From a virus: a stretch of DNA of 64,000 nt. Below the pieces are notes generated by a model that saw nothing but the letters and a program-made list of their open reading frames with translations, ran no database searches and was not told the DNA's origin. A program made the position numbers and the translations under genes. Below are positions 1-64,000 of this stretch, in pieces (position 1 is the stretch's first letter; each line of letters opens with the position of its first letter). The stretch lies in IMG/VR virus record IMGVR_UViG_3300014819_000003, positions 27,276 through 91,275 of that record. One strand, written 5' to 3'.

Positions 1-1
1 C

Positions 2-172
2 GTTATTGGAACGTCTGATCTATATGGCGTAAACCCAGTTGATGTTTATAAGACTTATATTGGAACTAATAAGATTATTTTTGATGATGATGAAGGTTTG
101 ACAGTAGATGCAGATAAAATCAAGGTATATACCGATACAACATGGACAATTCAGGTAGGTACACCAGTATAA
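2..172 (+). CDS. C-terminal end of an unidentified protein (partial)
   Basis: An open frame enters from the left edge and stops with TAA at 170-172, giving 56 residues. The tail is rich in Asp, Thr and Val with alternating hydrophobic residues, as in a small beta domain. It ends just before a -10 box and lies upstream of the portal, so a structural or packaging-related role is possible, but no family is recognised. The start lies outside the window. Confidence 0.6.
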   Translation, partial: VIGTSDLYGVNPVDVYKTYIGTNKIIFDDDEGLTVDADKIKVYTDTTWTIQVGTPV

Positions 173-175
173 TCT

Positions 176-183
176 GCTATACT
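176..183 (+). promoter_or_regulatory. Extended -10 promoter, leaderless type
   Basis: TGC followed by TATACT at 178-183. The ATG at 191 begins 7 nt downstream, where the transcript should start, and no SD precedes it. This favours ATG 191 over the in-frame ATG at 185. Confidence 0.5.
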
Positions 184-190
184 TATGGAT

Positions 191-574
191 ATGAGTAGTG
201 GAAAATTGCCAAAAGTTGGTAACGTCAGGCGCAAAGTTATAGAAAAAAACTACGCTTGGGGTCTTTATGTGTACAAAAAGTCCAATGGTAAGTGGTTTAC
301 CGATGGTGAGGGTAGTGTTTTAAATATTCCAGCAATGCGTGGAGACTTATCAAAGATTGCTGAACTCAAGAAGGCTGCCATGTATTATGGCGATGAAGGT
401 GACGGAGAATGTATTTTTGTACCTGGTTTAAGCAGGGTAACAGAAGAACAGTATTCAGAAATGGTAGACAGAATGAAACAAGGTCTTATTCCTAACCTCA
501 ATGATATGGGTGCTGTATACGATGCTCAACAAACCCTAAAGAAACATGGAAGGGATACGTTTGACAGTGAGTGA
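191..574 (+). CDS. Hypothetical protein upstream of portal
   Basis: This is a 127-residue soluble protein with no recognised domain. It has a basic N-terminus and a helical C-terminal half. The frame also has an ATG at 185, but the -10 box at 178-183 places the RNA start near 191, so the second ATG is preferred. Its 3' end overlaps the portal gene by about 29 nt (or 8 nt if the portal starts at GTG 567), so it is co-transcribed with the head genes. A head-associated role is only a guess from position. Confidence 0.6.
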   Translation: MSSGKLPKVGNVRRKVIEKNYAWGLYVYKKSNGKWFTDGEGSVLNIPAMRGDLSKIAELKKAAMYYGDEGDGECIFVPGLSRVTEEQYSEMVDRMKQGLIPNLNDMGAVYDAQQTLKKHGRDTFDSE

Positions 575-2168
575 AAATTTTGAATATATTCAGGCAGGTC
601 TGAATACACAACAAAAAGAACCCAATCAATTTGCAGGATTAGATCCTTTTGCAAAGTCTTGGGATGATCTTAAAGGTTTAAATGGAATTGATAACAACTT
701 CCGTCGTAGAACAACTAGAAATCTTACAAAGGTTGCATCTGAAAGTCCTGCATATTTAGAATCTGCTGGTGCTACGCCAATGGGCGACGGTAGCGGATCA
801 AAACAATTAAATGCTGGCACGGTATATAGAAACGGCTACGGATTATTTGACGTAATTACTCCACCATATAACATGTATGAGTTGGCTAACTTTTATGATA
901 CAAACTTTGCTAACCATGCTGCTATTGATGCTAAGGTAGAAAATGTTGTTGGTTTGGGATACCGTTTTGATATTACAGATCGCACAATGCTTAGTTTTGA
1001 AATGAGTGACGACGAGGGCAAGGTAGATAGAGCAAGAAATAGAATTGAACGAGCAAAAATTATGCTTCGTGACTGGCTTGAAGGTCTTAATGATGATGAC
1101 TCATTTACAACTACAATGGAAAAGGTTTATACAGATCTACAGGCTACAGGTAATGGATTTCTTGAGGTTGGTCGTAAGGTAAATGGCGAGATTGGTTATA
1201 TTGGACATATTCCAGCAACTACAGTTCGTGTTCGTCGTTTAAAAGATGGCTTCTTGCAGATTATTGGAAATAAGATTGTTTACTTCCGTAACTTTGGTGC
1301 AAGAAATGCAAACCCAGTAACTTCGGATCCAAGACCAAATGAGATTATTCATCTTAAGCAATACTCACCACTAAATACATTTTATGGCATTCCAGATATT
1401 CTTTCTGCATTACCTTCTCTAATCGGTGATCAATTAGCATCTCAATATAATATTGATTACTTTGAAAACAAGGCTGTTCCACGCTATGTTATTACAGTAA
1501 AGGGCGCTAAGTTATCTGCTGATGCTGAAGATAAGATGTTTAGATTCTTGCAGACAGGCCTAAAGGCTCAGTCTCATAGAACTCTTTATATTCCACTTCC
1601 AGGCGATAGTGAAAACAATAAAGTTGAATTTAAGATGGAGCCTATCGAAAACGGTATTCAAGAAGGATCATTTAAAGAATATCGTAAGCAAAATCGTGAT
1701 GATATTTTGATTGCTCATCAGGTTCCTATTTCTAAACTTGGTGGCTCTGATTCTGCTGCTATTGCTGCTGCGATTTCTCAGGATCGTACATTTAAAGAGC
1801 AGGTATCACGTCCAGCCCAAAGATACCTAGAAAAGATGATTAATAAGGTTGTTAAAGAAAAAACTGATGTTCTTGAGTTGAAGTTTAACGAACTAACATT
1901 AACAGACGAAATTGCACAGTCTCAGATTTTGGAACGCTATGTTAAGACTCAGGTTATGACTCCTAACGAGGCTCGTGAGAAGTTAGATCTTCCACAACGT
2001 CCAGACGGAGATAGCCCATTTGTTATGAGTCCACGTCAGGCTACTGATGCTAGGGCAGATTTGGCAGGAAATCGACAAAGAGATACCGAAAGAACAAATA
2101 ATAACTCTGATTCTCCATCCACAATTTCAGGAAGAAATCCACAGGGAGAAGGGCGTTCATCCACATAA
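546..2168 (+). CDS. Portal protein
   Basis: This 540-residue protein forms the dodecameric ring at the capsid vertex through which DNA is packaged and ejected. It belongs to the HK97/PBSX-type phage portal family. The clearest part is the central stretch around residues 270-320, with the IIHLKQYSP and FYGIPDILSAL segments followed by a long helix, and the region near residue 390 (IAHQVPISKLG). The length is normal for the family. The C-terminus is a polar, Asn/Ser/Arg-rich tail. The start is uncertain: ATG 546 is the longest, but GTG 567 has an upstream AGGGA and would shorten the overlap with the previous gene to 8 nt. The protease/scaffold and capsid genes follow directly. Confidence 0.9.
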   Translation: MEGIRLTVSENFEYIQAGLNTQQKEPNQFAGLDPFAKSWDDLKGLNGIDNNFRRRTTRNLTKVASESPAYLESAGATPMGDGSGSKQLNAGTVYRNGYGLFDVITPPYNMYELANFYDTNFANHAAIDAKVENVVGLGYRFDITDRTMLSFEMSDDEGKVDRARNRIERAKIMLRDWLEGLNDDDSFTTTMEKVYTDLQATGNGFLEVGRKVNGEIGYIGHIPATTVRVRRLKDGFLQIIGNKIVYFRNFGARNANPVTSDPRPNEIIHLKQYSPLNTFYGIPDILSALPSLIGDQLASQYNIDYFENKAVPRYVITVKGAKLSADAEDKMFRFLQTGLKAQSHRTLYIPLPGDSENNKVEFKMEPIENGIQEGSFKEYRKQNRDDILIAHQVPISKLGGSDSAAIAAAISQDRTFKEQVSRPAQRYLEKMINKVVKEKTDVLELKFNELTLTDEIAQSQILERYVKTQVMTPNEAREKLDLPQRPDGDSPFVMSPRQATDARADLAGNRQRDTERTNNNSDSPSTISGRNPQGEGRSST

Positions 2169-2192
2169 TATCCACATAGTGATATAAACGGA

Positions 2193-2201
2193 TGATATAA
2201 T
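2193..2201 (+). promoter_or_regulatory. Extended -10 promoter for protease/scaffold gene
   Basis: TGA then TATAAT at 2196-2201, 9 nt before ATG 2211. No SD is visible, so the transcript would have a leader of only a few nucleotides. Confidence 0.45.
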
Positions 2202-2210
2202 TAACCTGCA

Positions 2211-3503
2211 ATGATTATAAACAAAGCACACTGGGTTACAGAAGGCGACAGCGTTCGCTTTTCTATGCCCATTGGCAAAATTGATCAGGAACGTCGTATT
2301 GTATCAGGTTTTGCAACATTAGATAACATTGATAAACAAAATGATATTGTAACTACGGAAGCAAGCATGACTGCTTTTAAAAAGTTCCGTGGCAACCTTC
2401 GTGAAATGCATCAACCCAGTGCTGTCGGTAAGGTTGTTTCTTTTAAAGAGGATCGTTACTTTGATCCAGAAACAAAGAAGTTTTATAGTGGAGTTTATGT
2501 TTCTGCATATGTTTCTAAAGGTGCACAAGATACATGGGAAAAAGTTCTTGATGGAACTTTGACTGGTTTTTCAATCGGTGGAAACATCAAAAAGTTTGAT
2601 GATGAGTTTAATGCAGATATGGATAAATCAGTGCGTATAATTAAAGAGTATGAATTGCATGAATTATCACTCGTAGATAATCCTGCTAACCAATTCGCTA
2701 ATGTTATCTCTATTGAAAAAGGACAACTCGGCGGGTATTTGGCAAAAGCAGTAGTTGATACAGTGTATTGGTGCAAACAAGACGATATTGTTCGTCTATC
2801 TCCTGAAGATAAGGAAGCATGTCCTACTTGCGATACTTCAATGTCAAACATTGGTTTTGTTGAGTCGGGCGATGACAATATTGAAACATTAAAGTTCTTA
2901 GTTGATAGTGCAAAAGGCATTAGGACAATTAAGATGACTAAGGAGGATAATCCTATGACAGAAGAAACAGAAGTTGTAGCAGAGGCACCAGCCGAAGCAG
3001 CACCAGTTGTTGAAAATGTTGAGGTTGCTCCAGAGGCTACAGCAGAAGTCGTAGCAGAAGAGGCACCAGCAGTTGCTGAAGAAGCACCTGTTGATACTGA
3101 AATTGTTAAGGCTGATGAAGTTGCTCCTTCAACAGAAGAAGTTGTAGAGAAGAAAGAAGATGTTGTTACAGATATCGCCAAAAATGTAACAGACATTAAA
3201 GACTCTCTAACTAATGCCTTGAGCAGTCTAGCAGAAACCGTTAAGTCACTTCAGGCTAACGTTGATGCAATTACAAAGTCCCTTGAAACCGTTACAGGTG
3301 AAGTTAAGTCTGTAGCAAGTGAGGTTAAAGAAGTAAAGGGTTCTTTCGATGAGTTTGGCAAGCGAGTAGATGCAGTAGAAGCAGATACCGCTTTCCGCAA
3401 GTCTGGCGATCTAGGCGAGATCGTGCAGGAGTTTTCAGAAATGAAGACTCAAAAATCCCTATGGGGCGGACGTTTCCTCACAAATGCCGACCTATTTAAG
3501 TGA
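2211..3503 (+). CDS. Prohead protease fused to scaffold
   Basis: This 430-residue protein joins a capsid maturation protease to a scaffold. Residues 1-165 resemble the XkdF/prohead serine protease fold. A plausible catalytic set is H67 (EMHQP), S121 (TGFSIGG) and E151 or D156 (HELSLVDNP). Residues 185-210 add a small zinc-ribbon-like element with C188, C204 and C207. From residue 249 onward the chain is very acidic, Ala/Val/Glu-rich and then coiled coil, as expected of a scaffold. An internal in-frame start with a near-perfect SD lies at 2955. Its position between portal and major capsid genes is the standard one. ATG 2211 follows a -10 box and lacks an SD. Confidence 0.85.
   Translation: MIINKAHWVTEGDSVRFSMPIGKIDQERRIVSGFATLDNIDKQNDIVTTEASMTAFKKFRGNLREMHQPSAVGKVVSFKEDRYFDPETKKFYSGVYVSAYVSKGAQDTWEKVLDGTLTGFSIGGNIKKFDDEFNADMDKSVRIIKEYELHELSLVDNPANQFANVISIEKGQLGGYLAKAVVDTVYWCKQDDIVRLSPEDKEACPTCDTSMSNIGFVESGDDNIETLKFLVDSAKGIRTIKMTKEDNPMTEETEVVAEAPAEAAPVVENVEVAPEATAEVVAEEAPAVAEEAPVDTEIVKADEVAPSTEEVVEKKEDVVTDIAKNVTDIKDSLTNALSSLAETVKSLQANVDAITKSLETVTGEVKSVASEVKEVKGSFDEFGKRVDAVEADTAFRKSGDLGEIVQEFSEMKTQKSLWGGRFLTNADLFK
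2940..2946 (+). promoter_or_regulatory. Internal Shine-Dalgarno inside the protease gene
   Basis: AAGGAGG sits 8 nt before ATG 2955, which is in frame with the surrounding gene (codon 249). It is among the best SD matches in the window, yet it lies inside a coding region. Confidence 0.75.
2955..3503 (+). CDS. Nested scaffold protein (internal in-frame start)
   Basis: This 182-residue product is predicted from ATG 2955, the 249th codon of the protease gene, using the SD at 2940-2946. It would contain only the acidic and coiled-coil scaffold segment, without the protease or zinc-ribbon parts. In lambda and related phages the scaffold (Nu3) is made in the same way from inside the protease gene, giving excess scaffold over protease. 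Here the arrangement is inferred from the SD, spacing and frame; the protein itself has not been observed. Confidence 0.7.
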   Translation: MTEETEVVAEAPAEAAPVVENVEVAPEATAEVVAEEAPAVAEEAPVDTEIVKADEVAPSTEEVVEKKEDVVTDIAKNVTDIKDSLTNALSSLAETVKSLQANVDAITKSLETVTGEVKSVASEVKEVKGSFDEFGKRVDAVEADTAFRKSGDLGEIVQEFSEMKTQKSLWGGRFLTNADLFK

Positions 3504-3529
3504 ACATAAACCAAATGGAGGTGAACAAT

Positions 3530-4648
3530 ATGTCGGAACAAGAACAATTAATTAAGGCTGCTGAAGCGGGTGCTTTCGTATCTGGCGGGATTGGTGGCGC
3601 AACTGCTACTGATCGTGACAGCAACGTATCTCCTGCTACTTCTCTTGGTAACGTTACTGGCGGAACTTTCGGTTCAATTACTGGACCTAACGCAGTAAAC
3701 CCAACAGGAAGTAACAGTGGTATTCTAAACCCTGAGCAGGCTCGCCGCTTTATCGACTACGTGTGGGATGCAACAGTTCTCGCCAAGGATGGTCGTAGAG
3801 TTACAATGCGAGCAAACACCATGGAAATCGAAAAGGTTAACGTGGGTGAGCGTGTAATCCGTGCTGCTGCACAAGCAGATGACGCATACACAAACGCAGG
3901 CGCAACATTTACAAAAGTAGAACTAACAACCAAAAAGATTCGTCTTGACTGGGAAGTTTCTACTGAGTCTCTAGAAGACAATATTGAAGGAGCGGCTCTT
4001 GAAGACCGTCTCGTTCGCTTGATGACCAATGCATTCGCAAATGACATTGAAGATCTAGCGATTAACGGTGATGGTGCTACAGGCAACTTCCTCTCAATCA
4101 TGTCTGGCTTTATTAAGCAAACTCGTGGTACAGTAGGCAACGCTGCTCATGAAGCAGATGTTACCGTATCTAACAACGAGTGGACTCCACAAGTAATGCA
4201 GGATATCATTCTTGCAATGCCACGTAAGTATCGTGCACTTAAGAGCAATCTTAAGTTCTATGCAGGTACTGACGCATTCCAGGGTATCGTTAAGAATAAC
4301 GGTACACTCGCTGATGCTATTGCTGAAGCGATTGCTGGACAAACACCAGGTAGCACACAGGCTAACCGTCAAGCATATCTTGATGGTCTAGGACAGACAT
4401 TCGGTGGTTCTCGTACCACCCGTGTTCTTGGAGTGGATGTACTTGAGGTTCCTTACTATCCAGCAGGATATGTAGATCTCACATTCCCTGAGAACCGTGT
4501 CTGGGGCTTCCAGCGTGATATCACGGTAAACCGTGAATACAAGCCAAAGAAGGATACTGTAGAATATACAGTTTTCGTTCGCTTTGGTATTGCATGGGAA
4601 GAGTTGGATGCAGTTGCTTATGGCGACGCAGACAGCGCAGATTCCTAA
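3530..4648 (+). CDS. Major capsid protein (HK97 fold)
   Basis: This 372-residue protein forms the icosahedral shell. The N-terminus is Gly/Thr/Ser-rich. An E-loop-like region (residues about 85-130) is followed by a helix-rich P domain and a C-terminal strand region (about 330-365), with the order typical of HK97-fold capsids. ATG 3530 is chosen over upstream in-frame codons because GGAGGTG at 3517-3523 sits 6 nt before it. Codons are noticeably C-richer (ATC, CTC, GGC) than in neighbouring genes, a sign of selection for high expression. A rho-independent terminator follows at 4671-4698. Confidence 0.9.
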   Translation: MSEQEQLIKAAEAGAFVSGGIGGATATDRDSNVSPATSLGNVTGGTFGSITGPNAVNPTGSNSGILNPEQARRFIDYVWDATVLAKDGRRVTMRANTMEIEKVNVGERVIRAAAQADDAYTNAGATFTKVELTTKKIRLDWEVSTESLEDNIEGAALEDRLVRLMTNAFANDIEDLAINGDGATGNFLSIMSGFIKQTRGTVGNAAHEADVTVSNNEWTPQVMQDIILAMPRKYRALKSNLKFYAGTDAFQGIVKNNGTLADAIAEAIAGQTPGSTQANRQAYLDGLGQTFGGSRTTRVLGVDVLEVPYYPAGYVDLTFPENRVWGFQRDITVNREYKPKKDTVEYTVFVRFGIAWEELDAVAYGDADSADS

Positions 4649-4670
4649 AATTAAATAAGCAGTATTAAGA

Positions 4671-4698
4671 GGGAGCGGAATAAACCCCGCTCCCTTTT
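4671..4698 (+). terminator. Rho-independent terminator after the capsid gene
   Basis: An 8-bp GC-rich stem, GGGAGCGG (4671-4678) with CCGCTCCC (4687-4694), encloses an A-rich loop and is followed by TTTT. Confidence 0.85.
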
Positions 4699-4706
4699 AG
4701 CATCTC

Positions 4707-4715
4707 TGGTATAAT
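4707..4715 (+). promoter_or_regulatory. Extended -10 promoter for neck genes
   Basis: TGG then TATAAT at 4710-4715, directly after the capsid terminator. A GGAGGA SD at 4722-4727 and ATG 4733 follow. It restarts transcription for the head-tail connector genes. Confidence 0.65.
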
Positions 4716-4732
4716 GACAGTGGAGGAATAAT

Positions 4733-5065
4733 ATGTTAAATGTAGAAGATTTAAAAACAAAAAGCGTATTTGAAATTAAATCATTTGCAAAGAAAAATAA
4801 TATTGATCTCAAAGATGCAAGAACAAAAATAGAAATGTTAAATATTTTAGAGGGTAAAGAAGTAGTACAAATAGCCAAAAAAAAGGTGCCAGAAAAAGTT
4901 GCTATTTACTCAGAACGAAACAAGCATAATAGCGATAAAAAAATTGGCTCACTCAAAGTTGGTTATAATATAGTTAGTAAGGAGGCAGCCGACTGGTGGC
5001 TTTCTCGCAAGGGAGTTAGACTAGCAACGCCCCAAGAGTTAGCAAAACACTACGGTATAGACTAA
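4733..5065 (+). CDS. Small head-associated protein with SAP/HeH-like N-terminus
   Basis: This is a 110-residue basic protein. Residues 1-40 form a helix-extended-helix pattern (LNVEDLKTKSV, then IKSFAKKNNIDL) resembling SAP/HeH/Rho-N DNA-binding modules. The C-terminal 50 residues, with a WWLSRKGVR segment and an ATPQELAKHYG helix, resemble short proteins found next to phage capsid genes. It starts a new transcription unit and overlaps the next gene by one base. A role in head completion or DNA contact is inferred from position and the N-terminal module. Confidence 0.6.
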   Translation: MLNVEDLKTKSVFEIKSFAKKNNIDLKDARTKIEMLNILEGKEVVQIAKKKVPEKVAIYSERNKHNSDKKIGSLKVGYNIVSKEAADWWLSRKGVRLATPQELAKHYGID

Positions 5066-6036
5066 TGGAGATTTTAAGGATTCCCCCATATCCACTTGAA
5101 ATTGAGTATACAGTGCCGACAGCAAGCACATCATATTTTCTTGTTATAGAAAGTAATGATAGAAATGAAGAATTGGTAGATGTAGCGGTTACATCAAACT
5201 CAAGTTCTGTGGTTTCTTATACTCTATCTGACACTCTTGCAAAGTATGATGAGCACTACGCCCTAACAATTTATGAAAAAAATGGTGCTAATCGTGGAGA
5301 TATTGTTGTTGAAGATAATTTAGAGATAGTAAGACCATATGTTGATCCAAATACACTTGCAACTACTGCCACAGAAATAGCACAATATAGAGAATATGAG
5401 GCTTTGGCTCGTCAAATTATTGATGCCTATGTTCCAGATGGATTTTATTTTACAACAGAATGGCTACAGGTAGTAGGACAAGGCACAGATTATATGCCTA
5501 TTTGGATGCGTGGATATAAGGTTCTTAAGGTGTATGAAAATGCTGAGAAGGTTTGGGATGTTGATGACGCTGATGGTCCAGCCCTTGACGAATATGACTA
5601 TAGCATTACAAAAGATAAAACAGCAATTATTAAAGATCCAGTCGCTGGTGTAGATAACTGGAATAGAGATGAGCGCAAACCAGCAAGAACTGCTATGGCA
5701 GCATCAGACTCATTTGATTGGTATGATACTGGAGATAGTGCAAATATTCAAACCTTCAAGGGTGGAGTAAGTTTTCCAGAAGGTGCAGACTATATGTTTT
5801 ATATTGAGGCAGGGTATAAAGTAGTTCCTAACGATATTAAAGATGCAACTAATATGCTTATTGAAGATATCAAGTGTGGAAAGTTAGATTATTATAAACG
5901 ATATGTTGATAACTATAGAACAGATCAGTTTAGTATAAAGTATAACCCTATGATGCTAGAGGGCACTGGAAATCTTTTAGTAGATAAAATTTTAGATAAA
6001 TATGTAAATGTGGTAACTCGTCCTGGAGTATTATAA
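5065..6036 (+). CDS. Head-tail adaptor-like protein
   Basis: A 323-residue protein. Residues 1-90 look like an all-beta, Ig-like domain. Residues about 100-320 are mixed, with a helical core (IAQYREYEALARQIID) as seen in gp6/gp15-type adaptors that dock under the portal. Its place, second after the capsid and before the stopper-like gene, supports the call. The N-terminal beta domain is an addition to the usual small adaptor (about 100-150 residues) and could sit on the outside of the neck. The family assignment is moderate. Confidence 0.5.
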   Translation: MEILRIPPYPLEIEYTVPTASTSYFLVIESNDRNEELVDVAVTSNSSSVVSYTLSDTLAKYDEHYALTIYEKNGANRGDIVVEDNLEIVRPYVDPNTLATTATEIAQYREYEALARQIIDAYVPDGFYFTTEWLQVVGQGTDYMPIWMRGYKVLKVYENAEKVWDVDDADGPALDEYDYSITKDKTAIIKDPVAGVDNWNRDERKPARTAMAASDSFDWYDTGDSANIQTFKGGVSFPEGADYMFYIEAGYKVVPNDIKDATNMLIEDIKCGKLDYYKRYVDNYRTDQFSIKYNPMMLEGTGNLLVDKILDKYVNVVTRPGVL

Positions 6037-6485
6037 TGGTGATCTGCGAAGATACCGACTTTATTTATCCTATGAAGGCTGATGTTTATTATCCTATAAT
6101 TACTCAAGGCGATTATGGACAACCAAAAAAACAATGGGTTCTTGATAGAACAATAGCCTGTAATGCAACATCAGTAGGCGGTGCTGGTGAAGAAAATATT
6201 AAACCAGAAGTTTTTCTTCAATATGAAAATAAGTTAGTTGCTAGAACAAAAGCAGATCCAAGAATTTCTTCTCAAAAAGGAACAAACGCTATATCAAATA
6301 TTCTAATAACAAATGTTAGACATGCTAATGATGAAATTATATATAAAGAAACCGCAGGAGTTCGTGCTGGTAAGTCAACAATATTTGAAATTGCTACAGT
6401 AGAGCCATATGTTGGTCCTTTTAATACAGTAGAATATTATAAAATGTTGTGGCGTAGAGCAGAAAACCAGAATGTTGGTGACTAA
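6036..6485 (+). CDS. Head closure (stopper)-like protein
   Basis: A 149-residue, beta-rich protein (ADVYYPIIT, then repeated strands) at the position of head-closure proteins such as SPP1 gp16 or HK97 gp7. It overlaps both neighbours by one base (TAATG-type junctions), so translation is probably coupled. Sequence evidence for the family is weak and the call rests mainly on size, strand pattern and order. Confidence 0.5.
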   Translation: MVICEDTDFIYPMKADVYYPIITQGDYGQPKKQWVLDRTIACNATSVGGAGEENIKPEVFLQYENKLVARTKADPRISSQKGTNAISNILITNVRHANDEIIYKETAGVRAGKSTIFEIATVEPYVGPFNTVEYYKMLWRRAENQNVGD

Positions 6486-7162
6486 TGATAGTCTCTTTCG
6501 ACTTTAAAAAGTTTCAAAAAACAATGAATAATGTTGTTGATTATTCGTATGGATTTATTGATGGCATTGAAAAAGGTAAACCTAAGTTTTTAGAAAAATT
6601 AGGCAGGGAAGTTATAGTAGCACTAGGCCAATATATAGACCTCAATGCCAGGGCAAATCCTTCAGCAATGCACCATGTATACGAGTGGTATAGAACTGGA
6701 AGTCCAGCATCAAGACTATTTGATATAGATTTTGTAGTTAATAAGAATGGCCTTGTTTTATTTTCAAATTTTAAACAATCAAGGTCTATGTCTGCAGATG
6801 CAACTACGCCATTTTTTAATAAAGCAAAAATAATGGAACAAGGTAGAACAGTAGTAATAAAACCTAAAAGTGGATCAGTTCTTGCCTTTGAAGATGGTGG
6901 ACAAACAATATTTACAAAAAAACCAATTACAGTTAGAAGTCCTGGAGGAGACGAAGTTCAGGGATCTTATGAAAAGGTTTTTGATGAATTTATGGTTAGA
7001 TATTTTAAACAGTCATTTATTCGTGCTTCTGGTCTTTATGATTATATTAAAAAACCAACGGCATTTAAAAAGAATATTCGTGCTGGAGCAAAAGTAGGTA
7101 GATCAAAAGGCGTTAGTACTGGTTTTAGTTGGATAGCAGATGCAAGAATTGGGGTAGAATAG
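6485..7162 (+). CDS. Neck / HK97 gp10-like protein
   Basis: A 225-residue protein lying between the stopper-like and tail-terminator-like genes, where HK97 gp10-type tail-completion proteins usually occur. It is longer than gp10 (about 130-150). It has a helical N-terminal half and a basic C-terminus containing KKPTAFKKNIRAG and a Lys/Gly/Arg-rich end. No catalytic motif was seen. The function is inferred from gene order. Confidence 0.45.
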   Translation: MIVSFDFKKFQKTMNNVVDYSYGFIDGIEKGKPKFLEKLGREVIVALGQYIDLNARANPSAMHHVYEWYRTGSPASRLFDIDFVVNKNGLVLFSNFKQSRSMSADATTPFFNKAKIMEQGRTVVIKPKSGSVLAFEDGGQTIFTKKPITVRSPGGDEVQGSYEKVFDEFMVRYFKQSFIRASGLYDYIKKPTAFKKNIRAGAKVGRSKGVSTGFSWIADARIGVE

Positions 7163-7166
7163 AACA

Positions 7167-7745
7167 ATGGCAGATAATGTAAAAACAACTGGATACCCTC
7201 CACTTTTTCTTAATGCATATATAAATGCACAATTAGAAAGATTTGGTCTTATTGCAGAAAGCCAAACAATGCTTCCTCCGCCATTTATTCCAGCAAGCGT
7301 TCCAACAAATATAGAAGATTTATATAATGATCAGATTCAAATTCGTGGAACTGAAAAGCCAATCCTAATAATGTATGATCGTCTAACTAGATTTAGGCCT
7401 ACTCCGTTTTATAGACATAAAAGAGAGCAGTTGATATATTTTATATATACTGCTCAAGATGAAACTCTTCTAAATATAATGAGAGTAATAACTGAGGCTT
7501 TAGATCGTGAAGATGCTGCAGCACAAGACATTAATTCTTGGCTAAAGTCAAACCCATTAGCCTATGCCCCAACAAATGTATTTTTTCACAATGTTAGGGT
7601 TTATCAGGCTGACGAAAGCAGGGATGTAGTAGAACTAGCCTCTGCCAAGACCTTATTTGTTAATAAGATCATAATTGAATATGACTACCACACAAACGAT
7701 ACAATAACCATAGGTAGCACGTCCTATACTAATATCTATACCTAA
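7167..7745 (+). CDS. Tail terminator-like protein
   Basis: A 192-residue protein just upstream of the major tail protein gene, the usual place of the tail terminator that caps the tail tube at the head end. The central part (LIYFIYTAQDETLLNIMRVITEALDR in pattern: two strands and a long helix) matches the alpha/beta fold of that family. A four-nucleotide gap separates it from the upstream gene. Confidence 0.5.
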   Translation: MADNVKTTGYPPLFLNAYINAQLERFGLIAESQTMLPPPFIPASVPTNIEDLYNDQIQIRGTEKPILIMYDRLTRFRPTPFYRHKREQLIYFIYTAQDETLLNIMRVITEALDREDAAAQDINSWLKSNPLAYAPTNVFFHNVRVYQADESRDVVELASAKTLFVNKIIIEYDYHTNDTITIGSTSYTNIYT

Positions 7746-7752
7746 AAAATAC

Positions 7753-7761
7753 TGTTATACT
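7753..7761 (+). promoter_or_regulatory. Extended -10 promoter for major tail protein
   Basis: TGT then TATACT at 7756-7761, followed by a leader of about 50 nt with an AGAGGTGA SD before ATG 7817. Confidence 0.6.
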
Positions 7762-7816
7762 TAGTAACGAGGAAACACGCCCACTTATTCAACAAGGAAA
7801 AAAGAGGTGAAACAAT

Positions 7817-8458
7817 ATGCCAGCATATACCCGTGGTACGTCTAACAACATCATCGTAGGTGCCGCAGCGTTCTTTATCTGCGATACTACTTTGGATGCT
7901 GACGTTTTTTCAGATTATCCATTTGTAAGCACAGAGTCGTATAAATCAACTTTGTCTGCAAGTTCTTTCTGGACAAACGTTGGTTACACAATGAACGGTC
8001 TTGAGATGCAATTCCAGCCTGACTTCGGTGAGGTTGCAGTTGACCAAGTACTCGATGTTGCTAAACTTTACAAGCAAGGTATGCAGGTAAACGTTGCTAC
8101 AGCATTTGCTGAAGCAACTCTTGAGAATCTACTCTATGCTCTTGCATTCGCAGATGATCAACTCACTGGTACAAAGTCAACTTCCGCAGGCCGCCGTCTG
8201 AATCTTTCAGCAGGCGAACTCGGAGAGTGCCCAGTAGAGCGTGGTATCGCAGCCGTCGGTCCTGGTACTGGTGACTGTGATTCATCTGGTAACGTAGAAC
8301 GTGTCTATGTCGGATACCGTGCGCTTTCAATTGAAAACGTAACTGTTTCGGCAAAGCGTGATGAACCTTCAATGTTTGAAGTTTCATTCCGTCTACTTCC
8401 AGAAGATGCATCTGGCGCATATGGTAAGATCGTAGATCGTACTCATACCGCATCATAA
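7817..8458 (+). CDS. Major tail protein (tail tube)
   Basis: A 213-residue protein that polymerises into the tail tube. It has an all-beta pattern with a central helix (VDQVLDVAKLYKQG) and a C-terminal strand pair ending in SFRLLPEDASG, typical of siphovirus tube proteins. It has its own promoter, a strong SD, C-rich codons and a terminator, all expected of a very abundant virion protein. The two tail chaperone genes and the tape measure follow, as usual. Confidence 0.8.
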   Translation: MPAYTRGTSNNIIVGAAAFFICDTTLDADVFSDYPFVSTESYKSTLSASSFWTNVGYTMNGLEMQFQPDFGEVAVDQVLDVAKLYKQGMQVNVATAFAEATLENLLYALAFADDQLTGTKSTSAGRRLNLSAGELGECPVERGIAAVGPGTGDCDSSGNVERVYVGYRALSIENVTVSAKRDEPSMFEVSFRLLPEDASGAYGKIVDRTHTAS

Positions 8459-8481
8459 TCTTAAAATAAGATTAATAACAG

Positions 8482-8514
8482 CCCACTCCCTAATATGGGG
8501 GTGGGTTTGTTGTT
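8482..8514 (+). terminator. Terminator after the major tail protein gene
   Basis: CCCACTCCC (8482-8490) pairs with GGGGGTGGG (8497-8505) with one wobble and a 6-nt loop. A T-rich tract follows. Confidence 0.8.
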
Positions 8515-8516
8515 TA

Positions 8517-8525
8517 TGGTAAAAT
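8517..8525 (+). promoter_or_regulatory. Extended -10 promoter, leaderless type
   Basis: TGG then TAAAAT at 8520-8525, 7 nt before ATG 8533, and no SD. It lies immediately after the major-tail-protein terminator and would give a leaderless, probably weakly expressed message for the long chaperone. Confidence 0.5.
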
Positions 8526-8532
8526 GGTTTAA

Positions 8533-9258
8533 ATGGCTACTGAGATATATAAAATAGAAAAAATAAACTTGGTTGATGGAACAGAACTTGAAATAGTTCC
8601 ATTAAAAATTAAATACCTAAGAGAGTTTATGACAACATTTGATGCCATACGTGTAACAAAAAATGATCAAGAAGCAATATTAGTATTATCAGAATGTGTT
8701 AGAGTATGTATGAAACAATATCATCCATCTATATCTAAAACAATAGAAGATATTGAAGAAAATCTTGATCTTCCAACAGTATATAAAATATTAAATGTTG
8801 CTGCTGGCATTAAGGTGGATAAAAAATCAGAAGAGCCTGTAAAAGATCAAGCAACTAATAGTGGTCCAACCTGGGAAACATTAGACTTAGCAAATTTAGA
8901 ATCTGAGGTATTTTTGCTCGGTATTTGGAAAGACTATGATGAATTAGAAACTTCTATGTCTATGCCAGAACTTATGGCTACCATTTCAAGTAAGCGTGAA
9001 CTAGATTATGAAGAAAAGAAGTTCTTGGCAGCAATTCAGGGAGTAGACCTAGATGCTAACTCTAAGTCATCAGATGGCAAACAGCGAGGGCAGCAAGAAT
9101 GGGAAGACCTTAAAGCAAGAGTATTTAGTGGTGGTAAGGCAAGAGATGGAAATGACATTCTTGCACTTCAAGGACCTGCTGCTGAAAAGGCAGGGTTTGG
9201 TATTGGTATGGGTCTAGATTATGATGACCTACGTGATCCTTCAATAATGAAAAATTAA
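8533..9258 (+). CDS. Long tail assembly chaperone (GT-like)
   Basis: A 241-residue protein needed, by analogy, to load tape measure and tail tube subunits. Residues 1-95 are homologous to the short chaperone encoded next (shared DGT, PLKI, FMT.F, MKQ and LDLPTVYKI). The remaining residues form a T-like domain with a SSKRELDYEEKKFLAAIQGVD-type helix and a Gly-rich end. In most phages G and GT come from one gene by -1 frameshift; here the long form is an independent upstream gene. It has a leaderless-type promoter and A/T-rich codons, implying lower output than the short form. Confidence 0.75.
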   Translation: MATEIYKIEKINLVDGTELEIVPLKIKYLREFMTTFDAIRVTKNDQEAILVLSECVRVCMKQYHPSISKTIEDIEENLDLPTVYKILNVAAGIKVDKKSEEPVKDQATNSGPTWETLDLANLESEVFLLGIWKDYDELETSMSMPELMATISSKRELDYEEKKFLAAIQGVDLDANSKSSDGKQRGQQEWEDLKARVFSGGKARDGNDILALQGPAAEKAGFGIGMGLDYDDLRDPSIMKN

Positions 9259-9273
9259 AAAATAAGCGTTTTG

Positions 9274-9282
9274 TGCTATAAT
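9274..9282 (+). promoter_or_regulatory. Extended -10 promoter for short chaperone
   Basis: TGC then TATAAT at 9277-9282. A TAGGAGGA SD follows about 6 nt before ATG 9309. Confidence 0.65.
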
Positions 9283-9308
9283 TACATTTAGCCTATATAG
9301 GAGGATAA

Positions 9309-9638
9309 ATGGCAACAACAACGTATGAGAGCCAAGAACTTTCCCTTATGGATGGTACGAAAATCACAGTGAGACCATTAAAAATCTCATTGCTTCGTCC
9401 TTTCATGACTAAGTTCGAAAAAGTGGCAGCGGTGGCAGACGATAACGAAAAGTCAATGACTCTTCTTGTCGAATGTGTGGAAATTGCTATGAAGCAGTTC
9501 AATCCAGAACTCGCTGATGTTAAGAAACTTGAGGAAGTTCTAGACCTTCCAACAGTTTATAAGATCATTGAGGCTGCTTCGGGGGTCAAACTCCAAGACG
9601 CATCTGCTTTGCTAAATGCAGCACTTGCAACAAACTAA
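9309..9638 (+). CDS. Short tail assembly chaperone (G-like)
   Basis: A 109-residue paralogue of the N-terminal domain of the preceding protein, ending soon after the shared LDLPTVYKI block. It has its own extended -10 promoter, a strong SD and C-richer codons, so it should be the abundant form, as G is over GT in lambda. No slippery heptamer or overlapping T frame was noticed at its 3' end. The tape measure gene begins 26 nt later with a GTG start. Confidence 0.75.
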   Translation: MATTTYESQELSLMDGTKITVRPLKISLLRPFMTKFEKVAAVADDNEKSMTLLVECVEIAMKQFNPELADVKKLEEVLDLPTVYKIIEAASGVKLQDASALLNAALATN

Positions 9639-9663
9639 ATAAGAATAGTGAGAGGTGTCATAA

Positions 9664-12600
9664 GTGGCTGATGTTAACGCAAATATTGGCGTACATATTG
9701 ACACCTCTGCAACTATTGCTCAACTCAAGGCACTACGTGCTGAGATATCTAGATTTAATCAATCTGTAATAAAATCAAGCGCTTCTGCTGCTATAGCACA
9801 GCGTGATCTACAAACCAACCTAGTAAATGCTATAAATGCCACTGGCAAATTCCATGCCAAGATGGGCTTAATTAGAACATCTACAGAGTCCTTTACACAT
9901 GCCCTTGAAACCAATAAACTTTCAATGCGTGAGTACTTCAGGTACGCTGGCGGGGCAAGTACAACATTCCGTAAACTATTTACAAAAGAATTTGACACTA
10001 TAAGTCAGGTTGCTGCAGACCGTGTAAAGAGAATGCAGACTCAATATGTTAAGTTGGGTCGTGATGCATCTGGAGCAATGAAGGCAATATCCATAACTCC
10101 TACAACCTTAAATATGAAGGACTATGGAACTCAAGTTGCAATGGCAGCACAGAGACAGGCACTTTTAAATCAATTATTGAAACAAGGATCAACTAATCTA
10201 TTAAATTTTGGTAAGAATACTCAATGGGCTGGTCGCCAGTTGATGGTTGGTTTTACAGTTCCACTAGCCTATCTTGGAACATCAGCAGCCAAAACATTTA
10301 TGGCAATTGAAGAACAGGTTATCAAATTTAAACGTGTTTATGGTGAAATGTTTACTACTTCAGACCAAACAAATAAGGCTTTAGAGGACGTTAGAAGGCT
10401 TGCTGAAGAATTTACAAAATATGGTGTTGCTGTAGAAAAAACAATTGAACTTGCAGCAAAGGCTGCTGCTACAGGTAAGATGGGTGCAGATCTTACTGCA
10501 CAGGTTGCAGAAGCAACAAGGCTTGCTGTTCTTGGTGGAGTTGAACAAGAAGAGGCTCTAGATACAACAATTTCATTAACAAATGCATTTGGAATAGCGG
10601 CTGCAGATTTAAGTAAAAAGATTGACTTCCTTAACGCAGTAGAAAACCAAACAGTTGTATCTATTGAAGATTTAACTATTGCAGTTCCAAAGGCTGGACC
10701 AGTTATTCAGCAACTAGGCGGTAATGTAGAAGACCTTGCATTCTTTTTAACTGCCATGAAAGAAGGTGGCATTAATGCATCTGAAGGTGCTAACGCTCTA
10801 AAGTCTGGTCTTGCATCTCTTATTAATCCAACAGATAAAGCATCCAAAATGTTGGGTGAGTTGGGAATTAATATTAAGGGAATTGTTGAAGCAAATAAAG
10901 GAAATGTAAAAGGCGTAGTTCTTGATTTTGCTGCAGCATTAGACACTCTTGATCCACTAAATCGTGCTCGTGCTATTGAACAATTATTTGGTAAATTCCA
11001 GTTTGCTCGTTTATCTACTTTATTTTCAAATGTTTCTAAAGAAGGAACACAGGCATCAAGGGTATTAGATTTAGCAACTGCATCAGTTGAAGAACTTGCT
11101 ATTATTTCAGAACGAGAATTAAAAGCAGTAGAAGATGCTATTGGAACAAATTTTAAAGAAGCAGTTCAGCAGTTAAGACTTGCTTTAGAGCCAATAGGAA
11201 AAGAATTTTTAAAAGTTATCACCCCTATAGCACAAACCATAGCAAACCTTTTAGATAAATTTAATAATCTTGGCGACGGAACAAAGAAATTTATTGTTAT
11301 TGCTACAACATTAGTAGGGGTAATAGGACCAACATTTTTGATGACATTTGGTTTGCTTGCTAACGCAGTTGCTAATATTATTAAATTATTTACAACAATG
11401 CGTGGTGGATTTTTAAGGCTTAAAGGTGGATCAGCAGTCCTTGCAGAACAAACAAATTATTTAACCAAAGAGCAAATGGAGGCAACAACTGTTGCTGCTG
11501 CTCTTGATCAAGCACATAATAGATTAACTCAAAGATTTACATCAGAGGCTGTAGCATTACAGAAACTAAGAGCAGCATTTGATAGTGCTTCTGCAGCGCA
11601 GGCAAGATTTGCTGCTACCAATCCAGGAATGATGATTCCAGGATTTAAAGGTGCAAAGAAATTTAATTTTGGAACCATGAAAGTTCCAGGGTATGCAAAA
11701 GGAACTGACACAGTACCTGCAATGCTTACACCTGGAGAAGCAGTTATTCCAGCAGACATAGCACAAGATGAAAGATTTAAACCAATCATTCAGGCACTAG
11801 TAACTGGAGATCTTCCAGGATATCAAGATGGAACTGAGGGAGTTGGTAAACAGTCTGGAAGAAAACTCAAACAAACAGTATTTTTTGATTTTGATGATAC
11901 CTTGGCTAGAAGCACATCTGCTATAGAACAATGGAAAGCAGAACGTGGAATCACTGGCAAGACTACACCAGAAATGTATGATGCATTTAATAAAGATGTT
12001 GTTGCTGGAAGAAAAGTTCCAATCATACAAGAAAATATTGATAAACTAAAAAGACTTCAGGCTGCTGGTGTTGATGTTAGAATTTTGACTGCTAGAACTG
12101 CAAATGAAACTAACTTAGAATCACTTAAAAAAGTTTTAGCATCAAATGGTGTAATAATCCAAGATAGTAAAATTCAATTAAATAATACTGGAGATACTGA
12201 TGCAAAATTTAAAGCATCACATATTAAGGGCTTTTTAAAAGATAATCCAGATTCTAGAGCACAGTTAATAGATGACAAAATAGAAAATGTAAAAGCAGTA
12301 AGAGCACTAAGTTCTGCAAAAGATATGTCTAAGAGATTTGGTGCTGTTGTTACCTCTGCTGCTGTCGAACCTGCCGAGTTTGTTAAGATGAAAGACGGAG
12401 TTCTTGGAGTTAAGTTCCAAGGAAGAACTTATCCAGTTGGAGAAAATGAAGCAAAAGCAAAAGCAGTTGTTACTAAACTCAATGATGAACTCGCTGCTCA
12501 AAAATCACAAGAAGGAAGAATTAAAACTGCAAACTGGGCAACAAACAGATTTGGGGAACTAGTAGATGCTAGAGACAAAGGTAGATTAATAAGCACATCA

Positions 12601-15600
12601 AGAATTTGGCGTAAAGAACGTGGTAGAGGTGGAATTAATTATGTAGTTAGAAAAGCGCTAAATGATCTTGCTGGTGGAAGCAGTTATGAAAACCTAATTA
12701 AGGCTCGTCAAAATTCGGAACAAAAACTTGTTATGCAGGCCTTGGAAGACTATCAAAAGAGGACTGGAAAAGCCTTAACACCAAAACAAATTGAGCAGGC
12801 TTTACAGATTCAAGCATCACATGTGTGGCCAAGTAAAGATGAAACAGGAAGACAACTTAAGTTTGATGATCCATTAAAATGGCAGCGTGGTCATGTATTT
12901 GATGATTTAGGAATTCTTAATAATTATTTGAATAGAACTGGAACAACTAGAACTGGTCAGCCTACAGCATTTCAGAAAGTTGCAGATGCATTTTTACAAG
13001 ATGATGAATTTACTAAACAATCTGGATTAAATAAACAACAACTTTATAAAGATTTAGAATGGGCTAGACAAAATAAACAACCAACAACAATGCAGGAACT
13101 GCAATCTATCAAGAGATTAGCAGAACTTGATCAAATAATGAGTAATGCTGGAGTTTATACAAATAAGTCAGTAATTGATAGACTTGGTATTCGTGGAGTT
13201 GGAAACTTACAGTCACTAGCGAATGGTATTTATCAAGCAGAAGTGTCTGGTAAATTAGTTGCTGCTCGTGGTCCAGAATGGGCTAAAGGACTTGCAGCGA
13301 GAATATTAGATTTAGCAAGTATGAAATCTGTAGCAAAAGGTGGAGCACCATTAGCAGAATATGATTTTGCTGTTGCTAGAGGAGAAAGAATAAAATCAAC
13401 TGCTGGATCACGTACAGTAACAGGTGCAACTGGAAGAAAGAAACCAGCATCTACTAAGGCTGTAGGTCCTTCGGCTGGTCCAAAAGATACCAGATTGATT
13501 ACATCAAAAGGCGTAAAGTCTATTACTCCAGTAAGAGTTGGTCGTTTTGCTTATGGAGCAGAGGGTGGATTTGGAGATCAACGTGTTGCTGGTTCAACTA
13601 CCGCTCAAGAAATAGCAAGAGAACGAAGAATAAGTCTTAATGAAGCAAAGAAACTTCTTGCACAAGAAAGAAAACTTGCTGAGGCAAGAGCAGCGGGTAC
13701 TGACGTAACAGAAGAATCTGGTAAAGCAACATCTCAAAAAACTGAACTAGATAAAAAACAATTACAGCAGATGAGATATGAAAGAGTTTCTAGAATATCA
13801 TCTCCAGTTGCAATGGCATCTGGAACTGCAGTTATGGCTGGAGCAATGATGGGAGCGCCAGAAGGATTTACAAAAATGATGCTAGGCGTTTCTGTTATTT
13901 CTTCAATCCTACCATTAATGACAAATCCATGGATGCTTGCAATTGCTGCAGTTGTAGGTACTGGTGCATTATTATTAAAATTTAATAATGATATAAAGAA
14001 GGCAAGAGAAGCAGGCATAAATCTTGCCAAAGCAATGACAATGAGTGCTGATGATGTAAAAGAATTAAGCATGATGACTGGAAAACCTAGTGCGTCAGAA
14101 ATTGCAGATAGACGTAGAAAAAATATTCTTGGTGGTGGAATAACAGAGCCACAACGTCAATTTGGTCAAAATGTTTTAGAAAGTGAATTTGGTAAAAAAT
14201 TATTGGCTGATGTTCAAACATTGTCTAAAACTGGAATGCAGCCAAAAGATGTTGCAAAAAATATTTCTACACAGTTAGGGCAAGCAGTTCTTCAAGGAGT
14301 AATAACTATGAAAGAAGCAGCAAGTATTGCTTCTGCTCTTGGAGAAAAATTAGGAAGTTATGAAATACCATTAAATATTACTGGTAATTTAAATCAAATA
14401 TTTGGTCCAAATGGAGAAAATTTAAAAACAGATCCATTAAGAATTGCTTTAGAAATTAAAAAAGATTCAATAAATACACAAGCACAAGCATTTCAACAAG
14501 CAATAGCAAATAGAAAACCAACAGTTGGCCTTGGTGCAGCACAAACTATTGGTGGTGCTACTGCTGCTGGTGCTGCAATTGGAGCAGGAATTGGTGCATT
14601 TGGAGGTCCATTTGCTCCAGTTACTGCCACTGGTGGTGCTGCTATTGGTGCTGTGGTTGGTGCAATTGGCGGTACTGGTGCAGCAATTATTAATGAAGGT
14701 GATAAAGCAAAAAATGCAAAGTTAGATGCGGCAGCACTTCAGTTAGGTATTGAACTTGTAGCACAAAACCAAGATCTTGTAGACTCACTTAATCAACAAT
14801 ATGATGTCAAAGTTAAACAGGCCAAGACAACTGCAGAAATAGATGCTATAGAAAAAGAACGTAAAGCAGCGGTAGATAGACTAAATGCAGAAAATACAAA
14901 AACACTACAGTTGTTGATTGAACAAAGAAAACAAATGGGCGACGGTACATTTAATGCTGCTATTAAGGCTGCAGCAGATGCAATGTATAAAGAAGGCCCA
15001 ATGGCTGTTTTCAAAGATCAGGCACTAGAAGCATTAAATTCTTTAGAGAGTTCAGATTTTAAAGCACAACTACAACTTGGTTTTGCATCTGGAGATATAG
15101 ATCCGCTTACATTAACAAATATATTAAACCTATCTGCACAAAATAAACCTATACAGCAAGATATACAATTTTTAATTAATACAGAAGGTTTTGCAGACAT
15201 GGCCGTGCTTACGCAACTTCTTAACTCAGTTGCTATTGATCCAAAAACAGGAAAAGCAGACCCACTAGTTTTTCAAACTATTTTAAGTTATATAAATAAA
15301 AATGAACAAACTTTTGATGAAGATCTTGAGGCAGTTCGTCGTATTGCTGATTTTAAAGGTGCATACAACGTAACACTAGACGCAAAAACAAATGGTATTG
15401 AAAAACTTCAAATTGCTACAACAGCATTAAAACAAATTGAAGATCTTCCAGAAAAAGTTACTAAACAAGCACTTATTGATGCAAATACAAACGGACAGTT
15501 TAATGATATTATTGCAAACTGGTCAGCACTTTCTCAAGGTAAAGATTTAATTAATAAAAATCTTATAGTAAATTATAAAGTCGGTGCAATAGATCCAAAT

Positions 15601-18600
15601 TTGCAAAATGCTGCTAAGGCTGCAAACCAAAGTGTTCCAGAATTTTTGGCTAAAGGGTTTGTTGCTCCAACACCAACTAATATTCCGCCAACAGAAACTC
15701 CTGGGCCTAAAAAGGGTAGAGATACAACACTTGATGAATTATTAAAAAGACTTAAGTTTATTCGCAAAGCATCTATTGATGCACAAGGAGGAGTAAAAGA
15801 ACTAGAAAGAATAACTGCTGGCAAAGGACTTACCAAGTTTAATGGAGTAGTACAACAACTTGCTGCTGGTCCAAAAGGTGGTTTTAATAGAGAGTTTATT
15901 TCATTCCTTGAGGGAATGGATAATGCAACTCGTAAAACATACATGACCATTAAAAATGGACAGGTCATTCTTACTAAACAAGGCAAGGCACTCAAAGAAG
16001 CATTTAATGAAAAAGTAATAGGTGAATATCAAGTAGCACAGTTCCAAGCAGTTCAGGATACTAAGGCTCAGGGTGCAGCACTTGCTAAATTACGTGCTGC
16101 TGGAATTGATTCTGCCACCGCTCTTGAAATGGTCGCTGACGCTAATCTTGCAGTAGCAATAAATAGCAAAAATATTTCATCTGCAGAACTTAAGAATATG
16201 GCTACACAAGCCCAGGAAGCAAAAGATAAAGTAAGAGAACTAAATCTTGAACTTCAAGGAACTGTTACAACAATGGTTGGTCGTGGTCAAGAACTAGATG
16301 AAACAATTAAAGTTATATCAAGAATAAAAGAAATAAATCCAAATGTTTCTTCTGAATTCCTACAGGCTCTTGCTTCTGATAAAACTGCTGTTCAAGGTTT
16401 TTATGATGCATTTTTCAAAGGTGCACAAAATAATGTACCTAATCTAAAAGATTATATAGATACATACTTTAAGAATAATCAATTAGAAGTAACTCTTAAA
16501 GGTATTTTAGATCCACAAGAACTTGTAAGACAGGCTCAAGAAGCATTTGATAAAGCATCATCTACTATTGATAAATATCTAAGTGCACAAAGAGCACAGG
16601 CAACTCTTCAGGTTGCACCACCAACACTAATGAATGAACTAGGTAGAAATCTACAAGTTGCACAAGATACATTAGTAGAAGCAGAAACAAATCTACAAAA
16701 TATAAAGGATGCAACTGGAAGAACTATAACAAACTATCAGTCCGAAATAGATGCCCTAAGACGAGAACTTGATGCTGGACTAGAAATAGAAATCAGAAAA
16801 CTTACTGAACAGATAAAGGCTGAACAGGATAAGATTGCTGCAGAATATGACAAGCCAATTGAAGGTCTTCGTAAGAACATTGAAAAAATTCAAAGAGATA
16901 TTGAGATTAATTTTACAAGACCAATTGAAGAGTTAAATAATCAAATTGATGATATTCAGCGAGGTATAGAACTAAACTTTGATCGTCCAATTGCTACACT
17001 ACAAGAAGAATCATCTGACCTATCTAATGAATTAACCTTGATGGATAAGGTTGCAGAGTCTATAAATAAGAAATATGATGAACAAGCAGCAGCCTTGCAA
17101 AAAGTTGCAGATATTAATCAAGAAATATCTGATCAACAAAAGGGACAATTAGATCTTGCTGGTGCATTAAGCCGTGGAGATGTTGCTGCTGCTGCTCAGG
17201 CTGCACAAGAGATGAGAGCACAGGCAGCGGCACGTGCAAAAGAACGAGCATCTGGAGTAATAGAAGCAGCAAGACAGGCAGAACTTGGAGGACTACGTTC
17301 TGCTACTGGAATGACCAGAGCACAAATAGAAGAACGTCAGTTCCAAATTAGCCAACAAATATTCCAACTTGAAGAACAAAAAGAAGCACAGTTAACTAAA
17401 GTAACTGAACTTCAAGATCAAATTTATGCTAAAACACAACTTCTTGAAGTTGAACAACGTAAGATTCGTGACCTTGAAGACCAGATTTATGCAAAAGAAG
17501 TTGCACGTCAAGCAGCACTAGATGCCTTAATTCCAAAGCAAGAACTATTAACAGATTTGGAAAAGAAACGTGCTGCCGCTCTTGAAAAGATTGCAGAAAA
17601 AGAAGATGCTATATCAAAAATTAAAAACTCACAAGCATATAAAGATGCTGAAAAGGCTGTTGCAGATGCTCAAAAGGCTGTAGATGCTGCTCAAAAGAAA
17701 CTTGATGATATTGAAAAGAAATTAAGAGATGCGCTTGCTAAAGTTGATGCACAACAAGCAAAATGGGACGATATTAAACTTGGTATTGAAGGTGCTCAAG
17801 GCGCTGTAAAAGACTTTGATGCAGAGTTAGCAAATGCAAAAATAGCAGCAGATAAATTAGCAAAGGCAATTGCTAGTGTTGTTTCTGCAGATGCAAACAT
17901 TACTGGCGCTGATGTATTTGGAAATGGTTTAGGTACAAGTACGGTTACAGATGAATATGGATTAGATCCAAAAGATCCAGACTATCAAGAAAAACGTAGA
18001 GCAAGACAGGGTATTGGAATGGGTGCAGGTACAAAAACTGCAACAAAAGAAACTGCAACAAAGGCTCTTGCAACCAACCTTAATTCAGCAGCAACTTCTG
18101 CTACAGTTGTTCAAACAGCACTAGGAAAAATAGCAGAACTATCTAAACTTTCTGCTGTAGATCAAGAAAAGATTGCAACCTCTATTGTAAAACAGGCAGA
18201 ACAGTCTGGACTGTTAAAGAGTGCAGAAGAAGCAATAACTCAGTTTATTAAAGATCAGGTGACCCCATCAGAACAAATAGCAACTAATACTAAGAATATG
18301 CTTGATTCTTTAGTTGCTGCAATAGTACCAGCCAATACAATTGCTGGAATATTTAATTCAATTTTAAGCACTGCAAATGCAATTTATCAAAGAATCTTAA
18401 GTTGGAATACAACAGTAACAACAGTACATAATATTATAGAAAATGTAACAAGAAACATTACAGAATATATAACACAAATAATTAAACAAGTAGTTGATAC
18501 TGGTCCAGGTAAGATGTATGGTGGAAAGATTACTGGATACATGGGTGGAGGTATGGTAAAGCCAATGTATCTTGCTGGTGGTGGCGCTATTGGATCTGAT

Positions 18601-18987
18601 ACCGTGCCAGCGATGCTAACTCCTGGTGAGTTTGTTGTTAATAAAGCATCTTCACAAGCATTTGCTCCTTTCTTAACAGCAATTAATGAAAGTAAATATC
18701 CTTCAATTTTGGCTAAAAATATATCAAATGCTAGACCAATATATCAAATTCCAATACAAACATCTTTATCTCAGCCATCATATGATATATCCTCTCCAGT
18801 ATTTAGTGCATCTCCAACAAATATTGCAAATGCTGCCTATAACGATAACTCCAGTTCAGTGTATAATTATAGTGTTGGAATTAGTGTTGGTGGAACAAAT
18901 GCTTCTCCAGATACAATAGCAAAGGCAGTAATGAACGAAATTAAATATCTAGACTCTCAGCGAGTTAAAAGTCAGAAGGTTTCATAA
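9664..18987 (+). CDS. Tape measure protein with embedded HAD-like domain
   Basis: This 3107-residue protein sets tail length and probably helps DNA entry. The GTG start follows GAGAGGTG. Residues about 180-480 match the TP901-type tape measure core. Hydrophobic stretches lie near 541-580 and 1380-1440, a glycine-zipper stretch near 1622-1680, and long coiled coils near 2310-2730. A PAMLTPGE motif occurs twice (about 685 and 2982). Residues about 738-880 look like a HAD phosphatase: motif I D742-F-D744-D-T746, motif II T809 in ILTAR, a Lys near 848, and D870-D871. A second enzyme-like insert may lie near 1050-1085 (HVWPSK, RGHVFDD) but is unidentified. The C-terminus is Asn/Ser-rich. Using about 0.15 nm per residue, the tail would exceed 400 nm if the whole chain acts as a ruler. 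Confidence 0.9.
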   Translation: MADVNANIGVHIDTSATIAQLKALRAEISRFNQSVIKSSASAAIAQRDLQTNLVNAINATGKFHAKMGLIRTSTESFTHALETNKLSMREYFRYAGGASTTFRKLFTKEFDTISQVAADRVKRMQTQYVKLGRDASGAMKAISITPTTLNMKDYGTQVAMAAQRQALLNQLLKQGSTNLLNFGKNTQWAGRQLMVGFTVPLAYLGTSAAKTFMAIEEQVIKFKRVYGEMFTTSDQTNKALEDVRRLAEEFTKYGVAVEKTIELAAKAAATGKMGADLTAQVAEATRLAVLGGVEQEEALDTTISLTNAFGIAAADLSKKIDFLNAVENQTVVSIEDLTIAVPKAGPVIQQLGGNVEDLAFFLTAMKEGGINASEGANALKSGLASLINPTDKASKMLGELGINIKGIVEANKGNVKGVVLDFAAALDTLDPLNRARAIEQLFGKFQFARLSTLFSNVSKEGTQASRVLDLATASVEELAIISERELKAVEDAIGTNFKEAVQQLRLALEPIGKEFLKVITPIAQTIANLLDKFNNLGDGTKKFIVIATTLVGVIGPTFLMTFGLLANAVANIIKLFTTMRGGFLRLKGGSAVLAEQTNYLTKEQMEATTVAAALDQAHNRLTQRFTSEAVALQKLRAAFDSASAAQARFAATNPGMMIPGFKGAKKFNFGTMKVPGYAKGTDTVPAMLTPGEAVIPADIAQDERFKPIIQALVTGDLPGYQDGTEGVGKQSGRKLKQTVFFDFDDTLARSTSAIEQWKAERGITGKTTPEMYDAFNKDVVAGRKVPIIQENIDKLKRLQAAGVDVRILTARTANETNLESLKKVLASNGVIIQDSKIQLNNTGDTDAKFKASHIKGFLKDNPDSRAQLIDDKIENVKAVRALSSAKDMSKRFGAVVTSAAVEPAEFVKMKDGVLGVKFQGRTYPVGENEAKAKAVVTKLNDELAAQKSQEGRIKTANWATNRFGELVDARDKGRLISTSRIWRKERGRGGINYVVRKALNDLAGGSSYENLIKARQNSEQKLVMQALEDYQKRTGKALTPKQIEQALQIQASHVWPSKDETGRQLKFDDPLKWQRGHVFDDLGILNNYLNRTGTTRTGQPTAFQKVADAFLQDDEFTKQSGLNKQQLYKDLEWARQNKQPTTMQELQSIKRLAELDQIMSNAGVYTNKSVIDRLGIRGVGNLQSLANGIYQAEVSGKLVAARGPEWAKGLAARILDLASMKSVAKGGAPLAEYDFAVARGERIKSTAGSRTVTGATGRKKPASTKAVGPSAGPKDTRLITSKGVKSITPVRVGRFAYGAEGGFGDQRVAGSTTAQEIARERRISLNEAKKLLAQERKLAEARAAGTDVTEESGKATSQKTELDKKQLQQMRYERVSRISSPVAMASGTAVMAGAMMGAPEGFTKMMLGVSVISSILPLMTNPWMLAIAAVVGTGALLLKFNNDIKKAREAGINLAKAMTMSADDVKELSMMTGKPSASEIADRRRKNILGGGITEPQRQFGQNVLESEFGKKLLADVQTLSKTGMQPKDVAKNISTQLGQAVLQGVITMKEAASIASALGEKLGSYEIPLNITGNLNQIFGPNGENLKTDPLRIALEIKKDSINTQAQAFQQAIANRKPTVGLGAAQTIGGATAAGAAIGAGIGAFGGPFAPVTATGGAAIGAVVGAIGGTGAAIINEGDKAKNAKLDAAALQLGIELVAQNQDLVDSLNQQYDVKVKQAKTTAEIDAIEKERKAAVDRLNAENTKTLQLLIEQRKQMGDGTFNAAIKAAADAMYKEGPMAVFKDQALEALNSLESSDFKAQLQLGFASGDIDPLTLTNILNLSAQNKPIQQDIQFLINTEGFADMAVLTQLLNSVAIDPKTGKADPLVFQTILSYINKNEQTFDEDLEAVRRIADFKGAYNVTLDAKTNGIEKLQIATTALKQIEDLPEKVTKQALIDANTNGQFNDIIANWSALSQGKDLINKNLIVNYKVGAIDPNLQNAAKAANQSVPEFLAKGFVAPTPTNIPPTETPGPKKGRDTTLDELLKRLKFIRKASIDAQGGVKELERITAGKGLTKFNGVVQQLAAGPKGGFNREFISFLEGMDNATRKTYMTIKNGQVILTKQGKALKEAFNEKVIGEYQVAQFQAVQDTKAQGAALAKLRAAGIDSATALEMVADANLAVAINSKNISSAELKNMATQAQEAKDKVRELNLELQGTVTTMVGRGQELDETIKVISRIKEINPNVSSEFLQALASDKTAVQGFYDAFFKGAQNNVPNLKDYIDTYFKNNQLEVTLKGILDPQELVRQAQEAFDKASSTIDKYLSAQRAQATLQVAPPTLMNELGRNLQVAQDTLVEAETNLQNIKDATGRTITNYQSEIDALRRELDAGLEIEIRKLTEQIKAEQDKIAAEYDKPIEGLRKNIEKIQRDIEINFTRPIEELNNQIDDIQRGIELNFDRPIATLQEESSDLSNELTLMDKVAESINKKYDEQAAALQKVADINQEISDQQKGQLDLAGALSRGDVAAAAQAAQEMRAQAAARAKERASGVIEAARQAELGGLRSATGMTRAQIEERQFQISQQIFQLEEQKEAQLTKVTELQDQIYAKTQLLEVEQRKIRDLEDQIYAKEVARQAALDALIPKQELLTDLEKKRAAALEKIAEKEDAISKIKNSQAYKDAEKAVADAQKAVDAAQKKLDDIEKKLRDALAKVDAQQAKWDDIKLGIEGAQGAVKDFDAELANAKIAADKLAKAIASVVSADANITGADVFGNGLGTSTVTDEYGLDPKDPDYQEKRRARQGIGMGAGTKTATKETATKALATNLNSAATSATVVQTALGKIAELSKLSAVDQEKIATSIVKQAEQSGLLKSAEEAITQFIKDQVTPSEQIATNTKNMLDSLVAAIVPANTIAGIFNSILSTANAIYQRILSWNTTVTTVHNIIENVTRNITEYITQIIKQVVDTGPGKMYGGKITGYMGGGMVKPMYLAGGGAIGSDTVPAMLTPGEFVVNKASSQAFAPFLTAINESKYPSILAKNISNARPIYQIPIQTSLSQPSYDISSPVFSASPTNIANAAYNDNSSSVYNYSVGISVGGTNASPDTIAKAVMNEIKYLDSQRVKSQKVS

Positions 18988-19634
18988 TGACTACCTCGGC
19001 ATACTTAAGCGGGAGAAAAAGATATCAGCGTCCTCAAGCAATACTGTGGTCTAATAATTCTGGAACCTTAACTGGTGGTCTTTATGTTCCTAATGGATAT
19101 GAAGTCGGAGCAGATACTGCTGAGACTGATCCAGATCTACTAAATCAATTTATTATATTATCTGATCACAATAGAAGCGAAATGTCTTTTACTCCACAAA
19201 GAATAGAACAGCGTCAGCGTACTATAAACGGTCGTATGCGTTCTTATCATATTGCAGACAAGTTACAAATTAGTTTTTCTTGGAGTATGTTGCCATCTAG
19301 ATCACATTATCAAGTAGCAGCATTTGATGATGCAACAGGATTATCTCCATATCAGAATAATACACAAGAGTTTACTGCAGATGGTGGAGCAGGCGGGGTA
19401 GCAATATTAGACTGGTATAACTCTCATACTGGACCATTCTGGATGTATTTGGCATATGATAACTATGCTAACTTTAAAGAAAATGGAGAAGTTGTAAATA
19501 ATTCTTTTGGCCACCTTGCACAATATAATGAAATTATTCAGGTATATTTTGCAGACTTTAACTACTCTGTAGTCAAGCGTGGTGGAAATAATTTTGACAT
19601 GTGGAATATATCGGTAACACTGGAAGAGGTCTAA
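18987..19634 (+). CDS. Distal tail / minor tail protein
   Basis: A 215-residue protein directly after the tape measure with a one-base overlap, where distal tail (Dit-like) proteins occur. It is rich in aromatic residues and strands, with a middle segment on tail-ring style beta hairpins (LQISFSWSMLPSR) and a C-terminal NFDMWNISVTLEEV strand pair. The role in joining tube to baseplate is inferred from gene order and fold pattern. Confidence 0.55.
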   Translation: MTTSAYLSGRKRYQRPQAILWSNNSGTLTGGLYVPNGYEVGADTAETDPDLLNQFIILSDHNRSEMSFTPQRIEQRQRTINGRMRSYHIADKLQISFSWSMLPSRSHYQVAAFDDATGLSPYQNNTQEFTADGGAGGVAILDWYNSHTGPFWMYLAYDNYANFKENGEVVNNSFGHLAQYNEIIQVYFADFNYSVVKRGGNNFDMWNISVTLEEV

Positions 19635-19635
19635 A

Positions 19636-22600
19636 GTGTTTGTAAGTGAAGCATTAAAGACCCATCTTGAAACATCAGCAACAATAAACTTACAGTCTTT
19701 AGTTTTGGCTGAGTGGAATATGAATATGCCAGATAATATTTTTAAGGTTGGAAACTATCGATATAGACCTACAACAACTGGCTCTATATATAGAACACTC
19801 CCATCCACATTTGATCAGTTAGATGCTGGTAACTACTATACTGGCGCTACTGATGCAGATGTAGTTATAGATGGTGGTTTTGATAATACTGGTACACCAC
19901 AACAATTTACATTAACTAAAGATAAAATGAAAATGATTTATTCTTTAGAAGATTGTTTAAAACCATTTAGACCTAGATCTGGAATTAATAAAGCCTTATA
20001 TGTTTCTGGTAGATATCTTGCAAATTCTGGAGCAAATCTTGCAGAGCGTCCAAGATACTATATGCCATCAAGATATGATCAATTTAGATACTGGACTTCT
20101 TATAGAACAGAAGAAGGCGCTGAATATGGAATTGCAAAAAATGTATCAAATGGATTATATTTTATTGATGATGCCGTTCCATTTGTTGTTTATAAAGAAC
20201 CAGTTCCAGTAAACAGAGTTGTAGTAAAAATGCAAACAAATGTTGGATCTGTAGACCTTGGTCCATTTGCTACAAACACAGGAAGCATTAGCGATCCTTT
20301 ATTTGGAGATGCTAATAAAACAACTCCAGCAAGATGGAAAATTCAATATCTTGATGGAACAAACTGGACTGATCTATACGTAATTAATGAGTTTGATACA
20401 AGAGATAACGAAACAAATTCTTCTATTATAAGTTCAGATGGATATGTTGAATTAGAATACGGACTAATCATTCCAGATGCATATAAAGATATTTTTATAT
20501 TTGCAGAACAACTATCATCAGATACTATGCTTCCAGAATCCAATATTACTGGATATGCATATTTAATTGTAGAAAACGATGGAGAAGTTGGAACCTTTCA
20601 TATTTGGACTGGCACAGAATATGAAACATTTACTCCAACATATGGTTGGTCTCTTGGGTCTGAAACAATAACAAATCAAACAAACTTTGTAAATGATTTA
20701 ACATCTCCGCAAACATTTACTGATGGAGTTGGCGGCGGTACAAAGTATAGACAATTTCAATACCTAAAGGGATTACGCATAGTAGTAGATACTATGAATA
20801 AACTAGATTCAACATTTGATCTTATTGAAATGTCACCACGTTTAGTAGTAGATATATCTGATAAGGTTATTGACTATAGAGTAACAAAGATGCTCTCTGA
20901 TCTTGGAAATAGTTCTATTCCAGTAGGTCAACTACTCGCATCAACTGGACAGATGACAATGTTTGATGATGATCAAGCCTTTAATGATAATAATACTAAT
21001 AGCATAGTTTCTAACTACCTCCGTAAAAATATAAAATTTAATTTCTATGAAAAAATTATAAATGTTGATGGCTTTGATTATTTTATACCAATTAAAACTT
21101 TATACTCAGATGGTTTTCCACAAGCAGACGTTACTGGGGCAACAGTTTCTTTAGGACTAAGAGACTTTTATTTCTTTTTAGAGTCAATGCCAGCACCAAG
21201 ACTATTGATGACTGAAACCTCATTAAGCATGGCCGTATCAACGCTTTTAGATTATATTGGTTTTTCAAATTATACTTTTAGAAGAGTAACTGGTGAATCA
21301 GATCCTGTAATACCATTTTTCTTTGTTGCACCAGATCAAAGCGTTGCAGAGGTCTTAAACCAATTAGCAATAGCAACACAGACAGCAATGTTCTTTGATG
21401 AATACAATAACTTTATTGTAATGAGCAAAGACTATTTGCTTCCAGAGTCAGGAAATCGTAGCACTGATTTTATATTATCTGGATCAAATAATCAAACAGA
21501 TAATGGAGTTATTAAAAACTCAACATCTGGAAATCTTCCAAATATAATTTCAATATCTTCGCAGGATAAAAAAATATATAATGATGGCAAAATTACATAT
21601 ACTACAAGATATATTCAAAGAACTTTTGGTGTAAGAAAACAAGCAGATAAGTTAGAATCTGAACAAACATGGATTTACCTACCATCACTGCTATGGGAAG
21701 TTGCTGGTACTGAAGAAACCAGATCAAGAAACAATGCAGCACAACAGGCAAGTGCTTATGCTTTAGGTGCTATTCCAATTAACTCCTCCTTAACATCTTC
21801 AGTTCCATCTGTATCTAATGGTGCTGTAATAAATAACATTATGGATCTTGGAGAGGGAATATTTTATTTGCCAAGGTATCAAGGATACTTCTATTCTAAT
21901 GGAGAGATTATAAAATTTGATGCAGTTCAATTTAATATAACTGGAACTGGAAATGTATGGATTAGTAGTAATCAAGAATATCAGAGATACTTTGCTTCCC
22001 TGCCATTTAACGGAAAGATCTATCCTACAGGGCTAGTTAGAATATATTCCTTGCCATACTATGAGACGGTAGATGGAAATACAAGAATGAAATCTGGAGC
22101 AGTCTATCAACATGGTCGTGGACAATTTGGAACACCAGTTGTAGAACATACTGCTGGTATCAATGAGTATTGGACAAATAATGATTATGTTCGTGGTTGT
22201 GATATGCAAACTCAGTATTTATTTACAACTGTATTAGATGAAGATATAAATCCTCCATCTACAACAGTGGCTGCTGCTGGACAAAATAATACACTGGCTA
22301 GACAAACAACTAGAAATGGTATTATAAAAAATTTTATGGCAACAAACTATTTAACAGAAACACAAGTTAATAACTTAAAAAGCACTCAATCTGGAACTAT
22401 ACAGTCCTCTGCTTTTGTTATGAATGGCCCATCTTTTAAAACTACAGAAACACCATTAAACTTTGTTTCATACGTTTATAAAAATTTAGATAATGCATAC
22501 AGGCACTTTGGAACAAGATTAAGAATCATAGGCAAGATTGAAAACAATGAAGTTCGTGGACAAACTCCAATTGGCAGCACTCCATATTTCCAAATTACTG

Positions 22601-23955
22601 GATCTGGTACAAATCAAAATATTAGCATAGGTGGAGGATCTGGTGGTCTAGCAGTTCTTCTAAATCCAGAAACAAACAATGGATACTATTTTGAGATAGT
22701 TGCCCTTACAGAAAATAATATAGAGCAATACCTAAAGCGTGACAGTAAAACTGGTCAAGCGCAGGTATCTGTAAACAATATAGTTTTTTATAAAGTAAAA
22801 AAGGACTCATCAAACAACAATGCCATTCCTATTAAACTTTGGGGTGGCCTAACAAATATATTAGTAGATGATGGAAGATTTACTGGACAGTATAGAAGGA
22901 CGGCAGAAGAAAATCCAACAGTATATGATTTGTCCGTAGAGTATCAAGATATAGGAAACTTTAGAAGATTCTATCTATATATAAACAATAAGTTAATTAA
23001 AATTGTTGATGATAAAGATCCACTTCCAGTTTATAATAACATGGCTCTTTTTGTAAGAGGATCTTCAAGATGTATGTTTGAAAATATATATGCCTTAACA
23101 AATAATTATGCACAAAATACTGTATTTACAGTTGGAGAAACTTTGTCAAGTGCTTTTGGAGATAAAGAGATTGATGCTAATGAATCATTAAGAAAATATG
23201 CAATGAGTGGTATTGTTCAATCTACATACCTGTCTGGAATTAGTACGCAACAGCCACCTAAATACAATATGTACTTTGATGAGTTCGGCAGTATTATGCG
23301 TGAGTGTGCATATTTTGATATTAGATATGATCGTGCGTACCCTGCTCTTTATGCAAAAATAGCACCGACATTTAATAGAATGAAAGGCTATAGCATATCT
23401 GGATTTCAGGCTGATTCATATGGAGCAGAATTTTTAGTGTTTAACACTACGGATACTGTACTAGTTCTTGATGATACAAGTGGTAACTATTTAAGAATTT
23501 TAGGTATAACATTTACCCAAGATACAACACATGAATTATCTGTTGATGAATACTTTAAAAAGAAAAGCAATTTATCAGATCCAGAATTTGAAGGTGATTC
23601 AATAACCACTTCTGCCTTAGTAGAAAAATCTAAATATGATGAGATAAAACTAAGTAGATTGATATATGGTAAAAGTGAATTTGCTTTAGAAAGTCAATAC
23701 ATTCAGTCTCAAGATGATGCAGAAAGTATACTTGGATGGATTATAAATAAAACTAAAGATCCAAAAAAGGCAATAGGTTTAGAGGTGTTTACAATTCCTA
23801 CCTTGCAGTTAGGTGACATTGTTACAGTTACATATCAAAATAATGACGGTCTAGATTTAGTTACAGATTCGGAAACAAGATTTGTAGTATATAATATTGA
23901 TTATTCTAGATCAAATGCTGGACCAAGTATGACTTTATATTTGAGTGAGGTGTAG
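19636..23955 (+). CDS. Large baseplate / tail hub protein with LamG-like domain
   Basis: A 1439-residue minor tail protein starting at GTG one base after the previous stop. Residues about 420-620 resemble the hub-type minor tail fold (repeated VVDISDKV and SVAEVLNQLAIATQTA segments). Residues about 935-1155 have the strand pattern of a concanavalin/LamG-like jelly roll (FGTRLRIIGKI, YYFEIVALTENN, FRRFYLYINNK), probably a carbohydrate-binding module. The C-terminal 60 residues (LQLGDIVTVTYQN) resemble the end domain of siphovirus hub proteins. It probably forms the tail tip and contacts the host surface. Confidence 0.7.
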   Translation: MFVSEALKTHLETSATINLQSLVLAEWNMNMPDNIFKVGNYRYRPTTTGSIYRTLPSTFDQLDAGNYYTGATDADVVIDGGFDNTGTPQQFTLTKDKMKMIYSLEDCLKPFRPRSGINKALYVSGRYLANSGANLAERPRYYMPSRYDQFRYWTSYRTEEGAEYGIAKNVSNGLYFIDDAVPFVVYKEPVPVNRVVVKMQTNVGSVDLGPFATNTGSISDPLFGDANKTTPARWKIQYLDGTNWTDLYVINEFDTRDNETNSSIISSDGYVELEYGLIIPDAYKDIFIFAEQLSSDTMLPESNITGYAYLIVENDGEVGTFHIWTGTEYETFTPTYGWSLGSETITNQTNFVNDLTSPQTFTDGVGGGTKYRQFQYLKGLRIVVDTMNKLDSTFDLIEMSPRLVVDISDKVIDYRVTKMLSDLGNSSIPVGQLLASTGQMTMFDDDQAFNDNNTNSIVSNYLRKNIKFNFYEKIINVDGFDYFIPIKTLYSDGFPQADVTGATVSLGLRDFYFFLESMPAPRLLMTETSLSMAVSTLLDYIGFSNYTFRRVTGESDPVIPFFFVAPDQSVAEVLNQLAIATQTAMFFDEYNNFIVMSKDYLLPESGNRSTDFILSGSNNQTDNGVIKNSTSGNLPNIISISSQDKKIYNDGKITYTTRYIQRTFGVRKQADKLESEQTWIYLPSLLWEVAGTEETRSRNNAAQQASAYALGAIPINSSLTSSVPSVSNGAVINNIMDLGEGIFYLPRYQGYFYSNGEIIKFDAVQFNITGTGNVWISSNQEYQRYFASLPFNGKIYPTGLVRIYSLPYYETVDGNTRMKSGAVYQHGRGQFGTPVVEHTAGINEYWTNNDYVRGCDMQTQYLFTTVLDEDINPPSTTVAAAGQNNTLARQTTRNGIIKNFMATNYLTETQVNNLKSTQSGTIQSSAFVMNGPSFKTTETPLNFVSYVYKNLDNAYRHFGTRLRIIGKIENNEVRGQTPIGSTPYFQITGSGTNQNISIGGGSGGLAVLLNPETNNGYYFEIVALTENNIEQYLKRDSKTGQAQVSVNNIVFYKVKKDSSNNNAIPIKLWGGLTNILVDDGRFTGQYRRTAEENPTVYDLSVEYQDIGNFRRFYLYINNKLIKIVDDKDPLPVYNNMALFVRGSSRCMFENIYALTNNYAQNTVFTVGETLSSAFGDKEIDANESLRKYAMSGIVQSTYLSGISTQQPPKYNMYFDEFGSIMRECAYFDIRYDRAYPALYAKIAPTFNRMKGYSISGFQADSYGAEFLVFNTTDTVLVLDDTSGNYLRILGITFTQDTTHELSVDEYFKKKSNLSDPEFEGDSITTSALVEKSKYDEIKLSRLIYGKSEFALESQYIQSQDDAESILGWIINKTKDPKKAIGLEVFTIPTLQLGDIVTVTYQNNDGLDLVTDSETRFVVYNIDYSRSNAGPSMTLYLSEV

Positions 23956-23956
23956 T

Positions 23957-24925
23957 ATGGCACGTCTTGAAGATGATGCAATTCCACCAATTATTAAAAA
24001 ACCATCTACATCTGAGTTTGATACTGCAATAAGAAATATTAAACAAATAATTGCAGATTCACAAGCAGCAAGAGAGGCTAGACAAAAGGCTGCTGCAGAG
24101 AAAAAAGCACAACTTGATGCACAACGTGAGGCTGCATTTGCTCCGATATATGAAAGAATAGAAACTGCAAGGCAGAATGTAGCAGCAATTAAAGAAGATT
24201 TAGCAGATGGAGTTTATAAAGGTACTCCGATAGTAACTCCAACTCCAACACCTACTCCAAAACCAAAAACTGTAACAGGTGTAACTTATGTAGGAACATG
24301 TTTAAATAGAAAAAAGATAACATCGTATTCTGATGGAACAACAACTTCAGAGTCTGCACCAGAAAATTGTGATGATGGTAATAATGGAGGATTTAGCACA
24401 AGTCTAATAGATACACCGACTACGCCTACTCCAACGCCACCACCAACTCCTACAAAGCCTCCAGCCCCACCACCTCCTCCACCTCCACCACCTAAAACAG
24501 CACCTATAGATACTGTATTAATTGATCAAGAAGCAGTAGATATTGAGATAATGCAAGATCTTATATGGGAAGATATTGGTGGACATGAACTTATTAATAT
24601 TGCTAGAAATGATATTGTTAATGGACAAACTGTTTCGTATCAGCCAATAAAAAATTTAACAACAATCAATCAGCAATATAATCCTAATAATATTGTTAGT
24701 CTTCAAAATACCTCCGATAAATACTTTGCAAACTTTTCAATTAAACTTGAAACAAAGACTTTAGAAGAGGGCGAGGGTAGCGGACCAGACGGAGCATATG
24801 TATATATAGAAGATGCTACAGGGGATCTAATAGTAGAACTTATCAACTTAGAGCCTGATGAACAAATAGAAGTTCAAATCAGCCTAAGTGGTACAATATA
24901 TGAGGCGGAGTTTAATGAATCATGA
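23957..24925 (+). CDS. Minor tail protein with proline-rich linkers
   Basis: A 322-residue protein. The start is ATG 23957, one base after the previous stop, with GAGGTG as SD. An N-terminal coiled coil (about 20-70, Ala/Arg/Lys/Glu-rich) is followed by two Pro/Thr tracts (about 95-110 and 155-185, the second containing nine or more consecutive prolines). Between them lies a small Cys-containing segment (GTCLNR ... ENCDD) that could form one disulfide. The C-terminal 130 residues are predicted beta. The layout suggests a flexible, surface-exposed tail or fibre component. No family is recognised. Confidence 0.6.
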   Translation: MARLEDDAIPPIIKKPSTSEFDTAIRNIKQIIADSQAAREARQKAAAEKKAQLDAQREAAFAPIYERIETARQNVAAIKEDLADGVYKGTPIVTPTPTPTPKPKTVTGVTYVGTCLNRKKITSYSDGTTTSESAPENCDDGNNGGFSTSLIDTPTTPTPTPPPTPTKPPAPPPPPPPPPKTAPIDTVLIDQEAVDIEIMQDLIWEDIGGHELINIARNDIVNGQTVSYQPIKNLTTINQQYNPNNIVSLQNTSDKYFANFSIKLETKTLEEGEGSGPDGAYVYIEDATGDLIVELINLEPDEQIEVQISLSGTIYEAEFNES

Positions 24926-26055
24926 TAACTAATACTGGTAAGAATATTATTGGCAAGTACCTGCTTGGACAGGCACCTGCATATGCATCCTATATAGCCG
25001 TTGGATGCGGTCCAGAGCCTCTATCAACAGCAGACCCATATGGTAACTACGCCACAAAAGAAAACCTTGACTTTGAAATGTTTCGTGTACCAATCTCATC
25101 AAGAGGTTTTATTAATGATGCGGGTATAACAAAACTAGTATTGACTGCAGAATTGCCGACGGAAGAAAGATATGAAATAACAGAAGTAGGATTATATTCA
25201 GCAGGAACAAACCCATCTGCTGGAGCATATGATAGTAAGACTGTATTTGCATTTACTACTGGAGAGACGTGGCAATATCATTCTGCTACCTCGGCAGTTG
25301 AGATAGATACTATAACTGTAGCACTTGATGATCCAAGTGTCGGTGGAGCAGAAGATGACATAATTGCAGTATCAGATGTTGTATTTCAAACAAACGCTGA
25401 TAATGCTACATTCTATAATGTAGATAGAGCAGATAGATATGAAAGATGCAGATTTTTTAATAACATAATTGTAATACAAGGAGATACTGCCGAATTAACA
25501 TCCGCAACATCTGGTTTTACAATTGTTGCAGGATCTGATCATATTCATAAAACTGGTATTGATGTAGACTTTACAAGAAATGCACCAACTGATGAACTTC
25601 GTCTTGCATTTTCTATTATAAACAAAGACGGTGGATCTGCCTCATCTCCTACTAAAGTAAAAATATTGGTTGAGTTTGCTGATACTGAAGGTGGATCTCC
25701 AGAATATGCTAGGTTTGAAGTTGAAGCACAAGACGGTGTAGGAAACTATGATTTTGCAAATAATAGATATTATGTTGTAACAAAACAACTTCAAGATCTA
25801 ATAGTTACAAATAACTTTACATGGGATGCAGTAACTGTTGTTAAGATTTATGTTTCAACAGAGGTTACAGGAAGTCCATCAGATGATTACTATGTGGCAC
25901 TAGATGCTATGCGATTAGAAAATGTAACTACGTCTAACCCACTTTATGGACTAACTGGTTATACCGTCGTTAAAAATACAGATGCAGAAACTGTTATTAA
26001 ATCACCAAATACCAGTAACTATATAGAATTTAGATTTTCTGTCGGAGTTTCATAA
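24922..26055 (+). CDS. Tail fibre / baseplate protein
   Basis: A 377-residue protein overlapping the previous gene by 4 nt (ATGA). The first 60 residues (TNTGKNIIGKYLLGQAP, then YIAVGCGP) are typical of phage tail fibre or baseplate proteins that begin with a conserved attachment segment. The rest is beta-rich with Asp/Thr-rich loops, as in a receptor-binding or spacer domain. A one-base overlap joins it to the next gene. Confidence 0.6.
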   Translation: MITNTGKNIIGKYLLGQAPAYASYIAVGCGPEPLSTADPYGNYATKENLDFEMFRVPISSRGFINDAGITKLVLTAELPTEERYEITEVGLYSAGTNPSAGAYDSKTVFAFTTGETWQYHSATSAVEIDTITVALDDPSVGGAEDDIIAVSDVVFQTNADNATFYNVDRADRYERCRFFNNIIVIQGDTAELTSATSGFTIVAGSDHIHKTGIDVDFTRNAPTDELRLAFSIINKDGGSASSPTKVKILVEFADTEGGSPEYARFEVEAQDGVGNYDFANNRYYVVTKQLQDLIVTNNFTWDAVTVVKIYVSTEVTGSPSDDYYVALDAMRLENVTTSNPLYGLTGYTVVKNTDAETVIKSPNTSNYIEFRFSVGVS

Positions 26056-26474
26056 TGGCAAATAAAATTTTAAGAATTCCAAAAAATCAACTTCCACCAG
26101 TTCCATCAGACAATAAATATTCTGTTAGATTTAGAGTTGTATCAGAAGATAAAAACAGATCTTCTCATTGGTCCCCAATTCATATAATTGATTCTACTGC
26201 CCCAGTAGCAGTTAATGGAACTGTTGTTGTTAATGGAAGCGCAATAACTGCAATTTGGGAAGACGAAGAAGGTCGTCCATATTATGATGTTTTTGTAAAA
26301 TTTGATTCTGGAACATATCAATATCACGGCACCACTGGAGTTCATAGTTATAATTTTTTAAAAGCGGCTGCAGCAACTAGCACAGTTCGTGTAGCAGTAC
26401 AAATCGCTGGAGCACCACCAAAAGCAAGAAATGCAACATTAGAAATTTGGGAATCATCAGTAACCTCATTGTAG
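26055..26474 (+). CDS. Small virion protein with FN3/Ig-like fold
   Basis: A 139-residue protein with a fibronectin-III-like pattern: YSVRFRVVSEDKNRSSHWSP, then ITAIWEDEE, then YYDVFVKF. Such domains decorate tails and bind surface sugars weakly. Its place inside the fibre gene cluster supports a virion role. It is translationally coupled to the upstream gene (TAATG). Confidence 0.55.
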   Translation: MANKILRIPKNQLPPVPSDNKYSVRFRVVSEDKNRSSHWSPIHIIDSTAPVAVNGTVVVNGSAITAIWEDEEGRPYYDVFVKFDSGTYQYHGTTGVHSYNFLKAAAATSTVRVAVQIAGAPPKARNATLEIWESSVTSL

Positions 26475-26481
26475 GCTCTAC

Positions 26482-26490
26482 TGGTATAAT
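26482..26490 (+). promoter_or_regulatory. Extended -10 promoter
   Basis: TGG then TATAAT at 26485-26490. An AAAGGAGA SD follows just before ATG 26507. Confidence 0.65.
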
Positions 26491-26506
26491 TGACTAAAGG
26501 AGAAAT

Positions 26507-26950
26507 ATGGCAAAAGTACCACTACCAGAACGAGGTCAGCCTCTTGATGTAACTTATATTTATCAATTGGCAGAAACCATCAACGATCTGGCAACTCAGG
26601 TATCATCTGCTACCTATAACTATACTACTATTGATACTGTTAGTGCTGGAAAACAAAGTGTAAAAACATCAGAGGCTAGAGTAATCGGCGGGTATGTAGA
26701 AGTAGCCAATAACTCTACAGTAAGCGCAGGTAATGAAAAGACTTTTTCATACGACTTTCCATCAGACTTTAAATATGCACCAATTGCTACAGCAACACCT
26801 ATTAACATAGGTAATACACCAGCAGGACAAAATGTTACAGTTATTTTAAAATCAGTAACTACATCAAGAGTTGAAGGCGTAGTTCGCTTTGGTGCATCTG
26901 GCGATCTTTCGCTTAACGTAAATATTATTGTTGTTGGTATTCCAAACTAA
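26507..26950 (+). CDS. Probable tail fibre tip protein
   Basis: A 147-residue protein with its own promoter and SD. The N-terminal helix (YIYQLAETINDLATQ) could trimerise. The following beta domain (FSYDFPSDFKYAPIATATP and a C-terminal VNIIVVGIPN strand) resembles the terminal beta sandwich of small phage adhesins. The function is inferred from fold pattern and from being the last gene of the tail block. A structurally similar but unrelated-looking pair of short proteins is encoded on the minus strand at 63115-63839. Confidence 0.5.
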   Translation: MAKVPLPERGQPLDVTYIYQLAETINDLATQVSSATYNYTTIDTVSAGKQSVKTSEARVIGGYVEVANNSTVSAGNEKTFSYDFPSDFKYAPIATATPINIGNTPAGQNVTVILKSVTTSRVEGVVRFGASGDLSLNVNIIVVGIPN

Positions 26951-26959
26951 GGGGTAATT

Positions 26960-27154
26960 TTGGTTCTTCGTTGCAAAAAGTGCAATGGCAGAATGTTTGT
27001 TGACAGACAGTATTCTAGTCAGATACACTTAGAGATATATTGCTTGGCGTGTGGTAATAGGAAGTTTTTCCATCCCCCGTCAGACAGCAAGGAGGGTTTA
27101 TGGCTCATGGCCCAAGAAACATTGAGAGCAAAGACTATAATAACAAGCCTGTAA
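26960..27154 (+). CDS. Small zinc-ribbon protein
   Basis: A 64-residue protein with two CxxC knuckles (CKKC near residue 5 and CLAC near residue 33), the pattern of a zinc ribbon. The start is TTG 26960 after a GGGGT SD. Its 3' end overlaps the next gene by 55 nt. Proteins of this type are common between structural and replication modules in actinophages. The ligand is unknown. Confidence 0.6.
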   Translation: MVLRCKKCNGRMFVDRQYSSQIHLEIYCLACGNRKFFHPPSDSKEGLWLMAQETLRAKTIITSL

Positions 27155-27642
27155 TTAAAGGTAATAAAAAGATTTGGTTTCTTAATGGTGACCTTGTAAG
27201 ACTTTATCATAGTTCTAGATCAACAGGAATGGTAACTGTTTATAATATTACAAAAGATAGATTGGAAACTTGCTTGCGATACGATTTTAGAAAAAATAGA
27301 GAAAGAGCGTTCACTGTATCAGAAACTGCTCAACTTGTCAATAGGCATCGTAAATATTTTCCATCATTAGTGAAAAAAGGAATTATTCCACCACCTATGG
27401 GATCACAGCCTGGAGGGGTTCGTGGTTGGCAAATAAGAGCATATTATTCCGAATCGCAAGTTAAAGAGATTCGTGATATACTCGCTAGTTATCATCTAGG
27501 TAGACCTAGAAAAGATAAGTTAATTACAAATGGAATTACACCAACAAAGCAAGAGTTGACACGCAGAATTGGTGATGGTATACTGACATATACGAAAACT
27601 GAAGATGGAAGATTTGTTCCAGTTTGGTCAGAAAAGATTTAG
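27100..27642 (+). CDS. MerR/Xis-like helix-turn-helix protein
   Basis: A 180-residue protein starting at ATG 27100 after AAGGAGGG. Residues about 70-130 form a winged helix-turn-helix like MerR or excisionase proteins (FTVSETAQLVNRHRKYFPSL, then a WQIRAYYSES segment and a helix KEIRDIL). The basic C-terminus contains a GRPRK AT-hook-like element. It stands at the border of tail and replication genes and may regulate the switch between them. The DNA target is unknown. Confidence 0.6.
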   Translation: MAHGPRNIESKDYNNKPVIKGNKKIWFLNGDLVRLYHSSRSTGMVTVYNITKDRLETCLRYDFRKNRERAFTVSETAQLVNRHRKYFPSLVKKGIIPPPMGSQPGGVRGWQIRAYYSESQVKEIRDILASYHLGRPRKDKLITNGITPTKQELTRRIGDGILTYTKTEDGRFVPVWSEKI

Positions 27643-27657
27643 TCCTTGGGAGGGGCA

Positions 27658-27867
27658 ATGGAAAAAGAGAGCACAAAGGTATCAGCAACACTTGGCTACA
27701 CACTTAATCTTGGTAACTTTCAGTCATTGAGAGTTGATCTTGGAGTTGTAGATAATGTTCGTGATAATGAAAATGTAGACGAAGCAATGAATCGTATATA
27801 TGATTTTGTTGAGAGCAAAGTTATTGAAAAGGTTAATGAAGCAAAGGCAGCACTGGTAGAAGAATAA
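27658..27867 (+). CDS. Small conserved phage protein
   Basis: A 69-residue acidic protein. ATG 27658 is preferred over an upstream TTG because GGGAGGGG precedes it. It has an N-terminal beta part (KVSATLGYTLNLG) and a C-terminal helix (VDEAMNRIYDFVESKVIEK). It is the first gene of a tightly packed replication operon with a one-base gap to the next. No biochemical role can be assigned; a replisome accessory is a guess from position. Confidence 0.55.
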   Translation: MEKESTKVSATLGYTLNLGNFQSLRVDLGVVDNVRDNENVDEAMNRIYDFVESKVIEKVNEAKAALVEE

Positions 27868-27868
27868 T

Positions 27869-28177
27869 ATGGCTGATCGCAAAGACCGTATGGCTTTGCT
27901 CAGTCGGTATAACAAACTGCATTTGCAAAGGTACGAAAAGAAGTCTACACTCAACCTTAATGTTGAGCAATGGGCTGCTGATGCACTTGTTGAATCATAT
28001 GGACTTCAGCAATGTTATGATTTACTAACATATTATTTTGAGATATCTAAAAATCCATCTTGGAATAGTTTTGCTTATAACGCACAAGATTTGCTTGATG
28101 GTAAAATTGCTATAGAACAAGATTTAAAAGAACGTGAAGAGCGCAGGGCAAAGGCTAGGGAGTGGCTAAATGGTTGA
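27869..28177 (+). CDS. Hypothetical protein next to the helicase
   Basis: A 102-residue, highly helical, charged protein with an aromatic middle (LLTYYFEISKNPSWNSFAYN). It overlaps the helicase gene by 8 nt, which suggests coupled translation and a partner role such as helicase loading. That role is inferred from position only, and no sequence family was recognised. Confidence 0.5.
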   Translation: MADRKDRMALLSRYNKLHLQRYEKKSTLNLNVEQWAADALVESYGLQQCYDLLTYYFEISKNPSWNSFAYNAQDLLDGKIAIEQDLKEREERRAKAREWLNG

Positions 28178-29396
28178 TATAGAATCTAAATTAATTTCTG
28201 CAGTTCTTAATGATAAACAGATACATGTATTACTTCAGGCTAATGTAGAAAATATTATGCGAACCCATACAGATGTATGGCAGTTCATTCGTAGGTATGC
28301 TGAGACTAATGGCTCAGTACCTCCAGTTTCTTTGGTAGTTGAGAAGTTTAGAGATTTTGTTCCAGATAAAGAAGTAGGCGCTACCAAACATCATCTAGAA
28401 GAATTGCAAGTTGAGTATTTAAATGAAAGCGTAAAAGACATTCTTAGATCTGCAGCATCAGAGGTGCAGGCAGGAAATGGAACAGCAGCACTAAATGATT
28501 TAATTACAAAAACATCAGAGTTGAAGAAAAATACTTCAACCATTCGTGATATTGATGCTACAGATATTCAGTCTGCTATCGCATATTTTGAAAATGTCCG
28601 TAAGGAACAAGAGTTAGGCAAGATAGGTATCAGAACTGGTCTGCCAGGATTTGACAATTATCTCCCATCTGGAATCATGCCAGGTCAACTCGGTATCTTT
28701 CTTGCCTATCCAGGAATTGGTAAGTCATGGCTATCTTTGTACTTTGCAGTACAGGCATGGAAGCAAGGTAAGACTCCGTTGGTTATCAGTCTTGAAATGT
28801 CTGAGGTAGAAGTTCGTAACCGTGTCTATGCAATTATGGGTGAAGGCTTATGGTCGCATCGTAAACTTAGCAATGGTGAAGTAGAAATAGATATGCTTAA
28901 GAAATGGCATACAGATAGAATTGAAGGCAAGCCACCATTCCATATTATTTCTAATGATAACGGTGGCGAGATTACTCCATCTGTAATTCGTGGCAAGATA
29001 GATCAATATAAACCAGACTTTGTTATTGTTGACTACTTGCAACTTATGAGTCCAAACCAAAAGTCTGATAATGAGACGGTACGAATGAAGAACCTTTCAC
29101 GAGAACTAAAACTTATGTCTATTAGTGAAGAAGTTCCTATTATCTCTATTTCTTCTGCTACACCTGATGATGTTACAAATCTAAATACCGTGCCAACTTT
29201 GGGTCAAACAGCATGGTCACGACAGATTGCATATGATGCAGACTGGGTTCTTGCACTTGGTCGTGCAGCAAACAGTGATATTATTGAATGTGCATTTAGG
29301 AAAAACCGTAATGGTTTTATGGGAGACTTCCTAATTCAGGTTGACTTTGACAAAGGCTATTACAGATATAAAGACTTTGAGGCTGCAAATGTTTAA
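28170..29396 (+). CDS. DnaB-like replicative helicase
   Basis: A 408-residue RecA-fold ATPase that should unwind the phage replication fork. The Walker A is at residues 179-186 (AYPGIGKS), of the AxPGxGKS type usual in DnaB. The Walker B with downstream Gln is FVIVDYLQLM, followed by an H4-type RMKNLSRELK segment. It lacks a long DnaB N-terminal domain; about 100 helical residues take its place. It overlaps both neighbours by 8 nt, forming a helicase-primase operon. Confidence 0.85.
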   Translation: MVDIESKLISAVLNDKQIHVLLQANVENIMRTHTDVWQFIRRYAETNGSVPPVSLVVEKFRDFVPDKEVGATKHHLEELQVEYLNESVKDILRSAASEVQAGNGTAALNDLITKTSELKKNTSTIRDIDATDIQSAIAYFENVRKEQELGKIGIRTGLPGFDNYLPSGIMPGQLGIFLAYPGIGKSWLSLYFAVQAWKQGKTPLVISLEMSEVEVRNRVYAIMGEGLWSHRKLSNGEVEIDMLKKWHTDRIEGKPPFHIISNDNGGEITPSVIRGKIDQYKPDFVIVDYLQLMSPNQKSDNETVRMKNLSRELKLMSISEEVPIISISSATPDDVTNLNTVPTLGQTAWSRQIAYDADWVLALGRAANSDIIECAFRKNRNGFMGDFLIQVDFDKGYYRYKDFEAANV

Positions 29397-30312
29397 TGAA
29401 ACATACACAGAAGAACAAGTAGAGCGAGTCCTAAATGGGGTAGGTATTGAACCTGCATCAGAGACAGAAAGTAACTTTATGGTTTTCTGTCCGTTTCATA
29501 ATAATTCTCGTACGCCAGCAGGAACTGTATCCAAGGAAAAGGGTTTGTTCTTTTGCTTTGGCTGCCAGACAAGCAAGAATCTTGTAGAGTTTGTTATGGC
29601 TATATCAAATAGATCTTATTTTGAATCTGTTAGATATATTAAGCAGAAAGATAGCGAGACAGACATTACACAACTTGTAAACAAAAAGTTGTATGTTGCT
29701 CCTGAATTTGTGCAGTTTGACGAGGTATTAATCAAGAGACTAAACAATCAAGCACTAGAAACACCAAGAGCCATGAACTATTTTCATAGTCGTAGAATAA
29801 CAGAGGCATCTGTTAATAAGTTTACTCTTGGATATTCAGATAAGCAAGACTATGTGACAATACCAGTTCAGTCTCCAGATGGCATGACTATTGGTTTTGT
29901 AGCAAGATCTATAGAAGGCAAAGAGTTTAAAAATACACCAGGTCTTCCAAAATCAAAGATACTATTTAATCTTCATAGAGTTAGATCGTCTAAATTTATT
30001 TATGTAGTTGAATCATCTTTTGATGCAATCAGATTAGACCAAGTAGGTTTCCCCGCAGTTGCTACCCTAGGGGCTAATGTTTCATCTGTTCAGATGGATC
30101 TATTGGAAAAGTATTTCAGCGATGTTATACTTGTAGCAGACAATGATGAAGCAGGTTCTACAATGATAGAGCGTATTGTTGGAAAGATAGGCTCAAAAGT
30201 ATCTGTTTTAAACATTGACAAAAAATATAAAGACATAGGCGAAATGAGCGACGAGGAAATCAAAAAACTAGAATATAAGTTTGACAACTCTATAGTCGCT
30301 ATGCTAAAATAG
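29389..30312 (+). CDS. DnaG-like primase
   Basis: A 307-residue primase that makes RNA primers. The start ATG 29389 overlaps the helicase by 8 nt. The CHC2 zinc finger is C34-P-F-H37 with C56-F-G-C59. The Toprim domain begins near residue 205, with the catalytic Glu in VVESSFDAI and the DxD in VADNDEAG. It is shorter than bacterial DnaG (about 600) because it lacks the helicase-interaction domain, as is common in phages. Confidence 0.85.
   Translation: MFNETYTEEQVERVLNGVGIEPASETESNFMVFCPFHNNSRTPAGTVSKEKGLFFCFGCQTSKNLVEFVMAISNRSYFESVRYIKQKDSETDITQLVNKKLYVAPEFVQFDEVLIKRLNNQALETPRAMNYFHSRRITEASVNKFTLGYSDKQDYVTIPVQSPDGMTIGFVARSIEGKEFKNTPGLPKSKILFNLHRVRSSKFIYVVESSFDAIRLDQVGFPAVATLGANVSSVQMDLLEKYFSDVILVADNDEAGSTMIERIVGKIGSKVSVLNIDKKYKDIGEMSDEEIKKLEYKFDNSIVAMLK
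30302..30310 (+). promoter_or_regulatory. Extended -10 promoter for SSB-like gene
   Basis: TGC then TAAAAT at 30305-30310, overlapping the end of the primase gene. An AAGGAG SD at 30320-30325 precedes ATG 30331. Confidence 0.5.
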
Positions 30313-30330
30313 AAAAAACAAGGAGAAACA

Positions 30331-30984
30331 ATGACAATAGTAAAAGGGCTAAAGAATATCAACGCTCTAGTTGATAAGCCAAAATATGAAGGTACTGGAT
30401 CAAAAGTCCGCTGGCTCAAGTTGGCAGACGGTCAATCAGTAAAAATTCGTTTCATTGAAGAGTTGGATGAAGACTCTTCTAACTACAATGACAAGCGTGG
30501 TCTTGCTCTTGTTGTTAAGGAACATACAAACCCAAAGGACTACAAGCGCCGTGCTCTAGACACAATGGAAGCAGAAGGCCGTGACTGGGCAGAAGAAATG
30601 CATCGTAAAGATCCAAAGGCTGGATGGCGAGCACGTCTTCGTTTCTACTGCAATGTGTTAGTAGACGATGGTCTTGAAGAGCCATATGTTGCTGTTTGGG
30701 CAATGGGTGTAAGCAAGCAATCTGCATTTAATACAATTCGTGAGTATGCACTAGAAACTGGTAGCATCTCAAACCTAACATGGAAGTTGAAGCGTAACGG
30801 TCAGGGAACTGAAACAAGTTACACACTTATTCCAGGAGTTCCAGATAAGGAACCATATGACTGGTCTAAGGTTGAGCCATTCCCACTAGAGAAGGCTCTC
30901 AACAAAATTCCATACGCTGAACAAGAGGCATTCTATCTCGGATTTGATACACCATCTGCTGGTTCATCAAATATTGAGTGGTAA
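30331..30984 (+). CDS. Probable single-stranded DNA-binding protein
   Basis: A 217-residue protein between primase and polymerase genes. The N-terminal part (VRWLKLADGQSVKIRFIEELD) is the start of an OB-like fold seen in phage gp32-type SSBs, and many aromatic and basic residues follow. It has its own promoter, a good SD and C-rich codons, implying high abundance as expected for an SSB. No acidic C-terminal tail of the bacterial SSB type is present, and the end is Ser/Gly-rich. The assignment rests on position, pattern and predicted abundance. Confidence 0.6.
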   Translation: MTIVKGLKNINALVDKPKYEGTGSKVRWLKLADGQSVKIRFIEELDEDSSNYNDKRGLALVVKEHTNPKDYKRRALDTMEAEGRDWAEEMHRKDPKAGWRARLRFYCNVLVDDGLEEPYVAVWAMGVSKQSAFNTIREYALETGSISNLTWKLKRNGQGTETSYTLIPGVPDKEPYDWSKVEPFPLEKALNKIPYAEQEAFYLGFDTPSAGSSNIEW

Positions 30985-30991
30985 TTAACTA

Positions 30992-33900
30992 GTGTCTTAC
31001 GTTGGGCTTCATGTCCACACCCATTACTCTTTGATGGATGGTGTGGCAACTCCGCAGGAATATGTAAAACGTGCCGTTGAACTCGGTATGCCTGCAATTG
31101 CGATTACAGATCACGGTACTCTATCAGGGCACCGTGAGATGTATCGTACCTGCAAGGAAGCGGGTATTAAACCTATTCTTGGCGTAGAAGGATATATTGC
31201 ATACGATAGATTTGATAAGCGTGATAAGTCTGAAAGAACTGGTCCACTTGATCTTAACTATTTTCATATTGTCCTTCTTGCCAAGAACCAACAAGGCCTA
31301 GAAAACCTAAATAAATTAAATGAAATTGGTTGGACTGAAGGTTTCTATAAGAAACCAAGAATTGATTTTGAAGTTCTACAAAAATATAAAGAAGGCATTA
31401 TTGTTTTATCTGCCTGCATGAGTGGACTCATTGCAAAAGCAATTGAGGTAGGAGAATATGCAGAAGCAAAGAAACATATTGAATGGTTTAAAGATAATTT
31501 TGGTGATGATTTCTATATTGAAGTTATGCCACACAACAAGCAAGAAATTAATGAATCGCTTGTTGAACTTGCCAAGGCATATTCTGTAAAGATTGTTGTA
31601 ACGCCAGACTGCCATCATTCTACTGTTGATCAAAAGATTATTCAGGAAATGATGTTGCTTCTTAATACCCACGCAAAATTGCAAAAGGATGTTACATACG
31701 AAAAATCTAAGAAGCAAAAAGACATGATGGATCGTCTTGATTATTTATATGGGGCAGACCGTCAAATGTCATTCCGTTCTTTTGATATTCACTTATTGTC
31801 TCGTGATGAAATGGCAAATGCCATGGCCGAGCACGGTATAAAAGATGAACAAATGTTTGCATCAACTTTAGAGATAGCAAATAAGGTAGAAGACTATGAT
31901 ATTAAATCTGGTTTAAACCTATTGCCAGTACAGTATAAGAAGCCACTAGAAGAGTTAAGATCTCTTGCTATGGAAGGCTTGAAGAATCTTGGTTTGGTAG
32001 ACAAACAAGAATATCTTGATAGGCTTGAAGAAGAACTTTCCGTGATTGAGGAAAAGAATTTTGCACCATACTTCTTGGTCGTATACAACATGTTAAGTTG
32101 GGCTAAGAAGCAAGAGATTATGGTTGGTCCAGGTCGTGGATCTTCTGCTGGTTCATTACTTTGTTATGCCATTGGAATTACAGATATTGATCCAATTAAA
32201 CACGGACTTCTGTTCTTCCGTTTTATTAATCCTGAGCGTAATGACTTTCCAGATATCGATTCAGACATTCAAGATTCACGCCGTGATGAAGTAAAAGACT
32301 ATCTTGTTAAGCAGTATCGTCACGTCGCATCTATTGCAACATTCTTAGAGTTTAAAGATAAAGGCGTAGTACGAGATGTTTCTCGTGCATTAAATATTCC
32401 ATTGCCTGATGTAAATAAAGTATTGAAGACTGTAGATACATGGGATGATTTTGTAACATCTAGAAACTCTGAATGGTTCCGTGAAAAATATCCAGAAGTA
32501 ATTATTTATGGTGAACAACTTCGTGGTCGCATTCGTGGTACTGGTATTCATGCTGCTGGTGTTGTGACTAGTAAAGAGCCAATATTTAGACATGCTCCTA
32601 TGGAAACTCGTTCTTCTCCAGGATCTGATGAGCGAATTCCAGTAGTTGGTGTTGATATGGAAGAAGCCGAAAAGATTGGCTTAATTAAGATTGATGCACT
32701 TGGACTTAAGACTCTTAGTGTAATTAAAGATTGTATTGACATTATCAAAGAACGAGAAGGTACAAAGATAGATCTCCTTAAGATTGATATGGATGACAGC
32801 AATGTTTATAATATGTTATCTGATGGATATACTAAGGGCGTATTCCAGTGTGAAGCAACTCCATATACTAATCTTCTAGTTAAGATGCGTGTTAAAAACC
32901 TTGCTGAACTTGCTGCTTCTAACGCACTAGTTCGTCCAGGTGCTATGAATACAATTGGTAAAGATTATATTGCTCGTAAACATGGTCGTCAAAACATTGA
33001 TTATTTGCATCAGATTCTAAAACCTTTTACAGAAGAAACATATGGGTGTATTTTGTATCAGGAACAAGTTATGCAGGCCTGCGTTCAACTTGGCGGTATG
33101 ACAATGGCAGAGGCTGATAAGGTTCGTAAGATCATTGGTAAAAAGAAAGATGCAAGAGAATTTGATGTATTCAAAGATAAGTTTATCAAAGGCGCTTCTG
33201 CTTATATTAGTCCAAACAATGCATTAGATTTATGGCATGACTTTGAAGCACATGCGGGGTACTCATTCAATAAATCACATGCTGTTGCTTACAGTACCGT
33301 ATCATATTGGACAGCATGGCTTAAATATCATTATCCACTAGAGTTTATGTTTGCACTTCTCAAGAATGAGAAAGACAAAGATGCAAGAACAGAATATCTA
33401 ATTGAAGCAAAGCGTATGGGTATTCCAATTAGATTACCACATATCAATGAATCAGAAATTGATTTTAAGATTGAAGGCAAGGGTATTAGATTTGGTTTAT
33501 CTGCAATAAAGTGGATATCAAATACAATTGCAGAACGATATATTGCAGCAAGGCCGTTTAAATCTTTTAAAGAGGTAGAAGAATTTACCTTTACAAAAGG
33601 TAATGGTGTTAATAGTCGTGCTTTGCAAGCCATGAACTCTGTTGGTGCTTTAACTTTTCCAGACAATCCAGCAGATCCAGATAAGGTAAGAGAAAATGTT
33701 TATGAGTACCTTAACTTGCCAGAGTTTAATATGCAAATACCACAACACTATTATGCTTACATAAATGATATTGAAGAGTATGAAGAAAAGGGTGCATTCA
33801 TATTGATGGGTATGGTAAAATCAATTAAGAGATCAAAAGGATGGTCACGGGTAGAGTTGTTAGATAAAACTGGAAGTGTGGGAATTTTTGATGAAGAAAA

Positions 33901-34267
33901 CACGGTTATTGAGGCAGGTCGTACTTATATTATTCTTGCAAATGATAATAGGATTGTATCTGCAGTTCCAGTTGATGAAATATCTCAATCCAAAGATGCC
34001 CTAGTTAAGTTTCTAAATTACAAGATGCTACCTTATAAAGAAGGCGAGCACTATGTTGTATCATTCAAGCCCAGAGTTACAAAGGCTGGAAAAAAGATGG
34101 CATCTCTTACTGTTGCAGATGCAGGCAGAGAATTACATGCTATAACAGTATTTCCAACTGCATTTCCAAAAGCATACATGAATGTTCAAGCAGGAAACGT
34201 ATATAAATTTGAATTTAAAGAAACAAAAGATGGAACTACAATAATGGAGGATGTAATAAATGTTTGA
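30992..34267 (+). CDS. dnaE: DNA polymerase III alpha subunit (DnaE-like)
   Basis: A 1091-residue family C replicative polymerase, GTG start. The N-terminal PHP domain keeps metal-type residues (H7-V-H9-T-H11, ITDHG near 39, and a PDCHH near 208), so it may still have phosphoesterase or proofreading activity. The palm carries a GPGRGSSAG stretch near 385 and catalytic D421 and D423 in PDIDSD, with D568 (IDALG) matching the third aspartate. A C-terminal OB-like part starts near 930 (AFILMGMVKSIKRSKGW). No separate epsilon exonuclease or clamp gene was seen. It overlaps the MazG-like gene by 8 nt. Confidence 0.95.
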   Translation: MSYVGLHVHTHYSLMDGVATPQEYVKRAVELGMPAIAITDHGTLSGHREMYRTCKEAGIKPILGVEGYIAYDRFDKRDKSERTGPLDLNYFHIVLLAKNQQGLENLNKLNEIGWTEGFYKKPRIDFEVLQKYKEGIIVLSACMSGLIAKAIEVGEYAEAKKHIEWFKDNFGDDFYIEVMPHNKQEINESLVELAKAYSVKIVVTPDCHHSTVDQKIIQEMMLLLNTHAKLQKDVTYEKSKKQKDMMDRLDYLYGADRQMSFRSFDIHLLSRDEMANAMAEHGIKDEQMFASTLEIANKVEDYDIKSGLNLLPVQYKKPLEELRSLAMEGLKNLGLVDKQEYLDRLEEELSVIEEKNFAPYFLVVYNMLSWAKKQEIMVGPGRGSSAGSLLCYAIGITDIDPIKHGLLFFRFINPERNDFPDIDSDIQDSRRDEVKDYLVKQYRHVASIATFLEFKDKGVVRDVSRALNIPLPDVNKVLKTVDTWDDFVTSRNSEWFREKYPEVIIYGEQLRGRIRGTGIHAAGVVTSKEPIFRHAPMETRSSPGSDERIPVVGVDMEEAEKIGLIKIDALGLKTLSVIKDCIDIIKEREGTKIDLLKIDMDDSNVYNMLSDGYTKGVFQCEATPYTNLLVKMRVKNLAELAASNALVRPGAMNTIGKDYIARKHGRQNIDYLHQILKPFTEETYGCILYQEQVMQACVQLGGMTMAEADKVRKIIGKKKDAREFDVFKDKFIKGASAYISPNNALDLWHDFEAHAGYSFNKSHAVAYSTVSYWTAWLKYHYPLEFMFALLKNEKDKDARTEYLIEAKRMGIPIRLPHINESEIDFKIEGKGIRFGLSAIKWISNTIAERYIAARPFKSFKEVEEFTFTKGNGVNSRALQAMNSVGALTFPDNPADPDKVRENVYEYLNLPEFNMQIPQHYYAYINDIEEYEEKGAFILMGMVKSIKRSKGWSRVELLDKTGSVGIFDEENTVIEAGRTYIILANDNRIVSAVPVDEISQSKDALVKFLNYKMLPYKEGEHYVVSFKPRVTKAGKKMASLTVADAGRELHAITVFPTAFPKAYMNVQAGNVYKFEFKETKDGTTIMEDVINV

Positions 34268-34577
34268 TGAATTAGCAGAAGAAATACATAAAAATGCAGT
34301 AGACAAAGGTTTTTGGGATAGAACTGCAGACCCAATATTTTTAGCAAAACAAATGATGATGATTGTATCTGAGGTATCAGAAGCCATGGAAGCAGTTCGT
34401 AAAGAAATGAATCCAGAACAGATATCAGATGAGTTTGCAGATATTATTATTCGTACCATTGATCTTTATGCTGGTATGGTTGAGGCGGGGTATGTAACAA
34501 AATCACTAGACTATGCAATTAAAGAAAAGATGGAACGCAACACACATAGACCAAAGAAGCATGGGGTAAGATTCTAG
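34260..34577 (+). CDS. MazG-like NTP pyrophosphohydrolase
   Basis: A 105-residue all-alpha NTP pyrophosphatase candidate. The metal-binding pattern is visible as SEVSEAMEA in one helix and DEFADIIIR in the next. Phage MazG-like enzymes hydrolyse non-canonical dNTPs or alarmone-like nucleotides, which may adjust host nucleotide pools. It is coupled to the polymerase gene (8-nt overlap) and abuts the recombinase gene by one base. Confidence 0.75.
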   Translation: MFDELAEEIHKNAVDKGFWDRTADPIFLAKQMMMIVSEVSEAMEAVRKEMNPEQISDEFADIIIRTIDLYAGMVEAGYVTKSLDYAIKEKMERNTHRPKKHGVRF

Positions 34578-35593
34578 TGACAGTTACAGTTGAAGAGGTA
34601 TTGGCACAACTAAATCCCAAACTAAGAAAGAATATTCTTGTTGGAGATGAAATCCCAAAGACTGAATATGCAACAACTCCTAGTTTCGGTTTAAACCGTG
34701 CACTTAATGGTGGTTTGCCATATGGTAGACAAGTTCTTATTTGGGGTAGCAAGTCAAGTGCTAAATCATCCTTTTGCCTACAGTTAATTGCTGAAGCACA
34801 AAAAGAAGGCAAGATCTGTGCGTGGATAGATGCAGAAATGTCATACGATAAAACTTGGGCAGAAAAACTAGGCGTAGATATATCTAAGTTAATTGTTTCT
34901 CAGGCTCGTACCATCAATGAGATGGTTGATGTTGGAGTAAATCTTATTGAGGCTGGCGTAGATATTATTGTTGTTGATTCAATAACATCATTGCTTCCTG
35001 CTATTTATTTTGAGAAAGACTCTACAGAACTTAAACAGTTAGAAAATACTAAACAGATTGGTGCAGAGTCTCGTGACTTTAGCAATGCGTGGAAGATGCT
35101 TAACTATGCTAACAATAAGGTAAAGCCTACATTGCTTGTATTAATATCACAGTCTAGAAATAACATCAATGCTATGTACACAAGCCAACAGCCTACAGGT
35201 GGACAGGCTACAAAGTTTTATTCGTCTACTGTCATAAAGTTATTTTCGTCTGAATCAGATAATCAGGCAATCAAGGGGAAGATACATGTTGGAGATAAAC
35301 TCATTGAGGAAAAGATTGGTCGCAAAGTTCGTTGGGAATTACAATTCTCTAAAACTTCGCCTGCCTTCCAGAGTGGTGAGTATGATTTCTATTTTAGAGG
35401 TGACAATCTTGGCGTTGATACTATTGGCGATCTTGTCGATACCGCTGAACTTGTTGGTCTGGTTAGTAGAACTGGTGCATGGTACCAACTAGAAGATGGT
35501 ACTAAGGTTCAAGGCAGAGATGGTCTTGTTAATCGTGTTAAAGAAGATTTAGATTTGCAGAACATGCTTAAGAGCAAGTTGGAAAATGTCTAG
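34577..35593 (+). CDS. RecA/UvsX-like recombinase
   Basis: A 338-residue strand-exchange ATPase, GTG start overlapping the previous stop. The Walker A at 57-64 reads GSKSSAKS: the glycine before Lys63 is alanine, a departure from the usual GKS/T. Walker B is IIVVDSITSLLP, and a Gln/Asn-rich switch segment (LISQSRNNINAM, TGGQATKF) corresponds to the L1/L2 region. The C-terminal third matches RecA loops poorly. It probably drives recombination-dependent replication with the resolvases downstream. Confidence 0.85.
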   Translation: MTVTVEEVLAQLNPKLRKNILVGDEIPKTEYATTPSFGLNRALNGGLPYGRQVLIWGSKSSAKSSFCLQLIAEAQKEGKICAWIDAEMSYDKTWAEKLGVDISKLIVSQARTINEMVDVGVNLIEAGVDIIVVDSITSLLPAIYFEKDSTELKQLENTKQIGAESRDFSNAWKMLNYANNKVKPTLLVLISQSRNNINAMYTSQQPTGGQATKFYSSTVIKLFSSESDNQAIKGKIHVGDKLIEEKIGRKVRWELQFSKTSPAFQSGEYDFYFRGDNLGVDTIGDLVDTAELVGLVSRTGAWYQLEDGTKVQGRDGLVNRVKEDLDLQNMLKSKLENV

Positions 35594-35774
35594 CAAATTT
35601 GTAGTATACAAAGGTAAGTTCTGGTGCAAGACTTGTGGAAAAGAAGTTAGCACAATAAGAATTTATCCAGAAACTGGTATGGGTTCTTGGATGTGTTCTG
35701 AGAAACATTTATCAGAGGTTCATGTTTTTCAGGTTGGATATAAAAAGAAGAAGGACTATGAGCGAGAAGAATGA
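35586..35774 (+). CDS. Small zinc-finger protein
   Basis: A 62-residue protein with CKTC near residue 14 and a further Cys/His pair (MCSEKH) near residue 37, followed by a Lys/Glu-rich tail. This is a one-finger arrangement. It overlaps the recombinase by 8 nt and the next gene by 17 nt, so it belongs to the recombination operon. The binding partner is unknown. Confidence 0.55.
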   Translation: MSSKFVVYKGKFWCKTCGKEVSTIRIYPETGMGSWMCSEKHLSEVHVFQVGYKKKKDYEREE

Positions 35775-36069
35775 AAGTAAAAGAATCGGTGCTAAACAGC
35801 ACAAGAATTCTGGTCGTAATACTAAAAAGGGCGATGCTACATGGCGTAGTTTTGTTATTGACTTTAAAGAATCAGAAAAGTCATTTACCATCAATCAAGA
35901 CATATGGGCCAAGGCAGTAACAGATGCTCTTAAGGCTGGCAAAGATAAGTCTCCAGCCGTTGTTATTATTTTGGGCAAGGGAAATAAAAAGACCCGCCTA
36001 GCATTAATAGAGTTTGACTTACTAGATCAACTAACATGGGAAGCAAAATATGACAGAGACAACACATAA
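35758..36069 (+). CDS. PD-(D/E)xK Holliday junction resolvase-like nuclease
   Basis: A 103-residue protein. The start ATG 35758 is chosen because an upstream in-frame ATG (35722) lies well inside the previous gene. The core reads K-rich N-helix, then G25-D26, then IDFKE (D35-x-K37), then a helix ending in a basic LGKGNKKT loop. This is the layout of small phage PD-(D/E)xK Holliday junction resolvases. It would cut four-way junctions or branched DNA formed by the RecA-like protein. The catalytic acid is Asp rather than Glu in the DxK. Family placement is moderate. Confidence 0.6.
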   Translation: MSEKNESKRIGAKQHKNSGRNTKKGDATWRSFVIDFKESEKSFTINQDIWAKAVTDALKAGKDKSPAVVIILGKGNKKTRLALIEFDLLDQLTWEAKYDRDNT

Positions 36070-36361
36070 AAATACAATAGAACAAGTTAATGGTTTGACA
36101 GAAATTGCAGAGTATATGCAAGATGAAGAACTTACTACTGCATTAACCTTCATTGCCAAGATAATCTTAAAGCCAGACATTCCGCTAAACGTAGCAACAG
36201 TAGAGATAGTTAGACTACAGGCTATTGCAGCAAAAATGTCATTTAGGGCTACGTGGATGGCCAATGTGGATAAGAATGATAGAGGAAAGAAGAACATTTA
36301 CTATACCGCTGCAGAAGCAATCAATAATCTGGTATCTGCTCTTAAGTATACGATACGCTAA
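36050..36361 (+). CDS. Hypothetical helical protein
   Basis: A 103-residue protein predicted to be a bundle of helices (LTEIAEYMQDEELTTALTFI, then VEIVRLQAIAAKMSF). It overlaps the resolvase gene by 20 nt. No domain was recognised. The position suggests an accessory role in recombination or DNA handling. Confidence 0.55.
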   Translation: MTETTHKNTIEQVNGLTEIAEYMQDEELTTALTFIAKIILKPDIPLNVATVEIVRLQAIAAKMSFRATWMANVDKNDRGKKNIYYTAAEAINNLVSALKYTIR

Positions 36362-36362
36362 C

Positions 36363-36371
36363 TGATATAAT
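36363..36371 (+). promoter_or_regulatory. Extended -10 promoter
   Basis: TGA then TATAAT at 36366-36371, right after the previous stop codon. ATG 36388 is 16 nt downstream with a weak AAAAAGG SD. Confidence 0.6.
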
Positions 36372-36387
36372 AGATAAAAAGGTATAT

Positions 36388-37227
36388 ATGACAAAAAACT
36401 TATTGAAGCAGGTAATGGTAAAGGGAGAACCTAAACCAGTAAAGAAAGAAAGTGATTTTAAACTAGATGGTCTTGTAGAAAAGATTAACTCTGGTTATAC
36501 AATCAAGAATGAACCAAAGCATCAAACCAAGAAAACTTTTGCACCATCAACCCTGGCCTACAACCATGGTGAGTGTCCAAGATACTGGTATCTAGCATTT
36601 TCTGGTGTGACATTTGAAGATAATTCAAATGCTTTTGGTGTTGCCAATAGAACAAATGGCACATATGGTCATAAAAGAATTCAAGATGCACTTATTAATT
36701 CTGGTATTGCTAAGATCTTTCAGGAAGAAGATAAAGAAACTGGCAAGGTAAAAGATACTACAGAATTAAAAATCTCTAATGAGAATCCACCTATATTTGG
36801 ATATGGCGACGGTATTCTTAATTGGAACGATGAAGAAGTAATATTAGAAATCAAAACTGTACCAAATGAAGGTTTTGAGTATCGTAAGAATACTGGTAAG
36901 GCAAAGAAAGATCATATTTTTCAAACTCTTATCTATATGAAGATTCTTGGATATAAGCGTGGAATTATTCTGTATGAAAATAAAAATAATCACGAACTAC
37001 TGCCAATATTAATTGAAGTAGATGATTATTATCGTGACTACATAAATAATGCATTTGAGTGGATGAAAACTGTAAGAGCAAGTTGGATGAAGAATGAACT
37101 TCCAATTAAAAATTATAGATCCAACTCAAAGATCTGCAAAGGTTGTCCTATTCAGAAGGCATGTGAGCAGGCTGGTGCGGGAGTAGTGAAGATTGCTTCA
37201 CTGGAGGAATTGCGTGAAACAATGTGA
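36388..37227 (+). CDS. Cas4/RecB-family nuclease with Fe-S cysteines
   Basis: A 279-residue PD-(D/E)xK nuclease. Catalytic residues are visible as D141 (GYGDG), E154-x-K156 (EIKT) and a following Gln helix (FQTLIYMKI). Four cysteines, C63 (GECPRYW) and C250, C253, C259 (CKGCPIQKAC), match the Fe-S cluster pattern of Cas4 and AddB nucleases. No CRISPR array or cas gene is nearby, so end resection for recombination or replication is the likely job. It starts a new promoter unit with the zinc-finger and RuvC-like genes. Confidence 0.85.
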   Translation: MTKNLLKQVMVKGEPKPVKKESDFKLDGLVEKINSGYTIKNEPKHQTKKTFAPSTLAYNHGECPRYWYLAFSGVTFEDNSNAFGVANRTNGTYGHKRIQDALINSGIAKIFQEEDKETGKVKDTTELKISNENPPIFGYGDGILNWNDEEVILEIKTVPNEGFEYRKNTGKAKKDHIFQTLIYMKILGYKRGIILYENKNNHELLPILIEVDDYYRDYINNAFEWMKTVRASWMKNELPIKNYRSNSKICKGCPIQKACEQAGAGVVKIASLEELRETM

Positions 37228-37507
37228 AAGGTGCGATACCAAATTTAAACCAAAGGTAAGTTATCAAATTTACTGTAGTGAAAACTGCAGAGATGAAGCG
37301 ACCAAAGAAAAGATCGCTGAAAGATATCAGATAACACGCAGACAAAAAAGAATAGGTAAGCGTAGAATCTGCCTTGGTGGATGTGGAACACAACTTTCAA
37401 TTTATAATGACTCTGGTTTTTGTGCTAACTGTAATGTGCATGAAAAAGCAGTAGAAAAAATGTTAAAAGAATTAAAAGGAATTGTTGAGTATGAGCAAGA
37501 TAACTAA
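37214..37507 (+). CDS. Double zinc-finger protein
   Basis: A 97-residue protein starting at GTG 37214 after GGAGG at 37203-37207. The first finger is CERC with CSENC, in the style of Cys-rich HNH/Zn knuckles. The second is CLGGC with CANC. A basic linker (TRRQKRIGKRR) joins them. It overlaps both neighbours and may guide the nuclease pair to DNA. No catalytic residues were seen. Confidence 0.6.
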   Translation: MKQCERCDTKFKPKVSYQIYCSENCRDEATKEKIAERYQITRRQKRIGKRRICLGGCGTQLSIYNDSGFCANCNVHEKAVEKMLKELKGIVEYEQDN

Positions 37508-38072
37508 TCAACCAGAAGTGATTTGTGCAATAGACGCAAGCACTAATAATCTTGCTTTTGCTTTTTACTGCTGGAAAGATATAACTCAGTATGGCAAGAT
37601 TAATTTTGAAGGCTCTAATATATACGAAAAGGTTATAGATGCAACTGCTAAGGTGAAAGCCTTTTTTGAATTATATAATAAAACTACAGCAATAGTAATT
37701 GAGCATACAGTGTTTATGAACAGCCCAAAGACTGCTGCTGATCTGGCTTTAGTTCAGGGTGCAATTATTGGTGGCGCTGGATTAGCAAATATAGATATTG
37801 TGGGCAGGGTATCTCCAATAACATGGCAGTCATTTCTTGGCAATAAGAAACTAACAAAGGAAGAACAACTTCAGATAAGATCAGTTAATCCAGGTAAGTC
37901 AGATTCTTGGTATAAATCTTATGAAAGAGATTTTAGAAAACGTCGCACAACTAAACTATTAGAAGTTATTTATGATAAAAAAATAGAAGATTACGATGTG
38001 GCAGATGCAGCAGGTATTGGTCATTGGGCTATCAATAACTGGGACAAAGCCGTGAAATTTGACAAGGGGTAG
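37491..38072 (+). CDS. RuvC-like Holliday junction resolvase
   Basis: A 193-residue RNase H-fold nuclease. ATG 37491 is preferred over an in-frame TTG at 37482. Acidic catalytic residues fit D15 (AIDAST), E71 (VIEHT), D169 and D172 (DVADAAG). It has a basic YERDFRKRRTTKLL segment before the last pair. This is the second resolvase candidate in this region, and a third (endonuclease VII) lies at 61519-61887. Confidence 0.8.
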   Translation: MSKITNQPEVICAIDASTNNLAFAFYCWKDITQYGKINFEGSNIYEKVIDATAKVKAFFELYNKTTAIVIEHTVFMNSPKTAADLALVQGAIIGGAGLANIDIVGRVSPITWQSFLGNKKLTKEEQLQIRSVNPGKSDSWYKSYERDFRKRRTTKLLEVIYDKKIEDYDVADAAGIGHWAINNWDKAVKFDKG

Positions 38073-38074
38073 CC

Positions 38075-38230
38075 ATGGGTGTTAAAATGTATCAGAATGA
38101 AATGTGGCTCAAGAAGCGTTATCACATGGATAAAAAGAGTCCAGAAGATATAGCAAAAGAGTGCGGGGTAAGCGTAGAGACTATTTATGTATACCTTGCT
38201 AAATTTGGATTAAGGAAGTCAAAAAGATGA
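38075..38230 (+). CDS. Small helix-turn-helix protein
   Basis: A 51-residue basic protein from ATG 38075 to TGA 38230. It holds a resolvase/sigma-like HTH: SPEDIAKECGVSVETIYVYL. It ends in the ATGA overlap with the next gene. It could be a transcriptional regulator or DNA-binding accessory. Confidence 0.65.
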   Translation: MGVKMYQNEMWLKKRYHMDKKSPEDIAKECGVSVETIYVYLAKFGLRKSKR

Positions 38231-38472
38231 CAGAGAAATTTAATATTGTAGTAGATCAAGTAAATCATCCGTTGCATTATACAAGCGACCCATCAGGTGT
38301 TGAATGTATTCAAATTACACGTCATCGTAATTTTAATGTTGGCAACGCATTTAAGTATCTGTGGAGAGCGGGTCTAAAGAATGAGGAAACTCAAATTGAA
38401 GACTTGAAGAAAGCCATCTTCTATATTCAAGATGAGATTAACAGACTAGAAGGTAAATATGTCAGACACTGA
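38227..38472 (+). CDS. DUF3310 protein (T7 gp1.7-like)
   Basis: An 81-residue protein with the DUF3310 signature: NHPLHYT, then VECIQITRHRNFNVGNAFKYLWRAG, in two segments. In T7 the domain is part of the gp1.7 nucleotide kinase. Here only the short domain exists, so kinase activity is uncertain. It overlaps its upstream neighbour by 4 nt and the terminase small subunit gene by 14 nt. Confidence 0.75.
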   Translation: MTEKFNIVVDQVNHPLHYTSDPSGVECIQITRHRNFNVGNAFKYLWRAGLKNEETQIEDLKKAIFYIQDEINRLEGKYVRH

Positions 38473-38998
38473 AATAGAACTCGTCAAACATCTTGATGAG
38501 GTCAATAAGGTAGTTGAAGAATACTTAAAGGGTAATGATCCAACTAGAATATCAAAAGAACTTGATCTTCCACGTACAAGAGTTGTCGCTCATCTAAATG
38601 AGTGGCGAGTCATGGCATCTGCTAATGATGCTATTCGTGCTCGTGCTAAAGAAGCACTCGTAGGTGCAGATGCACACTACACAAAATTAATACAGCAGGC
38701 ATATGAGGTTATTGAAGATGCTACTACCACAGCAAACCTTAGTGCTAAAACTACAGCAATTAAACTTGTTATGGATATTGAAGCAAGACGAATTGATATG
38801 CTCCAAAAGGCTGGCTTGTTAGAAAATAAAGAACTAGCAGAAGAAATGATAGAGATTGAAAAACGACAGGAAGTTCTTGTTGGTATTCTTCGTGATATTG
38901 CATCAGAGCATCCAGAGGTTAGAGATTTAATTATGTCAAGGCTATCTACCATAGCCAAAGAGGGCGAGGTAATAACAATTGTCCACGATGTTCAATGA
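38459..38998 (+). CDS. Terminase small subunit
   Basis: A 179-residue helical protein that should recognise the packaging site. Residues about 24-50 form a helix-turn-helix (GNDPTRISKELDLPRTRVVAHL). A long central helix region (about 60-140) provides oligomerisation, and the acidic C-terminus would contact the large subunit. It directly precedes the large subunit gene and overlaps it by about 20 nt. Confidence 0.7.
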   Translation: MSDTEIELVKHLDEVNKVVEEYLKGNDPTRISKELDLPRTRVVAHLNEWRVMASANDAIRARAKEALVGADAHYTKLIQQAYEVIEDATTTANLSAKTTAIKLVMDIEARRIDMLQKAGLLENKELAEEMIEIEKRQEVLVGILRDIASEHPEVRDLIMSRLSTIAKEGEVITIVHDVQ

Positions 38999-40760
38999 TT
39001 TCTTTGATGCTCTAAAAGATGAGCAGTTTGAAGAAAATCCAGTAGACGTAAAGACGTTTGTGGAGTCTCCAGATTATTTGGGACAACCACCACTTTCGGC
39101 TATTCAATATGACATTGTTGAGGCAATGAGCCAGATCTATAAGAAACCAGATTTGCAAAATCTTTTAGGAATGGATGTAGGAGCAAAACACTATGACAAA
39201 TACACAAAGAACGAAATTATTCTTCAACTTGGGAAGGGCAGTGGGAAGGACCATACCTCTACTGTTGCCTGTGCTTATGTTGTATATAAGTTACTATGCC
39301 TTAAAGACCCTGCGAGATACTTTGGTAAACCGTCGGGAGACGCAATAGATATTATTAACGTTGCTGTAAACGCAGAGCAGGCTAAAAATGTTTTCTTTAA
39401 GGGCTTTAAAAATAAGATTGAAAAATCTCCATGGTTTGCAGGAAGATATGATCCTAAAGTAAATTCTATTGGTTTTAATAAATCTATTACAGTTTACTCT
39501 GGACATTCTGAGCGTGAATCTCATGAAGGTCTAAACTTATTTATGGCAGTTCTTGATGAGATTTCTGGTTTTGCATCTGAAGTAGGAACTGGTAATGATC
39601 AAGGTAAGACTGCTGATAATTTATATAAAGCATTTCGTGGAACTGTAGACTCTCGTTTTCCAGATCTTGGTAAAGTTGTTCTTCTTTCATTCCCCCGTTA
39701 TGCTGGAGACTTTATTTCGAAGCGGTATGAAGATGTAATAATGGAAAAAGAAGTAATAGAACGTAGACATACCTTTACTATTAATGAAGAACTACCAGAA
39801 GGTCCAGATAATCAATTTGAAATTGTTTGGGAAGAAGATCATATTCTGTCATATAAATATCCTAGAATGTTTGCACTTAAAAGACCTACTTGGGAAGTAA
39901 ACCCTACTCGTAAAATAGAAGATTTTAAAATTGCATTTCTTACAGATATGGGAGATGCCATGATGAGATTTTTATGCACACCAACATTTTCATCTGACTC
40001 ATTCTTTAAACAAAGAGATAAGTTAGAAAAATGTATGACACTCAGAAATCCTATAGATCCTCACAGGAGATTTGATTTGACCTTTAAGCCAGACCCTGAT
40101 AAACTATATTATGTACATGCAGACTTAGCACAAAAACATGACAAGTGTGCTGTTGCTATAGCGCATGTAGATAAATGGGTAAATGTACAGGTAATAAAAG
40201 ATTACGAACAGGTTGCACCTATCGTAGTTGTTGATGCCGTTGCTTGGTGGGAGCCAAAGGTAGAAGGACCTGTAAATTTATCAGAAGTAAAAAATTGGAT
40301 AATTAATCTTCGTAGAGAAGGATTTAATATCGGAATGGTGACATTCGATAGATGGCAGTCGTTTGATATTCAACAGGAACTAAAAGCCGTTGGTATGAGA
40401 ACTGATACTGTATCTGTTGCAAAGAAGCACTATGAAGATCTTGCTATGATGATTTATGAAGAAAGAATTGCAATGCCAAGAATACCATTGCTTCTTGAAG
40501 AGATGGCAGAACTCAAGATTATGAAAAATAATCGTGTTGACCATCCCCGCAAGAAATCAAAGGACTTGGCTGATGCCGTTTGTGGGGCGGTATTTGGAGC
40601 AATATCTCACACAAGTAGGGACTCTAATCTTGAGATTGAGGTTCATACATGGAGTTCTGCCAGCCGACTTGCGGAAAAGAATAAGTCTATGGTAGAATTG
40701 GAAACTAGGGAAGTTCCTGACGATGTTAGGGATTTCTTGTCAGAATACAAATTAATCTAA
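38979..40760 (+). CDS. terL: Terminase large subunit
   Basis: A 593-residue DNA packaging motor and headful or cos nuclease. Walker A at 85-91 is GKGSGKD, with Asp in place of Ser/Thr. Walker B is LFMAVLDEI. The nuclease domain shows the three acidic positions in HADLAQKHDK, VTFDRWQS and KDLADAVCG. TTG 38979 is preferred because GAGG at 38966-38969 is at good spacing; ATG 38988 is the alternative. It lies about 38 kb from the portal gene in this map. Confidence 0.9.
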   Translation: MSTMFNDFFDALKDEQFEENPVDVKTFVESPDYLGQPPLSAIQYDIVEAMSQIYKKPDLQNLLGMDVGAKHYDKYTKNEIILQLGKGSGKDHTSTVACAYVVYKLLCLKDPARYFGKPSGDAIDIINVAVNAEQAKNVFFKGFKNKIEKSPWFAGRYDPKVNSIGFNKSITVYSGHSERESHEGLNLFMAVLDEISGFASEVGTGNDQGKTADNLYKAFRGTVDSRFPDLGKVVLLSFPRYAGDFISKRYEDVIMEKEVIERRHTFTINEELPEGPDNQFEIVWEEDHILSYKYPRMFALKRPTWEVNPTRKIEDFKIAFLTDMGDAMMRFLCTPTFSSDSFFKQRDKLEKCMTLRNPIDPHRRFDLTFKPDPDKLYYVHADLAQKHDKCAVAIAHVDKWVNVQVIKDYEQVAPIVVVDAVAWWEPKVEGPVNLSEVKNWIINLRREGFNIGMVTFDRWQSFDIQQELKAVGMRTDTVSVAKKHYEDLAMMIYEERIAMPRIPLLLEEMAELKIMKNNRVDHPRKKSKDLADAVCGAVFGAISHTSRDSNLEIEVHTWSSASRLAEKNKSMVELETREVPDDVRDFLSEYKLI

Positions 40761-40780
40761 AAAGAAAACTAAGGAGAAAA

Positions 40781-41932
40781 ATGAATTCATTTAAGAAGAT
40801 TGCGCTTGTATTGGCTGCAGCCCTTACTGGCTCGGTATTCGCAATTCCATCGGCTCATGCTGCACCTATGTCTGTCGCTTTGACAGTCAATGGCTCTGCA
40901 CCTGCAACCGCTGGTACGGCTACAACTACTGCTGTTGAACTTCCAGTTCCAGCAGATAACTCTGTAGACGCTGCTGATGCCCTCAAGTTTGTTGTTACTG
41001 TAGATACAGGAACAGCAGTTACTGTGTCCGCAACAAACGCATCTATTATTCTTGCAACAGCAACCGCTGCTGCACCAGTAACCGCATCTAGCGGTTCTGC
41101 TTCAACAACAATTGCAACTGGAACTGGCACAACTGCTACATTCTTTGTCTTTACAAAGACTACTGCAGTAGGTACTGTTTCTGTTTCAAACCAAGGTGAA
41201 ACCAAAGTTTATTATGTACAAGGTGCAGTCGGAAAGATCAATGATATTTCGGTATCAGGTCTTGATGTTGGCGCTTCAGGTACACAAGTAACTTTGACTG
41301 TAACTGCCAAAGACGTATTTGGTAACAAAGTTTCTGGAAAATCAATTACCGCAGTAGTTGCTAATGGAACTCTTGATACTACAACTGCTACAACTGGTAC
41401 AGGTCTTACAGATTTTGGTACTCGTGATTTTAAAGTAACACTTCCAACTACTGGTTCGGCTGCTGTTATTTTCTCAGTCACAACTGCATCTGATCTTGCA
41501 ACCGCTGTAACTGGTTTCAATACCGTTACTTCATCTGTTGCAAAAAATATTGCTGTCCGTGATCTTGCTGCAGAACTTGTTGCAATGACTGCTGCAAAGG
41601 CTGCTGCCGATGCTGCTCTAGCAACTGAAAAGGCTGCTCGTGCTGCTGATGCTGTAACCGCTAAGGCTGCTGCTGATGCTGCTGCTGCAACTGCTGCTGC
41701 TGATCTAGTTAAGGCTAATGCAGAAATTGCAACGCTAAAGGCTAATGCAGTTATTGCTAAGGCTGCTGCTGATAAGGCTCTTGCTGATGCATCTGCTGCA
41801 CACGCTGCAGAACTTGCTAAGGTAAAGGCTGATAATGATGTAGCACTAAAGGCTGTAAAAGATGCTTTCAACTCACTTGCAAAGAAGTGGAATGCAAAGA
41901 ATCCAAAGGCTAAAGTTGCTTTAGTTAAGTAA
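40781..41932 (+). CDS. Secreted Ig-like, Ala-rich surface protein
   Basis: A 383-residue protein with a clear signal peptide (FKKIALVLAAALTG core, cleavage near AHAA at about 27-28). The mature N-terminal part is Thr/Ala/Val-rich beta, with a bacterial Ig-like segment (SGLDVGASGTQVTLTVTAKD) near 165-195. Residues about 265-360 form an Ala/Lys/Asp coiled coil and the end is basic. Codons are C-rich, the SD is strong (AAGGAG) and a terminator follows, so it should be very abundant. No sorting signal was seen. It resembles host S-layer-like proteins more than virion parts; a role in exclusion or surface masking is inference. Confidence 0.65.
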   Translation: MNSFKKIALVLAAALTGSVFAIPSAHAAPMSVALTVNGSAPATAGTATTTAVELPVPADNSVDAADALKFVVTVDTGTAVTVSATNASIILATATAAAPVTASSGSASTTIATGTGTTATFFVFTKTTAVGTVSVSNQGETKVYYVQGAVGKINDISVSGLDVGASGTQVTLTVTAKDVFGNKVSGKSITAVVANGTLDTTTATTGTGLTDFGTRDFKVTLPTTGSAAVIFSVTTASDLATAVTGFNTVTSSVAKNIAVRDLAAELVAMTAAKAAADAALATEKAARAADAVTAKAAADAAAATAAADLVKANAEIATLKANAVIAKAAADKALADASAAHAAELAKVKADNDVALKAVKDAFNSLAKKWNAKNPKAKVALVK

Positions 41933-41950
41933 TTAATACTTAAAAGATAG

Positions 41951-41977
41951 GGCGGGATTTAAATATCCCGCCTTTTT
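41951..41977 (+). terminator. Terminator after the secreted protein gene
   Basis: GGCGGGAT (41951-41958) pairs with ATCCCGCC (41965-41972) across a 6-nt loop, followed by five T. Confidence 0.9.
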
Positions 41978-41991
41978 CTTTTGCAATAAAA

Positions 41992-42000
41992 TGATATAAT
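41992..42000 (+). promoter_or_regulatory. Extended -10 promoter for the surface protein
   Basis: TGA then TATAAT at 41995-42000, just after a terminator. RNA would start near 42007, leaving a short leader with AAGGGAGA at 42022-42029. Confidence 0.6.
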
Positions 42001-42033
42001 TAACTATATAATTACATATATAAGGGAGATAAA

Positions 42034-43557
42034 ATAAGTAAAATCCTACGCATAATTGCAGTGGTGGGGATTTTATTTGCAAGCATTGGTTTTCCAAACA
42101 ATGCGTATGCAGAATGTGTTAACTATCTTCAATCTCAAACTATAGCAGCAGCCTATGAAGGCGACGCAGAACCTACAGTTCATACAATGGATACCTGTGG
42201 TGGAGACGATACTTCTTATCAAATACCAATAGCAACTACAATTACATTTGATGGTGTTCAATATTCTAGTGTTTATGCAACAACTAATTCAGTAATTACA
42301 TTTGGTCAACCAGATAATACATACTGGGCTTATCCAAATACTCCTTCTATTTCTTTATATTCTATGGATTGGGTAACTGGTTGGTATGGTGCTCCAAATA
42401 CTTTAGATATATTGTATTCTGAAGGTGGATTTCAACTTAATATGCAAGCAATCCCATTTGGAAACTGGAATGCACAACCAAGTAATATTAACATTCTTGT
42501 AGCAATTACAAATACTGGTGGTATTTCTGTAGCATATAGTTATCAAGGGCCAGAATATCAAAACTTAAGAACTGGCGTTAGATTACATGATGGATCTATT
42601 GTTTCATTAGAAGCATGGGGAGCAACACAAATACAACCAGGGTCTACTCCAACACTTGAACCAGAACCAGTTGTAGTTGGACCAACACAAGAACAACTAG
42701 CAGTTCAAGAAGAAATGCGTGTAACTGCTAACTTAATTGCAAATGCTATTGCTAGTTTACAAAATGAACCTGATCCAGAGCCAACTCCTGTGCAAACTGA
42801 ACCAGCCGAACCCACTCCAACTCCAACGCCTGAAACAACTTCTGAACCAGAACCAACTCCAACTCCTGAGCCATCGCCCACTGTTGAGCCTTCACCAGAG
42901 CCTTCACCTCAGCCAACGGATATAGATCCAACCCCAGAGCCATCACCTGAGCCAACTCCAATTGAACCTTCTCCAGAACCATCTCCTGATACTACCACAG
43001 AACCAGAAATAGTTATAGTTGAACCAGAAATAATTACTCCAGAAGATCCTAGATTTCCTGATGAAGAAATTATAATTCCAGTTCCAGATAAAACAGAAAA
43101 CACAGAAGTATCTGAAGATATGTCAAGATTACTTGCAGATCTTACAAGTAGTCAAACACTAGCAACACTAAGCCCAGAACAAAAGGCTGCAGTAGCATCA
43201 ACTCTTGGTATTAAATCTAGCGAAGTAGCAAAAGTAGCAGAACTAGCCAAATCAAATGAGGCAGTAGCAGAGGCATTACAGGAATTTGGTGCAAGGGCAA
43301 ATGAAAACCTTGATGCCACAATGCCTTATACACTGGCAGATGCTGTGACAGAAGTTCAAGCAGAAAAATTACTAGAAGATCCAATAGGGGCAATTGCAGC
43401 AGTATTTACAAATATAGATTTAGATAAACTTACAAGTCCATCTGAGTGGGGTAGCGATATGACAGATGATCAAAGAGAAAAGGTTCAAGAAGTTATTATT
43501 CCAGTTATTTTGGTTTCTAACATTATTAGTTCTGTCATGTCAACAAGGAGGATATAA
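42034..43557 (+). CDS. Exported Pro/Glu-rich surface protein, AUA-start candidate
   Basis: A protein of 507 residues if it starts at ATA 42034. From there it reads as a textbook signal peptide: basic Ser-Lys-Ile-Leu-Arg N-region, hydrophobic core and an AYA cleavage site. An SD (AAGGGAG) lies 5 nt upstream. The first canonical codons, GTG 42061 and 42064, lack an SD and remove the basic region. The N-terminal domain (about 28-210) is a beta sandwich with Gly, Trp and Tyr. A TPTPEPSPEP-type repeat spans about 245-330, then a helical domain, then a hydrophobic C-terminal helix ending in TRRI that could anchor it in the membrane. Confidence 0.65.
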   Translation: MSKILRIIAVVGILFASIGFPNNAYAECVNYLQSQTIAAAYEGDAEPTVHTMDTCGGDDTSYQIPIATTITFDGVQYSSVYATTNSVITFGQPDNTYWAYPNTPSISLYSMDWVTGWYGAPNTLDILYSEGGFQLNMQAIPFGNWNAQPSNINILVAITNTGGISVAYSYQGPEYQNLRTGVRLHDGSIVSLEAWGATQIQPGSTPTLEPEPVVVGPTQEQLAVQEEMRVTANLIANAIASLQNEPDPEPTPVQTEPAEPTPTPTPETTSEPEPTPTPEPSPTVEPSPEPSPQPTDIDPTPEPSPEPTPIEPSPEPSPDTTTEPEIVIVEPEIITPEDPRFPDEEIIIPVPDKTENTEVSEDMSRLLADLTSSQTLATLSPEQKAAVASTLGIKSSEVAKVAELAKSNEAVAEALQEFGARANENLDATMPYTLADAVTEVQAEKLLEDPIGAIAAVFTNIDLDKLTSPSEWGSDMTDDQREKVQEVIIPVILVSNIISSVMSTRRI

Positions 43558-43558
43558 T
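43553..43558 (+). promoter_or_regulatory. Possible -10 box, leaderless type
   Basis: TATAAT, 6 nt before ATG 43565. An SD (AAGGAGG, 43545-43551) also lies upstream, so both a leaderless and an SD route are possible. Confidence 0.4.
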
Positions 43559-43564
43559 ACGATT

Positions 43565-43930
43565 ATGGACAAGATTAAAACTATCTTATCAAAGATGCCC
43601 AAGGTAAAGGTTAAGGTGCCTAAAGTAAAGGTTAACTTACCCAATCCTAACCTTAAACCATGGCTTGAGAAATTAAAGCCATATATGTCAAAGGTATGGG
43701 AAGTCCTAAAGAAGACCCCACAGTGGGGCTTAAAGGCTCTAAAAGGCCTTCTAGTATGGTTTGGCAAGGCAGTCAAGGAAAGTATTGCCCAATTATGGAC
43801 TCTACTTGGATTTTTTATTGCTTGGTTGACCCTTACTGGTACCGCCCAACAAATCGTGGGAATCGCAACAATATTATCAACAATTATATGGCTTGCAACC
43901 ATATCGCTTCGTGAGGAAAAGGAAGAATAA
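43565..43930 (+). CDS. Holin-like membrane protein with basic N-terminus
   Basis: A 121-residue protein from ATG 43565. The first 50 residues are Lys/Pro/Val repeats (PKVKVKVPKVKV). Two hydrophobic helices follow near 75-95 and 97-112 (LGFFIAWLTLTG, IVGIATILSTIIWLA), ending in RREEKEE-like charge. It belongs to a run of small membrane proteins upstream of the endolysin. Holin or regulator of lysis timing is the likely role; which of the three is the holin cannot be told. Confidence 0.55.
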   Translation: MDKIKTILSKMPKVKVKVPKVKVNLPNPNLKPWLEKLKPYMSKVWEVLKKTPQWGLKALKGLLVWFGKAVKESIAQLWTLLGFFIAWLTLTGTAQQIVGIATILSTIIWLATISLREEKEE

Positions 43931-44154
43931 TGAAAGATAAAACAATGTACCTGCTTTCACTTATGGTAGGAATTGCTATTATTACTGCTATCGTTGGAGA
44001 CTATGTAGTTGCTGCTCTTGAGACCACAAAAACAGGTGAGCCACAAGAAGTTTCTTCTGATGTTATGACCCTTGTACAAACCGCTCTTGGTGGCGTTATT
44101 GGTATTTTAGGTGGTTATTTTGGGGCTAAAGCCTCAAAAGACAAAGACGAATAA
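43930..44154 (+). CDS. Small holin-like membrane protein
   Basis: A 74-residue protein with two transmembrane helices (MYLLSLMVGIAIITAIVG near 6-23 and TALGGVIGILGGYFGA near 50-66) and a charged C-terminus. It overlaps the previous stop by one base. The size and layout fit class II holins. Confidence 0.6.
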   Translation: MKDKTMYLLSLMVGIAIITAIVGDYVVAALETTKTGEPQEVSSDVMTLVQTALGGVIGILGGYFGAKASKDKDE

Positions 44155-44155
44155 C

Positions 44156-44164
44156 TGGTATAAT
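44156..44164 (+). promoter_or_regulatory. Extended -10 promoter, leaderless type
   Basis: TGG then TATAAT at 44159-44164. ATG 44172 lies 7 nt downstream. The in-frame ATG at 44163 overlaps the -10 box and cannot be used from this promoter. Confidence 0.55.
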
Positions 44165-44171
44165 GGGGGTT

Positions 44172-44366
44172 ATGCTAAAAATAGTTGGACTTGCCTTATT
44201 GGGGGTATTATTAACTGGATGTAACTACGACGGTAGTTATCGTTATCCATGTCAAGATCCAGCAAATTGGAAAAGTGCTGAGTGTAAACCACCACTTTGT
44301 AATGTAAATAATACATGCCCATCAGACTTAAATACTAACATTAAAGAGGAATCAAAAAATGGCTAG
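44172..44366 (+). CDS. Small lipoprotein in lysis cassette
   Basis: A 64-residue lipoprotein. Its signal sequence ends in the lipobox LTGC with the lipid-bearing Cys at residue 17. The mature part has five further cysteines, probably in disulfides (YPC, AEC, LCN, NTC). The start is set by the leaderless promoter. Position among holin-like genes suggests a lysis or superinfection-exclusion role in the cell envelope. Confidence 0.65.
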   Translation: MLKIVGLALLGVLLTGCNYDGSYRYPCQDPANWKSAECKPPLCNVNNTCPSDLNTNIKEESKNG

Positions 44367-44802
44367 AGAGCGATTAACTCCACAAGATTTAGATGCTAGA
44401 TTAAAGTTTATTTTAGGAATAACACTTGGATCTATTCTTTTCCTAACTTCTGTAGGAATTTTATATGGTCTATTATTTGTTACCCAACCTATTGGAGCAC
44501 AGTCAGAAAATGACAAGATGTTCTTCAATGTGCTTGGTAGTGTTGCTACATTTATTACTGGTACCCTTGCAGGTTTGCTAATTGGTCAATCTGGTGCTAA
44601 GGATATTATGAAGGCACAACTTGACAATAAAGAAATGGATGCCAAGAATACGCAGGCAGATAAGAAACTAGAATCAGAATTAGAGATTAATGAACTAAAG
44701 GCAGAAGTAGAGGCAGATGCAGTAAGAGCACGTCTTGACGCAAAACCTAATGGACAGATGCCAGCAGAACAACCAGTAGACTTAGATTGGGATAAGGATT
44801 AA
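44359..44802 (+). CDS. Membrane protein with C-terminal coiled coil
   Basis: A 147-residue protein. Two transmembrane helices lie near 17-42 (FILGITLGSILFL) and 57-78 (VLGSVATFITGTLAGLLIG). A charged coiled coil follows (about 85-135). It ends one base before the endolysin gene, so it may be the holin or a lysis-timing partner. It overlaps the lipoprotein gene by 8 nt. Confidence 0.6.
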   Translation: MARERLTPQDLDARLKFILGITLGSILFLTSVGILYGLLFVTQPIGAQSENDKMFFNVLGSVATFITGTLAGLLIGQSGAKDIMKAQLDNKEMDAKNTQADKKLESELEINELKAEVEADAVRARLDAKPNGQMPAEQPVDLDWDKD

Positions 44803-44803
44803 T

Positions 44804-45343
44804 ATGACACAAGATTTTCCAGTACCAGCAGAAACACCAAAGGCGCCACATGGTAGTGCTGCCCGTTTAATTCAGATTGCTAAATCTCAAGTAGGATATA
44901 TTGAGGGACCAAAAGATAACGAAACGAAATATGGAGCGTACACCAAGGCAAATTTTCAACCTTGGTGTGGTAGTTTTGTAATGTGGTGTGCAAACGAAGC
45001 AGGTGTTAAGGTTCCAAATACAGTTTATACGCCAGGTGGCGCTGCTGCATTTAAGAAAAAGGGCGCTTGGATTGATGGCGATCTTGCTGATCCTGAGCCA
45101 GGAGATATTGCTTATTTTGATTTTCCAGCAGATGGCGTTGATCGTATCTCCCATGTTGGAATTGTTATTGAAGACAACGAAGATGGAACTGTATGGTGCG
45201 TTGAAGGTAATACTTCAAGCAGCAAAAAGGGCAGCCAAAGAAATGGCGGAGAAGCATGTAGACAACTCCGTGCATTTAAGAAAAATAAGAAAAATGTTCC
45301 AATATCTATAGTTGGTTTTGGTCGTCCTAAGTTCAAAATATAA
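44804..45343 (+). CDS. CHAP-domain endolysin
   Basis: A 179-residue peptidoglycan amidase/endopeptidase that should lyse the host. Catalytic residues are C55 in PWCGSFV, H117 in ISHVGIV and a downstream E134/N136 in VEGNT. No signal peptide is present, so it needs the holin to reach the wall. The chain is little more than the CHAP domain and has no separate wall-binding domain. It closes the lysis cassette. Confidence 0.85.
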   Translation: MTQDFPVPAETPKAPHGSAARLIQIAKSQVGYIEGPKDNETKYGAYTKANFQPWCGSFVMWCANEAGVKVPNTVYTPGGAAAFKKKGAWIDGDLADPEPGDIAYFDFPADGVDRISHVGIVIEDNEDGTVWCVEGNTSSSKKGSQRNGGEACRQLRAFKKNKKNVPISIVGFGRPKFKI

Positions 45344-45349
45344 TAGTAT

Positions 45350-45377
45350 TTGACTTATAAGCCATAACTGGTATACT
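45350..45377 (+). promoter_or_regulatory. Promoter for the HslV-like gene
   Basis: TTGACT (45350-45355), 16 nt, then TATACT (45372-45377) with an extended TG before the -10. A GGGGGAAA SD precedes ATG 45404. Confidence 0.75.
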
Positions 45378-45403
45378 ATATTTATATATCGTTTGGGGGA
45401 AAA

Positions 45404-45937
45404 ATGACTTGCATAGCGGTAGTTCGTGACCGTGTAACAAACAAAATCTGGATGGCTGGAGATCGTGGCGTATCAGATGATAATAGTATTAGTGTTTGTT
45501 CAAGTCCCAAGATTTGGAAAAAAGAAGGCTATCTATTTGGTTATGCAGGATCAATGGATGGAGATAGAATAAAACATTTATTTGTACCGCCAGAATTTGA
45601 AGGTCGTGGCAGTATTGATAAATTTATGTATAGTAAATTTCTTAAAGCCTTGCGTAAATTTTATGAAGAGTGGTGGGTAGATACATCTCCATCATCTGAT
45701 TTTGGAATGATTATTTGTGTGCGTGGAAAAATATATGAACATAATGCATCAGATATGTCATTAACACAATATGAACAAGATTATTTAGCAATGGGATCTG
45801 GTGGAGATTTAGCACTTGGATCATTATTTTCTACACAAAAACAAAAGGATGCAAGAAAACGTGCAATGCAAGCAGTTAATGCTGCTATTACACATTCAAC
45901 ATCTTGCAAAGGTCCAATTGACATATTAAGCATTTAG
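45404..45937 (+). CDS. HslV/proteasome beta-like Ntn-hydrolase
   Basis: A 177-residue protein with the start of a proteasome-type N-terminal nucleophile hydrolase: Thr2 after the Met, then D20 (AGDRGVS) and K36 (SSPKIWK). These lie at distances two residues longer than the T1/D17/K33 set. Later landmarks are GYAGSMDG and GSGGDLALGSL. No HslU/ClpY gene was seen, so a host AAA+ partner would be needed, or it works alone. It sits next to a secreted protease and an Hsp20 gene. It could remodel host proteins or mature phage proteins. Confidence 0.75.
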   Translation: MTCIAVVRDRVTNKIWMAGDRGVSDDNSISVCSSPKIWKKEGYLFGYAGSMDGDRIKHLFVPPEFEGRGSIDKFMYSKFLKALRKFYEEWWVDTSPSSDFGMIICVRGKIYEHNASDMSLTQYEQDYLAMGSGGDLALGSLFSTQKQKDARKRAMQAVNAAITHSTSCKGPIDILSI

Positions 45938-45946
45938 GTATATACT
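45918..45946 (+). promoter_or_regulatory. Consensus promoter, leaderless type
   Basis: TTGACA (45918-45923), 17 nt, then TATACT (45941-45946). The -35 lies inside the end of the previous gene. ATG 45953 is 6 nt past the -10 and there is no SD. Confidence 0.75.
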
Positions 45947-45952
45947 AAATAC

Positions 45953-46156
45953 ATGAACCACATTAATGAAGAAGATCTGTCTCCAGAGGAGCAGGAATTC
46001 GGTATCTGGCTTTCTAACGGTATTGATAGAGGCTGGATTAGTGAGCCATACTGCCATACGCATGACGGTGGTATGCAATATATGAGTGAAGAAGAAATAG
46101 AAGAGTGGGATCAAGGTGGAGATCCTTGTGAACACGTTATTAGAATATTTATTTAA
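45953..46156 (+). CDS. Small acidic protein, leaderless
   Basis: A 67-residue acidic protein with a conserved-looking core: WISEPYCHTHDGG, then a Glu-rich helix and GGDPCEHVIRI. The Cys/His positions could bind a metal. It is translated from a leaderless message by the promoter at 45918-45946. The function is unknown. Confidence 0.65.
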   Translation: MNHINEEDLSPEEQEFGIWLSNGIDRGWISEPYCHTHDGGMQYMSEEEIEEWDQGGDPCEHVIRIFI

Positions 46157-46165
46157 AGGAGAAAA

Positions 46166-46993
46166 ATGAAAAAGGTAGTGGGTATATTAGTAATTCTATT
46201 TACTGCTGCGTATTTGCCAGCAGTATCTGCAGAAGAAAAACCAGCAATTGCAATTATTGATACAGCAATTGATACTAATGTTGTAAAGGTTTTTTATGAA
46301 GTTTGCGTAATGCAAGAAAAACGTTGTCCAAACAAACAAACATTTATGGAAGGTCCAGGATCTGCGACTCTTCCAGCATCACAACTATATAAAAATGGAT
46401 TTCATCATGGAACAGTAATGGCTTCCATTGCTGCATCTATTAATCCTAATATGAACATTGTTTTTGTTCGTATTGTTCCTATGGCAAATAATGGTCGTCA
46501 AGGTTTTTATGGAGAGAATGATTTAAATGGTGCATTTCAGTGGGTACTTGCAAATAAATCAAGATTTAATATTGTTGCAATCTCTGCATCATTAGGTAGC
46601 CATAGTTTTAAATCTATGACAAACTATTGCCCTGTGCGGGAATATCTTCGTAAGAGCATTACTGATTTACAAAGTCTAGGAGTAGCAACTGTTCTTGCTG
46701 CTGGTAATAATTATGATAAACAGCGTGTTGACTTTCCAGCATGTATTTCTGAGTCTATTGCAGTAGGTTCTGTTGGAGAACGTGGCAATATTGAAAACTA
46801 TAGTAATGGTGGACCAGATTTGGACTTCTATGCTTTAGGAACATATGATACTGCTCTTGGTAGGGCTATGGGTACTTCTGCTGCTACCGCTGCATTTGCT
46901 GCATACTGGGCAAAAAATTACAAGGGTACTTATCAAGCAACATATGATAATGTAAAATCATTATCTAAAGATCTTGTAGTATCAGTTAAGTAG
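46166..46993 (+). CDS. Secreted subtilisin-like serine protease
   Basis: A 275-residue S8-family protease with a signal peptide (MKKVVGILVILF, cleavage near VSAEE at 22-23). The catalytic triad is visible: D32 (IIDTAID), H81 (HHGTVMA) and S238 (GTSAAT), with an AAGNN oxyanion element. There is no propeptide of normal size between the signal peptide and the first Asp. It should act outside the membrane, on host surface or competing proteins. A strong AAAGGAG SD precedes ATG 46166. Confidence 0.85.
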   Translation: MKKVVGILVILFTAAYLPAVSAEEKPAIAIIDTAIDTNVVKVFYEVCVMQEKRCPNKQTFMEGPGSATLPASQLYKNGFHHGTVMASIAASINPNMNIVFVRIVPMANNGRQGFYGENDLNGAFQWVLANKSRFNIVAISASLGSHSFKSMTNYCPVREYLRKSITDLQSLGVATVLAAGNNYDKQRVDFPACISESIAVGSVGERGNIENYSNGGPDLDFYALGTYDTALGRAMGTSAATAAFAAYWAKNYKGTYQATYDNVKSLSKDLVVSVK

Positions 46994-47002
46994 TGATATA
47001 AT
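46994..47002 (+). promoter_or_regulatory. Extended -10 promoter for Hsp20
   Basis: TGA then TATAAT at 46997-47002, one base after the protease stop codon. The leader of about 50 nt contains a strong hairpin. Confidence 0.65.
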
Positions 47003-47005
47003 AGA

Positions 47006-47034
47006 TAGTGCACCTGCCAAACGGGGGTGCACTA
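47006..47034 (+). promoter_or_regulatory. Hairpin in the Hsp20 leader
   Basis: TAGTGCACC (47006-47014) pairs perfectly with GGTGCACTA (47026-47034) around an 11-nt loop. No T run follows, so it is not a standard terminator. It starts at the predicted RNA 5' end and lies upstream of the SD near 47050. An mRNA-stabilising or temperature-dependent role is possible. Confidence 0.6.
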
Positions 47035-47060
47035 CTTACTCGCTTAATAAGGAGGCAATT

Positions 47061-47492
47061 ATGGTAAGTTCATTTGCATTGGATCTATTTAAGGATCCAT
47101 TTTTTATTGGTTTCAACAGAGAGTTGGACCGACTTTCAAATATCCATCGTGAGGCTGTTCGTCAATCTTTTCCACCATATGATTTGGTGAAACTTGATGA
47201 GGACACCTATAGGATATCTCTTGCAGTTGCTGGTTTTAACAGCAGCGAAGTAGAGGTTTCTGTGGATAATGGAAGTTTAATTATCAAGGGTGAGAAAACC
47301 GATGAGGCTTCTACAGAAGTCTTACATAAGGGTATCGCAACCAGAAAGTTCACACGCACCTTTGCTCTTGGAGAGTATATGGAGGTTGATCGTGCTGAAA
47401 TGGCAGACGGTATTCTTAATGTCTTTGTGGAAAGAAACATTCCCGAAGAAAAGAAACCTAAAAAAATCGCAATTAAGTCTACAAAAAAGTAG
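47061..47492 (+). CDS. Hsp20/alpha-crystallin small heat shock protein
   Basis: A 143-residue chaperone that holds unfolding proteins. The alpha-crystallin domain runs from about 38 to 125, with YRISLAVAGF, SLIIKGEK and a FTRTFALGE strand. The C-terminal extension has the I-x-I-like motif IAIKS. Phage Hsp20 genes are known in cyanophages and others and may aid capsid folding or stress survival. It follows the protease and HslV-like genes, so this region has two proteases and one chaperone. Confidence 0.9.
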   Translation: MVSSFALDLFKDPFFIGFNRELDRLSNIHREAVRQSFPPYDLVKLDEDTYRISLAVAGFNSSEVEVSVDNGSLIIKGEKTDEASTEVLHKGIATRKFTRTFALGEYMEVDRAEMADGILNVFVERNIPEEKKPKKIAIKSTKK

Positions 47493-47511
47493 ATAACATT
47501 TAGTTATATCA

Positions 47512-47540
47512 TTGACAATAAATGTTTTCAATGTTATAAT
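47512..47540 (+). promoter_or_regulatory. Perfect sigma-70 type promoter
   Basis: TTGACA (47512-47517), exactly 17 nt, then TATAAT (47535-47540). It is the best promoter match on the plus strand and drives a leader of nearly 100 nt. Confidence 0.85.
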
Positions 47541-47553
47541 TGATTCATCCCAA

Positions 47554-47622
47554 TGGGCAGTCTTTTTTCCTTTCTCTTCTGCCCAAGGGTACGGACACCT
47601 GAGCATGTGTATAAACTGCTCA
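47554..47622 (+). promoter_or_regulatory. Structured leader with two hairpins
   Basis: Stem 1 is TGGGCAG (47554-47560) with CTGCCCA (47579-47585) around an 18-nt pyrimidine-rich loop. Stem 2 is TGAGCA (47600-47605) with TGCTCA (47617-47622). The AAAGGAG SD follows. It could be a regulatory leader or a small RNA. An in-frame ATG at 47553 would turn the leader into a 29-residue extension, which is less likely. Confidence 0.5.
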
Positions 47623-47640
47623 TAAATAAAGGAGTAATAA

Positions 47641-47816
47641 TGCCTAAGTATGACTACAAGTGTTCTTCTTGCGGTTCTACTATTGAGTTTGAGCGAGGTA
47701 TAGGAGAAGATAGAGAGCCATCATGCTGCTCTAATATAATGACTCGTATATGGAATTCTGTTCCAGGTGTTATGTTTAATGGTTCTGGTTTTTATTCAAC
47801 GGATAATAGAAAGTAG
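47641..47816 (+). CDS. FmdB-type zinc-ribbon protein
   Basis: A 58-residue protein of the FmdB/CxxC-ssSSSS type: MPKYDYKCSSCGS at the start and a second SCCSN cysteine pair. Members are small putative regulators of unknown target. ATG 47641 is preferred over the in-frame ATG 47553 because AAAGGAG is at ideal spacing. Confidence 0.8.
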
Positions 47817-47819
47817 AGA

Positions 47820-47825
47820 TATAAT
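47820..47825 (+). promoter_or_regulatory. -10 box, leaderless type
   Basis: TATAAT, 6 nt before ATG 47832. No extended TG and no SD are seen. Confidence 0.45.
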
Positions 47826-47831
47826 TACATT

Positions 47832-48092
47832 ATGAATTCTATTGTAAAAGAGCATCCTAGCGTAAATCAAAAGGAATGGCAACTAAAGGCAGTAGATAGA
47901 TGTGATAGTTGTGGGGCACAGGCTTATGTAATGGTAAAAGGATCAACTGGAGATCTAATGTTTTGTGGTCATCATTATGAAAAAATAATGAACAATCCAG
48001 ATGCTTATACAAAGATGATGGCATTTATGCTTGAGGTTATTGATGAGCGTGAACAACTAATAGATAATAGACTGATTGGAAGTCATAACTAA
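47832..48092 (+). CDS. DUF7455-type actinobacterial zinc protein
   Basis: An 86-residue protein with the actinobacterial DUF7455-like core: DRCDSCGAQAYV and MFCGHHYEK, giving a CxxC plus CxHH zinc site. The helical C-terminus follows. The family is mainly actinobacterial, supporting the host call. The message is predicted leaderless. It abuts the SNase gene (TAATG). Confidence 0.7.
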   Translation: MNSIVKEHPSVNQKEWQLKAVDRCDSCGAQAYVMVKGSTGDLMFCGHHYEKIMNNPDAYTKMMAFMLEVIDEREQLIDNRLIGSHN

Positions 48093-48499
48093 TGTACCAG
48101 TATTATGTAAGAGAAGTAAAAGGCGTAGTAGATGGAGATACCATCGACGTTTTAATCGATTTAGGTTTTAATGTTTTATTTGAACAGCGTGTTCGTTTGG
48201 CTGGTATTGATACGCCAGAATCTAGAACATCTGATAAGTTTGAAAAAAGTCTTGGTCTTGAAGCCAAAGAGTATCTTAAGAAACAACTTAAAGATGCTAA
48301 GTCTATTGTAATTAAAACAGAAAAGATGGATTCATCTGAAAAATATGGACGTATTTTAGGATGGTTATATGCTAATGGTGATACAGAATCTATTAATGAT
48401 AAAATGATTAATGATGGATATGCTTGGGGATATCTTGGCGAAACTAAAATTAAAGATTTTGCAGCCTTGGCAGCACAAAGAGCCAAGTCTAAAAAATGA
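48092..48499 (+). CDS. Staphylococcal nuclease-like protein (SNase)
   Basis: A 135-residue thermonuclease fold: VVDGDTIDV with D16 near the Ca site, RVRLAGIDTPES and EKYGRILGWL carrying the second Arg. No signal peptide is present, so it acts in the cytoplasm, perhaps degrading host nucleic acid. It overlaps the thioredoxin gene by 4 nt. Confidence 0.85.
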   Translation: MYQYYVREVKGVVDGDTIDVLIDLGFNVLFEQRVRLAGIDTPESRTSDKFEKSLGLEAKEYLKKQLKDAKSIVIKTEKMDSSEKYGRILGWLYANGDTESINDKMINDGYAWGYLGETKIKDFAALAAQRAKSKK

Positions 48500-48750
48500 A
48501 AACAATTTACTATTTCACGGCTGATTGGTGTCAGCCTTGTAAGCGTACCCGTCCAATAGTAGAAGAACTTAATCGTGAACAAACTGAGGCGGGATTTCAA
48601 ATTATAGACGTTGATGATAACCCAGAACTTGTAAAATCTTTTAGCATACAGTCGGTGCCTACGTTTATATTAATTGATAATGGGGAAGAGATTGGCAGGA
48701 TAATAGGTGGACAGACTAAAGAGAGTTTGGAAAAATTTATTTATGAATAA
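48496..48750 (+). CDS. Thioredoxin-like protein
   Basis: An 84-residue small thioredoxin with active site W11-C12-Q-P-C15 and the cis-Pro loop SVPTFIL. It may supply electrons to host or phage reductases or keep phage enzymes reduced. It is slightly shorter than bacterial thioredoxin (about 105). ATGA couples it to the SNase gene, and it overlaps the next gene by 8 nt. Confidence 0.9.
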   Translation: MKTIYYFTADWCQPCKRTRPIVEELNREQTEAGFQIIDVDDNPELVKSFSIQSVPTFILIDNGEEIGRIIGGQTKESLEKFIYE

Positions 48751-49075
48751 AGATAACGATGAAATAGAAAAACTAATTCTCGCTGGTGGTATACAGGTTG
48801 CGGGGGTAGATGAGAATGGTGAATTGTTATATCAGTTCACTCCTAAAATGAAAGATATAAATAAACATTTATATGAAGATCATCTAAACTTTGTAAATTC
48901 AGAGATTATGAAACTATGGGAGTCAGGCTACGTTAATATTGATTTATTTGCTGAAGAGCCTATAGTGACTTTGACTAAAAAGGCCTTTATTCCAGATGCC
49001 CTTGCAAAATTAACAAAGCAGCAACGTTGGTCTTTAGAGGAAATAAAAAGGCTGCTTAAGAGGCGAGAAGTCTGA
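48743..49075 (+). CDS. Hypothetical protein downstream of thioredoxin
   Basis: A 110-residue acidic protein from ATG 48743, overlapping the thioredoxin gene by 8 nt. The N-terminal part (VDENGELLYQFTPKM) is a beta hairpin, and the C-terminal half is helical with a basic end (IKRLLKRREV). It resembles small winged-helix-like proteins but no family was fixed. Confidence 0.55.
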   Translation: MNKDNDEIEKLILAGGIQVAGVDENGELLYQFTPKMKDINKHLYEDHLNFVNSEIMKLWESGYVNIDLFAEEPIVTLTKKAFIPDALAKLTKQQRWSLEEIKRLLKRREV

Positions 49076-49081
49076 TATAAT
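49073..49081 (+). promoter_or_regulatory. Extended -10 promoter, leaderless type
   Basis: TGA then TATAAT at 49076-49081. ATG 49088 lies 6 nt downstream without an SD. Confidence 0.6.
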
Positions 49082-49087
49082 TTTGGT

Positions 49088-50158
49088 ATGCCATATCGTG
49101 TAGGTGCTAAAGGGTCTTACGGTTGTTCTGGCTACCCTGCCCTTAAAGTGGGTACAAATGAAGTAATGGGGTGCCATGATACACGAGCACAGGCTGCTGC
49201 ACAAATTTATGCTATTAATCGAAGCGAAGGCAAAATTGGAAAAGCCATGAATGAAATCAAAGAAGGCGATTTTGTTATGGGTGCAACCACAGAAGGTTTA
49301 ATTCATGGTATGGTTGAACACATTATGACTGAGGGTGGAGTTCTTGGAACACCTGGAACTAGATATGCTCTTGAGTCAATGCCACCAGAAAATCCTGCTA
49401 TGTCTGTTAGGGTTTATAAAGAAGAAGATGGTGGTTGGGAACCTACTGCTTACAGCATTGGAATGATGTATGCAGATGCAGAAAAAATAGATATTGAGGA
49501 GCATAATATGGATGCTGAAGAAACAATGAAATCATATCATTCTGATAATGAAGATGAAGATAAATGGGATAACATTAGAAAAGAGTGTTGGGTTGGATAC
49601 GAACAGCAGGGTATGAAAGAAAAAAATGGACGTATGGTTCCAAACTGTGTTCCAGTAAAAAAATCTGATGATATTGATAAAGCAAAAAAGCCAAACTATG
49701 ATGAAATGATTAAGCCACGTCGTGGAGGATCTACACCTGCTAATCCAAGGCTCTATGCAAGAATTCAGCGTGAAGCAAAAGATAAGTTTGATGTATATCC
49801 ATCAGCAGTAGCAAATGGATGGGTAGTACAAGAATATAAGCGTCGTGGTGGAACCTATAAGAGCGATGGTATTGAAGCAGAGAAGCGTGAATTCTCTACA
49901 GCATCTCGTGAAAGAATGGCAGAGGCTGGAACTGCAATGCCAGATGGATCTTTTCCAATTGCAAATGCTAATGATCTTCGTAATGCAATTCAGTCTGTAG
50001 GTCGTGCAAAAAATTATGAGGCTGCGAAGAGACATATTATTCGTCGTGCAAGAGCACTCGGTATGACAGATATGCTTCCAGAAGATTGGCGTAACTCTAC
50101 TAAGAAGGGTGGCGATTGGGCTGGATCAGTATTTGATCTTAATCCTTTCGTAAAGTAA
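49088..50158 (+). CDS. Mosaic protein of several small phage domains
   Basis: A 356-residue leaderless protein made of short modules. Residues 1-50 hold a Cys motif (YGCSGYPA ... MGCHDT) and an AQAAAQIYAIN helix. Residues about 55-130 are beta (EGDFVMGATTEG). Residues about 165-190 have a Cys pair (KECWVGYE, NCVPV). Residues about 205-260 hold a DYPSAVANGWV-like segment (FDVYPSAVANGWVVQEYKRR). The last 100 residues carry an FSTASRERMAEAG and RALGM pattern known from DUF6582-like regions in phage proteases. The combination looks structural or capsid-linked; the function is unknown. Confidence 0.55.
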   Translation: MPYRVGAKGSYGCSGYPALKVGTNEVMGCHDTRAQAAAQIYAINRSEGKIGKAMNEIKEGDFVMGATTEGLIHGMVEHIMTEGGVLGTPGTRYALESMPPENPAMSVRVYKEEDGGWEPTAYSIGMMYADAEKIDIEEHNMDAEETMKSYHSDNEDEDKWDNIRKECWVGYEQQGMKEKNGRMVPNCVPVKKSDDIDKAKKPNYDEMIKPRRGGSTPANPRLYARIQREAKDKFDVYPSAVANGWVVQEYKRRGGTYKSDGIEAEKREFSTASRERMAEAGTAMPDGSFPIANANDLRNAIQSVGRAKNYEAAKRHIIRRARALGMTDMLPEDWRNSTKKGGDWAGSVFDLNPFVK

Positions 50159-50298
50159 TGTCATCAGGAAAATATAAAAGACATGATGGTTTTAATCCAG
50201 TTCAGATTAAAGATGGAAACATTGTTCGTCTTCGTAAAGATGGAACAGTAAAAGCAATTCTTGGAAAATACGGGGAGTATAAGAAAAATGACAAATAA
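50158..50298 (+). CDS. Small basic protein
   Basis: A 46-residue basic protein that shares a TAATG junction with the previous gene and overlaps the next by 11 nt. It has an SH3-like strand pattern (GNIVRLRKDGTVKAILGKY). It is probably co-translated with the two larger neighbours. The function is unknown. Confidence 0.55.
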   Translation: MSSGKYKRHDGFNPVQIKDGNIVRLRKDGTVKAILGKYGEYKKNDK

Positions 50299-50689
50299 CA
50301 TTAAGGTTGTACAGCCATCAGACATACATAAAGAAGAAACATATACACCAACTTCAGGTATGAAATCTGCTGCTCGCCGTGCTCTTCGTTGGAAAGAAGA
50401 AGGCAAGGCAAAAGGTGCAGGAACTCCAGTAGGTTGGGGTCGTGCAACAGATATTGTAGCGGGTAGATCAATGTCTCTCTCTACAGTAAAAAGAATGTAC
50501 TCTTTCTTTTCTCGTCATGAAGTTGACAAAAAAGGAAAAGACTTCTATAATAATAGTAACCCTTCCAATGGTCGCATCATGTGGGATGCATGGGGAGGAG
50601 ACGCAGGATTTTCTTGGTCACGTAAAATTGTAGAACGTGAAAAGAATCGTGCACAAAAGGCTTGGGAAGGCAGCGCATTTAATCGCTAG
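50288..50689 (+). CDS. Conserved phage protein with Arg/Lys-rich core
   Basis: A 133-residue protein from ATG 50288. The core is a string of short motifs: SAARRALRWKEE, GWGRATDIVAGR, SLSTVKRMYSFFSRHEVDK and IMWDAWGGDAG. Such blocks recur in phage proteins near protease or internal virion genes. The basic helices suggest DNA contact. The role is not known. Confidence 0.6.
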   Translation: MTNNIKVVQPSDIHKEETYTPTSGMKSAARRALRWKEEGKAKGAGTPVGWGRATDIVAGRSMSLSTVKRMYSFFSRHEVDKKGKDFYNNSNPSNGRIMWDAWGGDAGFSWSRKIVEREKNRAQKAWEGSAFNR

Positions 50690-50700
50690 GGGGTAGCGTA

Positions 50701-50871
50701 ATGGAAGATTTAAGTATTGAAGATTTAAAACAGTTGATTTCTTTTTATAAACAAAGATCATCTGAGTTAGAGTTTTCTAATTTGCAATGGCAGTTGAGAT
50801 ATGCTAAATTACAATCATCTTTATCTCAGCCAATTCCAGCAACTAAGGTAACAAAAACAAAATCTGAGTAG
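50701..50871 (+). CDS. Small helical protein
   Basis: A 56-residue protein from ATG 50701. The first 45 residues form a coiled-coil helix (IEDLKQLISFYKQRSSELEFS). The tail is Lys/Thr-rich. It follows a GGGGT SD and precedes a membrane protein gene. No family is recognised. Confidence 0.5.
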   Translation: MEDLSIEDLKQLISFYKQRSSELEFSNLQWQLRYAKLQSSLSQPIPATKVTKTKSE

Positions 50872-50882
50872 CGGATAATAAA

Positions 50883-51299
50883 ATGGAATACGCACTTGCT
50901 AGTGTATTTGCTTTAGCATTGTCTTTTATTTTAATAAGTTTAATTGGATCTAGAAAAAAATTATCAAGAAAAAAAATAATTTATCGTCAAAGCGATACGC
51001 ATAATTTTCTTAAAGAGTTCTTTTCAAGAGATACTGAAATGGAAAATAAAACAACACAGTCTAAAAAAAGGCAAGAAGAGCGTGGAACAAAGATTATTGT
51101 TACAGAAGATGATAAGGCATATTGGGTAATAGATAATATTTTTTATACTACAAATGTTATAAATGGTAGGCCAGACTTTGATAATGCAAGGCCTATAGAT
51201 ACTTCAAATATGTCTAAGAAAGAACTTGACAAAATGCTTTTTATACTGGATAATTTAGGTAGAGGTGATAAGAATGAACGTGGTAGTTCAGGGAACTAG
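50883..51299 (+). CDS. Single-pass membrane protein
   Basis: A 138-residue protein with one N-terminal helix (ALASVFALALSFILISLIG, about 4-22), then a basic region and a soluble C-terminal domain with KAYWVIDNIFYTTN. Topology is probably N-out with the domain in the cytoplasm by the positive-inside rule. It overlaps the next gene by 26 nt. The function is unknown. Confidence 0.55.
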   Translation: MEYALASVFALALSFILISLIGSRKKLSRKKIIYRQSDTHNFLKEFFSRDTEMENKTTQSKKRQEERGTKIIVTEDDKAYWVIDNIFYTTNVINGRPDFDNARPIDTSNMSKKELDKMLFILDNLGRGDKNERGSSGN

Positions 51300-51624
51300 C
51301 GATTTTAACGAATATAACATATTCCTTCGTGCTATGGGAGTTGCTATGTCTGGCATGTCTGAAGATGATATAGAGTTAAATGTTTATTCTGTAGGCCCTG
51401 CCAAAATTAATTCTATGGTTATGGAGTTTGTGAATCTTTCAGAACGTGGAATGAAGGCTAGAGGTAAAAAGATTAGGTACTATAAGGTTCCGTTTTCTTG
51501 GGTAGAAGAAAATATGGAATACATGAATTACTTTGCGTTTATGAGTAAACCAAAGCAGCCAGTATCAAAATTGATAGCCAAGGCAGAATTACAAGGGAAA
51601 GAAATAGGAATTTTTAGGTATTAA
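51274..51624 (+). CDS. Hypothetical Rossmann-like protein
   Basis: A 116-residue protein from ATG 51274 after AGAGGTG. It begins with a strand and turn (MNVVVQGTSDFNEY) as in small Rossmann/SLOG-like folds, then alternating helix and strand. The glycine signature of nucleotide-binding SLOG proteins was not found. It is adjacent to a glycosyltransferase gene. Confidence 0.45.
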   Translation: MNVVVQGTSDFNEYNIFLRAMGVAMSGMSEDDIELNVYSVGPAKINSMVMEFVNLSERGMKARGKKIRYYKVPFSWVEENMEYMNYFAFMSKPKQPVSKLIAKAELQGKEIGIFRY

Positions 51625-51625
51625 T

Positions 51626-52588
51626 ATGACACAACAAGATCCAAGATTTTTTTGCTACAAAGAAGAATACTTTGGTGGCACAGAATATATGGCTAGATAT
51701 TTTCATAAAAATGTAGCCCCATTTTTGCCACAACTAAAACAATACAACTGTTTAATTTTGCCAGGGCAAACAGATAAACCATATGCTGAATTGATATACG
51801 AACCAAAAGAAATTATTATATGGCTACATAATCTAGTAGATCAATTTGGTTTTCAACTTTATCATCTTTTTACAGATAAAAGATTTATAGATAAAATCAA
51901 ATACATAATTACTGTATCTGAATATCATAGACAAGACGTTATTAACAAGACTGGTATTGATCCAAACAAAGTTATTGTTATCTATAACGCTATTGATCCT
52001 ATTGAAAATGATCTTTCAAGGTTTGAAAATGTAGATGTTCCACAACTCATATACACATCTTCGCCAGGACGAGGGTTGGAAATAGGTTTAACTGCACTAT
52101 CCAAATTAGATATTGAATTTAGACTTAGTATTTTCAATGAAATAGTTCCAGACCTAGTAAGAATAGATGATGGCAATAGAAAAATACTAGAAGATCCACG
52201 TTTCTTTTTCTATGGTAAAACCCCGCATAAAACAGTTCTAGATCATATGTCACGTTCGCATATCTTCATGCATACAAGTAATTGGCATGAAACGTTCTGC
52301 TTGTCTCTTGTAGAGGGCCTAAGTGCTAACTGTTTGTCTGTATACAGTACTTTTGGATCTTTAGGGGAAGTAGGATCTGGATTTGGTTTGCCATACGATA
52401 TAGAAAATAATACACAAAAAGATATAGAAAAGCATGTACAAGTTTTTTCTAATAAGATTACTAAAGCAATTGAAATGATCAAAAAGGGAGATTTTGATCC
52501 AGGTAATCAAGCAGAAACTATAAATAATAAGTTTTCTTGGGATAACTTTAAAAATGCTTGGATTGATTTTTATGAAAAGAGAATATAA
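51626..52588 (+). CDS. GT-B glycosyltransferase (GT4-like)
   Basis: A 320-residue glycosyltransferase. The N-terminal Rossmann half includes IWLHNLVDQFG and the GT4-like YIITVSEYHRQD. The C-terminal half has a donor-site stretch (YTSSPGRGLEIGL, then HTSNWHETFCLSLVEGLSAN with the E-x7-E-like acids). It transfers a sugar from a nucleotide donor to an unknown acceptor. It lies on the plus strand, separate from the minus-strand carbohydrate cassette. Confidence 0.8.
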   Translation: MTQQDPRFFCYKEEYFGGTEYMARYFHKNVAPFLPQLKQYNCLILPGQTDKPYAELIYEPKEIIIWLHNLVDQFGFQLYHLFTDKRFIDKIKYIITVSEYHRQDVINKTGIDPNKVIVIYNAIDPIENDLSRFENVDVPQLIYTSSPGRGLEIGLTALSKLDIEFRLSIFNEIVPDLVRIDDGNRKILEDPRFFFYGKTPHKTVLDHMSRSHIFMHTSNWHETFCLSLVEGLSANCLSVYSTFGSLGEVGSGFGLPYDIENNTQKDIEKHVQVFSNKITKAIEMIKKGDFDPGNQAETINNKFSWDNFKNAWIDFYEKRI

Positions 52589-52798
52589 GTGATTATAAAA
52601 GATTTAAATCAAATGGAAAAAATAGTTTCCAAAAACAAAAACCTAAATTGGGTTGGTTGGGATATTGCAGATCGTCGTCGTACAGAGGCTGGCAGAACTG
52701 CTATTAACGGTGTTAGAGTAGATGGTCAATGGTACGTCCAGACAATTTATCCACTTACTAGCAACGGATGGGATTTACCGAATAAGTATAGGATGTAA
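52589..52798 (+). CDS. Small hypothetical protein
   Basis: A 69-residue protein with a GTG start that overlaps the previous stop region. It has a Trp-rich core (NWVGWDIADRRR, GQWYVQTIYP). The sequence resembles short conserved phage proteins but no role is assigned. It is followed four bases later by the WhiB gene. Confidence 0.5.
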   Translation: MIIKDLNQMEKIVSKNKNLNWVGWDIADRRRTEAGRTAINGVRVDGQWYVQTIYPLTSNGWDLPNKYRM

Positions 52799-52801
52799 GC
52801 C

Positions 52802-53083
52802 ATGAAGCAGCACCTCTGGAAAGATGATGCTTTGTGTCTAGGATCAGATACAAATATATTCTTTGATGTATATGAAGAAAAAACAGATACAAGAGAGTTT
52901 GTTGATTCTCTTTGTCGTACCTGCCCAGTAGCAAGACAATGTTTTGCTGTTGGTGTCTCTGGTAAAGAGTGGGGCATATGGGGCGGGGTATATTTAGAAG
53001 AAGGCGAAATATCAAAAGAATTTAATAATCATAAGACTAAACAAGATTGGTCTTATACTTGGCAAGCATTAACGATGGGATAG
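52802..53083 (+). CDS. WhiB-family transcriptional regulator
   Basis: A 93-residue WhiB protein. Four conserved cysteines, C12, C38, C41 and C47 (CRTCPVARQC), bind a 4Fe-4S cluster, and the GIWGG turn follows near 58-62. The family is confined to Actinobacteria and their phages. It may act with the host sigma factor on host or phage promoters, or block a host WhiB. It uses ATG 52802 with little SD. Confidence 0.9.
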   Translation: MKQHLWKDDALCLGSDTNIFFDVYEEKTDTREFVDSLCRTCPVARQCFAVGVSGKEWGIWGGVYLEEGEISKEFNNHKTKQDWSYTWQALTMG

Positions 53084-53085
53084 TT

Positions 53086-53316
53086 ATGTATACGGATAAT
53101 ATGCGTAGGGCTTTTCGTTCTATACCTGCTCCAAATAATTTTGCTATTTCTCTTATTGACAATGAGCACTTTCTTACGATAAAATTAGATGAGAAGTCGT
53201 TCTTGCCATTAACACATGACGAGAAAATAGAAGCGGTGAAATACGTCACCCTTGTTAAGAAGGCTTTAGAGATGGAGGGGGCTGTTGTGCTAGTAACACG
53301 AGAGCCATTAAAATGA
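53086..53316 (+). CDS. Small hypothetical protein
   Basis: A 76-residue protein from ATG 53086 (ATG 53101 is an alternative). It is a compact alpha/beta domain (FAISLIDNEHFLTIKL, then a helix and GAVVLVTREP). It lies between WhiB and a zinc-ribbon gene with a 4-nt overlap downstream. The function is unknown. Confidence 0.55.
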   Translation: MYTDNMRRAFRSIPAPNNFAISLIDNEHFLTIKLDEKSFLPLTHDEKIEAVKYVTLVKKALEMEGAVVLVTREPLK

Positions 53317-53444
53317 TAAAATTATTATTCAAATCTTTAGTTTGCATTGCCAAAGATCATCAGTTTATTGATGTTGGCAAATGCCCCTTTACTGGTAACA
53401 AATATAAAATGTGCACAAGGTGTCAAGAAATGGTAACAGCATAA
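53313..53444 (+). CDS. Small DUF1660-like zinc-ribbon protein
   Basis: A 43-residue protein with a hydrophobic start, DHQF, and cysteines at KCPF and CTRC, the layout of DUF1660-type phage zinc proteins. It is bracketed by 4-nt and 1-nt overlaps and so is part of a coupled run of small genes. Confidence 0.6.
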   Translation: MIKLLFKSLVCIAKDHQFIDVGKCPFTGNKYKMCTRCQEMVTA

Positions 53445-53941
53445 TGCAAACCTTTTTACCTCATTCAACATTTACTAAATGTGCTCAGGCTCTTGATAAT
53501 AAAAGACTAAACAAGCAGATACTTGAAGGCTATCAGATTCTTAATGTTAATTCTGGTATGTCAAAAACTGGTGGATGGCGTAATCATCCTGCAGTTCTTA
53601 TGTGGAAAGGTCATGAAGGCAGTCTACTTGAATACATAGGAGAGATGGTAAAAGAAGCAAAACTTCGTGGCATAAATACCGACGGTAACGAAAATAACAT
53701 TAAAGCCTTATTTAATAAGGTAGGAGACATGTGGAATTATGATGTTCCAACATGGATGCATGATAATGTAAAACTTATGCGTGTTATTACTACACATAGA
53801 TCAAACCTATTTAAGAAAGATCCTTTGTATTATGCTAGGTATCAGGTTGCTATGAATAGTCCTTATAATACTCCTTGCTGCCCTGATCGTAAAATACCGT
53901 GCCAGTACTACTGGGTAACACATGAAAGTAGAGTACAATAG
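53444..53941 (+). CDS. Pyrimidine-dimer DNA glycosylase-like protein
   Basis: A 165-residue protein resembling the Pyr_excise/MSMEG_6728 family related to T4 endonuclease V: MQTFLPHSTF, ALDNKRLNKQILEGYQIL and GWRNHPAVLMWKGHE. It would repair UV dimers in phage or host DNA, which suits a phage of sunlit water. It has a TAATG junction with the previous gene. The 3' end overlaps the next frame only if an upstream ATG is used. Confidence 0.7.
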   Translation: MQTFLPHSTFTKCAQALDNKRLNKQILEGYQILNVNSGMSKTGGWRNHPAVLMWKGHEGSLLEYIGEMVKEAKLRGINTDGNENNIKALFNKVGDMWNYDVPTWMHDNVKLMRVITTHRSNLFKKDPLYYARYQVAMNSPYNTPCCPDRKIPCQYYWVTHESRVQ

Positions 53942-53945
53942 TAGT

Positions 53946-54380
53946 ATGGAGATATTAACAATAGTATTAGGAATCTTTACAATATCTTTTGCAATAGCAT
54001 ATGCTGTATCTGTATCAAGAATAAAAAAAATGACAGAAGCGTTTGCTCAAGTTCTAATAAGTCAGGCTCAACTAGAAGCAGCATATGAAAATTATGCAAA
54101 AGCAAAAAGCATTGTTGATGATACAGATGTTCATACTCAAAGTTTTATTAAATTTCTTTCAGATTCTCGTGACTGGGCATTTCAGTATATTGAAGAAGTT
54201 CAGGGTGGTTTAAAAAAGTTTATAAATGAAATACAGCCACAAATAGAATACTATGACAAATATGGCGCTGCGGTTGAAGGTATGGTTGCTCCACATGATT
54301 TTGCATTGAAAAAGATATCTGCAGAATTAAAAGAGTTAAAAAAACTTTTACCAGAAGAAACGCCAGATGATAGACGCTAG
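53946..54380 (+). CDS. Membrane protein with coiled coil
   Basis: A 144-residue protein from ATG 53946; ATG 53922 is an in-frame alternative inside the previous gene. One transmembrane helix (IVLGIFTISFAIAYAVSV, about 5-22) is followed by a long coiled coil (about 25-140). It overlaps the next gene by 14 nt. The function is unknown. Confidence 0.55.
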   Translation: MEILTIVLGIFTISFAIAYAVSVSRIKKMTEAFAQVLISQAQLEAAYENYAKAKSIVDDTDVHTQSFIKFLSDSRDWAFQYIEEVQGGLKKFINEIQPQIEYYDKYGAAVEGMVAPHDFALKKISAELKELKKLLPEETPDDRR

Positions 54381-54564
54381 AGGAATACCAACCTGCAGAT
54401 GCCCAAACTGTGGAGATACCTTGTTTAGGGCATTAGTTTCTTTTGATCCAGATACTTATACAATAGGAATGTACCATTTAGATATTCAATGTCACAGTTG
54501 TGGTGCACTTGCTACTGCTCCGACACCATTAGATAACCCTACAGAAACCAATGATCAAATATAA
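54367..54564 (+). CDS. Small zinc-ribbon protein
   Basis: A 65-residue protein with two knuckles, CRCPNCG near 10-16 and CHSCG near 42-46, a rubredoxin/zinc-ribbon pattern. It is one of about ten small Cys-rich proteins in the window. It overlaps both neighbours. Confidence 0.6.
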   Translation: MIDARGIPTCRCPNCGDTLFRALVSFDPDTYTIGMYHLDIQCHSCGALATAPTPLDNPTETNDQI

Positions 54565-54718
54565 ATTAAAACGAGCAGAAGAAGTTTATGCATATGATTA
54601 CCCAGTATGCGAGATAAAAGATTGCACAGAAAAAAGTGACAGACTTGCAATGACAGAAACAAGATTTGTTGACTTCTGTAAAAAACATCACGAAGAATAT
54701 ATATTGGGAGAGTTATGA
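54551..54718 (+). CDS. Small Cys/His protein
   Basis: A 55-residue protein from ATG 54551 to TGA 54718. Cys and His residues (VCEIKDC, FCKKHH) could form a zinc site. It overlaps the preceding gene by 14 nt and the XapX gene by 4 nt. Confidence 0.6.
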   Translation: MIKYKLKRAEEVYAYDYPVCEIKDCTEKSDRLAMTETRFVDFCKKHHEEYILGEL

Positions 54719-54873
54719 GAGAAATATTACTATCAGTATTAACAGGTTTTGGATGCGGTATTGCATTTGCTGCATTCAAATTGCCAGTTCCAGCCCCGCC
54801 AGTTTTTTCAGGCGTAGCAGGAATTATTGGGCTTTGGGCTGGCTATGCTATACTAGTTAAAGTCATATCCTAG
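54715..54873 (+). CDS. XapX-like membrane protein
   Basis: A 52-residue protein matching the XapX/DUF1427 pattern: hydrophobic first helix (LLSVLTGFGCGIAFAAF), the strongly conserved KLPVPAPPVFSG turn and a second helix (GIIGLWAGYAIL). The function of the family is unknown. The gene contains a -10 box (54846-54854) for the next gene. Confidence 0.8.
   Translation: MREILLSVLTGFGCGIAFAAFKLPVPAPPVFSGVAGIIGLWAGYAILVKVIS
54846..54854 (+). promoter_or_regulatory. Extended -10 promoter inside the XapX gene
   Basis: TGC then TATACT at 54849-54854. A TAGGAGGA SD and ATG 54883 follow. Confidence 0.5.
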
Positions 54874-54882
54874 GAGGAACAA

Positions 54883-55134
54883 ATGACACAAAAAGAACTA
54901 AAGGCAATGCTTGCATCATACGCACGTTCAGTCGTTGGTGCAGCAGCAGCGCTGTACGCTGCAGGAGTAACAGATCCAAAAGATCTATGGGCAGCACTTG
55001 TTGGTGCGCTAATTCCAGTAGCAGCACGTGCAGTCAATCCTAACGATCCAGCATTTGGACGTTTGCCAGCAGCATCTGCTGTTGAGTCGGCTTTGAAGAA
55101 GGCTAAGTCAAAGAAGGCTAAAGACGCAGAGTAA
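54883..55134 (+). CDS. Small Ala-rich hydrophobic phage protein
   Basis: An 83-residue protein with two amphipathic or membrane helices (YARSVVGAAAALYAAG and DLWAALVGALIPVAARAV), the phrase NPNDPAFGR, and a Lys-rich tail (KKAKSKKAK). It has its own promoter, a strong SD, C-rich codons and a terminator, so it is likely abundant. It could be a minor virion protein or a holin. It ends the plus-strand block. Confidence 0.55.
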   Translation: MTQKELKAMLASYARSVVGAAAALYAAGVTDPKDLWAALVGALIPVAARAVNPNDPAFGRLPAASAVESALKKAKSKKAKDAE

Positions 55135-55154
55135 TTAACTATTCTGTTATAGAG

Positions 55155-55182
55155 AGCGGGCTTAGAAATAGGCCCGCTTTTT
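55155..55182 (+). terminator. Terminator at the end of the plus-strand block
   Basis: AGCGGGC (55155-55161) pairs with GCCCGCT (55172-55178), followed by T. It separates the plus-strand genes from the converging minus-strand cassette. Confidence 0.85.
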
Positions 55183-56230
55183 ATTTTAAAGAATCAAACA
55201 ATTCTAAATATTTATCTTTAAGAATTTCTGGAGAAAAAGATTCAATACCTATATCTAAAGCCTTCTGTTTAAGTTGCATTTGATCCTTTTTTCTCATACT
55301 AATATAGTTGTCAATAAGTCTTGCTAATTGTTTGGGGTCACCTGAATATACATCAATAATAGATTTTGCTCTAAATTCTCCAACTTTTTCTGCATCTATC
55401 AACCATTCTTTTGGCAAAACTTGATTATTAGGTGATAGGTCTGTCATAAAAACTGGAAGCCCACTGATCAATGCTTCATTCATTGGAAGGCAAAGTCCAG
55501 CATATCTTCTTGGCAAAATCATAGCGTCATATCCAGCATATAGATCTTCTCTGTTTTTTATATTTTGATGACGAAACGAAACTCGTGGATCTCGTGGTCT
55601 TCCTTCTAATTCAGTCTGGGAAGTTATAACCAAACTATAATCTTCTTTAGAATATTTTAGCATCTCAAGAACTGTATCTGTACCATTTCTATCTCTGGCA
55701 GCCTTTTTTCCAGCCACATGTAAAATACGATTATGAGTTCTAGCCATGTTTTCATTTCTTGCTTTATTGAATAGACTTATATCTGTTGGTGGGGGTAAAT
55801 GAATAAGTTTAGCCTGATCTCCAAACCTAGTCTGCATTTCTTCAAACTTCCATAGGCTAGGTGCCACAAGAACATCTGGAAGAGACTCATCTTTACGCTC
55901 TATATTGACTAAAAACTCATAGTTATATTGCAGTATTGTTTTAACACCCATGTCTCTTGCTATATCTATAAATAAAGAAGAATAAAATGTTTCACAAGAA
56001 AAAACTACATCTAAATCTCTAAGGAATGATATTATTTCTCCACGCTTAGGAAATCCAAATCTAGTGACTGCTTGTTCATAGCCTTGATACCAATCAATAT
56101 TTTGTTTATTTTTATTAAATGAACTAGAATCAATTATAAGAACTTTTCTTGGATTTAACATTTTTACAAGTTCTCTGGTTTGATTACCGAGGCCAGTATT
56201 ATCGCACCTTACTATCATTCCCAGGTTCAT
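55181..56230 (-). CDS. GT-B glycosyltransferase (GT4-like)
   Basis: A 349-residue glycosyltransferase, last gene of the minus-strand cassette. The N-terminal domain includes RCDNTGLGNQTRELVK and FSCETFYSS. The donor-binding half has ILHVAGKKAARDRNGTD and a LPRRYAGLCLPMNEALISG segment with the conserved acidic position. It overlaps the next gene by 4 nt (ATGA). The donor and acceptor are unknown. Confidence 0.8.
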   Translation of the reverse strand: MNLGMIVRCDNTGLGNQTRELVKMLNPRKVLIIDSSSFNKNKQNIDWYQGYEQAVTRFGFPKRGEIISFLRDLDVVFSCETFYSSLFIDIARDMGVKTILQYNYEFLVNIERKDESLPDVLVAPSLWKFEEMQTRFGDQAKLIHLPPPTDISLFNKARNENMARTHNRILHVAGKKAARDRNGTDTVLEMLKYSKEDYSLVITSQTELEGRPRDPRVSFRHQNIKNREDLYAGYDAMILPRRYAGLCLPMNEALISGLPVFMTDLSPNNQVLPKEWLIDAEKVGEFRAKSIIDVYSGDPKQLARLIDNYISMRKKDQMQLKQKALDIGIESFSPEILKDKYLELFDSLK

Positions 56231-56976
56231 TCTTTATACCCCCAGACTAAATCATCTGTAGTAAACTTTCTTGTTCCTTCACGACCATCTAAATGATATG
56301 ATCTTTTTATTCCACCTTCTGGATGATAGATCCAAAGTTTATGTTTGCTCCAACCAAGATCTCCATGAATTTTGCAGTCTTCAATTACAATACCATGAAA
56401 ACCATCTTCAATAAATGTTCCTTTCCATGCTTTTTGTAAAACCTCATTTCTATAATATATGACTCTAGATAAATGTGGTCTCTGACTCCACTGAGAAGTT
56501 TTCATAAATCCATCTTCTAAACCAAACATTAAATGATTATGTTCGTGTGGAATCTGTTGTTCAAAGTGAAATCTAATTGTATTTGCTTTATCATACTCAA
56601 ACATATCTAAACATTTTTGCCAATCAATATTATCAGATGTAAGTGGTGCATCACCTTCAACATAAAGCAGTATTGGTGTTTTTATTAGATTTATTGTATC
56701 AAGCATCATATTAGTTTGATGCTCATGATTTCTAAATACTACTGGCAATACATTTTTCCACTCGTGCATACACTTCCAAAGAACTCTATTTTTATATTCA
56801 TCATAATCTTTTTTACGATCTCGCTGTTCTTCACGAAGTCCATCTATCTGCATAATTATTTCATTTTCTGGAAAGTGTTTACGAATAGCAGCAACTGTTT
56901 CGTCTATAATTCTGGTATCTGGATGGCTAGGCAAAACCGAGGTAGCCATAACAATAGTAACATCTCTAAGATGCAT
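56227..56976 (-). CDS. GT-A-like glycosyltransferase
   Basis: A 249-residue protein with the GT-A beginning (VTIVMATSVLPSHPDT) and an acidic metal-site stretch LLYVEGDAPLTSDN, which stands in for DxD. Later, IRFHFEQQIPHE and a LDGREGTRKF loop complete the domain. The 3' end overlaps the downstream gene by 4 nt. It most likely adds a hexose to a glycan; the substrate is unknown. Confidence 0.7.
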   Translation of the reverse strand: MHLRDVTIVMATSVLPSHPDTRIIDETVAAIRKHFPENEIIMQIDGLREEQRDRKKDYDEYKNRVLWKCMHEWKNVLPVVFRNHEHQTNMMLDTINLIKTPILLYVEGDAPLTSDNIDWQKCLDMFEYDKANTIRFHFEQQIPHEHNHLMFGLEDGFMKTSQWSQRPHLSRVIYYRNEVLQKAWKGTFIEDGFHGIVIEDCKIHGDLGWSKHKLWIYHPEGGIKRSYHLDGREGTRKFTTDDLVWGYKE

Positions 56977-57817
56977 TTAGATCCTCCATGATTTTAAATG
57001 CAAAATCTCTTTTATATTTAAGCCACCAGCATACCACCTTATGAAGGTTTGCAGGATAGTCATTCATTAGTTCTAGATATATTTTAGATAAATCATTCCA
57101 GTCATGTGTTAGTTGTACTGGTATAGATTTGCCATAAATATAGTCATAGTAGTTTATTTCTCTGCCCTGCGAATCTTTTCTATCTCCTATGGGTAAGGTA
57201 AGCATTTCTATAGCCTCAAAGAATCTAAATGAATCTATTACTTGTGCACCAGATGGTGCTGGAGCAACCTTAGCGCTTGCTAATTTTCGATAGTACTCCT
57301 GTGGTGGGTCACCCTGTGCAAAGCCCTCTGTAGGGCAGTACAGAGCGTTTTCCATGCTGGACATGGCCTTGGCTAACTCCTGCCTGCGTTGATGTGTAAT
57401 CTGTCCGCCAAAATAAATATTATGTTGTTTAATAGGATAATTAGGAAGATTGTTTTTTAGATGTTGAGGAACGCCGATAAAAAATCTATTATATTTTTCG
57501 TGTTTCTGGTGCGGGTATTGAATCCAAATACTTATATTAGGATGTTTAATGGCATCAGCATTAAACAAAGCACACTCATCTCCCGTTATAAATAATACAA
57601 CACGATTAAGGTTTGCTAATTCTTGATTGATTTGTTCTTCACTACCTGCGTTTCCTTGACCTGGTATTACAACAAAAGCCCTATCATCTTTTGGTATATT
57701 ATTTACTACAACTTGTTCTATATGATTACGTTCAAATGAGGATCGTAGTAGTTCATAATCCCATTTGCCATCAGCAGAGTCAAGTAGATTTGTAGAAAAA
57801 ATATAGGCTTTTATCAT
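56966..57817 (-). CDS. Exostosin-like glycosyltransferase
   Basis: A 283-residue protein. ATG 57817 is chosen over an in-frame ATG at 57832 because it makes the ATGA overlap with the previous gene. The C-terminal half has the exostosin-type phrase SAKVAPAPSGAQVIDSFRFFEAIEML. The N-terminal Rossmann half has FVVIPGQGNAGS. Confidence in the GT class is moderate. It overlaps the next gene by 11 nt. Confidence 0.65.
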   Translation of the reverse strand: MIKAYIFSTNLLDSADGKWDYELLRSSFERNHIEQVVVNNIPKDDRAFVVIPGQGNAGSEEQINQELANLNRVVLFITGDECALFNADAIKHPNISIWIQYPHQKHEKYNRFFIGVPQHLKNNLPNYPIKQHNIYFGGQITHQRRQELAKAMSSMENALYCPTEGFAQGDPPQEYYRKLASAKVAPAPSGAQVIDSFRFFEAIEMLTLPIGDRKDSQGREINYYDYIYGKSIPVQLTHDWNDLSKIYLELMNDYPANLHKVVCWWLKYKRDFAFKIMEDLNAS

Positions 57818-58401
57818 TTTATAATCTTCCATAAATCTTCTTCTACAATTAATTTTTCTATTAAATTATTATTGATTTGAGATTCATATTGTTTAATTGC
57901 TTTAATTTTTAAATCTGCATAACTTGTATTTATTTTATATAAGTTATATTTTGAATTAAATTTATATAGTCTTTTTAAATATAGTTCAGGATATAAAATT
58001 TTATATGGCAACTCTGCATAAATAAAATATGTTTTATTAAAATTGTCCATTAAACTAAAAAGAATATTGGATAAAAGTAAATGGTCTGGATGATGTATTC
58101 CCAATGGAATATAAATATTTTCATAATTAATAATAGTATCTTTTATCCAACTCAATAATAAACTTTCATCTTGTTTTCCATAAACATCATCTAATAAATC
58201 ATTATTAATAATGCTTGCACCAATTATTTGACAGGCGTACTCATGTTCTTTACGAAGCAATGTGTGTTTTTTAAAGCCAATATCATCATCAGGAATTCCA
58301 GCAAACGCTGATGCAATGGTAAAATTATTGTTTATACTAATATAGTCTCCCATAGAAAATATTGCATCATCTGTATGTGGAGAAAAAATTAAACTATTCA
58401 T
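57814..58401 (-). CDS. PIG-L/LmbE-type deacetylase
   Basis: A 195-residue deacetylase with the metal motif SPHTDD (H9, D11, D12) and a second HHPDH site (H104, H107). The family removes acetyl groups from N-acetylglucosamine on glycans or from mycothiol-like precursors. With the glycosyltransferases it suggests a modified amino sugar. It is AT-rich even by the standards of the cassette, with many runs of A and T. It overlaps its neighbours by 4 nt. Confidence 0.85.
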   Translation of the reverse strand: MNSLIFSPHTDDAIFSMGDYISINNNFTIASAFAGIPDDDIGFKKHTLLRKEHEYACQIIGASIINNDLLDDVYGKQDESLLLSWIKDTIINYENIYIPLGIHHPDHLLLSNILFSLMDNFNKTYFIYAELPYKILYPELYLKRLYKFNSKYNLYKINTSYADLKIKAIKQYESQINNNLIEKLIVEEDLWKIIK

Positions 58402-59147
58402 TTTCTAAAATACCAATGAGCCTCATGATTTTTTGCTAAAAACTCTCCACGATACCCTAGTGATTCTAAAAACCCTATTGTTTGCTCTGGAGTAGTGTTG
58501 TAGTCACGAATTCCAAGATCATCATGAATTGATATAAATATTTTTAAACTATTATTTTTTAATGTGTCTTCCGCACCTTTAAGAACTAAAAGTTCTGCAC
58601 CTTCAACGTCCATTGTAATTGCACTGGGCATTATGCCTGTTTCAGAAACAAAGTCATCAAGTTTAATAATTGGTATTTGTTCAGTATTATCATGAATATA
58701 TACATATTTATTTTTATCAATAATTGGACCTAAAGATCCTTTACCCCATCTATTAAGATCAGAACCTTCTCTGGTATCTGTTGTAATATCACCCATTAGT
58801 CCAGAATAACAACCACGTGGATCTATATTAAATCTTTTATACCACAATGCATGTATGTTGCCCCAAAATTCTGGAGTAGGCTCAATTAAAACCATATTTT
58901 CTGGTCCAACTATTTCAGCATAAACAAGGTTGCACCAACCAGACTCTGTTCCAATGTCAAAAAGAACATCACCTTTGCTAAGATGCTGTTTCATGCTTTC
59001 AATTCTTTCTCGTTCCCAATAGTCCCAAACATCCCAACTTGCTAGTGGCTCATTAAGAGTAAGTGTATAATCATAATTGAAACTTTCACCCTGACGAAGA
59101 TATCCAACTTCTTTCCATTTAATGTCATCTCTTTCTATAAACATCAT
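58398..59147 (-). CDS. FkbM-family methyltransferase (first copy)
   Basis: A 249-residue SAM methyltransferase. ATG 59147 overlaps the upstream stop by 4 nt and has AAAGGAG as SD. The SAM-binding motif is LFDIGTESGWCNLVYAE with the acid in LIEPTPEFW. The FkbM-specific ITMDVEGAELLVLKGAE and IFISIHDD segments follow. FkbM enzymes methylate hydroxyls on sugars or polyketides. A second copy is at 60849-61538. Confidence 0.85.
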   Translation of the reverse strand: MMFIERDDIKWKEVGYLRQGESFNYDYTLTLNEPLASWDVWDYWERERIESMKQHLSKGDVLFDIGTESGWCNLVYAEIVGPENMVLIEPTPEFWGNIHALWYKRFNIDPRGCYSGLMGDITTDTREGSDLNRWGKGSLGPIIDKNKYVYIHDNTEQIPIIKLDDFVSETGIMPSAITMDVEGAELLVLKGAEDTLKNNSLKIFISIHDDLGIRDYNTTPEQTIGFLESLGYRGEFLAKNHEAHWYFRK

Positions 59148-60097
59148 ATGCCCAACTCCTTTAGTATTTGTTCCCATCTATGAACATATGTATGCTCACG
59201 TTTAGTTCTTTCATGCCCTCGTAATCTTATCTGCTCTCTTTCATCATCATGTTCTAAATAATAATCTATCTTTTTCTTAAGATCATCAAGATTACCGTGT
59301 TCGTACCAAACAACTTCATCATCTTTAAAATATTGATCAAGACCAACTATCTTAGGATAAATAGTAAACCCACCACGACCAGTACTTTCAAACAATCTAT
59401 CACTTGTATAATATGGATAGTTAAAGTTAATATTTAATGTGTCACCGATTGCAATTTTACTACGAGCATATATACGATTAAGTGCATCGCCTCTTACAGT
59501 TCCAGTATCACCATCTCCACCCACATGACAAAAACGATCCGCATATGTTTCTCTTAAGAAATCTATAAGTTGTGGCCTAAAAGGATACTCTTGATGATAC
59601 CTTTTACTTCCAACAAAAATAACATCATAATCGTAATACTTTTTATTTTTATCTGGATGAATATAACATTCCTTGTCATAAACTCCAGGTGGCATAAAAT
59701 GACCTTTAACCTTTGTATTTTTATTAAACCAGTCTGCCATTAGTTTATCTACAGTAAAAAAGTGACCTATTGATCTATAGAAACCATCATTTTCAAGATC
59801 CTTTTGTCTGTTGATACCAAACCAAAGATCAAGATGATATGTCATTGTTGGTATTCCGTGCTTTTTTAATTCATGCAAAACATCAATCATATCTATGCTA
59901 CCAGGAGTTTGCCATCCATGAGTATGAACCCATATAAATAAATCAGAGTCAAGAGCCTCACTATAAATTACTTTAGCCTTTACCTTACGCTCTTGTAGTT
60001 TTATTACCGTGTGACCTAATGATTCAAGCGATGCCGCATGATGATTTTCGCTAGAATAGGGAACTTCAAAGTTTCCTAAAAAAGTAATTCGTGCCAA
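59144..60097 (-). CDS. CgeB-like glycosyltransferase
   Basis: A 317-residue glycosyltransferase of the CgeB/Glyco_trans_1_2 type: N-terminal ITFLGNFEVPYSSENHH and FIWVHTHGW, then DVIFVGSKRYHQ and the donor-site segment DRLFESTGRGGFTIYP. It starts at TTG 60097 with a GGAGG SD 6 nt away. It is the first gene of the left half of the cassette and lies behind the minus-strand promoter at 60119-60127. Confidence 0.8.
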   Translation of the reverse strand: MARITFLGNFEVPYSSENHHAASLESLGHTVIKLQERKVKAKVIYSEALDSDLFIWVHTHGWQTPGSIDMIDVLHELKKHGIPTMTYHLDLWFGINRQKDLENDGFYRSIGHFFTVDKLMADWFNKNTKVKGHFMPPGVYDKECYIHPDKNKKYYDYDVIFVGSKRYHQEYPFRPQLIDFLRETYADRFCHVGGDGDTGTVRGDALNRIYARSKIAIGDTLNINFNYPYYTSDRLFESTGRGGFTIYPKIVGLDQYFKDDEVVWYEHGNLDDLKKKIDYYLEHDDEREQIRLRGHERTKREHTYVHRWEQILKELGI

Positions 60098-60118
60098 ATT
60101 ATACCTCCACTTCTAAAT

Positions 60119-60127
60119 ATTATATCA
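60119..60127 (-). promoter_or_regulatory. Extended -10 promoter for the glycan cassette
   Basis: On the minus strand TGA is followed by TATAAT (plus coordinates 60119-60124). The GGAGG SD and TTG start of the glycosyltransferase follow. It touches the divergent box for the next gene. Confidence 0.6.
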
Positions 60128-60136
60128 TGCTATAAT
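60128..60136 (+). promoter_or_regulatory. Extended -10 promoter, divergent
   Basis: TGC then TATAAT at 60131-60136, immediately next to the minus-strand box at 60119-60127. It serves the plus-strand gene at 60154. Confidence 0.6.
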
Positions 60137-60153
60137 TGTTTGACGGGGTAAAA

Positions 60154-60846
60154 ATGAATTTTGTATACATATGTCGTGGTGGAGAGAATGAAGAACTTAG
60201 ATATTCTCTTAGATCAGTTGCTGCCAGTTTTCCAGACTCTAACATATGGGTTGTTGGCGGTATTCCAAAATGGTATTCTGGTAGTAAAATATCCATAGAG
60301 CAAAACGCTGGCAAATGGGCTAATGCTATAAATAACTTAAATGCAATAATTGAATCTTCCGATATACCAGAAGAGTTTGTTTTGATGAATGATGATTTCT
60401 TTATCATAAACAAGATAGACTCAATTAAACATTATCATGAAGGTCTTTTGCTTGATAAGATAGAAAAATATAATGAACTTAAAATGGATCCCAACTATGT
60501 AAAAAAACTTGGGCATACCTATGCAAGACTACAAAGAATGGGAGTAGAAAATCCAATTAGTTATGAAACGCATACTCCAATGACCATGCTAAAAGGCAGA
60601 TTAGAAGAGATTATGCAGTACTGTCCTCCTAGTTTATGGAGATCAATGTATGGCAATGTTCATCATGTGGGCGGGGAACAAATAAAAGACGTAAAGGTAT
60701 ACTATCGTGATAGATTTGCAACTATATCTCATGATTATACAGCGTCAGATTTACCAGTATTATCAACAGATGATGAGTCTTTTGTAACTGTAAGAGATTT
60801 AATATTAAAGAAAAAGTTTACAAAGAAAAGTAAATACGAAAAATAA
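60154..60846 (+). CDS. Stealth-like sugar-phosphate transferase
   Basis: A 230-residue protein from ATG 60154 after ACGGGG. It has the Stealth/GT-A pattern: FVYICRGGENEELRYSLRS at the start, IWVVGGIPKWY and the acidic FVLMNDDFFII site. Stealth proteins are hexose-1-phosphate transferases in capsule synthesis. It is the only plus-strand gene in the cassette and converges on the FkbM gene three bases away. Confidence 0.65.
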   Translation: MNFVYICRGGENEELRYSLRSVAASFPDSNIWVVGGIPKWYSGSKISIEQNAGKWANAINNLNAIIESSDIPEEFVLMNDDFFIINKIDSIKHYHEGLLLDKIEKYNELKMDPNYVKKLGHTYARLQRMGVENPISYETHTPMTMLKGRLEEIMQYCPPSLWRSMYGNVHHVGGEQIKDVKVYYRDRFATISHDYTASDLPVLSTDDESFVTVRDLILKKKFTKKSKYEK

Positions 60847-60848
60847 AA

Positions 60849-61538
60849 CTATCGCATGAAATGATAGTCCCCATCAGGGCCATTATCAGAGAACATTCCC
60901 ATACTATTAAAGCCTTGTGATGCAAGGTAGTCAATAATAACTTCTTTCTCAGGAGATCCTATATTATATTCTACATCTCTTAGTTCTACTATAAGGTGCT
61001 CGCAGGACTTTAATGATTCCGTTGCCCCCATGAGAACATCTAATTCAGCACCCTGAACATCAATTTTAATTAATTGTGGCTTATTCAACATTTTATATTT
61101 AGCGAGATCGTCGAGAGTTATTGTTGTCATTTCAACAATACTTTTATCATCAAAAAGATATTCTGCTGCTGGACTGTATTTAGGATTTTCTCTATAATAA
61201 GAGTTACCAGCAAAATTTTCGTTATTCTGATAAAACTTAATTTGTTTTCCAGATTCATTGCTAAGTGCTCCAATAAAATACTGTAGTCTACTTTCTAAAT
61301 ATAAAGTTTCAAATGCATCAGTTGCATCAAATAAAACTATCTCACTGTCTGGCCAAATCATTTCTGCTCTTTGTGTCCAATGTAGAACACACGCACCTAT
61401 GTCATATATTGTTGTAGGATAAAAATCAAATTGATGTTTTAGCCTAACTAAATAATCATGATGGTTTGTTGGTAGATTTTTATAATCACTTACCTTTTTT
61501 ATATTTTTAAGTATGCTTTCAGAGTATTGCTTTGCCAT
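60849..61538 (-). CDS. FkbM-family methyltransferase (second copy)
   Basis: A 229-residue SAM methyltransferase: TTIYDIGACVLHWTQRAE (SAM loop), IVLFDATDAFE, and the FkbM-type LIKIDVQGAELDVLMGATE. It differs clearly from the first copy, so it probably has a separate substrate. It overlaps the endonuclease gene by 20 nt. Confidence 0.85.
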   Translation of the reverse strand: MAKQYSESILKNIKKVSDYKNLPTNHHDYLVRLKHQFDFYPTTIYDIGACVLHWTQRAEMIWPDSEIVLFDATDAFETLYLESRLQYFIGALSNESGKQIKFYQNNENFAGNSYYRENPKYSPAAEYLFDDKSIVEMTTITLDDLAKYKMLNKPQLIKIDVQGAELDVLMGATESLKSCEHLIVELRDVEYNIGSPEKEVIIDYLASQGFNSMGMFSDNGPDGDYHFMR

Positions 61539-61887
61539 TAAGATATCCTATCGCTCTTTCTAATCTTAGCACATCATCCTGAAAGACACCAATGCCACGA
61601 TTACAGTTATGACATAAAAAGCCTCTAAAAGAGTCTGTTTCATGATTATGATCTACAACCCAAATACTTGCATTTCCACCAGATCCCTTTAACTGATCTT
61701 CATTCTTTAGGCATATGGGGCATATATATCCTGGATTTGGATATCCATATTGTTCTTTTAGTTCTTCTCTACGCTTTGCTAATTTTTTTGCACAGTTTTT
61801 ACACTCTGGTCTTAGATATCTTCCACCGCTAGATGGCGAAAATGCAGACTCATCTAGTTCAAACTTACACTTACTACATGTTTTCAT
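61519..61887 (-). CDS. Endonuclease VII-like resolvase
   Basis: A 122-residue His-Me finger nuclease. Zinc knuckles are C4/C7 with C29/C32. The active site is WVVDHNHETDSFRGFLC with CHNCNRGIG downstream, as in T4 gp49-type enzymes that cut branched DNA. The N-terminus carries an extra zinc finger. The ATG at 61887 lies two bases after the tRNA-Gly gene. It is the third junction nuclease of the window. Confidence 0.9.
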   Translation of the reverse strand: MKTCSKCKFELDESAFSPSSGGRYLRPECKNCAKKLAKRREELKEQYGYPNPGYICPICLKNEDQLKGSGGNASIWVVDHNHETDSFRGFLCHNCNRGIGVFQDDVLRLERAIGYLNGKAIL

Positions 61888-61889
61888 AG

Positions 61890-61960
61890 AGCGGATAGCG
61901 GGAATCGGACCCGCACATTAACCTTGGCAAGGTTACGCACTACCACTATGCAATATCCGC
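61890..61960 (-). tRNA. tRNA-Gly (GCC)
   Basis: A 71-nt cloverleaf on the minus strand: acceptor GCGGATA with TATCCGC, anticodon loop TTGCCAA giving GCC, T stem GCGGG with CCCGC. The 3' CCA is not encoded. Confidence 0.9.
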
Positions 61961-61964
61961 ATAG

Positions 61965-62038
61965 TAGAGCAGGTAGGACTTGAACCTACGATAACCGAAT
62001 TATGAGTTCGGGGCCTTGACCAACTTGGCTACTGCTCC
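61965..62038 (-). tRNA. tRNA with CAU anticodon (Met or Ile2)
   Basis: A 74-nt cloverleaf on the minus strand: acceptor GGAGCAG with CTGCTCT, anticodon stem CCGAA with TTCGG, loop CTCATAA giving CAT. The T arm reads GTAGG-TTCAAGT-CCTAC. It lacks the GGG/CCC anticodon stem of initiator tRNA. The TTCAAGT T loop is more like tRNA-Ile2, which reads AUA, common in this genome. Met is the default call. The 3' CCA is not encoded. Confidence 0.85.
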
Positions 62039-62039
62039 G

Positions 62040-62192
62040 CTATTTTTCACTAATTAACTTTTTAATATTATTAACTTTAGTATAAGCATCTCCACCAGCA
62101 TCAATTAGTTCCATAACCTCATCAAATGCTTGCTTGCGAGCCTTTTTACATCCGTTACAAGGACAGACCCAAGACTTACTTTTGTTTTCCAA
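62040..62192 (-). CDS. Small zinc-binding protein
   Basis: A 50-residue protein. TTG 62192 is chosen because it gives a short overlap with the upstream gene and places the CPCNGCKK zinc-like motif near the start. The helical rest (AFDEVMELIDAGGD) is acidic. The longer frame up to 62261 lies inside the glycosyltransferase gene. The function is unknown. Confidence 0.5.
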   Translation of the reverse strand: MENKSKSWVCPCNGCKKARKQAFDEVMELIDAGGDAYTKVNNIKKLISEK

Positions 62193-62970
62193 GGTCTTGC
62201 TTTCTCTTGATCTTACCTTCTCCAACACCAGTCCAATACATGTTGTAGTAGTTAATATCATAAGAGAATGTCTTTAGGTGTGCAACATGTGCGCCAGTAT
62301 GTGCATATGCTTGAATACCAGCCTGTTTTGCTTTTCTAAAAAATGAAACATCTTCACTAATAAATTTATTTGCTGCTTGTTGGTTTTCTCCAAATACAGA
62401 AAATTCTCCAGCAACTTCACGAACCTTTGGAACAACTGATCTATGCATTAGAACAAAACCAAAGCCAGCAACATCAACAGGAATTAATTGATTCTGTGGC
62501 ATAGGATGAATTGCTCTTGTTACATATTGGTTATCTGTGTCCATATAAAGAGCAGGTGTTGGCTCCATTAGACTTTGTTCATTTTCTTGGCTTACAAAAT
62601 ATACACCTGTTACTAGTGGTTTACTAATCTTGTCTGCTGAATCCCACAACAATTGGAATGCATCCATGCTCATGACAATATCTGAGTCTACCCACATCAA
62701 CCAATCACTTTGCATGTTATCGTACCAGTAATCAATAAGAGATTGTCTTTGTCTTGCAATTTGATTACCTTGAACACGAATACTGCTTGTTACTTTAATT
62801 CCCCTGCGCTGTGCTTCAAGCAGGGTATTTAACAAACCACTTGCAAATCTTCCTTCTACTGTACCACCATCACACCATGCAAACGATACTGTTTCCTTAT
62901 CGCTATGTCCAGATGTTGGCTTGTCTTGAATATTTTTAGGTTGTGCTTTACTAGGCTGCTTCTTGGCCAT
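62176..62970 (-). CDS. GT-A glycosyltransferase
   Basis: A 264-residue glycosyltransferase with a GT-A fold. The metal site is WLMWVDSDIVMS (DxD), followed by GVYFVSQE and a C-terminal acidic position EDVSFFRKAKQAG with a His pair (AHTGAHVAHL). The polar first 25 residues are disordered. It overlaps the 42-residue gene upstream by 20 nt. Confidence 0.85.
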   Translation of the reverse strand: MAKKQPSKAQPKNIQDKPTSGHSDKETVSFAWCDGGTVEGRFASGLLNTLLEAQRRGIKVTSSIRVQGNQIARQRQSLIDYWYDNMQSDWLMWVDSDIVMSMDAFQLLWDSADKISKPLVTGVYFVSQENEQSLMEPTPALYMDTDNQYVTRAIHPMPQNQLIPVDVAGFGFVLMHRSVVPKVREVAGEFSVFGENQQAANKFISEDVSFFRKAKQAGIQAYAHTGAHVAHLKTFSYDINYYNMYWTGVGEGKIKRKQDLGKQK

Positions 62971-63079
62971 TCTTATGCTCCTTTAGATGACGTGATAATG
63001 TATCGTGAGCAAAGATCCCCCAACGGACTTCAAGTTCTTTCCCACACTTGTCGCAAACTGCTACTCTACCTTTTTCCAT
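62951..63079 (-). CDS. C2H2-like zinc-finger microprotein, leaderless
   Basis: A 42-residue protein with CDKCG near residue 9 and H-rich spacing (SRHLKEH) near residue 32, a C2H2-like finger. The promoter is at 63086-63114 and the ATG is 6 nt past the -10, so it is leaderless. It overlaps the glycosyltransferase gene by 20 nt. It is likely a small regulator. Confidence 0.6.
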   Translation of the reverse strand: MEKGRVAVCDKCGKELEVRWGIFAHDTLSRHLKEHKNGQEAA

Positions 63080-63085
63080 AAATCT

Positions 63086-63114
63086 ATTGTACACTAACTG
63101 TTTTTATTTGTCAA
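63086..63114 (-). promoter_or_regulatory. Strong consensus promoter, leaderless type
   Basis: On the minus strand, TTGACA (plus 63109-63114), 17 nt, then TACAAT (plus 63086-63091). The ATG at 63079 begins 6 nt later. It is probably the main promoter of the right half of the cassette and the tRNAs. Confidence 0.8.
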
Positions 63115-63558
63115 TTATTCACAAATATATGAAAATGACATATGAAATTTATCTTCAGTTGCAGCATTCATTGGTGTATTAAAATCCATTGGTTCGTCGT
63201 ATCCAGATCCTGCATGTTGCCACAATGTCATAGTTGAACTGGATGGAGATAAATGTCCTTTTAGCGAATAATGTCTCAATGTTGGCGATGTATCATGTGC
63301 AGATCCACCATAAACATCTGTATGATATTTTGACGCAAATGGAATGGTTAGTGAATATTGTCCAGTTCCAAAATTTGTAACAGTTGTATATAAAACATCA
63401 ATTTGAACCATCACCCAGTTGCCAATTTTAATATATGATCCAGTTGCTGGAGTTCCAGTAAATGTAAGACCTGTACCAGACCATGTTGGACTATATGAAT
63501 TTATCTCAGTTGTAAGTCCGCCTACATCACCAAAAGCAGGATGCGTAAAACGTGCCAT
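63115..63558 (-). CDS. Short structural or fibre protein
   Basis: A 147-residue beta-rich protein (GTGLTFTGTPATGSYIKIG, MVQIDVLYTT, FGTGQYSLTIPF) of the kind seen at phage fibre tips or decoration sites. It has one cysteine near the end. The ATG overlaps the previous stop by one base. A virion role is inferred from composition. Confidence 0.55.
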   Translation of the reverse strand: MARFTHPAFGDVGGLTTEINSYSPTWSGTGLTFTGTPATGSYIKIGNWVMVQIDVLYTTVTNFGTGQYSLTIPFASKYHTDVYGGSAHDTSPTLRHYSLKGHLSPSSSTMTLWQHAGSGYDEPMDFNTPMNAATEDKFHMSFSYICE

Positions 63559-63839
63559 TAGTCTTTAGACTCCAGCCCAGTTTTAATAACTGCAGCAGTT
63601 AATCCGCTTGTGGAAGCAACAATGTAGAGGTGATCTTTCGACGGTAGTTCAAAAGATATTGAATGATTAGGAAGAATCCTAAATCCATAACTAGATGTTG
63701 TAACTCCCTCGCCACCTACATAAACATATCCTGCGGAATTATTATTTTGGATCGTAATATCAAAGCCAGAGTGAGTGGAACCAGGAGTTAGTTTGGTTGC
63801 GCTATCACTAGCGAGTGTATATATCTGATGTTCTGTCAT
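63558..63839 (-). CDS. Small beta-rich structural protein
   Basis: A 93-residue beta-rich protein (GFDITIQNNNSAGYVYVGGEG, FRILPNHSISFEL) resembling short jelly-roll capsid decoration or fibre proteins. It overlaps the upstream gene by 4 nt. It may form a complex with the next gene product. Confidence 0.55.
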   Translation of the reverse strand: MTEHQIYTLASDSATKLTPGSTHSGFDITIQNNNSAGYVYVGGEGVTTSSYGFRILPNHSISFELPSKDHLYIVASTSGLTAAVIKTGLESKD

Positions 63840-64000
63840 GGCTCTATTTTATCATCCTTGTTAACTATATCGTAATGATATGCATCAGAGTCTTCTGTAA
63901 TCCATTTAGCAGCGTCTTCTACGTCCCATTTGCGGGTATTGATCAAGCGATGTATAACAGGCTTACCAGGCTTAGTAGTAAAAGAAGGCTCTAGAGCAAA
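63836..64000 (-). CDS. C-terminal end of an unidentified protein (partial)
   Basis: The frame runs in from the right edge and stops with TGA at 63836-63838, giving 54 residues. It has a basic stretch (TTKPGKPVIHRLINTRKWD) and an acidic end. It overlaps the next gene by 4 nt (ATGA). The start lies outside the window and no family is recognised. Confidence 0.55.
   Translation of the reverse strand, partial: FALEPSFTTKPGKPVIHRLINTRKWDVEDAAKWITEDSDAYHYDIVNKDDKIEP

Follow-up and report, generated by a model that had tools for sequence, protein, structure and literature searches.

A recurrent glycosyltransferase cassette in a lake phage of Actinobacteria and its proposed role in virion glycosylation

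Organization of the cassette

The window analysed here, a stretch of 64 000 nucleotides, comes from a lake virus whose host is an actinobacterium. All nine glycan-related genes that a first-pass annotation had named in it are intact, with coordinates and strands confirmed. The features of the region are as follows.

51626–52588, plus strand: additional GT-B glycosyltransferase (phrog_2170, E 5e-17; PF13439, PF00534)
55181–56230, minus strand: A, GT-B glycosyltransferase at the end of the operon (PF00534, 29.4 bits, over the cut-off; phrog_2170)
56227–56976, minus strand: B, predicted GT-A glycosyltransferase of an unnamed family (AlphaFold2 fold and Foldseek)
56966–57832, minus strand: C, predicted GT-B glycosyltransferase with a fold near GT114/exostosin, family unnamed (AlphaFold2 fold and Foldseek)
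57814–58401, minus strand: D, PIG-L-type deacetylase, optional (PF02585, E 2.7e-5; PHTDD and HPDH)
58398–59177, minus strand: E, FkbM methyltransferase, allele type E1 (PF05050, 36.5 bits; cut-off 22.7)
59144–60097, minus strand: F, GT-B glycosyltransferase at the start of the operon (PF13524, E 3e-27; phrog_28745)
60136–60846, plus strand: G, Stealth_CR2-like sugar transferase, divergent from F (phrog_7999, E 1e-55)
60849–61538, minus strand: H, second FkbM methyltransferase (PF05050, 56.6 bits; cut-off 22.7)
61519–61887, minus strand: endonuclease VII/HNH gene within the region of the cassette (PF02945, 51.3 bits)
62176–62970, minus strand: J, GT-A glycosyltransferase (phrog_34859, E 4e-96; GT2-like families of Pfam score below the cut-off)
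63115–63839, minus strand: two small genes (63115–63558 and 63558–63839) upstream of J (no Pfam match)

Six overlapping genes, F-E-D-C-B-A, form one minus-strand operon running from 60097 down to 55181. F starts with a TTG codon preceded by GGAGG, and its overlap with E is 34 bases. The cassette genes are under purifying selection, with dN/dS values of 0.02–0.25 against relatives (one uninformative value at a dS of 0.01 was set aside), and this conservation excludes chance open reading frames. None of the cassette proteins has a 19-residue hydrophobic segment reaching 1.5 on the Kyte–Doolittle scale, and neither Pfam nor hydropathy revealed a membrane protein, a flippase or a lipid-phosphate glycosyltransferase among them; every cassette enzyme thus seems to be soluble.

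The plus-strand gene at 51626–52588, absent from the first-pass list, is a sixth glycosyltransferase beside the five on the minus strand and is kept in close relatives. The two small genes upstream of J are conserved beside it in loci L003 and L006, the second also in L010–L013, and are possible virion proteins. tRNAs and an HNH gene are present within the block; the endonuclease VII/HNH gene is missing, diverged or displaced in several relatives. Neither Pfam nor hydropathy supports a holin identity for an 83-residue neighbour at 54883, which we leave unnamed. A promoter scan found 45 candidates, compared with 44.5 expected.

Core glycosyltransferases

The five minus-strand glycosyltransferase-like genes proposed earlier all stand, three of them by Pfam/PHROG matches and those starting at 56227 and 56966 by their AlphaFold2/Foldseek folds. 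B has no match in Pfam or PHROG. Its AlphaFold2 model (pLDDT 87.4) is predicted to fold as a GT-A glycosyltransferase, with Foldseek matches to B4GALNT1, POMGNT1, ppGalNAc-T and RmlT, and the protein carries an invariant ExD motif (Glu107 and Asp109) and a QWSQRPH motif. C, which Pfam and PHROG likewise leave without a match, is predicted from its model (pLDDT 93.4) to fold as a GT-B glycosyltransferase. The best PDB match of this fold is AO75L, a chlorovirus capsid xylosyltransferase (E 1e-5, probability 1.00); with a TM score of only 0.35–0.44, the match supports a glycosyltransferase function for C, not the nature of its acceptor. As regards structure, C has the GT-B fold of GT114, with A075L as the nearest solved structure. 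As regards sequence, a profile of C found no A075L chain in the PDB at E ≤ 1, and for this reason we do not file C as GT114. Sequence-profile searches of the PDB with C and B returned nothing meaningful.

Decorating enzymes and neighbouring genes

E and H both score above the PF05050 cut-off, in agreement with the two different FkbM methyltransferases first proposed. Most relatives carry, in place of E1, an E type of about 27–30% identity, and H is restricted to close relatives (nine loci). The Pfam score of D lies just below the cut-off (25.1 versus 28.2 bits), and the (P/A)HxDD and HPDH motifs of the PIG-L zinc site are present in D as well as in locus L005, so that its annotation as a PIG-L deacetylase is upheld. 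D was nevertheless rejected as the defining gene of the cassette, as it is optional. The methylated and deacetylated product that had been suggested is a fair inference for the phage of the window, but deacetylation is not part of the core: D is present in 12 of about 82 close loci and has a GC content of 23%.

The Stealth-like plus-strand gene is retained as Stealth_CR2-like; of the regions CR1–CR4 only CR2 is matched, at 27.1 bits against a Pfam cut-off of 39.4, and phrog_7999 is a family of unknown function. Relatives of G in Mycobacterium phages sit just before the terminase. A homologue of J (52% identical) lies inside the tail-fibre gene block of the isolated Planktophila phage LanE43-AprE7.

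Recurrence and fixed gene order

The core F-(E)-C-B-A was found again in 199 distinct phage or prophage loci, drawn from at least about 570 IMG/VR matches. Of 198 loci, 184 have A immediately after B, with a median overlap of four bases; of 112 testable loci, 108 have F ahead of B and on the strand of B. C is separate from B in 143 loci and fused to it in 49 of the 199. The block occurs on phage or prophage contigs from Nocardia, Saccharibacteria, Moranbacteria, Firmicutes, Acidimicrobiia and Heimdallarchaeota MAGs, so that the hosts or MAGs of the core span several phyla; a phage-encoded acceptor fits this better than a glycan of one host lineage. A scan of genome contigs with B gave nine loci, all in phage-type gene neighbourhoods and none in host glycan loci; the same scan with C gave no relative. 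Protein searches with B and C against 50 697 phage records also gave no relative, even with distant B members as queries, and at the nucleotide level the region had no match among phage isolates. We found no description of the F-E-C-B-A module in the open literature searched.

Between F and C, the genes have been exchanged repeatedly (two FkbM types, PIG-L, an NAD epimerase and SAM methyltransferases), while the core glycosyltransferases are constant. On the core tree this requires 18 changes for E and 11 for D. Some near-identical phages, such as those of loci L054 and L090 or L026 and L028, differ in this section only. D occurs together with a methyltransferase of 169–182 residues in 13 of 17 loci versus 0 of 84 (p 3e-13), counts that are not independent, as the close relatives of the window form one lineage; in a typical pairing, nine of nine informative independent pairs agree with the association. 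Relatives also carry epimerase, nucleotidyltransferase and carbamoyltransferase genes. Judged from the overlapping operon, the order fixed in 199 loci and the swapped decorating enzymes, the interpretation as a single cassette that builds and modifies a glycan, already put forward in the first-pass annotation, is well supported.

This arrangement bears on the simplest alternative, namely that these are unrelated moron genes, acquired separately and with no joint product. The low GC content of D, the HNH gene and the tRNAs do suggest transfer. Yet the fixed order, the translational overlaps, the C–B fusion in loci of distant phages and the co-occurrence of D with the small methyltransferase run against separate acquisition, and this reading, very improbable in our view, is already contradicted by the conserved order and fusions.

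Position relative to terminase and structural genes

In phages that do not belong to the freshwater lineage, 33 loci have TerL within 8 kb downstream of the cassette and on its strand, and two have it upstream (with PHROG checks), which indicates that the cassette heads the packaging and structural genes. An F homologue directly follows a protein of 1206–1293 residues in the tail/lysis region of the Streptomyces phages Dryad and Yara. The linkage to structural or packaging genes expected of a virion system is thus found in distant relatives (the 33 loci) and in isolates, but is missing from the freshwater lineage to which the window belongs, where the block adjoins the terminase in none of 94 loci and lies on the strand opposite to most late genes. 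Phage-encoded glycosyltransferases that seem soluble, also expected of such a system, are present.

Proposed function

We propose that the cassette is a phage-specific pathway that attaches a glycan, methylated and in some cases de-N-acetylated, to a virion protein (probability of roughly 0.6). Starting from the gene content, order, folds, conservation, repeated swapping and neighbouring genes described above, we infer the virion-protein acceptor, the identities of the sugars and the order of the reactions. In the cytoplasm of the infected cell, the soluble enzymes F, C, B and A would use host nucleotide sugars to assemble a short, conserved oligosaccharide on a virion protein that the phage itself encodes (tail fibre, tail tube or capsid). 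This glycan would be O-methylated by E and H, and D would remove the N-acetyl group from an amino sugar. Exchange of the decorating enzymes between F and C could then give close phages different outer glycans on one constant core, that is, serotypes.

Host glycans at the inner face of the membrane, whether lipid-linked or secreted, could also be substrates of soluble glycosyltransferases, as could DNA by an unknown route. That the cassette alters a surface glycan of infected or lysogenic host cells, so as to block superinfection or change the receptor, seems unlikely to us. Changes made to host surface glycans by phage glycosyltransferases are known, a role proposed for the isolated Nanopelagicales phages (PMC10202952), and the PIG-L, FkbM, epimerase, nucleotidyltransferase and carbamoyltransferase genes of the relatives are typical of envelope glycan loci. 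However, the cassette contains no membrane protein, flippase or lipid-phosphate glycosyltransferase, the same core occurs in phages whose hosts differ strongly in envelope, and a place at the head of the terminase/portal genes would imply expression late in infection, too late for exclusion to help much. The position beside the terminase, the hosts of several phyla and the lack of transmembrane segments favour the virion over the envelope.

Glycosylation of modified DNA bases (hypermodification) is less probable still. It has been proposed for freshwater actinophages (PMC10202952), diverse glycans on phage DNA are known (Pyle 2024, as cited in PMC12619734), a place near the terminase would suit DNA as well, and the glycosyltransferase of one relative has a weak TAGT match (6e-5, below the cut-off). 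In the 40 records screened, some of which may be fragments, PF00303 (thymidylate synthase and related hydroxymethylases), PF12851 (TET/JBP) over the cut-off and TAGT were each found in none, with four sub-threshold TET/JBP places in three records. No base-hydroxylating enzyme was thus seen on the contig of the window or in records of up to 180 kb, a screen for known routes that a novel hydroxylase would escape. The initial preference for a virion or envelope glycan over DNA is thereby borne out.

Virion glycosylation remains our preferred reading. More tentatively, at slightly less than even odds, the unnamed F-E-C-B-A pathway, with C and B as two undescribed glycosyltransferase families, may be one of the most frequent glycosylation systems that uncultured tailed phages possess. 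Virions would then be coated with a constant core glycan, and recombination would switch its outer decorations, so that phages have exchangeable ‘serotypes’ like those of bacterial O-antigens or chlorovirus antigenic variants. To our knowledge, virion glycosylation has been demonstrated in few tailed phages, mostly mycobacteriophages. If our proposal is correct, the cassette would be a widespread example whose core is conserved well enough to deserve a name. It would also bring two new glycosyltransferase families for enzymologists, and it has a decorating section that differs between near-identical phages. Whether phages vary their surface sugars as bacteria do would become testable, as would any effect on adsorption, aggregation or recognition in lakes where acI Actinobacteria dominate.

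Comparison with known systems

Bacterial O-antigen and capsule loci have conserved flanking glycosyltransferases and exchangeable central sugar-modifying genes. The cassette shares this plan of constant flanks and an interchangeable middle, but has no polymerase, flippase or membrane component, is phage-borne and in many cases lies beside a terminase. With T4/TET-type DNA glycosylation it shares phage glycosyltransferases with co-located accessory enzymes, whereas no base-hydroxylating enzyme was found in the 40 records.

In mycobacteriophages, phage glycosyltransferases modify capsid and tail-tube proteins (Che8 gp110, Corndog gp38 and Myrna; Freeman 2023, as summarized in PMC12363180). Here too the enzymes are encoded by an actinobacteriophage, and relatives of G precede the terminase in Mycobacterium phages; by description, however, those phages have few glycosyltransferases (two in Maravista), whereas the cassette has four in its core and swappable decorating enzymes besides.

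The chlorovirus PBCV-1 encodes mostly soluble glycosyltransferases (A064R, A061L and A075L) that make a glycan with a conserved core and a variable outer part, with terminal O-methylation by virus methyltransferases (PMC9614988, PMC7826918). A075L, the namesake of AO75L, makes the glycan of the capsid protein VP54. The cassette differs in belonging to a tailed phage rather than a giant virus, in adding a PIG-L deacetylase and a compact operon, and in a C protein without detectable sequence similarity to the solved A075L structures. What the two systems appear to have in common is soluble enzymes, a constant core, a variable outer part and methyltransferases, together with a C fold that resembles A075L (GT114).

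Organization of the cassette and its virus

The cassette consists of an operon of six minus-strand genes, F to A, and of further genes around it.

60097 down to 55181, minus: F (glycosyltransferase), E (FkbM methyltransferase), D (PIG-L deacetylase; 57814-58401), C (56966), B (56227) and A (glycosyltransferases)
divergent from F, plus: G, Stealth_CR2-like gene
upstream of the operon, minus: H (second FkbM methyltransferase), HNH gene, two tRNAs and J (GT-A glycosyltransferase)

Neighbouring operon genes overlap (F/E by 34 bases, E/D by 4, D/C by 19, C/B by 11 and B/A by 4), which suggests a single transcript with coupled translation. No cassette protein contains a hydrophobic segment scoring above 1.5 (Kyte-Doolittle, 19-residue window). 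The dN/dS values against relatives are mostly 0.03-0.2. Adjoining genes diverge very unequally from the related locus L005 (identity of 91% for F and 96% for J, but only 58% for C), a sign of recombination within the cassette. The endonuclease VII/HNH gene with its adjoining tRNA-Gly(gcc) and tRNA-Met(cat) lies inside the cassette region at 61519-62038; at this site the relative L003 has a 244-aa gene of unknown family and L005 another, 141-aa gene.

Genes for replication, tail, portal and the large terminase subunit are encoded on the plus strand of the virus. An actinobacterial host is indicated by a WhiB gene (52802-53083; PF02467, E 9e-13); the study that first isolated Nanopelagicales phages (PMC10202952) treats WhiB as a marker of actinophages. 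Among isolates, the nearest homologue of J (52% identity) belongs to one of these phages, LanE43-AprE7 (OX376640). The IMG/VR record of 91,275 bases, of which the window is bases 27276-91275, is incomplete, as L003 runs on for about 8.8 kb beyond the point matching the window's end. Judged by eye, one gene (46166-46993) looks like a subtilisin-type protease carrying a signal peptide and another (47061-47492) like a small heat-shock protein.

Folds of glycosyltransferases B and C

All of the genes named in the first-pass annotation proved to be real, including B and C, which have no Pfam or PHROG match but gave confident AlphaFold2 models (pLDDT 87 and 93, built on 48 and 52 relatives, respectively). 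The Foldseek matches of B are GT-A enzymes (B4GALNT1, POMGNT-type, ppGalNAc transferases, RmlT, SpsA and TarS/TarP), and its model places it in this group; an ExD motif (E107, D109) and the signature QWSQRPH are invariant. C is predicted to be a GT-B enzyme: its top PDB match is AO75L, followed by exostosins, HMW1C and PimA. The PBCV-1 namesake of AO75L, A075L, is the β-xylosyltransferase for the glycan of the capsid protein VP54 and the founder of GT114 (PMC11571054). As C does not match the A075L structure by sequence, the modelled resemblance is one of fold and not of family membership.

A constant core with an exchanged middle

IMG/VR yielded 192 relatives of F, of which 80 were kept, and B alignments gave at least 569-580 matching stretches. 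Gene order was counted over 199 loci, each with a distinct B protein. F lies on B's strand and upstream of it in 108 of the 112 testable loci, and A lies downstream of B in 184 of 198, overlapping it by a median of 4 bases; C is a gene of its own in 143 loci and fused to B in 49. Scanning bacterial and archaeal genomes for B returned nine loci (Nocardia asiatica, Nocardia sp., an Actinomycetes MAG, Acidimicrobiia, Saccharibacteria, Moranbacteria, Firmicutes, a Heimdallarchaeota MAG and an uncultured bacterium), the MAG host assignments being no more reliable than binning. The phage genes that surround B (ParB-like/DNA methyltransferase, terminase, portal and others) show these loci to belong to prophages or to phage contigs, and the Nocardia contig has an IMG/VR entry of its own.

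Between F and C, the 73 loci having both show 17 combinations of an NAD-dependent epimerase, FkbM types E1 and E2, two SAM methyltransferases, a glycosyltransferase-like gene and PIG-L. A FastTree tree built from the core genes F+C+B+A (101 rows) requires 18 changes of E type, 16 of the epimerase, 11 of D and nine of the small methyltransferase. Some sisters whose cores are almost identical have different E types (L026/L028 and L033/L037), and one such pair (L054/L090) differs in D plus the methyltransferase. On this comparison of sequences, the core appears constant and the section between F and C swapped.

Of the 17 loci with D, 13 also have a methyltransferase of 169-182 aa, which no locus without D has (p 3e-13; about nine independent pairs together, none the opposite way). 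Given this co-occurrence, phages having both may methylate the freed amine. The window does not contain this methyltransferase, and the GC content of D is 23%, versus 32-36% in the other operon genes; D therefore looks recently acquired.

Relatives carry additional genes. Glycan genes at L011 6035-6679, 10967-12496 and 19252-20184 and at L100 2866-3405 comprise an NTP transferase, a NodU/CmcH-type carbamoyltransferase and a GlcNAc transferase of PF11397 (E 4e-56), the family to which hydroxyproline GlcNAc transferases belong; inspection by eye alone adds one that resembles a sulfotransferase. Those at L057 823-1635 and 13778-14551 and at L083 10570-11439 comprise a TauD-type dioxygenase, an APS-kinase-like part fused to a cytidylyltransferase-like part and, by eye without a Pfam match, a luciferase-type monooxygenase-like gene. 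An S-adenosylmethionine synthetase-like gene (by eye) directly follows the cassette in L104 (1721-2722) and L193, and would supply the cassette methyltransferases.

What carries the glycan

Of the three acceptors weighed, we consider the virion to be the best supported (probability of roughly 0.6), because of the position of the genes in distant phages and isolates, the soluble enzymes, and the precedents of chloroviruses and of mycobacteriophages (Che8, Corndog and Myrna, according to PMC12363180). Among non-freshwater-lineage loci, a large terminase gene lies within 8 kb on the same strand, downstream of the block in 33, a lower bound as our home-made terminase search misses divergent ones, and upstream in two; none of the 94 freshwater-lineage loci has a terminase just downstream. 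In isolates, homologues of individual cassette enzymes stand in virion-gene blocks. In Planktophila phage E7, fibre genes flank that of J; in Mycobacterium phage Malthus, that of G is three genes ahead of the terminase. In the tail and lysis region of Streptomyces phages Dryad and Yara, the gene for a protein of 1206-1293 aa immediately precedes the homologue of F, and more sugar and methyltransferase genes come after this homologue.

A second candidate acceptor is phage DNA. The first-pass annotation had seen no base hydroxylase. Of 40 records (possibly fragments, although some are 104-181 kb), none has a thymidylate-synthase-type enzyme, TAGT, or TET/JBP over the cut-off, the last having four sub-threshold places in three records. 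A glycan destined for the host envelope fits poorly with a cassette that lacks any membrane component, and with one core common to phages whose hosts have very different envelopes.

At its left end, the record has a block of Gly/Ser/Thr-rich fibre-like genes (L001 8782-9180 and 4687-13945), like the Planktophila phage E7 block (L314 4042-7988); these are candidate acceptors. Proteins of about 235 aa with a weak likeness to DUF6065 (L001 11637-12347, L086 5890-6594, L011 9294-9986 and L005 12815-13534) form a family that recurs beside J, beside the cassette (25 loci) and in the fibre-gene region of the studied phage; their sequence points to a possible jelly-roll.

Comparison with known systems

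Our search of open-access papers found no description of this block. By analogy, the system whose working seems most like that of the cassette is chlorovirus capsid glycosylation. Both have virus-encoded soluble glycosyltransferases and, as predicted for the cassette, an invariant core, a variable outer part and terminal O-methylation. Unlike the chlorovirus system, the cassette is a compact operon, belongs to tailed phages and has an optional deacetylase.
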